Shown: positions 1 to 36,128 of the stretch, in pieces | Layout: every line of letters begins with the position of its first letter | How positions within the stretch are numbered: the stretch's first letter is position 1 | Source of the DNA: a virus | DNA: 36,128 nt | IMG/VR virus record: IMGVR_UViG_3300032053_018313 | Span: 1-36,128 of that record | Strand: one strand, 5' to 3' | Notes under the pieces: model-generated | What the model saw: the letters and a program-made list of their open reading frames with translations, nothing else | The model's database searches: none | Told to the model about the DNA's origin: nothing | Position numbers and translations under genes: made by a program

Positions 1-8
1 CGGGGCGC

Positions 9-1310
9 ATGGGCGATGTCTTGCCGGAGAACACCTACGCTCCCTTTCCCTGGCAGGTCGCGCCCTGGCGTAGCAAGGCCGCGATCCTGCTCCTGACCGG
101 AAGTGCCGGCGGAGGCAAGAGCAGACTCGCCGCGGAAAAGGTCCACGGCTACATGCTCAAGTACCCGCGTGCTCAGGGCCTCATGCTTCGGAAGACGCGC
201 GAAAGCATGACGAACTCCACGGTGCTCTTCTTCGAGCGCGGCATCATCGGGCGTACGCCATTCTGTACGCATGGTCCGAGCAAGAACCGTTTTGAATACA
301 CGAACGGATCCCTCCTCGCCTACGGGGGTATGAAGGACGAAGACCAGCGCGAGAAGATCCGCTCCGTGGGCCAGGCCGGAGGTGTTGACATTGCGTGGAT
401 GGAAGAAGCGGCAGAGTTCACCCGAGCGGACTTCGACGAGCTTCTCGCCCGCATGCGCGGCACCGCGGCCCCATGGCGGCAGATCGTACTATCGACCAAC
501 CCCGATGCCGATACACACTGGATCAACCGCGATCTCATCATTGGTGGTCAGGCGAAGGTCTTCTACTCGTCGGCCAAGGACAACCCCACGAACCCGGCAG
601 ATTACCTCGCGACGCTCGACAAACTCACGGGCGTCCGGCGCGATCGGCTCCGGGATGGCAAGTGGGTCGCCGCCGAGGGGCTTGTGTGGGACAACTACGA
701 CCCTGCAATCCACCTCATCGACCGCTTCCCGATTCCCGCGGAGTGGCGGCGTGTCCGTTCGGTGGACTTTGGCTACACGAATCCGTTCGTCTGCCAGTGG
801 TGGGCGATAGACCCGGATGGGCGGCTGTATCGCTACCGCGAGATCTACCGCTCACAACGGATCGTCGAGGATCATGCAAAGCGCATCGTCGAGCTCAGCA
901 AGGGCGAGGTCATCGAGGCCACGGTGGCAGACCACGATGCCGAAGATCGTGCTACGCTTCAACGCCATGGCATCCCCACGTCACCCGCGCGCAAGGAGAT
1001 CTCCACCGGCGTGCAGGCCGTCGAGCAACGGCTTCGCGTTCAGGGCGACGGTAAGCCGCGACTGTACCTCCTACGCGATTCCCTCGTCGATCGAGACAAG
1101 GCGCTCGAAACGGCCCACTTGCCGACATGCATGGAAGAGGAGATACTGGCCTATGTGTGGCCGAAGGCGGCCGATGGCAAGCCGATCAAGGAGCAGCCGG
1201 TCAAAATGAACGATCACGCTTGCGACGCGATGCGGTACCTTGTGATGCGATTGGAGCAGCGCGGCGGAAAAATCACTTCGCTGTTCGCGGAGGTAGGGCA
1301 TGAAAGATAA
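9..1310 (+). CDS. terL: Terminase large subunit (TerL)
   Basis: ATPase/nuclease that cuts concatemeric phage DNA and pumps it through the portal into the prohead. The Walker A loop GSAGGGKS is at residues 31-38 and the Walker B motif IAWMEE at about 128-133, giving the N-terminal ATPase. The C-terminal RNase H-like nuclease shows the acidic residues expected: D253 in SVDFGY, D308/D310 in VADHD, and D402/D406 in NDHACDA. At 433 residues the length is normal for the PBSX/SPP1 type. The ATG is the first start in the window and lies only eight bases from its edge, so its SD may lie on the other side of the junction. The end overlaps the portal start by 11 bases. Confidence 0.95.
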   Translation: MGDVLPENTYAPFPWQVAPWRSKAAILLLTGSAGGGKSRLAAEKVHGYMLKYPRAQGLMLRKTRESMTNSTVLFFERGIIGRTPFCTHGPSKNRFEYTNGSLLAYGGMKDEDQREKIRSVGQAGGVDIAWMEEAAEFTRADFDELLARMRGTAAPWRQIVLSTNPDADTHWINRDLIIGGQAKVFYSSAKDNPTNPADYLATLDKLTGVRRDRLRDGKWVAAEGLVWDNYDPAIHLIDRFPIPAEWRRVRSVDFGYTNPFVCQWWAIDPDGRLYRYREIYRSQRIVEDHAKRIVELSKGEVIEATVADHDAEDRATLQRHGIPTSPARKEISTGVQAVEQRLRVQGDGKPRLYLLRDSLVDRDKALETAHLPTCMEEEILAYVWPKAADGKPIKEQPVKMNDHACDAMRYLVMRLEQRGGKITSLFAEVGHER

Positions 1311-2892
1311 AACCAATTCCCCTAGCATGGAGTTGCTGCCGCAGGATCTGTTCCCCTTGCCCGCCGGAACGTCCGTGATCAAGGCAGGCAGTCAGAACGA
1401 GCGCCGGACGCGGATGCTCAGGAAGATCAAGGTCTACGAGAACGATTGGAAAGACCTGCTGCTGAACGAACTGATGCGGCAGTTCGTACCCGAGACCGCG
1501 CAGTTCATCAAGCTCATGGCTGACACCTCGCAGAACATTTTCCGTCGCATCATCCGCGAAACCTCCACCGTCTATACGAACGGCGTCGTACGGGAACTTC
1601 TCGGCCCCGATGGCGAGCCACTCGACTTCCCGCTCTATGCCGAACTCACGGACGAATGGAAACTCGACTGGATGATGGCCGAAGCGCAACGCCTGGCGAA
1701 GGCCGGGAGCGTGGCGTTCATCCGCGTCCGCAGCATCCCGGCCGACCAGAAGCTCATGCTCGAACTCATGTCGCCCGACATCGTGCACGTCGAACTGCGG
1801 GACGACAACCCTCTCGAAATGAAGTCGTTCTCCTACCTCGTCGTCGGCTCGGATAATATGGGGAAGGAGATCCGTTACTGGGTCTACTACGACAAGGCCC
1901 GGCGCCTGTTCCTGAATGAAACGGGGCAACTGCTCGAAAAGAATCCATTCAGCGCCGCATCGGAGGACAACGACCAGGTCAACCGTTACGGCGTCATCCC
2001 CGTCATCCCCTACCACGCCGCGGCACCTACGCGCGGATTCTGGCGTGAGAAGCTGAACGAGGACGCCTACGACGCGAACCTGGTCATCGGCGTCTTTCTC
2101 ACTTATCTCGCGTACCTCGTGAAGACGCAGAGCTTCAAGCAAGTCGTTTTCACGAAGGGCGACACAGGAGACACGCTCGACCGGACCCTCCTGAACGCGA
2201 TCAGTGACCCCTCATTCCCGTTTCTGCTACCCCCCGGCGCAAGCGCCGCGACGCTAGATCTCAAGGCACAAGTCGAGCAGATCGACTCCGTGATTCGCGG
2301 CAAGGTCGCGGCGATCGCGAACAACTTCGGTATCAGCAACGAGAATTTCACATTGAGCGGCAACGTGGCGTCTGGCTTCAGCCTTCGGGTGGCCAATCGC
2401 GCACTCGAGGAAATCCGCAGAGCCGACAAGGAAGTCGCGCGAGCGACGGAAGTGCAACTCTTCCAGCTCCTGCGGCTCATGCAAAACATGGACTACCCGG
2501 ACCGCAGGATCCCCGAGGAGGCCGAGCTCGATTGGAACCCTGGGGAGATCGAGTACCCGCCGACCTGGGATGAGGAGGAGAAGCGATGGCGCTTCGAATT
2601 CGAGTTCAACGTTTCGAACGCAGCGGACTACCTATTGCGGGAAGATCCGGATCTCTCGCGCGAGGAAGCGATCGAGAAGATCAAACAGGTCGCCGAGGAG
2701 AACAAGGAGATCAAGCCGAAGCAGCCGCTCACCGATCTGATCTTCGGCAAGCCGGGAGCAAACATGCCGCCGCAGTTCGGCGGAAACGGAGGCGGGAATG
2801 GCATGGGTCGAGAAGGCGCTCAGGCGCCTGGTGGACGAGGAGATGCGACTCCGGTTCAAGGCGGAGGAGCGGGTGGACAAGGCGCTACGTGA
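1300..2892 (+). CDS. Portal protein (SPP1 gp6-like)
   Basis: Forms the dodecameric ring at the unique capsid vertex through which DNA passes. The call rests on the 530-residue length, the position directly after TerL, and an architecture typical of SPP1-type portals: an N-terminal alpha/beta region, a helical stretch around residues 260-290 (IGVFLTYLAYLVKT), and a charged C-terminal crown. The last 37 residues are Gly/Gln-rich and low in complexity. They overlap the next gene out of frame by 95 bases, so the composition there may be set by the second frame. The ATG lies inside the end of TerL, suggesting coupled translation. Confidence 0.88.
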   Translation: MKDKTNSPSMELLPQDLFPLPAGTSVIKAGSQNERRTRMLRKIKVYENDWKDLLLNELMRQFVPETAQFIKLMADTSQNIFRRIIRETSTVYTNGVVRELLGPDGEPLDFPLYAELTDEWKLDWMMAEAQRLAKAGSVAFIRVRSIPADQKLMLELMSPDIVHVELRDDNPLEMKSFSYLVVGSDNMGKEIRYWVYYDKARRLFLNETGQLLEKNPFSAASEDNDQVNRYGVIPVIPYHAAAPTRGFWREKLNEDAYDANLVIGVFLTYLAYLVKTQSFKQVVFTKGDTGDTLDRTLLNAISDPSFPFLLPPGASAATLDLKAQVEQIDSVIRGKVAAIANNFGISNENFTLSGNVASGFSLRVANRALEEIRRADKEVARATEVQLFQLLRLMQNMDYPDRRIPEEAELDWNPGEIEYPPTWDEEEKRWRFEFEFNVSNAADYLLREDPDLSREEAIEKIKQVAEENKEIKPKQPLTDLIFGKPGANMPPQFGGNGGGNGMGREGAQAPGGRGDATPVQGGGAGGQGAT

Positions 2893-3052
2893 TCTGGACA
2901 TGGCCGTCCTTGTACGAATGCCCGGTGAATACGGCAAACGATTCGCGATGACGGTGGCTGAGGGAACCCTCAAAGCCGTGGGCGACCAGGCCATCGAAGC
3001 AGGGAGGCGTTTTGGAAAAGAGATTCGAAGATCTGTCATTCGCCAAACCTGA
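2798..3052 (+). CDS. Small charged helical protein overlapping portal
   Basis: 84 residues, very rich in Arg, Lys and Glu, with a predicted helical N-terminal half (MAWVEKALRRLVDEEMRLRF). No family is recognised. The start is supported by GGAGG at 2788-2792, five bases before the ATG. It overlaps the portal 3-prime end in another frame for 95 bases and runs 41 bases into the next gene. Its place between portal and neck genes suggests a head-assembly role, but this is inference from position only. Confidence 0.55.
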   Translation: MAWVEKALRRLVDEEMRLRFKAEERVDKALRDLDMAVLVRMPGEYGKRFAMTVAEGTLKAVGDQAIEAGRRFGKEIRRSVIRQT

Positions 3053-3458
3053 GGTCTTCCAGAAATCCATTCGCGGACTGCTGATGACGTGTGGTACGCG
3101 AGTGATAGACGGGATCGTTCGGGGCATCGCGGAATCGACGACTCCGACCGGGGGCGCGCAAAAGCGCAACGCCGCGAGCACGATCAGGGCGAAGGGACAT
3201 GATCATCCGCTCGTGGGGGTGGAAGGATTGTTGGGGGATCATGGCACCTACACGAAGGAGTACGGAGAGAGGAGTCACGCGGTAGAGATTCGATTGAAGC
3301 CCGTACGCGCGGACGTGGGGGTGTATGTGCAGAGAAAGGGGTACTACTTCTTCGACTTCACACCGTGGTCTGTTGATCAGATGGACAAACTCGTAGCGCA
3401 GTTTTGCGCGAAGTGGGCCAGGGAGATCACGCTGGACAGGAGCGGTGGTGGACCATAG
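3012..3458 (+). CDS. Virion morphogenesis / tail-completion-like protein
   Basis: 148 residues beginning at a TTG with a strong SD (AGGGAGG at 3001-3007). The segment around residues 35-75 has the pattern of HK97 gp10 or Mu gpG/virion-morphogenesis proteins: a helix ending in a GIxxS-type turn, TPTGGAQKRNAAST, then HPLVGVEGLL. In that family a DHPL..G.L stretch follows a T-G-x-Q region. The C-terminus is beta-rich with aromatic residues (KGYYFFDFTPW). A neck or tail-completion role is the best guess. The position between portal and head-morphogenesis gene is earlier than usual for that role. Confidence 0.45.
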   Translation: MEKRFEDLSFAKPEVFQKSIRGLLMTCGTRVIDGIVRGIAESTTPTGGAQKRNAASTIRAKGHDHPLVGVEGLLGDHGTYTKEYGERSHAVEIRLKPVRADVGVYVQRKGYYFFDFTPWSVDQMDKLVAQFCAKWAREITLDRSGGGP

Positions 3459-3972
3459 CGAACTCGCCTTGCAGAGATTGGCTCTTAGACTCAGGGTGGA
3501 CGCCGAGGAGATCGGGAACCGTCTGGAGTCCGCCGTCAAGAAATTGCTCGCCGGGAACATGGACGAGCGGGGTATCCGGGATTGGCTGTTCCGCGATTAC
3601 GCCGAGGGCGGGCCGATCTTTGGTGGGATGCGGAACTCGATCGTGAACAGCGTGTCCGGCGGAATCGGGATGTTGCAGCAGGGTGGCCTGCGCGACGAAT
3701 ACCCCGATGCGCAATTGTGGACATGGATTGACGTGCAAGATGACAGGGAGTGCGAAGATTGCCAGAACCGCCACGGTGAGACGAAGACGTGGGCTGAGTG
3801 GGAGGCGCTAGGACTTCCGGGCGTTGGGGCGACCAGGTGCCAGTACCGGTGCCGGTGCGAACTCGTGCCAGAGGAGGTCGCCGCGGCAGATCCGGATCTC
3901 GGCCGGCCTATCGTCGTGAAGACAGTCGCGGAGTACAGGATGGAGTATGAGGCGAGTCATCAGGGTGGTTGA
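3448..3972 (+). CDS. Head morphogenesis protein (SPP1 gp7 / Mu F-like)
   Basis: Minor head protein that in related phages joins the procapsid beside the portal. The C-terminal half carries the Mu gpF-type signature: WIDVQDDRECEDCQNRHG followed by a G-[LI]-PGVG stretch and CQYRCRCELVP, with two Cys pairs likely to bind a metal. At about 174 residues it is a short family member, essentially the C-terminal domain. Two GTG codons are in tandem (3445 and 3448). AGGAG at 3438-3442 is better spaced for the second, so I chose that one. Confidence 0.75.
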   Translation: MDHSELALQRLALRLRVDAEEIGNRLESAVKKLLAGNMDERGIRDWLFRDYAEGGPIFGGMRNSIVNSVSGGIGMLQQGGLRDEYPDAQLWTWIDVQDDRECEDCQNRHGETKTWAEWEALGLPGVGATRCQYRCRCELVPEEVAAADPDLGRPIVVKTVAEYRMEYEASHQGG

Positions 3973-4118
3973 CGTGACGCATTTTGAGACGTAGACTCTC
4001 GGTGAAGGTGCTGCCCGGCCTCGGGCTATAAAGCGGAGGGTACGTCGTACGCTCCCGGCATGGTGGAGCCCTCGCGGCAAGACCACCTTTCACACGGGTT
4101 GTGTTGGGAGGTTGTCGA
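3973..4118 (+). promoter_or_regulatory. Multi-hairpin leader before scaffold/capsid genes
   Basis: No convincing gene lies in these 146 bases. They contain three consecutive inverted repeats. The first is GCCCG-gcct-CGGGC at 4013-4026. The second is GGAG/CTCC enclosing GTAC-gtc-GTAC at 4035-4055, with one mismatch. The third is GGTGG/CCACC at 4062-4087, with an inner GCC/GGC pair and a TTT after it. The SD GGAGG follows at 4107-4111. The block could be a weak terminator or processing site, or a leader tuning expression of the scaffold and major capsid genes. The structures are read by eye and no folding energy was computed. Confidence 0.4.
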
Positions 4119-4730
4119 ATGCTGGGCGAGGAACGAGACGTTACCAAGCACATTCATCTCCAGTGGTTCGCGAAAGATGACGAGGCCGGGGCCTCGGCGG
4201 GAGCGAACCAGTCTGCCGGCGAGACGTCGGAGGACAAGGCGGGGGATAGCCGGGGCGATGCCTCTGCGTCAGGCGCAGACGAGAAGGGGGCCGAGCAGGC
4301 ACCCAAGACCGTGAGCGCCGAAGAGCACGCGAAGGTCAAGGCCGAGTACGAGCGTATCCTGGGCATCTTCAAGGAGAAGGAATCCAAGGAAAAGCGGCAG
4401 CGAGACGAAGCGCTGAGGACGAAAGGCGAGTTCGAGAAACTCTACAGCGTCGATCACGCCGATCTCGAAATACTTAGGCCAAGGCTAGAGCGCGTGTCTG
4501 CCGTCGTGCAGGCACTGTTGGACGCGGAGCTGCAAGGGCTACCGAAGGACTTCGACGAGAGTCTGCTCCCCGCGGGCGACGCCGATCAAAAACTCGACTG
4601 GATCACGAAAGCGAAAAAGGCGGGATTGCTCACCGAGAAGACTCCTCAGAAGAAAGCCGGAGATGGTACGCCACCCCAAAGGGGCGCCGCGTCAGAAGGC
4701 CTCATGGCCATCTACAAGAAGCAGCAGTAG
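4119..4730 (+). CDS. Capsid scaffolding protein
   Basis: 203 residues just upstream of the major capsid gene, the usual place for a scaffold. It has an acidic, Ala/Gly/Ser-rich disordered N-terminus, then a long charged helix/coiled coil (EEHAKVKAEYERILGIFKEK and onward), and a basic C-terminal tail ending MAIYKKQQ. That layout is typical of scaffolds, whose basic C-terminus contacts the coat protein. ATG 4119 was chosen over GTG 4101 because GGAGG at 4107-4111 is seven bases before the ATG and would lie inside the gene for the GTG. Confidence 0.75.
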   Translation: MLGEERDVTKHIHLQWFAKDDEAGASAGANQSAGETSEDKAGDSRGDASASGADEKGAEQAPKTVSAEEHAKVKAEYERILGIFKEKESKEKRQRDEALRTKGEFEKLYSVDHADLEILRPRLERVSAVVQALLDAELQGLPKDFDESLLPAGDADQKLDWITKAKKAGLLTEKTPQKKAGDGTPPQRGAASEGLMAIYKKQQ

Positions 4731-4750
4731 GGGACAACGGAGGATAGCGC

Positions 4751-5695
4751 ATGGCAACGAAAGGAACCGTTCTGTCACTGCTCGACTACGCGAAGATGGT
4801 CGGCGGAGGACAGGTCGAACTCGTTGACGCGCTCACCTGTGAGAACGCCGGAATCACCTTCAGGATGCTGCCGCAGCGGCAGATCGTCGGGTGGGTCGAG
4901 AAGTTTGCTCGCACAACGGGCAGGCCGACCGTGGCGTTTCGACAGTTGGGGGAGTACGTCGCGGGCAGCAAGGCCACGAGGATACCCTGGCAGGAAGGTG
5001 TGTTCCTTCTCTCCGGGTGTTCCGAGGTGGACAAGATCAAGGCGGACTCGGACCCGCGAGGACCGAACGTCTACCGCTCAGAAGAGGACGTCGCGTACCT
5101 CGAGGCCATGGGGTACAACGGGAGCGACCAACTCTTCTATGGGTCGCATGACCAGAGCAAGGGGTTCTCTGGGATGCTGAAACGGCTGCCGTTGACTGGC
5201 GCCGGGAGCGACTGCGTCGTGGACTGCGGCAGCGCAGAGACCACGAGCGTCTACGCCTTCAAGCTGGGTCCGAAGCGTTTCATGGGAATCCATGCAGTAG
5301 GCCCGAAGGGTGTTCTCATCGAGGCCAACAACTACGACGCGACGGTGGACAAGGATTCCAGCGGGAATTTCGACGAGGTCTACCGGATGTTCTTCAACGC
5401 CCGCATCGGCGTGGCGCAGTACCACCCGAAGTCCATCGGCCGGCTGGCAAGGGTGAACACCGGGTCCAAGATCACCAACCTCAACATGACCAACCTGTTT
5501 TCCCAGATGGGCTGGAAACCTGACCTGTTGGTGACCACGTGGCTCGGGGCGGGATACCTGAACGATCTCAAGGTCTCAGGTCTTCACATCACCCCCGACA
5601 TGAAGAACTACGATACGGAGGTTGACTGGTATCGTGGCATCCCGGTCGTCGTGGACCCGGCCCTCTCGGATGTCGAATCCGGGAAGACGGTGTAG
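4751..5695 (+). CDS. Major capsid protein (epsilon15 gp7 / BPP-1 Bbp17 type)
   Basis: 314 residues, building the icosahedral shell, presumably with the HK97 fold. It matches the pattern of podovirus epsilon15 gp7 and BPP-1 Bbp17 coat proteins: an N-terminal helix, then RPTVAFRQLGEYVAGSKAT, SEEDVAYLEAMGYNGSDQLFYG, a GFSGMLKRLP stretch, and SVYAFKLGPKRFMGIHAVGPKG. This coat lineage occurs with several tail types, so its presence in a long-tailed phage is not contradictory. The SD GGAGG lies about ten bases upstream of the ATG. The gene sits between scaffold and cement genes. Confidence 0.85.
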   Translation: MATKGTVLSLLDYAKMVGGGQVELVDALTCENAGITFRMLPQRQIVGWVEKFARTTGRPTVAFRQLGEYVAGSKATRIPWQEGVFLLSGCSEVDKIKADSDPRGPNVYRSEEDVAYLEAMGYNGSDQLFYGSHDQSKGFSGMLKRLPLTGAGSDCVVDCGSAETTSVYAFKLGPKRFMGIHAVGPKGVLIEANNYDATVDKDSSGNFDEVYRMFFNARIGVAQYHPKSIGRLARVNTGSKITNLNMTNLFSQMGWKPDLLVTTWLGAGYLNDLKVSGLHITPDMKNYDTEVDWYRGIPVVVDPALSDVESGKTV

Positions 5696-5705
5696 GGAGG
5701 ACGGC

Positions 5706-6245
5706 ATGAACATACTGAAATTCCTTCAGGGGATGGTGAAGCTGGAGCTGAGGCCAGAATTGCTTCAGTACCTCGTGGCCTTCGACGCCCGCAACGTGAT
5801 GCCCATCGACGACGAGTTGATGCTGCATACCTCGCTGGCGATGCCGGCGAGCGGCATCACGGTCACATCGACGAACGTGATCGACCTTGGAGATGACATC
5901 GCCCTGTTCGAGAGTCCGGTGTCGATCTTCATCGACATACCGTCCGGCGCGGAGATGATCTCCGGAGGTGTGCTGCACGTTCTTGTGCAGTCGGCCAGCT
6001 CTGCCGCCGCGGCTACGTCTGTGTGGGACAACCACACCACCAACTCCGCGGATTTCGGCGGGCGGTTGTACGACAAGACATTCGGTGAGCTCAAGGTGGC
6101 GTCCGCCATCTTCGCGGTCGGCGCCAAGAGACTGCAACTGCCGCTCGCAGGTATCGAGCGGTTCGTTCGTCTGCAGTATGCAAGCGAAGGCGCAACCACG
6201 GCCGGTGTCACGATGACAAAGGCGTTCGTCGGCGCGCGGGTGTAA
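5706..6245 (+). CDS. Capsid cement protein (Bbp16-like)
   Basis: 179 residues. The segment TVTSTNVIDLGDD and the following beta-rich domain resemble the Bbp16 family, which stabilises the BPP-1 capsid at interfaces between coat subunits and is encoded next to the coat gene there as well. An N-terminal extension of about 50 residues precedes the family-like core. ATG 5706 was chosen because AGGGAGG lies just upstream at 5694-5700. Longer in-frame starts would run into the capsid gene without an SD. Confidence 0.7.
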   Translation: MNILKFLQGMVKLELRPELLQYLVAFDARNVMPIDDELMLHTSLAMPASGITVTSTNVIDLGDDIALFESPVSIFIDIPSGAEMISGGVLHVLVQSASSAAAATSVWDNHTTNSADFGGRLYDKTFGELKVASAIFAVGAKRLQLPLAGIERFVRLQYASEGATTAGVTMTKAFVGARV

Positions 6246-6249
6246 ACCC

Positions 6250-7134
6250 GTGAAGCAGCAGCTCCAGGTCTCATCTGAGACCGACGCTCTGACGTTCGAG
6301 GTGTGGGACCACAATCGGAGGGTGGTCCCTACCTCGGGCACCATTTCGATCTACCTCGACAACGTCATCGGGGTAACAGGTTCCTCGGCCACGATCGCAT
6401 CGAGCGGAGTCTGCTCGTACACGCCGGGGACGGCGGTGACGGCCGACTATGAGGAGAACGGGCGCGCCGAGTGGACGCTGAACTTCAGCGACGGAACGAC
6501 ACATAGGTACGTTCAACTGTTCGACGTCGTGCAGTTCCCGATTCTCTCACTCATCACCGACGAGGACCTCATCTCAGAATGCTCGGAACTCCAGACGCAG
6601 AAATACATGACGCACGGGATGGCCGACGGTGGTGGATCGAGCGAGGTCATCGACGGGGATCTACGGGAGTACGACGACAATCACTGGAAGGGTGGTACGA
6701 TTGAGATCGTGGCCGGAACGAACACGGGCAATGTGCGTACGGTGAAAGCATCGGTGCGTGATACGGGGTCGATCACGACGACGGCGGCGTTCTCAGCGAG
6801 CATCGACAATACCAGCGAGTATGTTGTCCGTCGAACCTTCCAGCGCGAGATAGATCGCGCCTTCGAAGACATGTGCGCGGATGTGAGCGCGCGAGGCTAC
6901 CGGCCGGCACTCATCGTCAGTTCCGAGGATTTGAAGCCGGCTCATGTTGCTTTGACGCTGTCCAAGGTTTGCCGAAATCTCGCGAAGGACGCAGATGGCG
7001 TCTGGTGGAAACGCGCCGATCTCTACGGGGAGCGGTATAGCTCCACCATGCAGTCCATGAAATGGGAATACGACAGCGATGAGGACAAGGAGCCGGACGT
7101 GGAAGTCTCTGGCCTCGTGAGGCTGCGGCGATGA
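6250..7134 (+). CDS. Head-tail connector/adaptor-like protein with beta domain
   Basis: 294 residues from a GTG start. The N-terminal third looks like a beta-sandwich (EVWDHNRRVVPTSGTISIYL). The middle is a beta-rich insert, and the C-terminal 90 residues are helical (REIDRAFEDMCADVSARGYR, then HVALTLSKVCRNLAK). Such helices are seen in gp6/gp15-type connector proteins that bind under the portal. Position, between capsid genes and the probable tail terminator, supports this. The end overlaps the next gene by four bases (ATGA). Family assignment is inference. Confidence 0.5.
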   Translation: MKQQLQVSSETDALTFEVWDHNRRVVPTSGTISIYLDNVIGVTGSSATIASSGVCSYTPGTAVTADYEENGRAEWTLNFSDGTTHRYVQLFDVVQFPILSLITDEDLISECSELQTQKYMTHGMADGGGSSEVIDGDLREYDDNHWKGGTIEIVAGTNTGNVRTVKASVRDTGSITTTAAFSASIDNTSEYVVRRTFQREIDRAFEDMCADVSARGYRPALIVSSEDLKPAHVALTLSKVCRNLAKDADGVWWKRADLYGERYSSTMQSMKWEYDSDEDKEPDVEVSGLVRLRR

Positions 7135-7508
7135 TCACCACTTTGGCAAACAACATCGAGACCGCGATGAAGGCCGAGGGTTACGTTCTGACCGACAGCG
7201 AAGAGGTGCTCCAGGACAGACGTTACCGAATAGTGGTAGGGGATTTGTCCACGGCGAATATGGTCAGAGGGGGGATGCATAGCGGCATCGTGCGCGTGGA
7301 TCGGACCATCGAGATACGTGTGCAGTACATGAGCGATCAGAAATCCAACAGACGACAGGTGGCGATCGCGGAGGGTCAGGAGGAAGTCGTACTGGCTCTG
7401 AATGCGATTGCTACCCAGGCCGGCAGATTCGATTCGGCCACGGTAGAAGAGGCGGCGGGTGGAGTCATCTCCATCATCCGTTTCGTCTTCCCCGGCCAGG
7501 TTCAATAG
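7131..7508 (+). CDS. Putative tail terminator / neck protein
   Basis: 125 residues with an alpha/beta pattern: N-terminal helix (LANNIETAMKAEG), beta strands (RYRIVVGDLS, RTIEIRVQYM), a long middle helix and a final strand (SIIRFVFPG). This order fits tail-terminator proteins such as lambda gpU or SPP1 gp17, which cap the tail tube and bind the connector. It lies immediately upstream of the tail tube gene, where that protein is normally encoded. No diagnostic motif is visible. Confidence 0.5.
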   Translation: MITTLANNIETAMKAEGYVLTDSEEVLQDRRYRIVVGDLSTANMVRGGMHSGIVRVDRTIEIRVQYMSDQKSNRRQVAIAEGQEEVVLALNAIATQAGRFDSATVEEAAGGVISIIRFVFPGQVQ

Positions 7509-7517
7509 GAGGGCGAC

Positions 7518-8543
7518 ATGGCAGCTTCTAGCGAGAGCTATCCCGGACGAAACATGTACATCGGCTTCGGTATCCAATCGGCAATTGGCTCGAGCGCCAC
7601 GGTGTACACGTTTGCGCAGCCGAGCGAGGTGACGGGTGGACTCGAAGAGTTCGCCATGATCGACTCGAACCGGCGGTTGAACACGCGATTCAAGGGAACC
7701 GGCTACGTGGGCACGAAACAAGTGCCGATCGGCTTCACCCTCGAGGCGAACGCCGGGAACATGGGCCGACTCATGAAACTCATTTTTGGGGCCGAGGTCG
7801 CAAGTTCGGTTGTCACCAGCGCCTATGGTCGGCACAAGTTCTACCCCGCGGAGGAGCTGAAGTACGGCACGATCCTGCTCTATGCCGCCGGCGTCGCGGA
7901 CGAAACCGGAATCGACAAGATCATCCGCGTCAAAGACTGGAAATGCACGAAGGCCACGATCAAGGGTGGCGTCGATGACATTGTGACAATTGCCGTAGAG
8001 GGCATCGGCACCAGCCGAGACGCGGTATATCCGTCGAGCTACACGGTGAGTTTCACATCCACGCAGCCGTTCTTTTTGAACAGTGCCGTGGGTACCGGAC
8101 TGCTCAAGATCGGCACCGGTACGGCGTCGAGCGAATACGACGAGGCGCGAAGTTTCTCGATGGACGTGGAAAACGGCGTCAAGGCGGATCATCGAATCCA
8201 CGGGTCCAATAGTGCCCTGGCAATCCGCGAAGGCGATTCTGGAATCACCGGATCAATGGGCGGGGTGTTCAACGGGGTGTCCTTTGCGGAGATCAACAAC
8301 TTCCAGGCCGGAACAGCACGGGCCTTACAGCTCACGATCACGAGTACGGAAATCCTGGCGACCTCCGAGACGTTCGACATGATCATCGACATCGCCAGCG
8401 CGAAGTACACCGGCGGGAATCCGAGCTGGGACGCCGACGAGATCACGGTAGAACTGCCCTACACGGCGGAACTGGCGAGTTCGCAGTCCGTCACGGTGAC
8501 GATCCTGAACGCGGTCACGAGCGAGTACACCTACAGCGTGTAA
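7518..8543 (+). CDS. Tail tube (major tail) protein
   Basis: 341 residues, almost wholly beta-strand in pattern, Ser/Thr/Gly-rich, between tail terminator and tail chaperone genes. The N-terminus (SYPGRNMYIGFGIQSAIGSS) and the repeated GTG-type strand/turn segments are typical of phage tail tube proteins that stack as hexamers. The C-terminal part (about residue 250 onward) reads as a further beta domain that could project from the tube. The SD GGAGG precedes the ATG by six bases. Confidence 0.8.
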   Translation: MAASSESYPGRNMYIGFGIQSAIGSSATVYTFAQPSEVTGGLEEFAMIDSNRRLNTRFKGTGYVGTKQVPIGFTLEANAGNMGRLMKLIFGAEVASSVVTSAYGRHKFYPAEELKYGTILLYAAGVADETGIDKIIRVKDWKCTKATIKGGVDDIVTIAVEGIGTSRDAVYPSSYTVSFTSTQPFFLNSAVGTGLLKIGTGTASSEYDEARSFSMDVENGVKADHRIHGSNSALAIREGDSGITGSMGGVFNGVSFAEINNFQAGTARALQLTITSTEILATSETFDMIIDIASAKYTGGNPSWDADEITVELPYTAELASSQSVTVTILNAVTSEYTYSV

Positions 8544-8554
8544 GGAGGCGCAAG

Positions 8555-8644
8555 ATGCCATGTGGGGGTAAGGGCGGTAAACGGGGCGGACGGGGTGGAC
8601 GGGGTGGACGGGGTGGACGTAGAGGCGGAAGGAAAGGGAAATGA
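8555..8644 (+). CDS. 29-residue Arg-Gly-Gly microprotein
   Basis: A tiny gene between tail tube and tail chaperone. It encodes MPCGGKGGKRGG, then a run of RGG triplets, ending RRGGRKGK. It has only Arg, Lys and Gly after the third residue and carries one Cys. The start is well supported by AAGGAGG at 8542-8548, six bases before the ATG. Its stop overlaps the next start as ATGA, so the two genes should be translationally coupled. Three exact 9-base units (GGACGGGGT, 8588-8614) encode the RGG core. RGG boxes bind RNA or other nucleic acid in known proteins. The role here is unknown, and it might also act mainly to couple translation. Confidence 0.65.
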   Translation: MPCGGKGGKRGGRGGRGGRGGRRGGRKGK

Positions 8645-9087
8645 AGATCGACGGGTTGGCGGTCATCGACCGCGTGAAGGTTCCCTTGAACCAGTTCTTC
8701 GGCGGGTCCGACGTGTGGGCGGAGGTGCGGAAGTATCATCCCTTCGCGGCCGCGCAGATCCGGGAAGAGTCGATGAAGGGCATGAAGTTCGAATCCTTCG
8801 TTACATCGTCCGACGAGGCTCAGGCTGGGAAGAAGACCGCGAAGATTTCTGCGATCCCGCTGGCCGAGGGTATGGCGGAACGAGAAATGAAGGTACGCAA
8901 TCTGAAACTCGAACATGGCGTCACCAAGCACAATATGACGAGCGACGGCGCCGCGTGCGTTTGGGACAAGCCGCTGTGGGATTCCTTGGACAACGCCAAC
9001 CCGTCCATCCTGCAGTACATAGTCGGGAAAGTTGACGAGCAGAATGAGGTGGCTTCCGAGGACGGTGACGAGGCGGACCCTACCTAA
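8641..9087 (+). CDS. Tail assembly chaperone (G-like)
   Basis: 148 residues in the slot between tail tube and tape measure where siphoviruses encode the G/GT chaperones that wrap the tape measure protein. It is alpha/beta with an acidic C-terminus (NEVASEDGDEADPT). Its ATG lies inside the ATGA overlap with the RGG microprotein. A second open frame, one base back (-1), overlaps its last 19 bases and continues to 9440, as expected for a programmed frameshift pair. Confidence 0.6.
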   Translation: MKIDGLAVIDRVKVPLNQFFGGSDVWAEVRKYHPFAAAQIREESMKGMKFESFVTSSDEAQAGKKTAKISAIPLAEGMAEREMKVRNLKLEHGVTKHNMTSDGAACVWDKPLWDSLDNANPSILQYIVGKVDEQNEVASEDGDEADPT

Positions 9088-9440
9088 CGCCCGACGAGGC
9101 GAAGGAGATACGATGCGCGGTCGATTCGTGCTTTGCGAAAGGGAAACCGCTGTACCGTGTCGGATCGCCGACATGGATAGGGCGCGCGAAATGGACTTGG
9201 TACATCGGGCTATTCCGCCGGCTCGCGCAAGGCGAGTCAATGTCCTTCGCGATGACTCCCGTCGAATACCTGGAATGCTGGGAAACACAACCTCGACTCA
9301 TGGCGATTCTGGAAATCATCCAGGGTCGATTTGTAGCGAAGATAGCCGAGAGACAGGAAGCATCACTCGAAGAGGCGAAGCGTAGCAGCCATGGGAAGCT
9401 CAACCGATACCAGGGTCGTCCAGGTCAAACTACGAGATGA
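9069..9440 (+). CDS. Downstream tail chaperone frame (T-like, -1 frameshift)
   Basis: An open frame of 123 codons in the -1 frame relative to the chaperone gene, with no ATG before 9240. Read from 9078 it gives PYLTPDEAKEIRC and, later, PTWIGRAKWTWYIGLFRRLA and TPVEYLECWETQPRLMAILE. These look like genuine protein, with helical, aromatic and charged segments, and the stretch has more G/C at third positions than the competing frame. A -1 shift between 9069 and 9087 would fuse it to the G-like protein. The zero-frame codons there (GCG GAC CCT ACC TAA) hold no canonical slippery heptamer. Internal initiation at ATG 9240, with AAGG at 9229-9232, is an alternative. It overlaps the tape measure start by 50 bases. 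Confidence 0.5.
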   Translation, partial: RGGPYLTPDEAKEIRCAVDSCFAKGKPLYRVGSPTWIGRAKWTWYIGLFRRLAQGESMSFAMTPVEYLECWETQPRLMAILEIIQGRFVAKIAERQEASLEEAKRSSHGKLNRYQGRPGQTTR

Positions 9441-11616
9441 GGTTTCGTCCGGTCTGAAGACCATGAACCGGTCACTCAAAGAGGTGCAGACTGGTTTGTC
9501 AAGTACCGTGAAAGGCATGATCGGACTGGGCGTTTCGATAAGTGCAGGTCAAGTGATCGTGCAAGGACTCCAGAAAGTTTGGCAGACTCTGAAGCAAGTC
9601 ATCAAGGAATCGGTACAGGAATACTTCAAATCGGAACAGGAACTCTCCAAGATGAATTCGGTACTCAGGGCAACGGGAGGGGCCTTGGGTTATACCACGG
9701 CAGAACTTCAGAAGATGGCGGCGCAGATGATGCGCGGTACCATCTTTGATGATGAACAGATCATGGCGGCGCAGACTTTTGCGCTCACGATGGAAGGTAT
9801 TTCGAAGGAAACCTTTCCGAGGATGATGCAAGTCGCCGCCGATCTCGCGACGGTCATGGGGACGGACCTCGAAAGTGCGGTCAGTCAGCTTGGGATTGCT
9901 ATGCAAGATCCCGAGAACGGACTGACTAGGCTACGTCGCGCCGGAATTGTTTTCTCCGAATCACAGAAAACGCTCATCAAGAGTCTTGTGGATACCGGAC
10001 AAGCGGCTGCGGCACAGAACATCATCTTGACCGAATTGGAATCGCGCGTCGGAGGCGCTGCTGCTGCGATGGGGACGACCGTGTTCGGGTCGGTGGAGAA
10101 ACTGAAAAATGAACTGAACAACATGAAGGAATCCCTCGGGCAACTGATCGCGCTTGGGATGAAACCGTTTCTTGACTATCTCATCGACATCCGTGACCGT
10201 ACCGCAGAGACAGCTGAAGCTATTGCGACTCTGAATGAAAAGTTGAAGTTCGGTGGTCTCACTCTTCCTAAATACTTGCTTGATGAAGCACTCCCCAAAG
10301 ACCTTGCGCAACGAGTCAAGACACTCATGGAAGCATCGGATGCATCATACATCATCGCAATGAATGCGACGCAGATGCAGAACTACAGGGCAGAGGTTGT
10401 GGCACTCATTGCGGCCCTGGAAAAGCTAGGGTTGACGGGCAGTGCGGCTTACAAATGGCTGTTTCCACAGGCACCGGCAAGGACTAGTGGTGGTGGCGCG
10501 GGCATGCTCCCGGATACCGCCGAACGATACCAATACACCCCTTGGCAAGGCGGCCTCGTCCCCATGACCGGCGCAGAACTGCAAACATACCTGTTCGAGG
10601 GTATCAGTGACGGTCTGGCAACGTGGTGGGACCCTACACCCGATGTCGAGCAAATGCTCGGACGGTGGGCGGCCATCGACTACACCACGAAGAAGGCATT
10701 GGAAGCCGAGCAGCGAACCGCCGAGTACAACAAGGTCATGGCGCAGATCGAGAACGACCGCTTCCTGAAGGAGCAACAGGCAAGGACCACCGGACAACTT
10801 GCGGCTGTCTCGACCCTCACCGGGGGCGGTGGACTTGAAGGAATGGTAGGAGATGTTTTGTCCCAGGCCGCCAATACCTTGATCTCCCAGGGGGCATTGC
10901 AAATGGGTGCGAGCCTGGGAGAACAAATAACCCTGTTCTTCGAGCAGGTCTCGTCTGGTCTTGATGCCCTAGTTTTGTCGTTAGGGAAAACATGGTGGAT
11001 CATCCTTATCATCATCGCGGCGGTCGAGATTCTGAAAGGGATAATGGAGATTCTCGGCCCCGCAAACAACGCGGTCCTGAAGCCTGTCTTCGATGGCCTC
11101 AAAGCAATAGGCAACGCGTTGGGCACATTGCTACTGCCAATTCTCGAAGCGCTCGGGCCAGTAACAACCGCGCTCGTGCAAGGGGGTCTGAACGTTCTTC
11201 TGCCATTGCTCACAGCGTTGATCCCTGTGTTCAGGGTTCTCGGATTCGTGATCGCGTTGACTCTGGTTCCGCTGCAGGTATTGGCCTGGACGTGCGTGGA
11301 AATTGTGAACAGGGTCATCGATCTCGTGAATGACTTCATCCGCTTTTTCAATCCCAACGCGGTAGGTCTTCCGAGACTTCCTTCGGTGACAGTTACACTA
11401 CCGACGTGGCCGACCTTCCACGAAGGGGGCACGGCGACCAGCGACATGCTGGCCATCCTCCGCAAAGATGAAGAGGTGCTGAGTCCGACTGCGTCGCGCA
11501 ATTATAGGGACGGCGTAGGTGGCGGGATCACGATCAACGCGCCGAACGCTCGCTACCTGGACGGTCAGACCGCCGCGGATCTCGTGGCGCTTGGCCTCTC
11601 GACGATGAGGCGATAG
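9391..11616 (+). CDS. Tape measure protein
   Basis: 741 residues, the longest tail gene before the hub. It sets tail length and spans the tube. The N-terminal 300 residues are helical and coiled-coil-like (LRDEVSSGLKTMNRSLKEVQ; FALTMEGISKETFPRMMQVA), with the tape-measure core pattern LESAVSQLGIAMQDPENGLT. Around residues 528-660 are several hydrophobic segments (WWIILIIIAAVEILKGIMEI and others) that could cross the host membrane during ejection. By the usual rule of about 0.15 nm per residue the tail would be roughly 110 nm. Base composition is less G+C-rich than that of its neighbours. Confidence 0.9.
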   Translation: MGSSTDTRVVQVKLRDEVSSGLKTMNRSLKEVQTGLSSTVKGMIGLGVSISAGQVIVQGLQKVWQTLKQVIKESVQEYFKSEQELSKMNSVLRATGGALGYTTAELQKMAAQMMRGTIFDDEQIMAAQTFALTMEGISKETFPRMMQVAADLATVMGTDLESAVSQLGIAMQDPENGLTRLRRAGIVFSESQKTLIKSLVDTGQAAAAQNIILTELESRVGGAAAAMGTTVFGSVEKLKNELNNMKESLGQLIALGMKPFLDYLIDIRDRTAETAEAIATLNEKLKFGGLTLPKYLLDEALPKDLAQRVKTLMEASDASYIIAMNATQMQNYRAEVVALIAALEKLGLTGSAAYKWLFPQAPARTSGGGAGMLPDTAERYQYTPWQGGLVPMTGAELQTYLFEGISDGLATWWDPTPDVEQMLGRWAAIDYTTKKALEAEQRTAEYNKVMAQIENDRFLKEQQARTTGQLAAVSTLTGGGGLEGMVGDVLSQAANTLISQGALQMGASLGEQITLFFEQVSSGLDALVLSLGKTWWIILIIIAAVEILKGIMEILGPANNAVLKPVFDGLKAIGNALGTLLLPILEALGPVTTALVQGGLNVLLPLLTALIPVFRVLGFVIALTLVPLQVLAWTCVEIVNRVIDLVNDFIRFFNPNAVGLPRLPSVTVTLPTWPTFHEGGTATSDMLAILRKDEEVLSPTASRNYRDGVGGGITINAPNARYLDGQTAADLVALGLSTMRR

Positions 11617-14600
11617 ATGGCACGCAACCTTGCCGTCAGTGCTGCGTTCATCGACGAATGCGAAAATCCGGGGTGGTTCGATGCCAACGGAAACTCCACG
11701 AAGGTACTGCAAATCTTCTGCAAGTTCGACGGCACGAACTGGACGGAGCTCACGGACTACGTCGAGTCGATCACGATCAACGGCTCCATCGGCAACATGA
11801 GCGGCTCGCCGGCGCCAGGGACGTGCAGCGTTGTGTTCCAGAACAAAGACCGGCGCTTCTCTGACCTGTACCCCTCGAGCCCGTACTACGGGAATCTGGA
11901 ACCGAACAAGGCGATCAAGATCGAATTGACGATTACGAGCGAGACCGCGACGATCTTCACCGGCAAGGTGGATGAAGCGGGATGGACCGAGGATCGCCAT
12001 GGCGGTGACGGCTCAGCACGGATCAACTGCATGGATTCCGCAGGCCGTCTGGAGACGAAACTTTTCGACAAGGACTACGTATACGTCGACAAGAAGTTGG
12101 CGGCGACGTCTGCGGTGGACAGCGTACTGAAAACCGTGCTGACGGTGCACGGTGGCGTCGCGACATCGGATGTTGTGGTCAACGGACTCGTGGATGTGAC
12201 CGTGCCATACGCCCAGTTCCGATCCGGCCAATCCGTGTGGAGTGCGGTGCAGAGCATTGCCAAGTCATCTCTGGCGAGTTACTGCGGGTTCGGCGCGGAC
12301 GGGAAGTTCTACTTCGATTCGCGACTCGTGACCGGATGGTCGGAGCCCAGTAGTGAGTATTCGATCAGCGAGACCGATCTCGGCATGGATCTCGACAAAT
12401 CCGTCGAGCCACTCATGGGTAATCACGTCAAGGTGCGTGGTAGCAATCTCCTTCTGAACTCATCGGAGGCGATAATCCTGTGGTCCCTGCGGAATGTGAA
12501 GCAGGTTGGCAAGAATGCGCTGTACCCGACGTACTGCTGGGAGACGGTCGCTGACGGGGCATACTTCCTATGCAATCCCGCTGCATCTCCGCCGGTCGAA
12601 TACTTCGCTCGTTACGAAGTGAGGGGCGGAGAAGTCATCTATACGCAGAACCTCGCGATCACGCAGAAGACTTTTCAGGGGGCGGCGGCGACGCTCACGA
12701 CATCCAGTAGCGAGCTCGCGTGGTCTCCGACTCAGGGGTTGTTGGTTTTGAAGAACAACACTGGCAACGTGCTAGAGGTGATGAACATCGAGATCGCCGG
12801 GCAGGCGGTAGTGCGGAAGACGCTTGCGAATCGGTATACGGATGCCCAGGGGCGGTACCACGAAGAGTTCTTCAATCCCCTGCGGGCATTCGGGTATACG
12901 GATGACGACCTGCGGTGGGGCCGCGTGGCGATTGCAGAGAACGCGAGTAGCGAGGCGGCGTACGGCGAGAAGTGGCTCACAATCTCGGACGATCTGATCG
13001 TCGAGGATGTGCAGACGGCGATGATCGCGGACTTCTGGCTGAAGTCCGGCAAGGATCCTCGGCACCGGTTCCAGCTTTCCGGTTTGCCGTTCCTGGCATT
13101 CCTACAACCGGCATCGGTGGCGACGCTGGGAGTCACAAGCCTGGGGTTCACGGCCGGTTGCGAGGTGGTGGGGTATTCGCACTCCATCAAGCAGGGCGAG
13201 GCAAGCACGTCGCTGCAATTGGTAGAGAAAGCAATCTGGACCCAGACGAGTGAGTCGGTGGCTTCCGTGCGCAGGATAGTAGCTGGCGCAGTTACCAGCT
13301 CGGGCGACTTCGGCTCGACACTTCCCGGGAGTGGCGTCGATGTCACCGTGGCGGCGAGCGATCACGAGGAGACGACGGACTACCGATGTTCTGGTACGGC
13401 GGATCAGCAACTCATCCAGAAACTTGCCAATGATCTCGCGACGGCATACGGTGGCGGGACGATTCGGTTGACCGAGGGTCACTTCAACTTCTCGTCATCG
13501 CTGACACTTGTTCCGGGCGTCTGGCTGGAAGGCCGCGGCTCGGCGACCGTGATCAAGAAGAACTGCAACGACTACGCGATTGCGGCGATAGGGACGGCGG
13601 GCGCGCATCTGACGAACGTGGGCATCCGCGACATGACGATCACGCGGGACGCGGCGGATACGAATCCGGTTCAGCTTTTCTATATCGCCTATGCGTCTGG
13701 AATAACCATTGCGAATACCTCGTTTGTTGATGCATTCGATGGTTCCTTACAGATCAACGCACCCGTGGATGATTTCTGTATTGATGGATGTATCTTTGAC
13801 ATCGGAGGCGTCGCGTACGGCGGCGTTGATGGACGAGGTCTCATAACAAACAATTCATTCATCGACGCCTACTTGATCATTAACCAATCCGGCATTCAGC
13901 ACATCGTTGTCACAAACAATGTGTTCCGCAACACTGGTCTTTACGATGAGACATACTACTATGCCTACATCAACATCGTTAGCGCCAATGGCATTATGAT
14001 CTCAAACAATTCCCTTGACGATTGTGCCAGGATGGGCAACTCGGCGCTGAGACACGCGATTCTACTTGGGGCATCGGCGGCGAATTCCATTGTCCGTGGG
14101 AATACCTGCTGCAACAATGGCCAATTGATCGACCGCGGCAACTGCGAGAGCGCGACGCCTCCGAACATCACCGGCCAAGCCTCCAGCGTCACGGTCGGCT
14201 GCACCTTCGTCCGGTCCAGTAGCGAGTTCTACAACGGGTCCTACTCCTACCTCTTCACGAAGACCGCGGCCGTGGGTTCATCGTCCGAGTTCTATTTCCA
14301 CGACGCGCTGTCGACGGCGGACGTTCTCGGCCTCTGCGTCGGCACCACGTATACCCTGAGCGCCATGGTGAAGATTCCGTCGAGTAGCGCAATCGCCACA
14401 GGCGAGGTGAGCCTGGGCATCATCTCCTGCCCGAGCAGCGGCGTCTGGGGTACGTCGGACGTGAGCCCGACGCAGAAGGGAGCATGGGAACTACTGACGA
14501 TCGCGCGCGGTCTCACTCCATCGAGCGCGGGGGTCGGAGTCTACGCGAAAGCCGCGGACGCAGCGGGGTCGAGCGAGACGTTCTGCGTCGACGACATCCG

Positions 14601-14706
14601 CCTGCGGCCGGACGGCCAGCACAACGAGCACGGCCAGAACTTCAGCGACGCGGGCACGGGGACGATACAGTCGGGGAACTCGTGGAACACCCCGTTCCCG
14701 GCATAG
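11617..14706 (+). CDS. Tail hub fused to beta-helix and lectin-like domain
   Basis: 1029 residues beginning directly after the tape measure stop. Residues 1 to about 530 look like a distal-tail/hub protein: beta-rich, with KDRRFSDLYP and ETATIFTGKVDEAGWTED resembling tail-associated hub proteins. Residues from about 595 to 840 are a right-handed parallel beta-helix of the pectate-lyase/NosD type, with repeated NNSF, NNVFRN and SNNSLDD turns. Residues from about 842 to 1005 form a jelly-roll, carbohydrate-binding-module-like domain. The end (DAGTGTIQSGNSWNTPFPA) is typical of such spike proteins. It is probably the receptor-binding or polysaccharide-binding tip. Within the beta-helix (about 13680-14110) the DNA becomes clearly richer in A+T. 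Confidence 0.75.
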   Translation: MARNLAVSAAFIDECENPGWFDANGNSTKVLQIFCKFDGTNWTELTDYVESITINGSIGNMSGSPAPGTCSVVFQNKDRRFSDLYPSSPYYGNLEPNKAIKIELTITSETATIFTGKVDEAGWTEDRHGGDGSARINCMDSAGRLETKLFDKDYVYVDKKLAATSAVDSVLKTVLTVHGGVATSDVVVNGLVDVTVPYAQFRSGQSVWSAVQSIAKSSLASYCGFGADGKFYFDSRLVTGWSEPSSEYSISETDLGMDLDKSVEPLMGNHVKVRGSNLLLNSSEAIILWSLRNVKQVGKNALYPTYCWETVADGAYFLCNPAASPPVEYFARYEVRGGEVIYTQNLAITQKTFQGAAATLTTSSSELAWSPTQGLLVLKNNTGNVLEVMNIEIAGQAVVRKTLANRYTDAQGRYHEEFFNPLRAFGYTDDDLRWGRVAIAENASSEAAYGEKWLTISDDLIVEDVQTAMIADFWLKSGKDPRHRFQLSGLPFLAFLQPASVATLGVTSLGFTAGCEVVGYSHSIKQGEASTSLQLVEKAIWTQTSESVASVRRIVAGAVTSSGDFGSTLPGSGVDVTVAASDHEETTDYRCSGTADQQLIQKLANDLATAYGGGTIRLTEGHFNFSSSLTLVPGVWLEGRGSATVIKKNCNDYAIAAIGTAGAHLTNVGIRDMTITRDAADTNPVQLFYIAYASGITIANTSFVDAFDGSLQINAPVDDFCIDGCIFDIGGVAYGGVDGRGLITNNSFIDAYLIINQSGIQHIVVTNNVFRNTGLYDETYYYAYINIVSANGIMISNNSLDDCARMGNSALRHAILLGASAANSIVRGNTCCNNGQLIDRGNCESATPPNITGQASSVTVGCTFVRSSSEFYNGSYSYLFTKTAAVGSSSEFYFHDALSTADVLGLCVGTTYTLSAMVKIPSSSAIATGEVSLGIISCPSSGVWGTSDVSPTQKGAWELLTIARGLTPSSAGVGVYAKAADAAGSSETFCVDDIRLRPDGQHNEHGQNFSDAGTGTIQSGNSWNTPFPA

Positions 14707-14715
14707 GAGGAGATG

Positions 14716-15087
14716 ATGGCATACGCACCGGGGCCGGACATGGGAACGCCAAAACTACTGAACACCGAGAATACCACAACTCGCATCAACCAGAATCCAA
14801 CCGTAGCTGGGACGTGGTATACGGCCACGTTCTCTGAGGTGGCCACCGGGACGAAGGCCGTCGTGGTGGTGGTCCTCATGGATCTCGCGGCGCAAGAGGT
14901 TTACTGGAAATTGCCAGGGTCCAGTTGGACAGCGGCGCGGCAACACGCGATCGGTGCGAATCCGGCGACTGGGACGATGATGGTACAGGCGCTTGTTGGT
15001 CTGGACGCTAACAAGCAGGTGGAGTTCAGTTCCAGCGCGAACAATGCCCGAATCATCGTGTGGGCGGCGCAGTTCCAGCATCTGTGA
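14716..15087 (+). CDS. Small beta-rich tail-tip or decoration protein
   Basis: 123 residues, made mostly of short beta strands (AGTWYTATFSEV, TKAVVVVVLMD, NARIIVWAAQF). It follows the hub/spike gene, so a tail-tip or accessory fibre part is likely. No family is recognised. Of the two adjacent ATGs (14713, 14716) the second is better spaced from AGGAGG at 14705-14710. Confidence 0.6.
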   Translation: MAYAPGPDMGTPKLLNTENTTTRINQNPTVAGTWYTATFSEVATGTKAVVVVVLMDLAAQEVYWKLPGSSWTAARQHAIGANPATGTMMVQALVGLDANKQVEFSSSANNARIIVWAAQFQHL

Positions 15088-15098
15088 AGGGAAACAAC

Positions 15099-15410
15099 AT
15101 GAGTGACCACATCTGCGACAAGGCGCTGACAATCGAGCAGCACGGCAAGGACATCGCGAACCTCTTCGAAGGACGGAACGCGCTAACCGGGAGGATGACG
15201 CAAATGGAAACGACGCTGTACGGAGCTGAGCGCAACGGCGCTGCTGGTTTCCTCAAAGAAATGCGCGTGGTCACCGATGTGATGGCAGGCCAGGTCAAGA
15301 CTCTCGTCGACAAGAAAGCGGGTCTACGGTCCATGATGCTGGCCGCTATCCCTTCGCTCATCGTGGGGGCCGTAACCATCGCCACAGTGTTGCTCACGAG
15401 GAAGCCGTGA
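15099..15410 (+). CDS. XhlA-like membrane-associated lysis protein
   Basis: 103 residues: a helical, charged N-terminal part (ALTIEQHGKDIANLFEGRNA, then a coiled-coil stretch) and one C-terminal membrane segment (MMLAAIPSLIVGAVTIATVL) followed by a short basic end. This layout is that of haemolysin XhlA proteins, which help holins in lysis. It overlaps the amidase start by four bases (GTGA), which supports a lysis role. The ATG at 15099 has GAAGGGAA upstream. The in-frame start at 15060 lies inside the previous gene. Confidence 0.6.
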   Translation: MSDHICDKALTIEQHGKDIANLFEGRNALTGRMTQMETTLYGAERNGAAGFLKEMRVVTDVMAGQVKTLVDKKAGLRSMMLAAIPSLIVGAVTIATVLLTRKP

Positions 15411-15946
15411 TCCGCGAAGCGTTGCTCACGCCGAACGACTTCTCGCGCCCGGGCCTGCTCATACGCCGCGTGGACTTCATCGTCCTGCACTGGGTAGGCA
15501 ACCCGATGACGAGCGCGGAGGCGAACCGCCGCTACTTCGAGAGCCTGAAGGACGGATCGCGGAAAGCCAGCGCGCACTACATCATCGACCGGACGGAGAT
15601 CGTGCGGTGCGTGCCGGAGAACGAAGTGGCGTACCACGTCGGCCAGCCGGCGGGCTCTCCCTACACGCCGTGGGCCGCGGAGGAGTGGAAAGGCGAACAC
15701 CCGAACTGGTACTGCCTGGGAATCGAGCACTGCCACCCTGACTGGACGGGGGTTTTCGAGCCGGAGGTACTTCGGCAGTCGCATCTTCTATGCGCCGGCC
15801 TGTGCTGGCAGTACCATCGTGACCCGATGGAGGACATCATCCGGCATTTCGACGTGACAGGGAAAGCCTGTCCATCATGGATGGTTTCGGTACCGACGGA
15901 GCTGGATCACTTCCGTCGGTCGGTGAAGGCGATACTGGAGGTATGA
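15407..15946 (+). CDS. Endolysin, N-acetylmuramoyl-L-alanine amidase (Amidase_2)
   Basis: 179 residues, a single T7-lysozyme/PGRP-type domain that cuts the bond between MurNAc and the stem peptide. The three zinc ligands are visible: H28 (VLHWVG), H147 (IIRHFDV) and C155 (TGKACP). The catalytic Lys before the Cys (K153) and the Tyr of HYIID (Y58) are also present. Length is normal and there is no signal peptide or separate cell-wall-binding domain, so a membrane pore would be needed for release. The GTG start overlaps the XhlA-like stop. Confidence 0.92.
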   Translation: MIREALLTPNDFSRPGLLIRRVDFIVLHWVGNPMTSAEANRRYFESLKDGSRKASAHYIIDRTEIVRCVPENEVAYHVGQPAGSPYTPWAAEEWKGEHPNWYCLGIEHCHPDWTGVFEPEVLRQSHLLCAGLCWQYHRDPMEDIIRHFDVTGKACPSWMVSVPTELDHFRRSVKAILEV

Positions 15947-15947
15947 C

Positions 15948-16754
15948 ATGGCGCTTGATTCCATGAGCAAGCTGGTGAGCGCGACCTACGGCGGCATCTT
16001 CCTGCCCCTCTACAAGCCGTCGATCGCGAACACCGGGGCGGGGCAGATGACGGCGCTCTGGCTGGCAGCGGGATTGCCGGCGGCGGGAGTCGCTGCGACA
16101 TCCTTTGTCGTACCCACCGATGATCTGACTGGTTCCTGGCCGATTCCGACATCTGGAGCGCTCGACTTCTACCTCATCAACGCCATGATTGCAGGGGTCA
16201 CGATCAACTCGTGGATCATCTACGATAGGATCGGGCAGATGGGCGGACTCCTGCACAACAACGTGGCCGTGCAGACTGCAGGAGTGACGATCAGTTCTCA
16301 GGCCGCGGCTGGACGATGCGCGGCGGATGGAAGCGATGTCGAGTGGTTCACGGAAATCTACACCGACCTCGGCATCACAAGCGCAACGGTGACGGTGAAC
16401 GTCGTCAATGGACTCGGGACCGCGACCAGCGTCACCCTGGCGATAGGCGGGGCGTCGCCGTTGAACCGGGCGAGCAGGATACAACAGATCCTGCCCGGGG
16501 CATCGGCGAGCATTGCCCAGGTGACGAGCGTTCAACTGAGTGCTTCATCGGCAACGGCCGGCAACTTCGGGATCACGGCGCGCAAGCGGCTCGCGCAACT
16601 CCCGCAGATGATCGCGAACATCTCGGCGCCGGGGGACTTCGCAAGCATGGGATCGGCATGGATCGCCGACGCGGCCTGCCTCGAAATCGTCTGCATCAAC
16701 AGTACGACATCGACCGGGATCGTCCAAGGCGGGCTCAAGGTAGGGTCGGCATGA
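15948..16754 (+). CDS. Unrecognised probable virion protein
   Basis: 268 residues, rich in Ala, Gly, Ser and Thr, without signal peptide or clear motif. The N-terminal LWLAAGLPAAGVAAT and later ALDFYLINAMIAGVTINSWI and VEWFTEIYTDLGITSATVTV segments read as alternating hydrophobic strands. Composition is like surface or fibre proteins. It begins a run of four such genes placed after the endolysin. The ATG has GGAGG at 15937-15941. Function unknown. Confidence 0.6.
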   Translation: MALDSMSKLVSATYGGIFLPLYKPSIANTGAGQMTALWLAAGLPAAGVAATSFVVPTDDLTGSWPIPTSGALDFYLINAMIAGVTINSWIIYDRIGQMGGLLHNNVAVQTAGVTISSQAAAGRCAADGSDVEWFTEIYTDLGITSATVTVNVVNGLGTATSVTLAIGGASPLNRASRIQQILPGASASIAQVTSVQLSASSATAGNFGITARKRLAQLPQMIANISAPGDFASMGSAWIADAACLEIVCINSTTSTGIVQGGLKVGSA

Positions 16755-17461
16755 GAGTCCAAAACATCCTCCAGTATGATCCCTGTTGGATGTCCCCCTT
16801 GCTGAACGCGGCGCAATGGGGGAAAGACATCGGGATCACGGAGCTTCTGTTCGGGGTGCCGCAATCCAGTGTCGCAACGGATGGGGCGATCTGGACGGAC
16901 TCGGGCACCGCATCTCTGCCGATCGCGGCGGTGGGAGTCGATGGATCGGTATACGAGGACCTCGGCTCGGTCGGGATCATCTACGCCATGGCGGGAACGG
17001 ATGGCGCAGTAACGAGCGATATGGCTTCGGTCATCAAGGCATCGGTAGCGGCGGCTATCGATGCCCTCGTGGGTTCCGAAACCGGTTCATCTGTCGCGGT
17101 CCGAATGGTGACTGCCGCGGACGGATCGCAGTACGTCGAAATCGTGGCAGCGGGACGCTACCTCGCGTCAATCGCGCAGGATGGTCTCGTGGTGGCAGAT
17201 GCGGGCACCGCGGTGGCCAGCATGGCGATGGCCGTAGCCGAGGCGATCCTTGGGCTCGATCGCGGCTTCGATGTCAGTCAGGTGCCGGCGGCGATGATGA
17301 CGATCGACTTCGGCGGGAAGCGCGCCTTGGTGTCAGTGAGCGCGAAATGGGTGACGGTCGAGATGGATGGAGCGTCGGCATCGGTGAGCCTCGACGGGAA
17401 GGCGCCCGGTGTTGACGTGGCAGGAAAGCGCCCGGCAGTGGCGATAGGGAAGGGAGTGTGA
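16751..17461 (+). CDS. Ala/Val/Gly-rich repetitive beta protein, possible fibre
   Basis: 236 residues beginning at ATG 16751, which overlaps the previous stop (ATGA). Longer in-frame starts lie wholly inside the previous gene. The sequence shows recurrent units of about 20 residues around a Gly-Ala/Ser core (VATDGAIWTDSG, AVGVDGSVYEDLG, AGTDGAVTSDMA). These suggest a repeated beta structure such as a fibre shaft. The end is basic (KRPAVAIGKGV). Function is inferred from composition and position only. Confidence 0.55.
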   Translation: MRVQNILQYDPCWMSPLLNAAQWGKDIGITELLFGVPQSSVATDGAIWTDSGTASLPIAAVGVDGSVYEDLGSVGIIYAMAGTDGAVTSDMASVIKASVAAAIDALVGSETGSSVAVRMVTAADGSQYVEIVAAGRYLASIAQDGLVVADAGTAVASMAMAVAEAILGLDRGFDVSQVPAAMMTIDFGGKRALVSVSAKWVTVEMDGASASVSLDGKAPGVDVAGKRPAVAIGKGV

Positions 17462-17463
17462 AC

Positions 17464-18030
17464 ATGGAGACGGCAGGGGTTGCGGGAGATGTCGCGGATG
17501 CGGTTGTGGCTCGATCCGCTCTCAGACGGGACAGCCCCCAGATGACGGGGAGGTTCGAGGCGGAGTGCTGGGATGCCAAGGGCCACCTTCGGTGGCGGGG
17601 CTCCATGCGGAACATGATCGTGAACCAGGGCTTGCAACACACGCTCGACGCGGTATTCTCGGGAAGTTCCCAGGTGTCGACCTGGTACGTCGGTCTCTGC
17701 GCCACGAGCCCCACGGTAGCATCGAGCGACACCGCGGCGGTTCATGGCGGTTGGGCGGAGTTTACTTCCTACGGCGAGGAAACGAGACCGGAGTGGGTCG
17801 AGGTGCGCACGAATCAGAGTATGACGAACAGCGCATCGAAGGCGGCGTTCTCCATCAACGTCAACGCTTCGGTGATCGGTGGTCTCTTCCTCACGTCGGT
17901 CGCCGCGAAGAGCGCGGGAACCGGAACGCTCATGTCTGCCGTGGCCTTCTCGGGCGGGAACAAGAGCGCGGACAGTGGTGATACTTTGAGCGTCACCTAC
18001 ACGTTGTCCCTCGCCGATGACGGGGTGTGA
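17464..18030 (+). CDS. Widespread phage structural-type protein
   Basis: 188 residues. Residues 50-188 follow a pattern I know from many phage genomes: NMIVNQGLQHTLDAVFSGSS, then TWYVGLCATSPTVASSDTA, GWAEFTSY, NSASKAAFSINVNASVIGG, GTLMSAVAFSGGNKSADSGD. It is usually found near tail or fibre genes, and is probably a surface beta protein. ATG 17464 fits AGGGAG at 17451-17456 better than the GTG at 17458. Confidence 0.6.
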   Translation: METAGVAGDVADAVVARSALRRDSPQMTGRFEAECWDAKGHLRWRGSMRNMIVNQGLQHTLDAVFSGSSQVSTWYVGLCATSPTVASSDTAAVHGGWAEFTSYGEETRPEWVEVRTNQSMTNSASKAAFSINVNASVIGGLFLTSVAAKSAGTGTLMSAVAFSGGNKSADSGDTLSVTYTLSLADDGV

Positions 18031-18032
18031 GC

Positions 18033-18368
18033 ATGACCGTACTAGTAGGGGCGAAGGAAGGCAGTACGTTCGTTCTCACAGTGACATTCGAGGACGAGAA
18101 CCGGGTGGCATTCGTGCCGGTGACGTGCAAATGGACACTCGCGAATAAGGCGGGTGCTATCGTAAACGGCCGGCAGGATGTGGTGATCACGAGTCCTACG
18201 GCGTCGGTGACGATCGTGCTATCTGGGCTGGATCTGGCGGCAAATCAGGAAGGGAACTTGTCGCGGATTTTGATGGTGACGGGGACATATGACTCCGCAG
18301 CGGGAAGTAATCTGCCGTTCGCGGGGGAGGTGTCGTTCGCAATCGACCCGACGCCACTGGCGAGATGA
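18033..18368 (+). CDS. Ig-like beta-sandwich protein
   Basis: 111 residues of alternating beta strands (TFVLTVTFEDENRVAFVPVT, CKWTLANKAG, SVTIVLSGLDLA, SFAIDPTP), consistent with a single Ig-like or fibre-associated domain. Phages often display such domains on virions. ATG 18033 is used; a GTG six bases upstream overlaps the previous stop and is possible. The stop is directly followed by the tRNA gene. Confidence 0.55.
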   Translation: MTVLVGAKEGSTFVLTVTFEDENRVAFVPVTCKWTLANKAGAIVNGRQDVVITSPTASVTIVLSGLDLAANQEGNLSRILMVTGTYDSAAGSNLPFAGEVSFAIDPTPLAR

Positions 18369-18441
18369 CGCGGGATGGCGCAGATGGTAGCGCGCCGGGT
18401 TCATGTCCCGGAGGTCGCCGGTTCAATTCCGGCTCCCGCTA
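18369..18441 (+). tRNA. tRNA-Met (CAT), initiator-like
   Basis: A full cloverleaf folds by hand. The acceptor stem has pairs 2-7 intact, the D stem is GCGC/GCGC with loop AGATGGTA, and the anticodon stem is CCGGG/CCCGG with loop TTCATGT (anticodon CAT at 18402-18404). The variable loop is AGGTC, and the T stem is GCCGG/CCGGC with loop TTCAATT. Two marks of bacterial initiator tRNA are present: the first acceptor pair is a mismatch (C1 with U72), and three consecutive G:C pairs end the anticodon stem. The usual purine11:pyrimidine24 pair is absent (C11:G24). CCA is not encoded. It abuts the stop of the gene before it and lies in a late-gene operon. Confidence 0.92.
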
Positions 18442-18453
18442 TGGAGGTGCGAA

Positions 18454-18738
18454 GTGTCAAATGTAACTGATCCGTCCCCGGCGGTTCCCGGGGTGGTAGC
18501 AAACCCTGCGAAAGAGAACTGGACGCTGACCGTTCTCAAGGTCTCATGGCCAGTCATCGCGTTCATCCTCGTCGTCGTGACGGTGGTGATCTCGCTCGGG
18601 CTGCCGGACCGCATGTCGACGTGGATGTCGGCACTGCCGATCCTCGCGGGTATCGACGCGGCGATGGGTGCGGTCGCTTTCGGCGGGCCCGCCGTAAAAC
18701 GCATGCAGGAGGCGCGTCTTGGCAACGGCAACCCGTAG
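18454..18738 (+). CDS. Two-TM holin-like membrane protein
   Basis: 94 residues from a GTG start with GGAGGT at 18443-18448. There are two hydrophobic segments: WPVIAFILVVVTVVISLG (about residues 33-50) and MSALPILAGIDAAMGAVAFG (about 58-77), with a short charged tail. Size and topology fit a class II holin, and it heads a cluster of small membrane proteins. No holin family signature is certain. A longer in-frame start would begin inside the tRNA. Confidence 0.5.
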   Translation: MSNVTDPSPAVPGVVANPAKENWTLTVLKVSWPVIAFILVVVTVVISLGLPDRMSTWMSALPILAGIDAAMGAVAFGGPAVKRMQEARLGNGNP

Positions 18739-18940
18739 GAAATTGCGCCTGCTCCCCGCCTTCGCGATCGCGGGACTCGGCTTCGCCGGCTCATGTTTGG
18801 CAATCCTTATCGTCCCGCGGCGCGCGCTCGCGTGGGCGGAGGACATCCTGCGGATGTTCCGCGCGCTACGGACGCGATGGCGACTGACCAACGCGCGCGC
18901 GATACCGGCGGCTGGAGTGACACATGGCAGCGGCGGGTAG
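18719..18940 (+). CDS. Small single-TM protein
   Basis: 73 residues from a TTG start with AGGAGG at 18707-18712. A basic N-terminus (TRRKLRLL) precedes one membrane segment (AFAIAGLGFAGSCLAILIV), then an Arg-rich cytoplasmic or periplasmic tail. It overlaps its neighbours on both sides, in the membrane-protein cluster. An antiholin or lysis accessory role is possible but unsupported by motif. Confidence 0.5.
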   Translation: MATATRRKLRLLPAFAIAGLGFAGSCLAILIVPRRALAWAEDILRMFRALRTRWRLTNARAIPAAGVTHGSGG

Positions 18941-19319
18941 GGTGCTCGGCTGGCTCGGGTGGGTCCTGCTGGCGGCGGTACTCATCGTGGCCTACGCGGC
19001 GACGATGGGAGCCGGCGGCGGGATACTGGATCTGCTGGCCAGGCTGAAACCGAAGGGGGTGAAGGATGCGGGGGATGATGCGCGCGCCGCGGCTGCGGCT
19101 ACTCTGGCCGGTGCTGCTCCTGCTGATGTTCTCGCCGCTGCCAGTACGGCCAGCGGAAGTGACGTCACCGGAGTCGTCGCCGCCGTCAGCGACAGTGCCG
19201 TTGCAGACCTGTCTGGACGAGCTGATGAGGCTCGAACAGAAATCCATCGAGCAGGTGACGAGGCTAGAGAGCGACTTCGCCGAGCGTCTACGCCTGGCGG
19301 TAACGGTAGCGGCGGCTGA
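18924..19319 (+). CDS. Membrane-anchored protein, inner-spanin-like candidate
   Basis: 131 residues with one N-terminal membrane anchor (LGWLGWVLLAAVLIVAYAAT), then a long Ala-, Asp- and Arg-rich region that could be helical (RADEARTEIHRAGDEARERL). An N-terminal anchor followed by a periplasmic helix is the layout of Rz-type inner-membrane spanins. More than 250 bases of its 3-prime part also encode the next gene in another frame, as in Rz/Rz1 pairs. Confidence 0.45.
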   Translation: MAAAGRVLGWLGWVLLAAVLIVAYAATMGAGGGILDLLARLKPKGVKDAGDDARAAAAATLAGAAPADVLAAASTASGSDVTGVVAAVSDSAVADLSGRADEARTEIHRAGDEARERLRRASTPGGNGSGG

Positions 19320-19494
19320 GGCGGTCAAGCCTGTGCTCGTGGAGCTCGCGGGCGTGACGGCGGAGAGGGACGCCTACCGGCGAGTGGTGCTGCGCTGGCA
19401 GATCGCGGCGGTGGGTGTGGGGGTCGGCGCAGCCGCGCTCGGGTTTCTATTCGGGGTGCTACTGCACCTCAGATACCATGCGGGTGCACGCTGA
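19066..19494 (+). CDS. Signal peptide plus C-terminal TM protein, spanin-like
   Basis: 142 residues. It has an N-terminal signal-like segment (RLLWPVLLLLMFSPLPVRPA), then a coiled-coil-like periplasmic stretch (LDELMRLEQKSIEQVTRLES and on to residue 105), and a C-terminal membrane segment (AAVGVGVGAAALGFLFGVLL). This two-ended layout recalls unimolecular spanins, but no lipobox cysteine follows the signal segment. ATG 19066 or 19075 could start it. It begins inside the previous gene in another frame, and its end overlaps the convergent gene by 26 bases. Confidence 0.5.
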   Translation: MRGMMRAPRLRLLWPVLLLLMFSPLPVRPAEVTSPESSPPSATVPLQTCLDELMRLEQKSIEQVTRLESDFAERLRLAVTVAAAEAVKPVLVELAGVTAERDAYRRVVLRWQIAAVGVGVGAAALGFLFGVLLHLRYHAGAR

Positions 19495-19819
19495 CCCACC
19501 ACTCCGAGGGGCCGCCCTCGGGTTCGTGCAGCTCGATGCATCCGCCTCGGGTCAGCACGCGATACCCGGCACGTCGGGCCGCGCGGATGGCGCCGGTCCT
19601 GCTCGCGGCGCGGTCGCGTAGCACAGGGCACTCCTGGCCGATGGCGTCGCCAAAGCCAGCCTCTGTCGTCGGGAGCACGCGCACGGGGCAGCCCTGTGGC
19701 CGGCCGCCGCGCTTGCCGTTGTCCCGGCTCGCCTGGGAGCGGCGCTCGCTCGGGATCGCGCGCAGGGCGCGGGCGGCGAGGGTAGCGGTCTCCTTGGCTA
19801 TCTGCTCCACGGTCTTCAT
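19469..19819 (-). CDS. Unrecognised small basic protein
   Basis: 116 residues on the - strand. The N-terminal helix (TVEQIAKETATLAARALRAI) is followed by an Arg/Gly-rich stretch (SRDNGKRGGRPQG) and a C-terminal region with two Cys and the end PSEWWVSVHPHGI. It could bind nucleic acid, given the basic middle. AGGA lies close before the ATG, and the duplicated hairpin element ends just upstream. Last gene of the leftward operon. Confidence 0.5.
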   Translation of the reverse strand: MKTVEQIAKETATLAARALRAIPSERRSQASRDNGKRGGRPQGCPVRVLPTTEAGFGDAIGQECPVLRDRAASRTGAIRAARRAGYRVLTRGGCIELHEPEGGPSEWWVSVHPHGI

Positions 19820-19831
19820 CGCGTCCTGTTA

Positions 19832-19905
19832 CCTCCTGGCTTTCGCCGACCCCGGCTCTTGCCGAGGTTTCGGCCGGGTGCCATCCGGCCTCTTCGGGGC
19901 GATCA
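19832..19905 (-). repeat. Three-hairpin intergenic element, copy A
   Basis: Read leftward, this 74-base block starts at the TGA of the preceding gene and ends at AGGAGG before the next. It holds hairpin 1, GGCCGG/CCGGCC; GAAA; hairpin 2, CCTCGGC-aaga-GCCGGGG; and hairpin 3, GGC-GAAA-GCC with a GNRA loop. Copy B at 20111-20177 keeps hairpins 1 and 3 and the flanks but has a different hairpin 2 that still pairs. It is likely a structured leader or processing element acting on the gene downstream. Confidence 0.6.
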
Positions 19906-20103
19906 GCCTGCGCTCCTTTCTGTGATGGGGTAAACGTATCCTTTGAGTCGGGCTTCGGCCGCGGCGACATTAGCCATGGCGCGGGAGATCAACGGTTGGA
20001 AAAAATCCTCTCTATCCTCTTTTGTTGCCTTGCCTATTTGCCGCGCCGCCATGTGCAGCATCCGCGCCGCGTCCGCGAGGACCTTCGCGTCTTTGTCGTA
20101 CAT
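19903..20103 (-). CDS. Small helical protein
   Basis: 66 residues, starting MYDKDAKVLADAARMLHMAA, mainly helical and charged, ending GYVYPITERSAG. AGGAGAGA precedes the ATG, so the longer in-frame reading that runs through the hairpin element and the gene upstream is unlikely. It sits between the two copies of the hairpin element. Function unknown. Confidence 0.65.
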   Translation of the reverse strand: MYDKDAKVLADAARMLHMAARQIGKATKEDREDFFQPLISRAMANVAAAEARLKGYVYPITERSAG

Positions 20104-20110
20104 ATTCTCT

Positions 20111-20177
20111 CCTCCTGGCTTTCGCCGACGCCGCGGGGCGTTTCGGCCGGCGCCGCCCGGCCTCCTCAGGGCGATCA
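20111..20177 (-). repeat. Three-hairpin intergenic element, copy B
   Basis: Second copy of the element at 19832-19905, again running from a TGA to AGGAGG on the leftward strand. Hairpin 1 is GGCCGG-gcggcg-CCGGCC. Hairpin 2 is ACGCC-ccgc-GGCGT, and hairpin 3 is GGC-GAAA-GCC. The flanking blocks TGATCGCCC at the start and GTCGGCGAAAGCCAGGAGG at the end match copy A. Confidence 0.6.
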
Positions 20178-20465
20178 GTCCTCCTCGTGGTCGGTGGCGG
20201 CGTAGAAGGCGCGGAGATCCTGCTCGACGTACCCAGGAACCTGTGGCTTTGCCACAAAAGGGAGGACCGCCAGTTTCGCCGTGATCCGTGCTTGCGTGTC
20301 GGGATCGTATGATGCCAGCGTCCCGGGTCCAAGGAGCTCGCCGTGCCAAGCGATGAAGGCGGCAATCTCTGCGGCGGCGGCCTCGGGGGTCATCGCGCCA
20401 GATGCCACGTCGTCGAGTACCGACTCTGTCGTCCGCTGTGCCTCGAAGCGCTCGGTGGTTGTCAT
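20175..20465 (-). CDS. Small acidic protein of the leftward operon
   Basis: 96 residues starting MTTTERFEAQRTTESVLDDV. A helical N-terminal half with MTPEAAAAEIAAFIAWHGEL is followed by a Pro-containing segment and an acidic end (FYAATDHEED). No family recognised. The start at 20465 was chosen because GGAG lies nine bases upstream and a sigma-70-like promoter would place the transcript start near 20480. The in-frame ATG at 20480 would be leaderless. Confidence 0.6.
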   Translation of the reverse strand: MTTTERFEAQRTTESVLDDVASGAMTPEAAAAEIAAFIAWHGELLGPGTLASYDPDTQARITAKLAVLPFVAKPQVPGYVEQDLRAFYAATDHEED

Positions 20466-20480
20466 GTGCTTTGTCTCCAT

Positions 20481-20520
20481 ACCTATACAATAACCCGACG
20501 TCCGGTGATCGTCAATAGGT
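20481..20520 (-). promoter_or_regulatory. Leftward sigma-70-like promoter flanked by inverted repeat
   Basis: On the - strand the -35 box is TTGACG (20510-20515) and the -10 box TATTGT (20487-20492), with a 17-base spacer. The hexamers ACCTAT (20481-20486) and ATAGGT (20515-20520) form an inverted repeat at either edge, a possible operator. A perfect hairpin CGATTTC-tggg-GAAATCG lies just upstream at 20528-20545. The promoter would drive the three genes down to 19469. Confidence 0.6.
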
Positions 20521-20604
20521 AGCGACACGATTTCTGGGGAAATCGGCGTGGCGGCCGGCTTCGCGGCCCTCGCGGTGTGGCTCGCGGCGCGGTAACGGTA
20601 GGGG

Positions 20605-21027
20605 TTAGGGTTTTGTGAACACCTTCGAGTAATCGAGCGTTTTCGTCTGGCCATACGAGTATTCGAGCTTGACCTGCTTCACGACGATTCTGCGTGCACC
20701 TCCGGTGAGAGTCGCGAGCGTGGTGCCAGCATAGCAGATGCTTCCTGGTTCCAGCGGGCCATTCATGTCCCAGATGCTTGGGAAGTCGGCAAGATGATCG
20801 AAGTTGCCGCCGGCACACTCGGCGGTGTAGTAGACGGAGATCCCATCGAGCGCAAGGGTCCCCGTGTTTTTCACGGTGAACTTGATGTTCTCCCAGATGG
20901 TGTTCGACCAGTCGAAGGATACCGCGGTGATCTCGACGGCCGCGGTCGGAGTCGGCGCCGGCGTGAACCAACCCTGCGAACATGCCGACATGGCCAGCAC
21001 GGCCAGGACAATTGCCAACCGTTTCAC
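20605..21027 (-). CDS. Exported lipoprotein with beta-sandwich domain
   Basis: 140 residues from a GTG start with GGAGG six bases upstream. The N-terminus, read as MKRLAIVLAVLAMSACSQ, is a lipoprotein signal peptide with the lipidated Cys at residue 16 and a Pro/Thr linker after it. The mature part is one beta-rich domain (AVEITAVSFDWSNTIWENIK, FTVKNTGTLALDGISVYYTA), resembling FxLYD-type or other periplasmic binding-like beta-sandwiches. On the leftward strand and apart from late genes, it may alter the host envelope, for example to exclude other phages. That role is inference. Confidence 0.75.
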   Translation of the reverse strand: MKRLAIVLAVLAMSACSQGWFTPAPTPTAAVEITAVSFDWSNTIWENIKFTVKNTGTLALDGISVYYTAECAGGNFDHLADFPSIWDMNGPLEPGSICYAGTTLATLTGGARRIVVKQVKLEYSYGQTKTLDYSKVFTKP

Positions 21028-21069
21028 AAGCACCTCCGCCCCAATCCTACGCCACGCCGGCCGTCGGCG

Positions 21070-21116
21070 CAAGGGCGCTCAGGGAAATCGCAGCGGAAAG
21101 TAGGCGCGCGCCCTTG
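21070..21116. repeat. Inverted repeat upstream of lipoprotein gene
   Basis: CAAGGGCGC at 21070-21078 and GCGCCCTTG at 21108-21116 are exact complements, 29 bases apart, in the 103-base gap between the lipoprotein start and the gene upstream. It could be an operator or a stem in the leader. No good promoter is visible in this gap. Confidence 0.4.
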
Positions 21117-21130
21117 ACGACGCCGACTGC

Positions 21131-21484
21131 TCAATGCCCGATCATGCTGCCGCGGAGGGGGTGCACCCCGACATCCTCGGCGCACTGTGCCCAGTTGGCC
21201 ATGAGGGCACGCTCGGCCTCCACCTCTGGATCTGGCGGCGCTCCAATATGCCCCTCCAGGGAGCGCATCCGCGCCTCAAGGATCTCCAGGCGCCGTTCCG
21301 TCAACGTCGATAGCCCGCGGGCCGAGCGCCACTCTTCGCGGAGGTGGGTGTTGTCGGCGCGGATCTCCTTCTGGATGTCCGCAAAGCGCAGGGTCATGGT
21401 ATGCAGCAGGCCGGCGAACTGATCGATCTGGATTTGGCTCGGGTGGAATGGGCGCTCCCTGCGGGCGGCGGCTTTTGTGGCCAT
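21131..21484 (-). CDS. Basic/coiled-coil small protein
   Basis: 117 residues starting MATKAAARRERPFHPSQIQI. A basic N-terminus is followed by a long helical region (IDQFAGLLHTMTLRFADIQK, then LTERRLEILEARMRSLEGHI) that could form a coiled coil. No family recognised. AGGAGG lies six bases before the ATG. A G9 tract at 21550-21558 and operator-like repeats at 21593-21646 lie upstream. Confidence 0.6.
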   Translation of the reverse strand: MATKAAARRERPFHPSQIQIDQFAGLLHTMTLRFADIQKEIRADNTHLREEWRSARGLSTLTERRLEILEARMRSLEGHIGAPPDPEVEAERALMANWAQCAEDVGVHPLRGSMIGH

Positions 21485-21663
21485 GTGGGGCCTCCTACTC
21501 AATGCGTCGGCGGTAGGGCGGGATCGCGGGGTGTGGAAAACGGCAGGACGGGGGGGGGTGCACGGAACGACGGGGGGCCCTACTTCGGGCTGGAGTAGAC
21601 GGAATGTCTAACAACTAATGTTATCGGAAGCAACACCTGTCTACTCACGTCGACCAGCTTCGG
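21485..21663. other. Intergenic region with nested inverted repeats
   Basis: No gene is supported here. GAGTAGAC (21593-21600) and GTCTACTC (21639-21646) form an exact 8-base inverted repeat 38 bases apart. Inside it, TAACA-actaa-TGTTA (21609-21623) repeats the half-sites of the likely RHH operator at 21941-21951. The middle is A+T-rich. On the leftward strand a TTGCTT box lies nearby but its -10 is poor. A G9 tract (21550-21558) is also present. Confidence 0.45.
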
Positions 21664-21855
21664 TCAGTTTTCTCGTCCCTCCTCCTCCGGCGGATAGTCA
21701 GTCTCGACGGTTGGTAATGCGCGCCGGACGCACTCCAGGATCACCTGGTTCTTCTTGCGGAACCGTTGGTGACGAGCCAGCCGCACGACCCGGTTGTACA
21801 TGGGGTCGGGCAAGATAATGGAAAGCACTCGCCTTCCGACCTCGGCCTCGGCCAT
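21664..21855 (-). CDS. Ribbon-helix-helix regulator, leftward
   Basis: 63 residues. The segment LSIILPDPMYNRVVRLARHQ, then a helix ending VILECVRRALP, has the strand-helix-helix order of Arc/CopG-type DNA-binding proteins, which act as dimers or higher forms on short inverted repeats. AGGAGG lies six bases before the ATG, and TATGAT (21876-21881 on the - strand) is a good -10. It is homologous to the divergent gene at 21969, so the pair probably arose by duplication. Confidence 0.7.
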   Translation of the reverse strand: MAEAEVGRRVLSIILPDPMYNRVVRLARHQRFRKKNQVILECVRRALPTVETDYPPEEEGREN

Positions 21856-21875
21856 CTAAAACCTCCTAATCACAG

Positions 21876-21951
21876 ATCATAACGCTTTTGCCGTGTCTTG
21901 GCCAGAGGTAGTCTTGACTTTTCCTGTAGTTGTGATACAGTGTTAGTAACA
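21876..21951. promoter_or_regulatory. Divergent promoter/operator region
   Basis: Rightward: -35 TTGACT (21914-21919), 16-base spacer, -10 TACAGT (21936-21941) with an extended TG just upstream. Leftward: -10 TATGAT (complement of 21876-21881) with a weaker TGGCCA-like -35 at 17-base spacing. The palindrome TGTTA-g-TAACA (21941-21951) overlaps the end of the rightward -10. It is well placed for an RHH protein to block rightward transcription. Confidence 0.6.
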
Positions 21952-21968
21952 TAGTACGGGGAGGGGAC

Positions 21969-22139
21969 ATGGGGGAAAGCCTACGGACGTTCAGCATCGT
22001 GCTACCGCGGGACATGTACGCCAGAGTCAAGCGTCTGGCGAAATCACAGGAACGGAGACTAGGGCCGCAGATCCGCGTGATTCTGGAGCGGTATCTACCA
22101 GAACTGGAGCGCGAGGTCACCGAGGCGGGTAAAGGGTGA
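21969..22139 (+). CDS. Ribbon-helix-helix regulator, rightward
   Basis: 56 residues, starting MGESLRTFSIVLPRDMYARV. The strand FSIVLP and two helices (RDMYARVKRLAKSQ; GPQIRVILERYLPELERE) match the RHH pattern and align with the leftward gene at 21664. GGAGG at 21960-21964 precedes the ATG. The stop overlaps the next start (GTGA), so it is the first gene of the right-arm operon. It probably represses its own promoter, the divergent one, or both. Confidence 0.7.
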   Translation: MGESLRTFSIVLPRDMYARVKRLAKSQERRLGPQIRVILERYLPELEREVTEAGKG

Positions 22140-23125
22140 GCGATCCTACCCGGCAGCTGGAAGTGTTACGCAAGGCAACGGCTGTGCTCACGGTAGAGAG
22201 CATGAAGCTCGTTCCGGCCGTCCTAAAGCAAGCGCACGCCGCGGCTCTATATCTATCCGCGAAGGGAGCTGACGAGGAAGCGCGGAAGGTAGAAGCCTGG
22301 CGGATCGGGCTCCAGTGGGAAGCGGGCCGGTGGTTGCGGAAGGCGCCGAAGCAGACAGGGCAACTGGCTGGTAAGCAGGAAGATGGTGCCGTTCGGCGGT
22401 CGCACGACGCGACCACCGAAACCTACGCCGCGCAGGGGATCGACAAGCACGACGCATCCCGCTGGCAACGAATCGCTTTGCTCCCGGACAAGAGTCTGCG
22501 GGATTACCAGGCGAAGGCCGAGAAACCCACAACGGCTGGGGCGCTCCGAATCGTGAAACAGCAAGAACGCGATCAAGCCCGAGCGAAAAATGCCGAGCAG
22601 GTGAAAACCGCGGCCCCGCTTCCCGATGGTCCCTTCGCCACCATCGTGGTGGACCCCCCGTGGGACTGGGGTGATGAAGGGGACGTGAGTCAATTCGGCC
22701 GCGGAGATCCCAAGTACAAAACGATGACGCACGATGAACTGCTCGCCTTCCCGGTCGGCGACCGAGCCGCTCCGAACGCCCATCTATACCTGTGGATTAC
22801 GAACAGGAGCCTGCCCAAAGGGTTCGGCCTGATCGCTAGGTGGGGTTTTCGATTCGTGACGATACTGACGTGGTGCAAGCCTTCCATCGGCATGGGCAAC
22901 TACTTCCGGGGCTCCACAGAACATCTTCTGTTCTGCGTGAAGGGATCACTTGCCCTTATGCGGTTGGACGTTGGCACGTGGTTCAGTTGGCCGCGTGGAC
23001 AGGATCACAGTGCGAAGCCAGAAGAAGCCTATGACCTGATCGAGACGTGTTCCCCTGGCCCGTACTTGGACGCCTTCGCGCGCCGCGCGCGCCGTGGGTG
23101 GATGTGTTGGGGGGCTGAGGCATGA
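22136..23125 (+). CDS. MT-A70-family adenine DNA methyltransferase
   Basis: 329 residues. The catalytic motif DPPW is at residues 173-176 (TIVVDPPWDWG). The C-terminal domain shows the MT-A70 pattern: HLYLWITNRSLPKGFGLI, FVTILTWCKPSIGMGNYFRG, STEHLLFCVKG. It transfers methyl from AdoMet to N6 of adenine. The first 160 residues form a helical domain with a ParB-like/KorB-like feel (GIDKHDASRWQRIALLPDKS), common in phage versions, probably for DNA recognition. It may protect phage DNA from host restriction. The start is a GTG overlapping the RHH gene. Confidence 0.88.
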   Translation: MSDPTRQLEVLRKATAVLTVESMKLVPAVLKQAHAAALYLSAKGADEEARKVEAWRIGLQWEAGRWLRKAPKQTGQLAGKQEDGAVRRSHDATTETYAAQGIDKHDASRWQRIALLPDKSLRDYQAKAEKPTTAGALRIVKQQERDQARAKNAEQVKTAAPLPDGPFATIVVDPPWDWGDEGDVSQFGRGDPKYKTMTHDELLAFPVGDRAAPNAHLYLWITNRSLPKGFGLIARWGFRFVTILTWCKPSIGMGNYFRGSTEHLLFCVKGSLALMRLDVGTWFSWPRGQDHSAKPEEAYDLIETCSPGPYLDAFARRARRGWMCWGAEA

Positions 23126-23697
23126 ACGCCTCCCTCCACGACTTCGGGGACCGCATGAGATTCAGTGACGGCGTTGCCGCCAAGACCGATGTCCGCCTGA
23201 TTCTACTGGAGAACATCCCCGCTTGCGTGGAAGTGGTGCGGGCCGGTGAGGCTGATGACAAGAACGGTACCGACTACTGGGCGAAGAGGATTTCGCCGCT
23301 CCGGAGTCTGAGCGTCGATCTCAAATGCCGATCTGGAGATCCCATGGTGGACTGGCGGGACATGAAGCTCGGCAATCCACGTGACGATCTAGCTCTTGAG
23401 ACGTGGAGCGTTCTTCCGGAAAACGGACGGCCGGGAAAACTGGGATGGACGCGAGATCATACCAAAGCGACCGATTACATCCTGTGGTTGTTCCCCACGA
23501 CAGGACGGTGGGTGCTCATCCCTTTCCATATGCTGTGCTCGATTTTCGCAGTGAGATGGGAGGAATGGCGGGAGCGATTCGCCCCCCCGAAACAGCAACA
23601 GAGCAACGGATGGAAAAGTGAATGCGTGTACGTACCGCGCCGCGAACTGTGGGTGGAGTTATACCGTAGGTTCGGTGGGAAGGGGGTAACGGCATGA
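23122..23697 (+). CDS. PD-(D/E)XK-like nuclease candidate
   Basis: 191 residues. VEVVRAGEADDKNGTDYWA followed by SLSVDLKCRSG gives the spacing of a PD-(D/E)XK core: Asp in GTDY, then D-x-K in VDLKC. The downstream segment ALETWSVLPENGRPGKLGWT and the later TDYILWLFP recur in related phage proteins I recognise only as a phage family. It overlaps the methyltransferase by ATGA, which could hint at linked DNA-modification or DNA-processing roles. Catalysis is not shown. Confidence 0.5.
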   Translation: MNASLHDFGDRMRFSDGVAAKTDVRLILLENIPACVEVVRAGEADDKNGTDYWAKRISPLRSLSVDLKCRSGDPMVDWRDMKLGNPRDDLALETWSVLPENGRPGKLGWTRDHTKATDYILWLFPTTGRWVLIPFHMLCSIFAVRWEEWRERFAPPKQQQSNGWKSECVYVPRRELWVELYRRFGGKGVTA

Positions 23698-23912
23698 GCA
23701 ACCCGCGCGTCGAGGTACGGATGAAGCGCGACTTCTACCAGGCCCTTTTGGCCTTCGCGAAGCAGCAAAGCCGCACGCCGGCAAACGTCCTCCTGCACGC
23801 CGCGAAGCAGTTCCTCAGTCAACACCACGCCTGGACCACGGGAATGCAAGGACGACCCTTTGCGCACGTGCGTAAGGGTATGCAATCGAAGAGCGAGGAG
23901 GTCGAATCGTGA
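23694..23912 (+). CDS. Small basic protein
   Basis: 72 residues, beginning MSNPRVEVRMKRDFYQALLA. The N-terminal part (VEVRMKRDFYQALLAFAKQQ, then TPANVLLHAAKQFL) is compatible with a small RHH-like fold, one strand and two helices, but this is weak. ATGA overlap with the nuclease-like gene and GTGA overlap with the next. Confidence 0.5.
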   Translation: MSNPRVEVRMKRDFYQALLAFAKQQSRTPANVLLHAAKQFLSQHHAWTTGMQGRPFAHVRKGMQSKSEEVES

Positions 23913-24106
23913 GCGATTTGGCGGTTTCGGCTCAGGCACCCAGAGTCAGGGTGAACGCCACGGAGGCAGCGAAAGGGGGCTTCCGCATCGAGGTCACGGT
24001 GGAGTGCTTCCAGGGCGAAAACGCCGCGGCGCTCCTGGCGCAGAAGATCAAGGAGGTAAGGGCGGCTCTCACGGCCGAGGGCTTGCAGACAACGGACGCC
24101 GCGTAG
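23909..24106 (+). CDS. Small unrecognised protein
   Basis: 65 residues from a GTG start, with a beta-type segment (GGFRIEVTVECFQGENAAAL) and a helix (LLAQKIKEVRAALTAEGLQT). No family seen. It is translationally coupled to the gene before it. The stop is followed by a 127-base hairpin-rich leader. Confidence 0.5.
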   Translation: MSDLAVSAQAPRVRVNATEAAKGGFRIEVTVECFQGENAAALLAQKIKEVRAALTAEGLQTTDAA

Positions 24107-24233
24107 GCGCCGCATGAGGCCCCGAGGGAGGTGGTGGTCGCCGCCCTCCCGGCCTCTCCTCCGGGAACGGCGGGGGGAGGACCTACGGCGCAAGCCGCTC
24201 CCCTCGCCAACTTCAGAGAGCAAGGAGAGAATC
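24107..24233 (+). promoter_or_regulatory. Three-hairpin leader before recombination genes
   Basis: No gene is supported here, although a reading frame stays open. The first stem pairs GAGGCC (24116-24121) with GGCCTC (24151-24156). It continues as GGGAGG (24126-24131) with CCTCCC (24145-24150), leaving a 4-base bulge on the 5-prime side. A second stem is TCCTCC/GGAGGA (24157-24162, 24176-24181). A third is CGGC-GCAA-GCCG (24186-24197) with a GNRA loop. The SD AAGGAGAG follows. The order of hairpins resembles the leftward element at 19832-20177. Confidence 0.45.
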
Positions 24234-25244
24234 GTGGCAGACAAAGCAGTCGCGGTCGTGACGCCGGATGCCGCAAAGGCGCGGGCGCTCGCGATCATCA
24301 AGCAGCACACGGAGGCGGTCTCCTACGTGCGAACCGAGGACCTCGACACGCAGGGCATGTTCCTGCCCGTCGTCGCGGTCATCGCGATGGTGCCGGCGGA
24401 CCTCCACCAGCTCGCCGGCGAGATGATGATGCCGAAGAAGCACCACGTCGATCGCATGGCGGAGGCCGCGGGGGTCAACGTGACCTCCGTGGACGTCCAG
24501 CATCCGTCGCCGCATGTCTGGACCGCGAAGGCTCACGGGACGAAGCGGGCGCCGGACGGAACCATGCGCGAGGGCGAAGGGGAGTACGCCTTCGACGCCG
24601 AGAAGTACGCGGAGCTCGACTTCCTCAAGGACGAGAAGGGCAAGTACACCACGGAGAAGGCGAAGCGGATCCACCTTCTGGAGTACGGGAAGTTCGGCCA
24701 TCAGCGGGCCAGCACGGGCGCGCGGCTCGCGCTCATCCGGTTCTTCTGCAAGTGCCCGACCGCCTTCAAGCGCGGAGAATTGCCGAAAGCCATGATCTTT
24801 GCGCGGGTCGACCTCAACACGGACGGTCTGCTCGCAACTCCCGAAATGCGTGAGGCCGCGATCGCGCACGCGCTGGGAGCGACCCGGACGCTGTTCGGGT
24901 CCGAGGCCCCGCACGAGTTCGTCGAGCGCAACGTCACCCCGCCGGTCTCCCCGACCGAACCGGAAGCGGCGCCCCTGGGAGGGGAGAGCGCCGGAGCCGA
25001 CCCGTTCGACGACGAACCCGCCCAACCCACCACCACAGAACCCACCCCGCTCGATCTCGCCCGCACCGCCCTCGAGGAGTGGGGGTCGAGCGACCTGGTC
25101 AAAGCCCACCCGCGCGCAGGCCCCGCGGTCACGGCGCTGCTTGCCAAGGCGGACGCCACCCTGGAGGAAATCCAGTCGATGCTCGCGAAGTGCAAGGAGC
25201 TCCAGGACCTGCGGGAGAAGCAGAAAGCGGGAGGCACGGTATGA
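24234..25244 (+). CDS. Possible recombination (annealing-type) protein
   Basis: 336 residues from a GTG with AAGGAGAG upstream; the longer in-frame start lacks an SD. The core holds GQ-like region FGHQRASTGARLALIRFFCK, preceded by HPSPHVWTAKAHGTKRAPDG and followed by AMIFARVDLNTDGLLATPEM. A Pro/Thr linker separates a C-terminal helical tail (about 270-336). No family is certain. Its place before SbcDC and after a possible nuclease suggests a RecT/ERF-like or DNA-binding recombination role, which is inference. Confidence 0.45.
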   Translation: MADKAVAVVTPDAAKARALAIIKQHTEAVSYVRTEDLDTQGMFLPVVAVIAMVPADLHQLAGEMMMPKKHHVDRMAEAAGVNVTSVDVQHPSPHVWTAKAHGTKRAPDGTMREGEGEYAFDAEKYAELDFLKDEKGKYTTEKAKRIHLLEYGKFGHQRASTGARLALIRFFCKCPTAFKRGELPKAMIFARVDLNTDGLLATPEMREAAIAHALGATRTLFGSEAPHEFVERNVTPPVSPTEPEAAPLGGESAGADPFDDEPAQPTTTEPTPLDLARTALEEWGSSDLVKAHPRAGPAVTALLAKADATLEEIQSMLAKCKELQDLREKQKAGGTV

Positions 25245-25330
25245 GAATCACGCAGGTTACGTATCGCCGCGTCTACAACCTCGGCAACGCTTCAGTGGGG
25301 CTCGCGCAGCGGAAGGCAGGTTCGGCATGA
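25241..25330 (+). CDS. Short peptide, truncated NLGN-type protein
   Basis: 29 residues, beginning MRITQVTYRRVYNLGN. Many phages carry a longer protein that begins with a very similar stretch (IT-x-VTY-x-R-x-[FY]NLGNYE...). Here the reading ends about 13 residues after NLGN. The ATG overlaps the previous stop and the stop overlaps the SbcDC start, both as ATGA. It may be a real micro-ORF or a remnant kept for coupling. Confidence 0.5.
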   Translation: MRITQVTYRRVYNLGNASVGLAQRKAGSA

Positions 25331-28300
25331 GCCTGCAAATCCTTCACGCAAGCGACATCCACTACGCGCCCGAGCACAAGGCCGAGGCGCTCGCTTCCCT
25401 GCGGGTGCTTCGCGACACGGCACGCGAGCGGGAGGTCGATCTCGTCGCCATCGCGGGCGACCTCTTCGACCGCGGGTTGCAGGCGACGGACCGGGACGGT
25501 TACGCCGAACTCGTGGCCATCATCCAGGAGATCCTGGGGATCGCGCCCATCGTCGCCGTCAGAGGCACGCCGAGTCACGACCCGCCGGGAGCCTACGACG
25601 TGCTGACCAGGCTACAGGCCAAGCACGAGTTCACGGCGATCGAGCCCGGAACGGCTTACTACCTGCACGCCTCGGGCGACGTCGTCCCGTTTGACTGTGG
25701 CGACGAGAACCGCCTGCTCATCCTGGGGGTGCCGGAGCCAGGGAAGGCGTGGCTACTCGCGAATGGAGACGGCCTGGGCAGCGCAGAGGCCAGCCAGGCC
25801 GTCGTGGATGCGATGAAGGCGCTCCTGCTTGGACTTGGTGGTCTCCGCAGGAAACACCCGGAACTCGCAACCGTCCTGTTGTACCACGGGGCGATCCGCG
25901 GCGCAACCATGGGCGCCGGCCAGCTCGTGAGCGGCACGGAGCTCGCGATCGGCGCCGAGGACCTGGCGCTCGCGGGGGCGGACTATTACCCTCTCGGGCA
26001 CATTCACAAAGCGCAGCAGATCGGAGAGATGCCGGCGTACTACGCCGGGAGCGCGTACCCCGTCGACTGGGGCGAGCTGGATCAGAAGGCGTGCAACCTC
26101 GTCGAGCTGCTCGAGCCCGGCCACCCCCCCGTCATCGAGCGCATCCCGTTCCCGCACCCGCCACGGTGCAAGATCCAGAGCGATGGCGTCAGTCTGGACG
26201 CGCTCCTCGACGAGCGGCCCATGGACGGCAAGCAGACATGGCTCGTGGTCCGCAACACCACAGAGAACCTCGCGGACCTGAGCGAGGAGGCGATGCTGGG
26301 GTGGCTCGTCGACCACGGCGCGCTCCCCGGCTCCCGCGTGACCTTCGACCCGATCCCCGTGGAGACCGTACGCGCCGCGGAGATCACGGACGCGCAGCAT
26401 CTGCGGGACAAGGCGGGCGTGTGGGCGGAGGCGTCCGGGCTTGTGCCTCCCACCGATCCCGTGCTGGCAAAAGCCGACACACTGGAGGACGAGGCAATAG
26501 CCAGCGGAGCGGTAGGCGAGGGCCTGCACATCCGCGTGCGCTCGCTGACCCTGCGCGGGGCCATCGGGATCTGGCGCGGCCTCGGCGTGGACGAAGTGTC
26601 GCTCGACCTCGACGCCTACGAGCCCGGCCTGGTAGCCCTCGTGGGCCCGAACGGCGCCGGCAAGAGCACGCTCATCGAGAACCTGCACCCGTACACGCAG
26701 ATGCTGACCAGGGGCGGCGGGCTCGCGCAGCACTTCCGGCTCAAGGACAGCCGGCGGGAGCTGAAGTTCATCGACGCGCGCACCGGCGCCGAGTACCGCG
26801 CGCTCATTCTCATCGACCCGACCCTCGCGACCCCGAAGACCGAGTGCTACCTGTACAAGGACGGAGAGCCGCTCTGCACCGGGCGCGTCAAGGAGTACGA
26901 GGAGCTGGTCGGCCGCCTGTTCGGCTCGCTCGATCTGTTCGTCAAATCCGCTTTTGTCGCGCAGAAGCCGCCAAAGGGGCACCCGGACCTCGCCGACGCC
27001 ACGCCGGCGGAGCGCAAGAGTCTCTTCCGCGAGCTCGGCGGCCTGGACTACCTCCAGGGGTACGCGGAGAGAGCGAAGGAGCGAGCCGACACCATCGCGC
27101 AGCTCATGGGCGAGGACAGGGCGCGTGCCAGCGTGATCCGGCCGCTACTCGAACAAGAACCGGATAGGATCGTGGAACTCGCGCGCACAGACACGACGCT
27201 CGAAGCAGCGAAGGCGCAAGCTGAAACCGTGAAAGCCGCGGGCGTCGCGCAGCGCAAGCAGGTCGAGGCGCTGGCCGTCCGCGTAACCGATCAGCGCGAG
27301 ATCACGCAACGGCGCGGCTCGCTTCTCGAGGAGCACGCCCGGATGAAGCGAGAGAACGACGCGAGTGAACAGAAATCGAAAACATTCACCGCTGCTCTCG
27401 CGGGCCGGCCGGCCGCGGTGGAGATCGTGCAGAAGGCCGACGACCTGGACAAAGCCAAGGAGGACCTGAGTGAACGAAAAGCGAAAATGTTCACCGAGCG
27501 GGATGCGATCAGCACAAAGCACGCCGCTGCGCTCGCGGCTCATCTCCATGATCGCGACCAGGTGCAGGCGGAAATCCGGCGCATGGAGAAGCAGGCGGCG
27601 GACTTGCGCGCCCGAAAAGCAGGCTTTGTGGCCACGGTCGACACTCTCGGGCTCCAGGCGGAGCAGCCGATAGACGACACCTGCCCGACCTGCGGGCAGA
27701 CACTGCCGGAGGGCAAGCGCGCGGAGCTGGAGGCCGCGCGGGACGAACTGCGCGGGAAACTCGCACAGACGCAGGAGGCGGTGCTCGCTATCGACAACGC
27801 GCTCATCGAGGCCGGGCGAATCCAGTCCGCTGCCGAGACGAGTCTCTCTGCGATGATCGAGCCGCGGGCCCCGACCCTGCCCACCTTCGAGCAGCAGCCG
27901 GCGCTCGACGCAGTGCTCGCGGCGCTGGCGAAGCTCGACGTTCCGCGCGCGCGGGAGACCATCCGGCTGGCAGACGCAGCGGAGGCGCAGATCGCGGCAG
28001 CACGGACCCGGGGCGAGCAGATCGCCGCACGGCTCACCGAGATCGACACCGAGCGGACGGCACTCATGGCCCGCGTCGACGAGACCGTAGGGCCAGAGCA
28101 CGCCAAGGCGCAAGCAACGCTCGACGAGCTGCGCGAGCAGTACACGACGGCAACGGCGGAAGTGGCGCGGCTGGAAGCAGAGGTGAAGGCGCTCAGGGCT
28201 ACCCTCGCGGACCTGGCGCAGAAGCGCGCCACTCTCGCAGAGATCGAGGCGCGAATTGCAGCCGCGGACTGCGATTTGGCCGACTGGCGCTACCTGGAGC

Positions 28301-28809
28301 GGGCCTGCGGGCGCGACGGCATCCAGGCCCTCGAGCTCGACGCGATGGGGCCGAGCATCGCCGAGACCGCGAACGGCTTGCTCGATGCGGCCTACGGCTC
28401 GCGCTTCCGCGTGGAGATCCGCACGACCAGGATTGCCGGAAGGGGCAGCAAGACCAAGCAAGTCGAGGACTTCGAACTCATCGTCCACGACACCGAGCGC
28501 GGGACAGAGCAGCCCCTCGACACCCTGAGCGGCGGGGAGACCGTGTGGATACGCAAGGCCCTCTACGACGCCTTCGGCATCATCCGCGCCCGGACCACGG
28601 GCACCAAGTTTTTGACGGTCTGCCTCGACGAGGCCGATGGAGCCCTCGACCCTGAGGCCAGGCGGCGCTACGTCGCGATGCTCAGGGCCGCCCACGAGGC
28701 GGCTGGCAGGCGGCACACGATCTGCATCACCCACAGCGAGGATGCGCAGCAGGCCATCGGGCAGAGGATCGACATGCGCGAGTTCGCGGGATCGGCGGTG
28801 ACGGCGTGA
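25327..28809 (+). CDS. Single-chain SbcD-SbcC (Mre11-Rad50) nuclease-ATPase fusion
   Basis: 1160 residues with no internal stop. The N-terminal 380 residues are an SbcD/Mre11 metallophosphoesterase: D10-x-H12, GD45LFDRG, H84-D85, H187 (LLYHG) and GH225IH227. The canonical GNHD is replaced by GTPSHD. Residues about 400-1160 are SbcC/Rad50: Walker A GPNGAGKST (440-448), long coiled coils around a zinc hook CPTC (786-789), signature LSGGE (1067-1071), Walker B LTVCLDEADGALD (1096-1108) and H-loop THS. It processes DNA ends and hairpins. Usually these are two separate genes. ATG 25327 is preferred over the upstream in-frame reading that lies inside other genes. Confidence 0.88.
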   Translation: MSLQILHASDIHYAPEHKAEALASLRVLRDTAREREVDLVAIAGDLFDRGLQATDRDGYAELVAIIQEILGIAPIVAVRGTPSHDPPGAYDVLTRLQAKHEFTAIEPGTAYYLHASGDVVPFDCGDENRLLILGVPEPGKAWLLANGDGLGSAEASQAVVDAMKALLLGLGGLRRKHPELATVLLYHGAIRGATMGAGQLVSGTELAIGAEDLALAGADYYPLGHIHKAQQIGEMPAYYAGSAYPVDWGELDQKACNLVELLEPGHPPVIERIPFPHPPRCKIQSDGVSLDALLDERPMDGKQTWLVVRNTTENLADLSEEAMLGWLVDHGALPGSRVTFDPIPVETVRAAEITDAQHLRDKAGVWAEASGLVPPTDPVLAKADTLEDEAIASGAVGEGLHIRVRSLTLRGAIGIWRGLGVDEVSLDLDAYEPGLVALVGPNGAGKSTLIENLHPYTQMLTRGGGLAQHFRLKDSRRELKFIDARTGAEYRALILIDPTLATPKTECYLYKDGEPLCTGRVKEYEELVGRLFGSLDLFVKSAFVAQKPPKGHPDLADATPAERKSLFRELGGLDYLQGYAERAKERADTIAQLMGEDRARASVIRPLLEQEPDRIVELARTDTTLEAAKAQAETVKAAGVAQRKQVEALAVRVTDQREITQRRGSLLEEHARMKRENDASEQKSKTFTAALAGRPAAVEIVQKADDLDKAKEDLSERKAKMFTERDAISTKHAAALAAHLHDRDQVQAEIRRMEKQAADLRARKAGFVATVDTLGLQAEQPIDDTCPTCGQTLPEGKRAELEAARDELRGKLAQTQEAVLAIDNALIEAGRIQSAAETSLSAMIEPRAPTLPTFEQQPALDAVLAALAKLDVPRARETIRLADAAEAQIAAARTRGEQIAARLTEIDTERTALMARVDETVGPEHAKAQATLDELREQYTTATAEVARLEAEVKALRATLADLAQKRATLAEIEARIAAADCDLADWRYLERACGRDGIQALELDAMGPSIAETANGLLDAAYGSRFRVEIRTTRIAGRGSKTKQVEDFELIVHDTERGTEQPLDTLSGGETVWIRKALYDAFGIIRARTTGTKFLTVCLDEADGALDPEARRRYVAMLRAAHEAAGRRHTICITHSEDAQQAIGQRIDMREFAGSAVTA

Positions 28810-28886
28810 TCCTGCTCGTATGCCTCGCGGAGCTCGTCCTGTTCGTGGGCGAGTTCGTGGCGGCGCTGAGGAGGCTCAAACCATGA
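28806..28886 (+). CDS. 26-residue membrane micropeptide
   Basis: A micro-ORF from GTG, encoding MILLVCLAELVLFVGEFV with end AALRRLKP. It is one hydrophobic helix with two Glu inside and a basic C-terminus. It overlaps SbcDC by GTGA and the next gene by ATGA, so it is exactly fitted between them. AGGAGG for the next gene lies inside it. It may be a real membrane peptide or only a translational bridge. Confidence 0.4.
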   Translation: MILLVCLAELVLFVGEFVAALRRLKP

Positions 28887-29134
28887 CCATCACCGCAGGC
28901 CAGACCATCACCATCGAGGGGCATCACGGTGCCTACATCGTGCGGCGGGTGTTCGGCGAGGACGGCGGCACGTACACGCTGACGCTGGATCAGACAACTC
29001 CGCCCTACGGGTACGTGGTGCTCGACCATGTGCACGAGAGGGACGGCACGCTGTACACCGAGCAACTGGAGGAGATCGCTCCCATGGATGAGCCGGTGGT
29101 GGAGCGCGAGCAAGTGCAACTGGAGTTGTTTTGA
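28883..29134 (+). CDS. Small beta-rich protein
   Basis: 83 residues, starting MTITAGQTITIEGHHGAYIV. It is likely a small SH3-like barrel by strand pattern (YIVRRVFGEDGGTYTLTLDQ, YVVLDHVHERDGTLYTEQLE) with an acidic tail ending QLELF. The ending resembles clamp-binding or partner-binding tails but this is not shown. AGGAGG at 28869-28874 precedes the ATG. Longer frames upstream lack an SD. Confidence 0.5.
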   Translation: MTITAGQTITIEGHHGAYIVRRVFGEDGGTYTLTLDQTTPPYGYVVLDHVHERDGTLYTEQLEEIAPMDEPVVEREQVQLELF

Positions 29135-29365
29135 CAGGCTGGCGACTGCCTCAAGTGTCGCTGCGCTGTCCCGGGGCGGCGTAGGGGCCAGAACCTCCTT
29201 GTCTGTTACGGCAGGAGCGCCCGGGCGCTCCATTTCGGGTGAGTGAGGACACCCCGGAGAGACGGGGAACATGCGGGCGCCAGGGCGCGGGGGTTGTCTC
29301 TCCTTTCCCCCGCGGGCCTGCGGCCGGTCCAAGTCCGGCCGCCCGTTGAAGAGGGAGGGGGAACG
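29135..29365 (+). promoter_or_regulatory. 231-base structured leader of the replication gene
   Basis: No gene is supported. There is an 18-base perfect palindrome (29214-29231: GGAGCGCCCGGGCGCTCC). GGAGAGAC (29256-29263) pairs exactly with GTCTCTCC (29296-29303), and the first also lies in the loop of CCCCG-gagaga-CGGGG, so two folds or a pseudoknot compete. CGGG/CCCG (29313-29316, 29342-29345) encloses CGGCCGG-tccaagt-CCGGCCG with a 4-base bulge on the 5-prime side. Then GAGGGAGGGGG forms the SD, which CCCCC at 29307-29311 could mask. It reads as a possible cis-acting RNA. Confidence 0.5.
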
Positions 29366-30184
29366 GTGAGCAAGCAGCGTATTGTGGATACGTGCTTCTG
29401 GGATGACGGGTACATTGCCAAACTCGATCCGTCAGAGAAGCTGCTTTTCCTCTACCTGCTGACGAATCCTCTCACGACAATTTGCGGGGTCTATCAGATC
29501 GAGCTCCGCCGCATTGCTTTCGACACCGGATTCGACCCCGACACGGTGACACGCATGCTGATCAGATTGGAACGGGACGGGAAGTGCTCGTATCGCGAGG
29601 GGTGGATCGCACTGCGCAACTGGATCAAACACCAACGAATCCGCAACAGGAACGTCAGGAGGGGAATCGACAGAGAACTTTCGGCGGTTCCGCCAGAGTT
29701 CGCCGACTGGGTACAGGGAGGGAAACTACCAAGTCACTCCAAATCACTCCGAGTGACTCCAAGTCACATTGCACCTAACTCAACTAAACCTAACTCAACT
29801 AAACCCAACCTAACTAGACCTAACCTAGCGGTAGCGGCCAAGCCCGCCACCCCGGACCCGTTCTCCCTTCACCGCGCAATCCAGGAAGCCTTCGAGTCAA
29901 AGCACGGCGCCTTCAGCGACTACGGGAAAGAAGGAGCCGCCATCAAGCGCCTCATCGCCAAGGCCAGCAAGTCCTTCCCCGCCGACCCCGAGTCTTTCCT
30001 TCGGGAGCTCCTGGAAACCTTCTGGCAACTCAAGGAGAGCGGGGACCGCTTCTGGGGCGAGCAACCTTTCACGCCGTCCGCTTTGAACGCGAGCGGCATC
30101 TACGACCGGGTATGCGAGCGGATGCGGGCGTCGACTCCGACCGACGCAGCGACGGCCCAGGCAATCGAGGGGGTGTTCAAGTGA
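29366..30184 (+). CDS. Replication initiator (DnaD/O-like)
   Basis: 272 residues from a GTG, with the SD GGGAGGGGG. The N-terminal 105 residues form a winged-helix-type domain: SEKLLFLYLLTNPLTTICGV, YQIELRRIAFDTGFDPDTVT, RMLIRLERDGKCSYREGWIA, as in phage replisome-organiser N-termini. A Thr/Pro/Asn linker (NSTKPNSTKPNLTRPNL) covers residues 137-153, followed by a helical C-terminal domain (LHRAIQEAFESKHGAFSDYG onward) of DnaD-like type. It would bind and melt the origin and recruit the helicase. The linker DNA carries direct repeats that may be the origin itself, as in lambda O. Confidence 0.7.
   Translation: MSKQRIVDTCFWDDGYIAKLDPSEKLLFLYLLTNPLTTICGVYQIELRRIAFDTGFDPDTVTRMLIRLERDGKCSYREGWIALRNWIKHQRIRNRNVRRGIDRELSAVPPEFADWVQGGKLPSHSKSLRVTPSHIAPNSTKPNSTKPNLTRPNLAVAAKPATPDPFSLHRAIQEAFESKHGAFSDYGKEGAAIKRLIAKASKSFPADPESFLRELLETFWQLKESGDRFWGEQPFTPSALNASGIYDRVCERMRASTPTDAATAQAIEGVFK
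29731..29830 (+). repeat. Iteron-like repeats, probable replication origin
   Basis: Within the initiator gene, 10-base units run from 29731: AAGTCACTCC, AAATCACTCC, GAGTGACTCC, AAGTCACATT. Then 15-base units follow: CCTAACTCAACTAAA at 29774-29788 and again at 29789-29803, with degenerate copies to 29830. The block is A+T-richer than the rest of the gene. Iterons inside the initiator gene are the lambda/lambdoid origin layout. Confidence 0.55.
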
Positions 30185-30534
30185 CGCACCAAGCTTTCGT
30201 CTCCATGCTCGAGGGCTACTACGGCAAGTACCCGCGTCCAGTCTTGCGCGATTCCATCTCTCGGTACCTCGTCGACTACTCGCCGGCCGACCTGGACGTG
30301 CTCATGCGCGAGCTGCTGCTCACCTACTCCGGGCAGTACCGGCACACCCCGGACATCGCGGTGATGGAGAAGGCGAAGGAGGACATCAACTCCCGGAGCG
30401 CCATCAAGCGCATCGGGCAGAAGGTGCCGGATGCGGCGCTCATCGAGGACATGGCGCATCTGACGAGCGGCGAGCTCGCGGCGGAGCTCGCGCAGATGAA
30501 GCGAGACCTCGACGGGCGCGAGGTGCAGGCATGA
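30181..30534 (+). CDS. Possible helicase-loader-like protein
   Basis: 117 residues from a GTG overlapping the initiator stop (GTGA). It is all-helical, with EGYYGKYPRPVLRDSISRYL, DVLMRELLLTYSGQYRHTPD and IAVMEKAKEDIN. The order of short helices and the P-x-IA-x-MEKA segment recall the N-terminal domain of G39P-type helicase loader/inhibitors. This is weak. Position directly after the initiator is where a loader is expected. A longer in-frame start lies inside the previous gene. Confidence 0.4.
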   Translation: MTHQAFVSMLEGYYGKYPRPVLRDSISRYLVDYSPADLDVLMRELLLTYSGQYRHTPDIAVMEKAKEDINSRSAIKRIGQKVPDAALIEDMAHLTSGELAAELAQMKRDLDGREVQA

Positions 30535-31094
30535 GCGCCGCCAGGCCAGCAAGGGCCAACGGCACCTCCCGCGCCTATCTCAGCCTCGGGCACCTCATGG
30601 TTCCAGCACTCTCCCGCCCCGCGGAGCCGACGGGAGACCAGGCTATCCGCCTGGCTCGATACCGGGAGCGCCAGAGGATGTGCTCGATACCGGACCCGCC
30701 ATGGGACATCGCACGTGACCAGATTCCGCCGGTCATGCCTGGCCGTGGTGGCAGCCGGCATTCGCGCGGCGGCAGGCCCCGGGTGCTCGACGACGCGCAG
30801 GACGAGGTGGTGGCGGCGTTGTACGCGCAGGGCTGGGGCGCGCTGCGGATAGCGAAGTCGCTGGGGTGCTCGCGGTCGGCGGTGCTGAGCTCGCTGGGGC
30901 GGACGGGCACGGCGACCTACCGGGGTCACGCGAGGTATGGACAGTCGATGACGAGAGAGCGGGGCATGACGGTGAAGCAGGAGGTGCGGGTGCAGGAGAT
31001 GCTCGCCGGCGGGAGGAGCCCTCTGGCCATAGCGCGCGATCTCGGCGTGAGCATCGGCAAGGTGCGCTACGTGGAGAAGGTGGGGCCTCGATGA
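30531..31094 (+). CDS. DNA-binding protein with two HTH motifs
   Basis: 187 residues, overlapping the previous gene by ATGA. Two helix-turn-helix stretches are visible: VAALYAQGWGALRIAKSLGC then SRSAVLSSL (about residues 94-122), and LAGGRSPLAIARDLGVSIGK then VRYVEKVG (about 159-185). The first 80 residues are Arg/Pro-rich and probably disordered. It may be a transcription regulator of the late genes or a DNA-organising factor. No known family is claimed. Confidence 0.55.
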   Translation: MSAARPARANGTSRAYLSLGHLMVPALSRPAEPTGDQAIRLARYRERQRMCSIPDPPWDIARDQIPPVMPGRGGSRHSRGGRPRVLDDAQDEVVAALYAQGWGALRIAKSLGCSRSAVLSSLGRTGTATYRGHARYGQSMTRERGMTVKQEVRVQEMLAGGRSPLAIARDLGVSIGKVRYVEKVGPR

Positions 31095-31339
31095 TCGCGG
31101 TGCCTATCCTGCGCGGAAGTCCCGAGCACGCGCGCTACCTGCGCTCGAAGGCGTGGAAGGCGCGGCGCTTGGCGGCGATCATCCGCGCCGGGTGGGCTTG
31201 CCAGATCTGTGGGCGAAAGGTCTTCGACGCGCGCCGGTATCAAGTGCACCACCTAAGTTACGCGAACCTGGGGTGCGAGCGACCGGGGGACTTGGCGGTT
31301 TACTGCCAGCGGTGCCACCGGCGCGTGTCGACATGGTGA
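31091..31339 (+). CDS. HNH nuclease (small)
   Basis: 82 residues, starting MIAVPILRGSPEHARYLRSK. The HNH core is AGWACQICGR (C37, C40), YQVHHLSYANLG (H53, H54) and AVYCQRCHRRVS (C72, C75), a zinc-bound beta-beta-alpha-metal nuclease. The upstream in-frame part lies inside the HTH gene, so the ATGA-coupled ATG 31091 is used. Small HNH proteins lie beside terminase genes in many phages and aid DNA packaging. This one is about 4.8 kb before the window end, so that link is uncertain. Confidence 0.85.
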   Translation: MIAVPILRGSPEHARYLRSKAWKARRLAAIIRAGWACQICGRKVFDARRYQVHHLSYANLGCERPGDLAVYCQRCHRRVSTW

Positions 31340-31349
31340 GGAGGGTAAG

Positions 31350-32060
31350 ATGAGCGGTTATTACTGGCATGTGCGCCACGACGTGTTGATTGAGTGGTCG
31401 GACAACATCCAGGAGCGGAACGACTGCATCAGGAAGCACAAGCCGACAGAGGAGATTGAGACTCGGTTGCGGCTACTGAAGCCGGTGGTGGGACCACTAC
31501 CACCCGAGTGGGACAAGGCCGCCGCCGAGTGGCGCAAGGCCGACGCCGAGTGGGACAAGGCCGCCGCCGAGTGGGACAAGGCCGCCGCCGAGCGGGACAA
31601 GGCCGCCGCCGAGTGGGACAAGGCCCGCGCCGAGTGGCGCAAGGCCCGCGCCGAGTGTGCCGAGGCCGCCGCCGAGCGGGACAAGGCCGACGCCGAGTGG
31701 CGCAAGGCCGACGCCGAGTGGGACAAGGCCGCCGCCGAGTGGGACAAGGCCGCCGCCGAGCGGGACAAGGCCGCCGCCGAGCGGGACAAGGCCGCCGCCG
31801 AGTGGCGCAAGGCCCGCGCCGAGTGTGCCAAGGCCGCCGCCGAGCGGGACAAGGCCGACGCCGAGTGGCGCAAGGCCCGCGCCGAGTGTGCCAAGGCCGC
31901 CGCCGAGTGGCGCAAGGCCCGCGCCGAGTGTGCCAAGGCCGCCGCCGAGCGGGACAAGGCCGACGCCGAGCATCGGAAAGAGATCGAAGCCCTACACGCC
32001 GTGGAATGCCCGGGGTGTCCGTGGGATGGGAAGACGATCTTTCCGGGGAGGGCAAGATGA
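31350..32060 (+). CDS. 22-heptad repeat coiled-coil protein
   Basis: 236 residues. An N-terminal 52 residues (MSGYYWHVRHDVLIEWSDNI) are followed by 22 tandem heptads of the form E-[WRC]-[DRA]-[KE]-A-[ARD]-A, in variants such as EWDKAAA, ERDKAAA, EWRKARA and ECAKAAA. The end is EALHAVECPGCPWDGKTIF with two Cys. Heptads of this kind can make a long straight helix or coiled coil. All six frames stay open because the unit is 21 bases. Function unknown. Proteins of this repeat style occur in other phages and vary in repeat number. Confidence 0.75.
   Translation: MSGYYWHVRHDVLIEWSDNIQERNDCIRKHKPTEEIETRLRLLKPVVGPLPPEWDKAAAEWRKADAEWDKAAAEWDKAAAERDKAAAEWDKARAEWRKARAECAEAAAERDKADAEWRKADAEWDKAAAEWDKAAAERDKAAAERDKAAAEWRKARAECAKAAAERDKADAEWRKARAECAKAAAEWRKARAECAKAAAERDKADAEHRKEIEALHAVECPGCPWDGKTIFPGRAR
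31506..31967 (+). repeat. Tandem 21-base repeat array (22 units)
   Basis: Twenty-two consecutive 21-base units, each coding one heptad of the protein at 31350, differing by a few substitutions. Unit variants are used in a patchwork order. For example, the block EWRKARA-ECAKAAA recurs three times, which suggests growth by unequal exchange. Array copy number may be misassembled by short reads. Confidence 0.85.
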
Positions 32061-32281
32061 CCGACGACACGAAGCAGGACGTGCTGAACGCCGAGGAGCG
32101 CGCTACGGTGAACATCTACCGTGGTCGCGTGGTCGCTGGCGGCCTTGTCGCCACCATCGACCGCCTTGCCGGGCGGGTGCGTGACCTGGAGGAGGCATTG
32201 CGAGAATGCTGCCGCATGTTCGGGTGGTGCGAGGTGAAGTACGGGAAGCTCGCGAGAAGGGAGGCTCCCCGTGACGAATGA
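32057..32281 (+). CDS. Small helical protein
   Basis: 74 residues, starting MTDDTKQDVLNAEERATVNI. The helix VATIDRLAGRVRDLEEALRE and a Cys-containing segment (CCRMFGWCEVKYGKLA) are visible. ATG 32057 overlaps the previous stop (ATGA). The frame upstream is only a repeat shadow. Function unknown. Confidence 0.6.
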   Translation: MTDDTKQDVLNAEERATVNIYRGRVVAGGLVATIDRLAGRVRDLEEALRECCRMFGWCEVKYGKLARREAPRDE

Positions 32282-32963
32282 CACAACCCCTCCCGCCGAT
32301 CCCCCGGACGTCGCGGAGGTGAGGAAGCGGTCACTGCGCTGTAGTTCCTACTCGTTATTCCAAGACCGTGGCATCATGCTGTTCCGCTACGATGAGGCGG
32401 TGAGAGAGCGAGTTGTTGTGGCTCGAGAGGCCAGAGAATCTCTGGCGCACCAAGCTGCCCGCATCCGCGAGCTGGAGGCCGAGGTATCGCGGCTGGCCGA
32501 GGCACTACATCTTGCTACCTCGCACTCCATAGACCGGTTCAACCGGGCGCACGACGCCGAGGTGGAGGTCGCTGCCCTGCGGGCCAAGGTGGATCGGCTG
32601 CGCGCAGAGCGGGACAAGTACCTCGCGCAGAATACGGACCTTCGCAAGACCTGGGAGGAGATGCGTCAGGAGCGGGACACGGTGTTGAAGCACGGCACCG
32701 ACGTGGTAGCGATGGAGCGTATTGCCCACGCCGCTGGCTTCCACGAGGCCCTCGACGCGGTGTCGAATGCACTTCAGTACAGCGGGTGGGTGCATTGGGA
32801 CAAGTTGCGCTCTCACTACCCCCGGCCCGAGTCGATAGCCGAGCGCGAGGTTGCCGCGCAGATGGACGCCATGCACCCCGAGGACATCGAGTACGACGTG
32901 ACGCTGCCGCGCATCCCCACGGGGCCGCAGGCCGAGCACCCGAGCAAGGAGGGGGCGCGATGA
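32271..32963 (+). CDS. Coiled-coil protein
   Basis: 230 residues from a GTG with GGGAGG upstream. Residues 45-140 are long charged helices (ARIRELEAEVSRLAEALHLA; ALRAKVDRLRAERDKYLAQN), predicted coiled coil. The C-terminal third includes LRSHYPRPESIAEREVAAQM and ends in a Pro-rich tail. No family recognised. It overlaps genes on both sides. Confidence 0.6.
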   Translation: MTNDTTPPADPPDVAEVRKRSLRCSSYSLFQDRGIMLFRYDEAVRERVVVAREARESLAHQAARIRELEAEVSRLAEALHLATSHSIDRFNRAHDAEVEVAALRAKVDRLRAERDKYLAQNTDLRKTWEEMRQERDTVLKHGTDVVAMERIAHAAGFHEALDAVSNALQYSGWVHWDKLRSHYPRPESIAEREVAAQMDAMHPEDIEYDVTLPRIPTGPQAEHPSKEGAR

Positions 32964-33439
32964 CCGAGCAGGAACTGGCAGCGGTGATGGAGCGGCGGGA
33001 TGTACGCAAGAGGACATGGGACTGGGCAGTTAGTGCCCCTCCGATAAAGATGGCAGCGGCGGCGAACCAAGCCGAAGCCGACCGCTCTGCCCTCCTCGAC
33101 CACATCGACGCCCAGGCAAAGGCGTGCGCCGAGTGCCGTGAGTCGTGGGAAACACAGACTGAAAGGTCTGACGCCCACGAGGAAGCCCAGGCGAGGGAGA
33201 TCAGGTTCTGCGGCGGTGCCATCGCACAATACAAGATCACTGAGGCGGACCTATGCACGCGGGGCATCGCGCTGCGGGACGAGAATGCCCGGCAGCGGCG
33301 GGCGATCTACAGGCTCGCGGCGTGGATACACGAGGACAGGGCATATTTGCGGGCAGATGACATAGGACTGTACACAGACAGTTTGGATGCCCATGCTCGC
33401 ATCCGCGCCCGGCTCGCGGCGATGGAGGCGCGGGGATGA
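32960..33439 (+). CDS. Unrecognised helical protein
   Basis: 159 residues from ATG 32960 (ATGA overlap). The sequence is mostly helical with a C-x2-C (AKACAECRESWE) near residue 56 and a charged C-terminus (ARLAAMEARG). GGAGGGGG lies just upstream. A longer in-frame start lies inside the previous gene. Function unknown; position in a run of accessory genes. Confidence 0.6.
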   Translation: MTEQELAAVMERRDVRKRTWDWAVSAPPIKMAAAANQAEADRSALLDHIDAQAKACAECRESWETQTERSDAHEEAQAREIRFCGGAIAQYKITEADLCTRGIALRDENARQRRAIYRLAAWIHEDRAYLRADDIGLYTDSLDAHARIRARLAAMEARG

Positions 33440-34308
33440 CGCGCGACGAACAACTCGCCTTGGCTCGTGACGAGCGCCAGAAGGTGGAAGCCGGTAACGC
33501 TCGGCCGATACTCCGCGTGATCTCTCTCGGTGCTGGAGTGCAGTCTACGACGCTGGCTCTGTTGGCAAAGGATGGAATCGTGGAGATGCCTGACTGCGCG
33601 ATCTTCGCGGATACTCAGGCGGAACCAAAAGCGGTCTACCGGCACTTGGATTGGCTCGAGAGCGTGTTGCCATTCCCGGTGCATCGGGTGACGGCGGGTA
33701 GTTTGACCAAGGAAATCCTGGGGGCGATGGAAGGTACGAATCGGATGGATGCACGCCCGCCGTTTCACGTTGAGACCGGCGGGATGTTGCACCGCCAGTG
33801 CACGCAAGATTTCAAGATCGCACCGATCCAGAAGAAGATCAGGGAACTTATCGGGGTCGGCAAAGGAGAACGCGCGCCGCGTGATCCAGTGGTCGAGCAG
33901 TGGATCGGAATATCGCTCGATGAAGTACGCCGCATGAAGGTGAGTCGCATGCCATACATCGTCCATCGGTGGCCACTGATCGAATTGAAGATGACCCGTG
34001 GGGATTGCAAGGCGTGGATCGAAAAGCACGGCTACCCGATACCGGCAAAGAGTGCATGCACCTTCTGCCCCTACCACGACCAAGCGGTGTGGCGAGCGCT
34101 CAAGCAGAATCCAGAGGATTGGGCGGAAGCCGTGAAGGTGGACCTCGCTATTCGTCCAGGCATCACGAATCGGGGATGGACGGAGCCCCTGCGGTGGTTT
34201 GTACATCGAGATAGGGTGCCGCTTTCAGAGGTGGACCTATCGACGGAGGACGAACGCGGACAACTCGATCTGTTCACCAACGAGTGCGAGGGGATGTGCG
34301 GTGTATGA
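33436..34308 (+). CDS. PAPS-reductase-like PP-loop protein
   Basis: 290 residues. The PP-loop is SLGAGVQST (residues 30-38) in RVISLGAGVQSTTLALLA, the usual phage form in which SGG is replaced by SLGAG. Later motifs are IFADTQAEPKAVYRHLDWLE, QCTQDFKIAPI (C122), and ACTFCPYHD (C208, C211). These Cys suggest an Fe-S or zinc site. The family resembles PAPS reductases and related ATP-pyrophosphatases. In phages its substrate is unknown, and nucleic-acid modification is one suggestion. ATGA overlap with the gene upstream. Confidence 0.85.
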   Translation: MTRDEQLALARDERQKVEAGNARPILRVISLGAGVQSTTLALLAKDGIVEMPDCAIFADTQAEPKAVYRHLDWLESVLPFPVHRVTAGSLTKEILGAMEGTNRMDARPPFHVETGGMLHRQCTQDFKIAPIQKKIRELIGVGKGERAPRDPVVEQWIGISLDEVRRMKVSRMPYIVHRWPLIELKMTRGDCKAWIEKHGYPIPAKSACTFCPYHDQAVWRALKQNPEDWAEAVKVDLAIRPGITNRGWTEPLRWFVHRDRVPLSEVDLSTEDERGQLDLFTNECEGMCGV

Positions 34309-34480
34309 CCCCGTTCCCTGCACCGTGCTCGACCCCTTCGCCGGCGCCGGGACCGTGGGCGTGGAATCGGTGAAGCTCGGGCGGGAGTACGTGCTGATCG
34401 AACTGAAACCGGAGTACGCGGAGATGGCGCGGGCGCGGATACACGACGAGGCGCCGCTGTTCGCCGAGGCCACCCCGTGA
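34301..34480 (+). CDS. Truncated N4/N6 DNA methyltransferase fragment
   Basis: 59 residues from GTG 34301, overlapping the PAPS-like gene. VLDPFAGAGTVGVESVKLGR followed by EYVLIELKPEYAEMARARI is the AdoMet-binding motif I region that forms the C-terminal end of beta-class DNA methyltransferases. The DPPY/SPPY catalytic motif and target region are absent here and in the neighbourhood. It cannot methylate alone. It may be a remnant, or a domain that works with a partner. Confidence 0.65.
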   Translation: MYDPVPCTVLDPFAGAGTVGVESVKLGREYVLIELKPEYAEMARARIHDEAPLFAEATP

Positions 34481-34776
34481 AGCTCGCGATCTACGCCGAG
34501 AGCGGGGCACACTGGACGAACGCGCGGCTGCAGCGGTCGGCGTACCTGCGCCGGCGGGGGCTCGCGGTGGTGGTGTGGTGCCTGCTCCTGTGCGGGTGCG
34601 CCGCGTGGCCGAACCTTCAGTACGAGTTCACGGGGTCGTACCCCGAGGGCGGCGAGTGGATCGTGACGTGGAAAACCTTCGGCGTGGAGCGGCATGTCAG
34701 GACCTCGGACTACGGGTCGGCGATGATCCTGGACGCGGTGCTGTGGGCGCGTGGACGTGGACTGAAAGGACATTGA
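34477..34776 (+). CDS. Predicted lipoprotein
   Basis: 99 residues from a GTG overlapping the previous stop. A basic stretch (LRRRG) precedes a hydrophobic helix and a lipobox (LAVVVWCLLLCGC), with the likely lipidated Cys near residue 41, then a beta-rich mature part (PNLQYEFTGSYPEGGEWIVT). The 25-residue leader before the signal is unusually long, so the true start may lie further in. It may be a host-surface or lysis lipoprotein. Confidence 0.5.
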   Translation: MKLAIYAESGAHWTNARLQRSAYLRRRGLAVVVWCLLLCGCAAWPNLQYEFTGSYPEGGEWIVTWKTFGVERHVRTSDYGSAMILDAVLWARGRGLKGH

Positions 34777-34779
34777 GAG

Positions 34780-35247
34780 ATGCCTGGTAGGAAGAAGACA
34801 GTATTTGTGGTGAACGAACAAGGTTGTTTCGTGGTAACGAATAGGGCTTTGACGAAGGGCTATCCAGTATTGCGCCATGACAGGCGCCAGTCTTATGCGC
34901 ACAGAGCGGTATGGATTGAGTGTTTCGGAGATATATCGAAAGGGTTGGAGGTTTGTCACTCTTGCGACAATCCGAAATGCATCAATCCGGAGCATCTCTT
35001 TTTGGGTACTCCTAAGGAGAATATGCGGGATGCCTCTGTCAAACACAGACTGCGAGGTTGGCCCGGGGCTATTGGAGAGGATAACCCAGCGGCGAAATTG
35101 AAGTGGGAACAAGTCAAGGAAATACGCAGGCTGTTGGCTTTCCATTCTCAGGCCGAATTGGCGCGAAGATACGGAGTAGGGGATACAGCAATCTATGACA
35201 TCGCTCATGGAAAACGATGGGGAAGGGCGAGAGGGAGGGGACGATGA
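34780..35247 (+). CDS. HNH homing endonuclease
   Basis: 155 residues. VCHSCDNPKCINPEHLFLGT is the HNH_3 core, with H60, N69 and H72 as the catalytic H-N-H set and Cys 62 and 67 nearby. The C-terminal NPAAKLKWEQVKEIRRLLAF and ELARRYGVGDTAIYDIAHGK is a DNA-binding HTH of the type fused to homing endonucleases. Its DNA is clearly richer in A+T than neighbours, suggesting recent transfer. Freestanding; no intron or intein was seen around it. Confidence 0.85.
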   Translation: MPGRKKTVFVVNEQGCFVVTNRALTKGYPVLRHDRRQSYAHRAVWIECFGDISKGLEVCHSCDNPKCINPEHLFLGTPKENMRDASVKHRLRGWPGAIGEDNPAAKLKWEQVKEIRRLLAFHSQAELARRYGVGDTAIYDIAHGKRWGRARGRGR

Positions 35248-35327
35248 GTCGGTACCCCGGCGTTGCCGGGTGGTGCGATTTCATGACGAGGGAGGGCGTA
35301 TGGCGGCCAGAGTCAAGCTGGGTCTGA
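35244..35327 (+). CDS. Possible 27-residue micro-ORF
   Basis: Encodes MSRYPGVAGWCDFMTREGVW ending RPESSWV. ATG 35244 overlaps the HNH stop (ATGA) and GGGAGGGG lies just upstream at 35233-35240. It overlaps the next gene by 28 bases. The hairpin CCCGGC-gtt-GCCGGG at 35256-35270 lies inside it. Either a micro-ORF or a coupling leader. Confidence 0.3.
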   Translation: MSRYPGVAGWCDFMTREGVWRPESSWV

Positions 35328-35827
35328 AAAGCATGGTGCCGATCTTGTTCGATCGGTACTCGGGCTTGAACGACCAGAACGACCAAGAGGCGCAGAAGAA
35401 CGCCATCCTAAAGGTGTATCGAGACGACCAGGGGAACGTGTGTCTCCCCGCGGCTTGTCTCAAGGCGTGCATCCGGGATGCATCATCGGAGATCGGGAAG
35501 AAGACCGACAGCAAGAGGAGGCGCAACGGCATTCGAGCCGGTTGCTTCATCTCGCCGGATCTGATTCCGCTCGCGAAAGAGTACGACGGTATCCACCAGG
35601 AGATCGTCACGCGGAAGGGCACGGGAAACAAGGTCACGCGCGTCGTGTCCTACCGGCCCTTTCTGAAGGCGTGGAAGTGCGAGGTCGAGGTGGTGCTCTA
35701 CGATATCTCGCCGGAGAACTTCCGGCAGTACGTAGAGATGGCGGGGCTCAAATATGCCCTCTGTGGGCATAGGCCAGAGTGGGGCCGGTTCGAGGTGGCG
35801 AAGTTCCAGATCCTGAAGGAGGACTGA
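35300..35827 (+). CDS. Phage protein, possible RAMP/Cas7-like fold
   Basis: 175 residues from ATG 35300 with GAGGGAGGG upstream. It shows the pattern of a phage family I recognise: N-terminal strand and PILFDRYS, then KVYRDDQGNVCLPAACLKAC, and YRPFLKAWKCEVEVVLYD. The C-terminus has AGLKYALCGHRPEWGRFEVA, a Gly-rich turn with RP-x-W-GRF. In fuller family members this turn reads AG...GLGDWRPxFGRF. That layout recalls RAMP proteins such as Cas7/Csm3. The assignment is by pattern only; no other Cas gene or CRISPR array is present. Confidence 0.5.
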   Translation: MAARVKLGLKSMVPILFDRYSGLNDQNDQEAQKNAILKVYRDDQGNVCLPAACLKACIRDASSEIGKKTDSKRRRNGIRAGCFISPDLIPLAKEYDGIHQEIVTRKGTGNKVTRVVSYRPFLKAWKCEVEVVLYDISPENFRQYVEMAGLKYALCGHRPEWGRFEVAKFQILKED

Positions 35828-35828
35828 C

Positions 35829-36128
35829 TTGACGGAAACCACAGCACAAGAGGGGCAGATTGCATCCCTCGCAGACAAGCGGGCTCTCGACTTCCTGAGC
35901 ATGGAGCCGGAAGTGCAAGGGTTCAACCCGGGCACGTTCGAGTACCGGATGAAGCAGGCGATTCTCGGCTTCCGGTACAAGCGGGAGATCGAGCTGAAGC
36001 GGCGCACGGAGCGCGACCAGGCTATCCGTGTTGTGCGGATGGTGTTCGAGACGCCGGAGAAGCGGCGCGACTACATCAACCAGAGCATGCCGGCGCTGTT
36101 GCCGGCGGTAGTGAAAGCGAAGAAGTGA
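35829..36128 (+). CDS. Small protein preceding terminase; TerS candidate
   Basis: 99 residues from a TTG, with AAGGAGG at 35816-35822 as the SD. It starts MTETTAQEGQIASLADKRAL, then helical GTFEYRMKQAILGFRYKREI and FETPEKRRDYINQSMPALLP, with a basic end KAKK. No small-terminase HTH is obvious. If the molecule is circular it lies just eight bases before TerL, where TerS is normally found. I rate that role as plausible but not shown. Confidence 0.4.
   Translation: MTETTAQEGQIASLADKRALDFLSMEPEVQGFNPGTFEYRMKQAILGFRYKREIELKRRTERDQAIRVVRMVFETPEKRRDYINQSMPALLPAVVKAKK

Follow-up and report, generated by a model that had tools for sequence, protein, structure and literature searches.

An initiator-type tRNA gene between tail and lysis genes

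The window, by which we mean the whole 36,128-base stretch of viral DNA analysed here (IMG/VR record IMGVR_UViG_3300032053_018313), yields a single tRNA call with ARAGORN, a tRNA-Met(cat) at 18369-18441 on the plus strand. The Rfam tRNA model RF00005 spans these positions end to end (62.2 bits, E 2.4e-11) with 1:72 as the sole broken pair, and the minimum-energy fold is a full cloverleaf (-36.2 kcal/mol). An earlier note on this DNA had described the gene as the only tRNA, which is true of the 36,128-base record; a search of that record for a terminal repeat found none, and it may be incomplete. The features at the locus are as follows.

18027-18368, plus strand: upstream ORF, starting at ATG 18033 or GTG 18027, its stop codon abutting tRNA base 1 (ORF calls); no family match
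18369-18441, plus strand: initiator-type tRNA(CAU) gene of 73 nt without an encoded CCA (ARAGORN, RF00005, fold, profile comparison)
18369, plus strand: C1, facing U72 (18440) unpaired, an acceptor mismatch of initiator type (Rfam alignment, sequence parse)
18370-18371, plus strand: G2 and C3, pairing with C71 (18439) and G70 (18438), formylation determinants that are retained (sequence; role per PMC7949028)
18378-18393, plus strand: D arm GCGC-AGAUGGUA-GCGC, in which C11 (18379):G24 (18392) replaces A11:U24 and the D loop ends GG-N-A, as in initiators (sequence parse, profile comparison)
18395-18411, plus strand: anticodon arm CCGGG-UUCAUGU-CCCGG, including the three initiator G:C pairs G29:C41, G30:C40 and G31:C39 (sequence parse)
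18400-18406, plus strand: anticodon loop UUCAUGU, with U32 (18400), anticodon CAU (18402-18404), G37 (18405) and U38 (18406) (sequence parse, host comparison)
18443-18447, plus strand: Shine-Dalgarno sequence GGAGG of the next gene, two bases past the tRNA (sequence, start score)
18454-18738, plus strand: downstream ORF with a GTG start, hydrophobic (ORF calls, translation); no family match

The acceptor stem reads CGCGGGA/UCCCGCU, the variable loop AGGUC and the T arm GCCGG-UUCAAUU-CCGGC, and the discriminator position is A73. The Rfam alignment and the sequence parse bear out the C1/U72 mismatch and the three G:C pairs that the earlier note had reported, and the parse also contains the C11:G24 pair that it had seen in place of the usual one. 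That note overlooked the missing CCA and the anticodon loop, which is UUCAUGU rather than the host form CUCAUAA. Because of G37 the anticodon loop contains an ATG in frame with the downstream gene, and ORF lists begin that gene within the tRNA (18403-18738, plus strand); the likelier start is the GTG at 18454, which lies behind the strong Shine-Dalgarno sequence, 12 bases after tRNA base 73. Judged by eye from its translation, the product of this ORF is a possible holin.

Terminase, capsid, tail assembly, major tail, tape measure and amidase genes lie 5' of the tRNA on the same strand, and together with the ORF spacing they agree with the placement of the tRNA within the late operon that had been suggested before. 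The ORFs downstream of the tRNA gave no family match; by eye, their translations are membrane proteins that resemble a lysis cassette. Two of the ORFs beyond the tRNA, at 18924-19319 and 19066-19494 (plus strand), overlap in different frames; both products are short and begin with a hydrophobic stretch, in the manner of nested spanin-like lysis genes, and neither has a family match. Elsewhere in the window, small ORFs without family matches form a cluster on the minus strand (19903-21855), the rest of the genome being read on the plus strand, where there are also an MT-A70 type DNA methyltransferase gene (22184-23125), a phosphoadenosine phosphosulfate reductase-like gene (33436-34308) and a 1160-aa ORF (25327-28809) with an SbcD-like calcineurin-like phosphoesterase start and an SbcC/Rad50-like ATPase end, in which SbcD and SbcC appear to be fused into one protein.

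Close relatives of this phage were sparse. Megablast with 20 kb of the window returned no phage match and tblastn with the major tail protein no match. One contig (L019) is 64-81% identical across most head genes and stops short of the tRNA position. In six further contigs, all of them fragments, whose version of the upstream gene is 43-46% identical, there is no tRNA.

The window tRNA scores as a divergent initiator

The initiator tRNA is the tRNA that starts every protein. In bacteria its major marks are a 1:72 mismatch and three G:C pairs in the anticodon stem, and formylation is aided by G2:C71, C3:G70 and A11:U24, the last of which assists and stands outside the two major features (PMC7949028). 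The window tRNA has the mismatch (C1:U72), the three pairs (29:41, 30:40 and 31:39), G2:C71 and C3:G70; at 11:24 it has C11:G24 instead. Compared with bacterial initiator tRNA-fMet as a whole, it shares these pairs, the CAU anticodon, the D loop and the AGGUC variable loop, and differs in C11:G24 for A11:U24 and in UUCAUGU for CUCAUAA. An elongator tRNA-Met or a lysidine tRNA-Ile(CAU) has 1:72 paired and lacks the three G:C pairs, and the window tRNA shows neither property.

We trained position profiles on 92 host initiators, 37 host elongator tRNA-Met and 16 host Ile2 tRNAs. Over all positions the log-odds favour the initiator by 18.8 bits over elongator-Met and 55.2 bits over Ile2; without 1:72, 29-31:39-41 and the loop they still do so by 15.3 and 49.6 bits, and with 11:24 also left out by 30.3 and 64.4 bits. 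A single base separates GG from A21 in the D loop of the window tRNA, as it does in 91 of the 92 host initiators and in two of the 37 elongators. The earlier note had held that a firm profile placement with elongator tRNA-Met or tRNA-Ile(CAT) would speak against its reading; the profiles give no such placement, and support the initiator type with or without the diagnostic positions. Against elongators over all positions, however, the score of 18.8 is below that of every host initiator in leave-one-out scoring (lowest 30.2), so that, judged from its sequence, the window tRNA is a divergent initiator, yet an initiator. That it might be an elongator tRNA-Met or a lysidine tRNA-Ile merely resembling an initiator is scarcely credible: elongators carry C11:G24, and Bacillota elongators have a similar loop, but the unpaired C1:U72, the three G:C pairs, the initiator-type D loop and both profile scores oppose it.

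Bacillota elongator tRNA-Met (host loci such as L319, L304 and L385) has the loop UUCAUAC and G1:U72, and is only a few substitutions away from the viral initiators with altered loops described below. We considered descent from this elongator, given its UUCAUAC loop and C11:G24, and rejected it for the window and for most viral cases, in which the remaining sequence is initiator-like by profile; the exceptions are 10-15 of the 85 altered-loop viral tRNAs, which lie closer to elongators in score.

Loop and 11:24 changes recur in viral initiators

Viral contigs and bacterial genomes were scanned with one pattern, in which the G:C pairs, the anticodon and the variable loop were fixed and positions 32, 37 and 38 were free. 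The viral and host sets are samples, consisting of the matches listed rather than all matches. Because the pattern demands the three G:C pairs and an AGGUC variable loop (five bases in the parsing), viral initiators lacking either are uncounted, and any host DNA inside viral contigs would reduce the contrast between viral and host sets, not increase it.

Among the matches listed, all 92 distinct host initiators have the loop CUCAUAA and none has C11:G24, with two of the 92 carrying other pairs than A11:U24. By contrast, 29 of the 89 distinct viral initiators listed have altered loops, about two thirds keeping CUCAUAA, and 16 of the 89 have C11:G24. The C11:G24 of the window is therefore not a lone oddity. 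With a 1:72 mismatch required, altered loops occur in 20/63 viral versus 0/90 host initiators (p 2.4e-9) and C11:G24 in 10/63 versus 0/90 (p 9e-5), again among the matches listed; collapsing these matches at 90% identity leaves altered loops in 19/42 viral versus 0/19 host initiators (p 2e-4), the numbers at 80% being too small. Within the viral matches listed, position 37 is A in 82 of 89, and 24 of 25 changes at position 38 are to pyrimidines. A search for the altered-loop pattern in 396 actinobacterial and 398 Pseudomonadota genomes produced no tRNA match; two matches in the actinobacterial genomes were discarded as lying within coding sequence and not being tRNAs.

We scored divergence at the 32 positions that are at least 97% conserved in hosts and were left free by the pattern. 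The host-invariant positions most often changed in viral initiators are 11, 32 and 38 (27% each), 24 (22%) and 4:69 (20%); position 37 is changed in 10%, and 2:71, 3:70, 8, 10, 18 and most of the T arm in 0-5%. The divergence is concentrated at 11:24, 32 and 38 and is near nil at the formylation pairs and the core, and is therefore not even decay. The window tRNA differs from the host form at 11:24, 32, 37 and 38. In a set of 130 distinct viral initiators chosen by the mismatch and the three G:C pairs, G2:C71 is present in 127 and C3:G70 in 119, and the 1:72 mismatch takes nine forms, a sequence pattern that is the expected residue of what would be selection for initiation. The combinations at 32 and 38 are mostly pyrimidine pairs in this set, which is partly selected by the pattern (U-C in 50/130, U-U in 22/130). 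Altered-loop viral tRNAs have 3.0 changes at other host-invariant positions versus 1.3 in normal-loop ones.

Like changes occur in unrelated viruses. A tree of 235 initiators has very little resolution, with 42 loop changes on the best tree and at least four forced by well-supported branches. The large genes adjoining altered-loop tRNAs match several separate terminase families, as well as portal, capsid and endolysin families, and since these neighbours fall in several separate families the carriers are not one phage group. Among named isolates, initiator-type tRNAs occur in Pseudomonas phage PaMx74 (loop UUCAUAC), Bordetella phage PHB09 (UUCAUAC, C11:G24, U1:U72) and Stenotrophomonas phage QDWS359 (UUCAUAA), and in Bordetella phage PHB04 with C11:G24 and the loop CUCAUAA. 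On a viral contig of 607,744 bases (L087) there are two initiator-type tRNAs, whose loops are CUCAUAA, the host form, and UUCAUAU. Among the viral loci of alignment A1, one has a gene with a match to the RNA ligase RtcB close to its altered-loop initiator tRNA; the RtcB operon of E. coli responds to initiator tRNA cut by VapC (PMC5175333).

Discussion

We propose that the window encodes a working phage initiator tRNA of the late operon whose anticodon loop evades nucleases that cut the initiator, an explanation that, taken whole, we consider evenly balanced between right and wrong. The tRNA would be transcribed within the late (tail-lysis) operon and released by RNase P cleavage at the stop codon that ends the upstream gene and by a host 3' nuclease acting after A73. 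Host enzymes would then add CCA, charge the tRNA with methionine and formylate it, and the fMet-tRNA would start phage proteins late in infection. Use in initiation is the simplest reading, because every recognisable determinant except A11:U24 is kept, and from the sequence we infer that processing, charging, formylation and use in initiation very probably take place. With U32, G37 and U38 in place of C32, A37 and A38, the phage tRNA would be a poor substrate for nucleases that cut the host initiator in the loop, and initiation could continue once the host initiator pool is cut.

Nucleases of this kind are known. In Shigella and Salmonella, VapC cleaves initiator tRNA at the bond joining A38 to C39 (PMC4105405, PMC5175333), and VapC toxins that cut tRNA-fMet are present in several other bacteria (PMC8522696, PMC12321070). 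Anticodon-loop changes at cleavage sites are the proposed mark of nuclease-evading phage tRNAs (PMC10264068), and the window tRNA has such a change, A38 to U38, at the A38/C39 site. The VapC literature that we found does not state a need for A38 in cleavage. Other observations count against evasion. Position 11:24 is far from the anticodon, so anticodon nucleases do not explain its change; the UUCAUAC loop is normal in Bacillota elongator tRNA-Met, so it is functional in translation and does not have to be a sign of evasion; the additional changes elsewhere in altered-loop tRNAs fit general relaxation; and two thirds of the viral initiators among the matches listed retain CUCAUAA. Nuclease evasion is in our judgement the likeliest reason for the altered loop while falling somewhat short of probable, with dosage and relaxed constraint close behind.

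That second explanation, for which we see roughly one chance in three, is that the tRNA only raises the capacity for initiation late in infection, and that drift, being tolerated, has altered the loop and 11:24. Initiator abundance matters for the fidelity and rate of initiation (PMC7949028), drift would be tolerable since a phage tRNA need not last or match host accuracy, and retention of the host loop in most of the viral matches listed implies that carrying an initiator is useful without a loop change; the excess of changes at other conserved positions in altered-loop tRNAs points the same way. However, the divergence is strongly uneven, with 32, 38 and 11:24 standing out and many other host-invariant sites untouched, and the changes at position 38 are almost all to pyrimidines.

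The other roles that we considered are far less probable. The tRNA fills the entire intergenic space, directly abutting the upstream stop and leaving 12 bases before the next start, as might be expected if it served mainly as an RNase P/RNase Z cut site parting the tail mRNA from the lysis mRNA. We consider this improbable: any tRNA-like fold would suffice for such punctuation, which would not preserve the unpaired 1:72, the three G:C pairs and G2:C71/C3:G70 across viruses, and most related viral tRNAs are less tightly packed, with median gaps of more than 100 bases.

The earlier note had suggested that the tRNA could favour GTG and TTG starts of phage genes; the analysis does not support this part of its interpretation, while it does support the initiator-type identity. 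Many starts in the window are non-ATG (18/36 with a crude start caller, 16/49 with another), and positions 37 and 38 adjoin the anticodon. Nonetheless, the non-ATG share in the window is that predicted from its GC content and agrees with that of phage and host loci with comparable GC, and altered- and normal-loop viral loci are alike in non-ATG starts after GC adjustment (coefficient -0.01, permutation p 0.95; with so crude a start caller, a small effect could escape notice). Together with the predominance of A at position 37 noted above, this makes a start-codon bias very improbable.

Least probable among these roles is tRNA-dependent lysogeny, in which integration would disrupt the initiator gene of the host and the phage tRNA would make up for the loss; it requires an integrase and an attP that shares a short core with the tRNA gene of the host. 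In actinobacteriophages, other phage tRNAs have been shown to replace a host tRNA function in this way (Guerrero-Bustamante and Hatfull 2024, PMC10865867). In those published cases the tRNA is part of the integration region, whereas the window tRNA sits between tail and lysis genes, and no initiator is among them; neither a tyrosine nor a serine integrase was found among the scanned proteins of the window, a possibly incomplete record.

Phage tRNA-fMet genes are already known. Stenotrophomonas phage QDWS359 and Sinorhizobium phiLM21-like prophages (PMC12429752) have, like the window, a single or nearly single initiator-type tRNA by structural or terminase genes; these are known as annotations only, and the literature that we found does not discuss their loop or 11:24 changes. 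As far as the literature could be searched, the shared loop and 11:24 signature appears to be undescribed. The closest parallel to the proposed evasion is provided by the nuclease-evading phage tRNAs of van den Berg et al. 2023 (PMC10264068), which are likewise phage copies of a nuclease target with the loop changed at the cut site. Enterobacterial phages generally avoid tRNA-fMet in the cases studied there, whereas altered-loop initiator-type tRNAs are common in the viral contigs analysed here.

The reason that phages carry tRNAs is a long-open question, and for an initiator tRNA the usual appeal to codon supply fails, because the initiator reads start codons only. Viral initiators that keep the features needed for initiation and change a few host-invariant bases offer a small, clean test system, in which a single tRNA and one or two of its positions are involved, enzymes that cut initiator tRNA are known, and phages with a similar loop (PaMx74, PHB09) are in culture. 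If evasion is true, the idea of nuclease evasion reaches translation initiation, and the published view that phages avoid tRNA-fMet is corrected. More tentatively, and with the chances rather against it, many unrelated viral lineages may carry cleavage-resistant initiator tRNAs with a common signature of a pyrimidine at 38, U32 and often C11:G24. If so, cutting or capturing the host initiator tRNA would be a widespread anti-phage defence, and the changed positions would mark what those defences recognise.

What the first reader, a model, noticed from the sequence alone, without database searches (positions are those of the whole stretch)
25327..28809. SbcD and SbcC fused in one 1160-residue polypeptide
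All five phosphoesterase motif regions of Mre11/SbcD (with GNHD altered to GTPSHD) are followed in the same frame by a full Rad50/SbcC ATPase with Walker A, zinc hook CPTC, LSGGE and Walker B. The two are normally separate subunits (SbcD/SbcC, gp47/gp46). A single chain forces 1:1 pairing of nuclease and ATPase and would constrain how the coiled coils open. The loss of the Asn in motif III may alter catalysis.
Basis: partly seen in the sequence, partly recalled or inferred. Interest (0 to 1): 0.7.

Follow-up and report, generated by a model that had tools for sequence, protein, structure and literature searches.

The report
Phage DNA-break nuclease and motor fused
This phage gene joins the DNA-cutting enzyme SbcD (Mre11) and its ATP-driven partner SbcC (Rad50) in one protein; it is real and shared by over 40 related phage sequences, but such fusions have been known since 2011, and the new parts are a shared change in the active site and relatives that split again at a different point.

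Summary
ORF 25327-28809 (+) encodes one 1160-aa chain: phosphoesterase core, Mre11 capping domain, Rad50-binding helices, then a complete Rad50/SbcC ATPase with coiled coil and CPTC hook. A predicted structure matches E. coli SbcD over residues 1-340 (Z 28) and SbcC over 402-1160 (Z 28). It is not an assembly error: 42 distinct fused genes in separate contigs form one clade. The kind is known: Mre11/Rad50 fusions were described in 2011 in Mimivirus, a Bacillus phage, plasmids, bacteria and eukaryotes (PMC3175470). Motif III (GTPSHD) is not damage or a by-product of fusion: a two-residue bulge, G-[T/S/N]-x-x-H-[D/E], occurs in all 42 fused and most related split enzymes; the other metal-site positions are kept and the domain is under purifying selection. 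Less expected: (1) inside the fused clade the gene was split again twice at a new place, leaving the phosphoesterase core alone and the cap on the Rad50 chain, once with an HNH endonuclease gene between; (2) the adjacent upstream gene looks like a Rad52-type annealing protein and also precedes split relatives. Most likely function: end-processing nuclease of a phage annealing-recombination cassette. New variant of a known kind.

The parts
25327..28809 (+). fused SbcD-SbcC (Mre11-Rad50) gene, 1160 aa
25327..26100 (+). phosphoesterase (nuclease) core, residues 1-258
   Evidence: Pfam Metallophos; structure match to E. coli SbcD, model residues 1-340
25564..25581 (+). motif III GTPSHD, residues 80-85: two-residue bulge relative to GNHD
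   Evidence: alignments of 54 and 64 sequences
26131..26352 (+). Mre11 capping domain, residues about 269-342
   Evidence: secondary structure and match to SbcD nuclease plus cap
26362..26505 (+). helices 346-393, in the position of the Rad50-binding helix-loop-helix; a linker of about 7 residues follows
   Evidence: secondary structure; assignment to the Rad50-binding element is inferred from position
26527..27036 (+). Rad50 ATPase N-lobe with Walker A (26644-26667)
27049..28305 (+). coiled coil with zinc hook CPTC at 27682-27693
   Evidence: hook cysteines invariant or nearly so
28321..28776 (+). Rad50 ATPase C-lobe with LSGGE (28525-28539) and Walker B
24114..25244 (+). upstream partner gene (PHROG 13782 family), probable Rad52-like single-strand annealing protein
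   Evidence: conserved upstream of 37 of 42 fused genes; weak but consistent Rad52/Mgm101 fold matches
29243..30184 (+). DnaD/DnaA-like replisome organiser downstream
   Evidence: PHROG 6251 4.9e-21 and PHROG 1701 3.4e-19; homologues near several fused loci

Best explanation
A siphophage-encoded SbcD-SbcC (Mre11-Rad50) fusion that works as an ordinary Mre11-Rad50 nuclease. Two chains are expected to dimerise through the phosphoesterase cores and the ATP-bound Rad50 heads. ATP hydrolysis would rearrange the heads so that DNA ends or hairpins reach the manganese site and are cut. The product would be single strands for the neighbouring Rad52-like annealing protein, so the pair would form the recombination and end-repair cassette of the phage. 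The fusion arose in a lineage that already had an annealing protein - SbcD - SbcC cassette, and it keeps the cap and the Rad50-binding helices in their natural order. Shown: architecture, homology, single clade, conservation, gene order. Inferred: nuclease activity, stoichiometry, partnership with the annealing protein.
For: Model residues 1-340 match E. coli SbcD (Z 28.3, 4.4 A over 319 residues) and 402-1160 match SbcC (Z 28.3, 6.9 A over 420), mean pLDDT 82. D10, H12, D45, H84, H187 and H227 are invariant in 29 fused proteins. Nuclease-core dN/dS is 0.07-0.22 in six pairs. 42 fused plus 3 re-split genes form one clade with support 100 (29 plus 3). The upstream Rad52-like gene precedes 37 of 42 fused genes and also many canonical split pairs.
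Against: No biochemical data. The Rad52 match of the upstream protein is weak (best Z 6.7; Foldseek E 4.5e-3). The replacement of the motif III Asn by Thr could change metal use. The subclade L031, L035, L039, L042, L143 has no annealing-protein hit upstream in the DNA held (L039 holds only about 800 bases there), so that partnership is not universal. Full-length pTM is only 0.46, so the relative placement of the two halves is not predicted reliably.
Confidence: 0.8

Rival explanations
1. Assembly or sequencing artefact (a lost stop codon or frameshift joining two genes).
For: A single metagenome contig with no read coverage available to inspect.
Against: 41 other distinct fused genes from different samples and from MAG contigs, collinear across the junction, with a conserved cap-helix-ATPase region.
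Confidence: 0.01
2. Nuclease-altered variant: the GTPSHD motif makes the nuclease inactive or structural, so the fusion works mainly as a DNA tether.
For: The metal-ligand Asn of GNHD is Thr in 41 of 42 fused proteins and Ser in one.
Against: The other conserved metal-site positions are kept; nuclease-core dN/dS is well below 1; unfused relatives share the same form.
Confidence: 0.12
3. Anti-defence or host-DNA degradation role rather than recombination (for example attack on host chromosome ends or hairpins).
For: SbcCD-type nucleases cut ends and hairpins (established knowledge of the family); the window also carries a DNA methyltransferase.
Against: Stable linkage to a Rad52-like gene and a replisome organiser rather than to defence genes.
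Confidence: 0.07

Closest known systems
Mre11/Rad50 fusion proteins (Mimivirus R555, Bacillus phage 0305phi8-36, C. kluyveri plasmid, Deferribacter; PMC3175470)
   Same: N-terminal nuclease, then cap and helices, then Rad50 in one chain; found in viruses and plasmids
   Different: Sequence lineage not found fused in 50,697 phage records at the sensitivity used; motif III has a two-residue bulge; Rad52-like gene upstream; relatives re-split at another boundary. The paper reports the GNHD/E-type motif for R555 with one other change
E. coli SbcCD
   Same: Both folds and the domain order nuclease - cap, then ATPase
   Different: Two genes; GNHD motif; about 20% identity over the aligned structures
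Leptospira phage LE1 metallophosphoesterase plus SMC ATPase
   Same: Nearest annotated isolate phage pair; adjacent genes; weak upstream annealing-gene hit
   Different: Split at the usual SbcD/SbcC boundary and has GNHD
Listeria phage LMTA-57 recombination exonuclease AID17555.1
   Same: Also a single 1009-aa fusion in a phage
   Different: Canonical GNHD and no match to this family's cap profile
Homing-endonuclease split genes (nrdA of phage Aeh1, PMC2988022)
   Same: A free-standing HNH gene splitting a phage enzyme gene, as in relative L004
   Different: Here the split lies between the nuclease core and the cap of SbcD-SbcC

Membership tests
Mre11/SbcD nuclease | phosphoesterase motifs DxH, GD, His/Asp of motif III, H, GHxH | tested here: met
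   Motifs I, II, IV, V present; motif III present in modified form G-T-P-S-H-D with His and Asp kept
Mre11/SbcD nuclease | capping domain after the nuclease core | tested here: met
   Model residues 1-340 align to SbcD nuclease plus cap, Z 28
Mre11/SbcD nuclease | canonical GNH in motif III (feature of the studied members) | tested here: not met
   G-[T/S]-x-x-H in 42 of 42 fused; also in split relatives. I therefore call it a divergent Mre11-like nuclease rather than a canonical SbcD
Mre11/SbcD nuclease | Mn-dependent nuclease activity | not testable with these tools
   needs purified protein
Rad50/SbcC ATPase | Walker A, signature LSGGE, Walker B on two lobes joined by a coiled coil | tested here: met
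Rad50/SbcC ATPase | zinc hook CxxC at the coiled-coil apex | tested here: met
   CPTC 786-789; C786 and P787 invariant and C789 nearly invariant in 29 fused proteins
Mre11/Rad50 fusion proteins of Yoshida et al. 2011 | one chain with both halves in the order nuclease - ATPase, with cap and HLH regions | tested here: met
   searches compared with PMC3175470
Mre11/Rad50 fusion proteins of Yoshida et al. 2011 | common descent with the published fusions | not tested
   The paper reports that fusions arose repeatedly; the published sequences were not placed in my tree
Rad52-type annealing protein (upstream gene 24114-25244) | Rad52 fold | tested here: inconclusive
   Top-ranked matches are mostly Rad52 with Mgm101, but E 4.5e-3 and Z 6.7 only; no informative sequence hit

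The most novel reading that the evidence does not exclude
Within this fused clade the enzyme has been re-split twice at the nuclease/cap junction, so that the Mre11 capping domain and the Rad50-binding helices now belong to the Rad50 chain, while the nuclease subunit is a bare phosphoesterase core of about 234-273 residues. Fusion followed by fission would thus have moved a regulatory domain from one subunit to the other, which suggests that the cap can act as part of the ATPase motor and not of the nuclease.
Probability: 0.55. Interest if true: 0.55.

Novelty: new variant of a known kind. Interest (0 to 1): 0.4.

Why it matters
The fusion itself adds a phage lineage to a known list. The useful part is comparative: one clade holds the fused form, an HNH-interrupted form and a naturally re-split form with the cap on the other subunit. 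These are ready-made test proteins for whether the cap is regulated by Rad50 or by Mre11, and for how much of Mre11 is needed for cutting. The clade-wide motif III bulge is a natural variant of a catalytic loop that is nearly fixed in the studied members.

Tried and rejected
Artefact at the junction: rejected by independent contigs. Motif III as damage: rejected because it is clade-wide and shared with unfused relatives. L032/L061 as a never-fused outgroup: the tree holding them outside all fused genes is rejected (p-AU 1.3e-16). A scan for more L032/L061-type genes gave none. The residue that sits in the Asn position could not be read from the model; conservation points to T81, because the residue before His varies (S, T, A, G, K, E) whereas the one after Gly is T, S or N. 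Literature search for a later description of SbcD-SbcC fusions found only the 2011 paper, but the library is open-access only. No other recombination exonuclease was found by PHROGs among the 30 window genes scanned, but not every ORF was scanned. Nearest INPHARED matches are partial or split; hit L133 lies in an Acinetobacter contig with chromosomal genes and was set aside. No exact terminal repeat of 15 bases or more at the window ends, so completeness of the window is not shown.

Full report
What is there. The window is a 36,128-base virus record with a siphophage-type gene set: terminase large subunit, major head protein, minor tail protein and tape measure protein, endolysin, methyltransferase, DnaD-like replisome organiser and HNH endonuclease. 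The ORF at 25327-28809 is open throughout and encodes 1160 aa. Both halves are recognised by profiles.

Structure. An AlphaFold2 model from 29 fused relatives (mean pLDDT 82) shows a phosphoesterase core (1-261), a cap of strands and helices (269-342), three helices (346-393), a linker of about seven residues, and then the two Rad50 lobes around a long coiled coil. Structural alignment gives E. coli SbcD over 1-340 and E. coli SbcC over 402-1160, both at Z 28. The fusion therefore preserves the Mre11 C-terminal part. This agrees with the 2011 argument that the C terminus of Mre11 lies about 28 A from the N terminus of Rad50, so a short linker suffices (PMC3175470).

Not an artefact. Searches of IMG/VR and of GTDB genomes gave 41 further distinct full-length fused genes, at 24-48% identity. 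They include Spirochaetales and Treponema MAG contigs, which may be prophages. One contig, IMGVR_UViG_3300031565_000168 (36,350 bp), carries the two parts of the gene at its two ends (L036 and L140), as expected of a circularly permuted or circular genome of about the window's size.

Prior knowledge. Yoshida et al. 2011 (PMC3175470) described Mre11/Rad50 fusions in Mimivirus, Bacillus phage 0305phi8-36, plasmids, bacteria and eukaryotes, and proposed repeated origin and spread by mobile elements. The best viral structure matches of the model are fusion-length proteins of giant viruses and of Tenacibaculum phages. Listeria phage LMTA-57 also has a fusion, with GNHD. In 50,697 phage records no place covering 80% of the query was found with three members of this clade.

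Motif III. In 42 of 42 fused proteins the motif is G-[T/S]-x-x-H-[D/E] (T in 41, S in L141). Split relatives have GTxSH[D/E] (Burkholderiales, L037, L038, L117) or GNxxHD (L034, L041, L043-L049, L069). Only distant outgroups (E. coli, LE1, L050, L051) have GNHD. The simplest reading is a two-residue insertion after the Asn position, with Asn to Thr in a lineage older than the fusion. The remaining metal-site positions are invariant (D10, H12, D45, H84, H187, H227), except that the first His of motif V is Asp in some members (GDIH); an Asp for His change is also reported for Mimivirus R555. Nuclease-core dN/dS is 0.07-0.22.

Evolution. Trees of 54 and 64 sequences without the coiled coil place all fused genes plus three split loci in one clade with support 100; canonical split pairs lie on the other side of one branch. 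The three split loci inside do not have the usual boundary. In L004 (85% identical to fused L008) the core ends at 2822, an HNH endonuclease ORF (Pfam HNH 1.4e-5) runs 2819-3310, and cap plus Rad50 starts again at an ATG preceded by a Shine-Dalgarno-like AAAGGGG. In L032 and L061 the core (234 and 247 aa) overlaps by a few bases with a second gene of about 869 aa that starts with the cap; L032 has AGGAGA before that start. Holding L032 and L061 outside all fused genes is rejected (p-AU 1.3e-16). Counting states alone does not prove direction: one fusion and two fissions cost the same three changes as two fusions and one fission. A cap that has changed sides is, however, most easily explained through a fused intermediate. 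The cut falls in the variable-length loop between core and cap. A phage enzyme split by an HNH gene that stays functional has a precedent in nrdA of phage Aeh1 (PMC2988022).

Context and mechanism. The gene directly upstream (376 aa, PHROG 13782, unknown function) is found upstream of 37 of 42 fused genes and also of at least ten split pairs, often overlapping the next start codon. Its model (core pLDDT above 90) finds Rad52 at the top of both structure comparisons, with Mgm101 also listed, but with weak scores. I therefore propose an annealing protein plus SbcD-SbcC cassette: the fusion trims ends or opens hairpins, and the upstream protein anneals the strands. The architecture and gene linkage are shown; the activity and partnership are inferred.

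Verdict. Observation confirmed, interpretation partly supported, known kind with new variants. The value lies in the re-split relatives and in the clade-wide active-site loop.

Noticed in passing
L004:2819-3310: HNH endonuclease gene inserted between nuclease core and cap of an SbcD-SbcC gene whose close relative (L008) is fused; start and stop codons overlap at its edges.
   Followed up: partly
L032:2890-6298 and L061:9992-13350: Natural re-split genes: bare phosphoesterase core, then cap plus Rad50 as a second overlapping gene.
   Followed up: partly
window 24114-25244: Unknown-function gene (PHROG 13782) with weak but consistent Rad52/Mgm101 fold matches, linked to SbcD-SbcC in most relatives.
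   Followed up: partly
L105, L109, L112, L120 and similar Burkholderiales loci: One SbcD-like gene with two or three SbcC-like genes in a row plus short ATPase-like fragments: a multi-copy SbcC cassette; single pairs also occur on large plasmids.
   Followed up: no
L036 and L140 (one contig, 36,350 bp): The fused gene is broken across the contig ends, suggesting a complete genome of the size of the window.
   Followed up: partly
window 33436-34305: Match to the PHROG phosphoadenosine phosphosulfate reductase family (1.7e-46) in an otherwise ordinary siphophage gene set.
   Followed up: no
window 25241-25330: Short 29-codon ORF between the Rad52-like gene and the fusion, overlapping both at ATGA, possibly a remnant of a small phage gene.
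   Followed up: no
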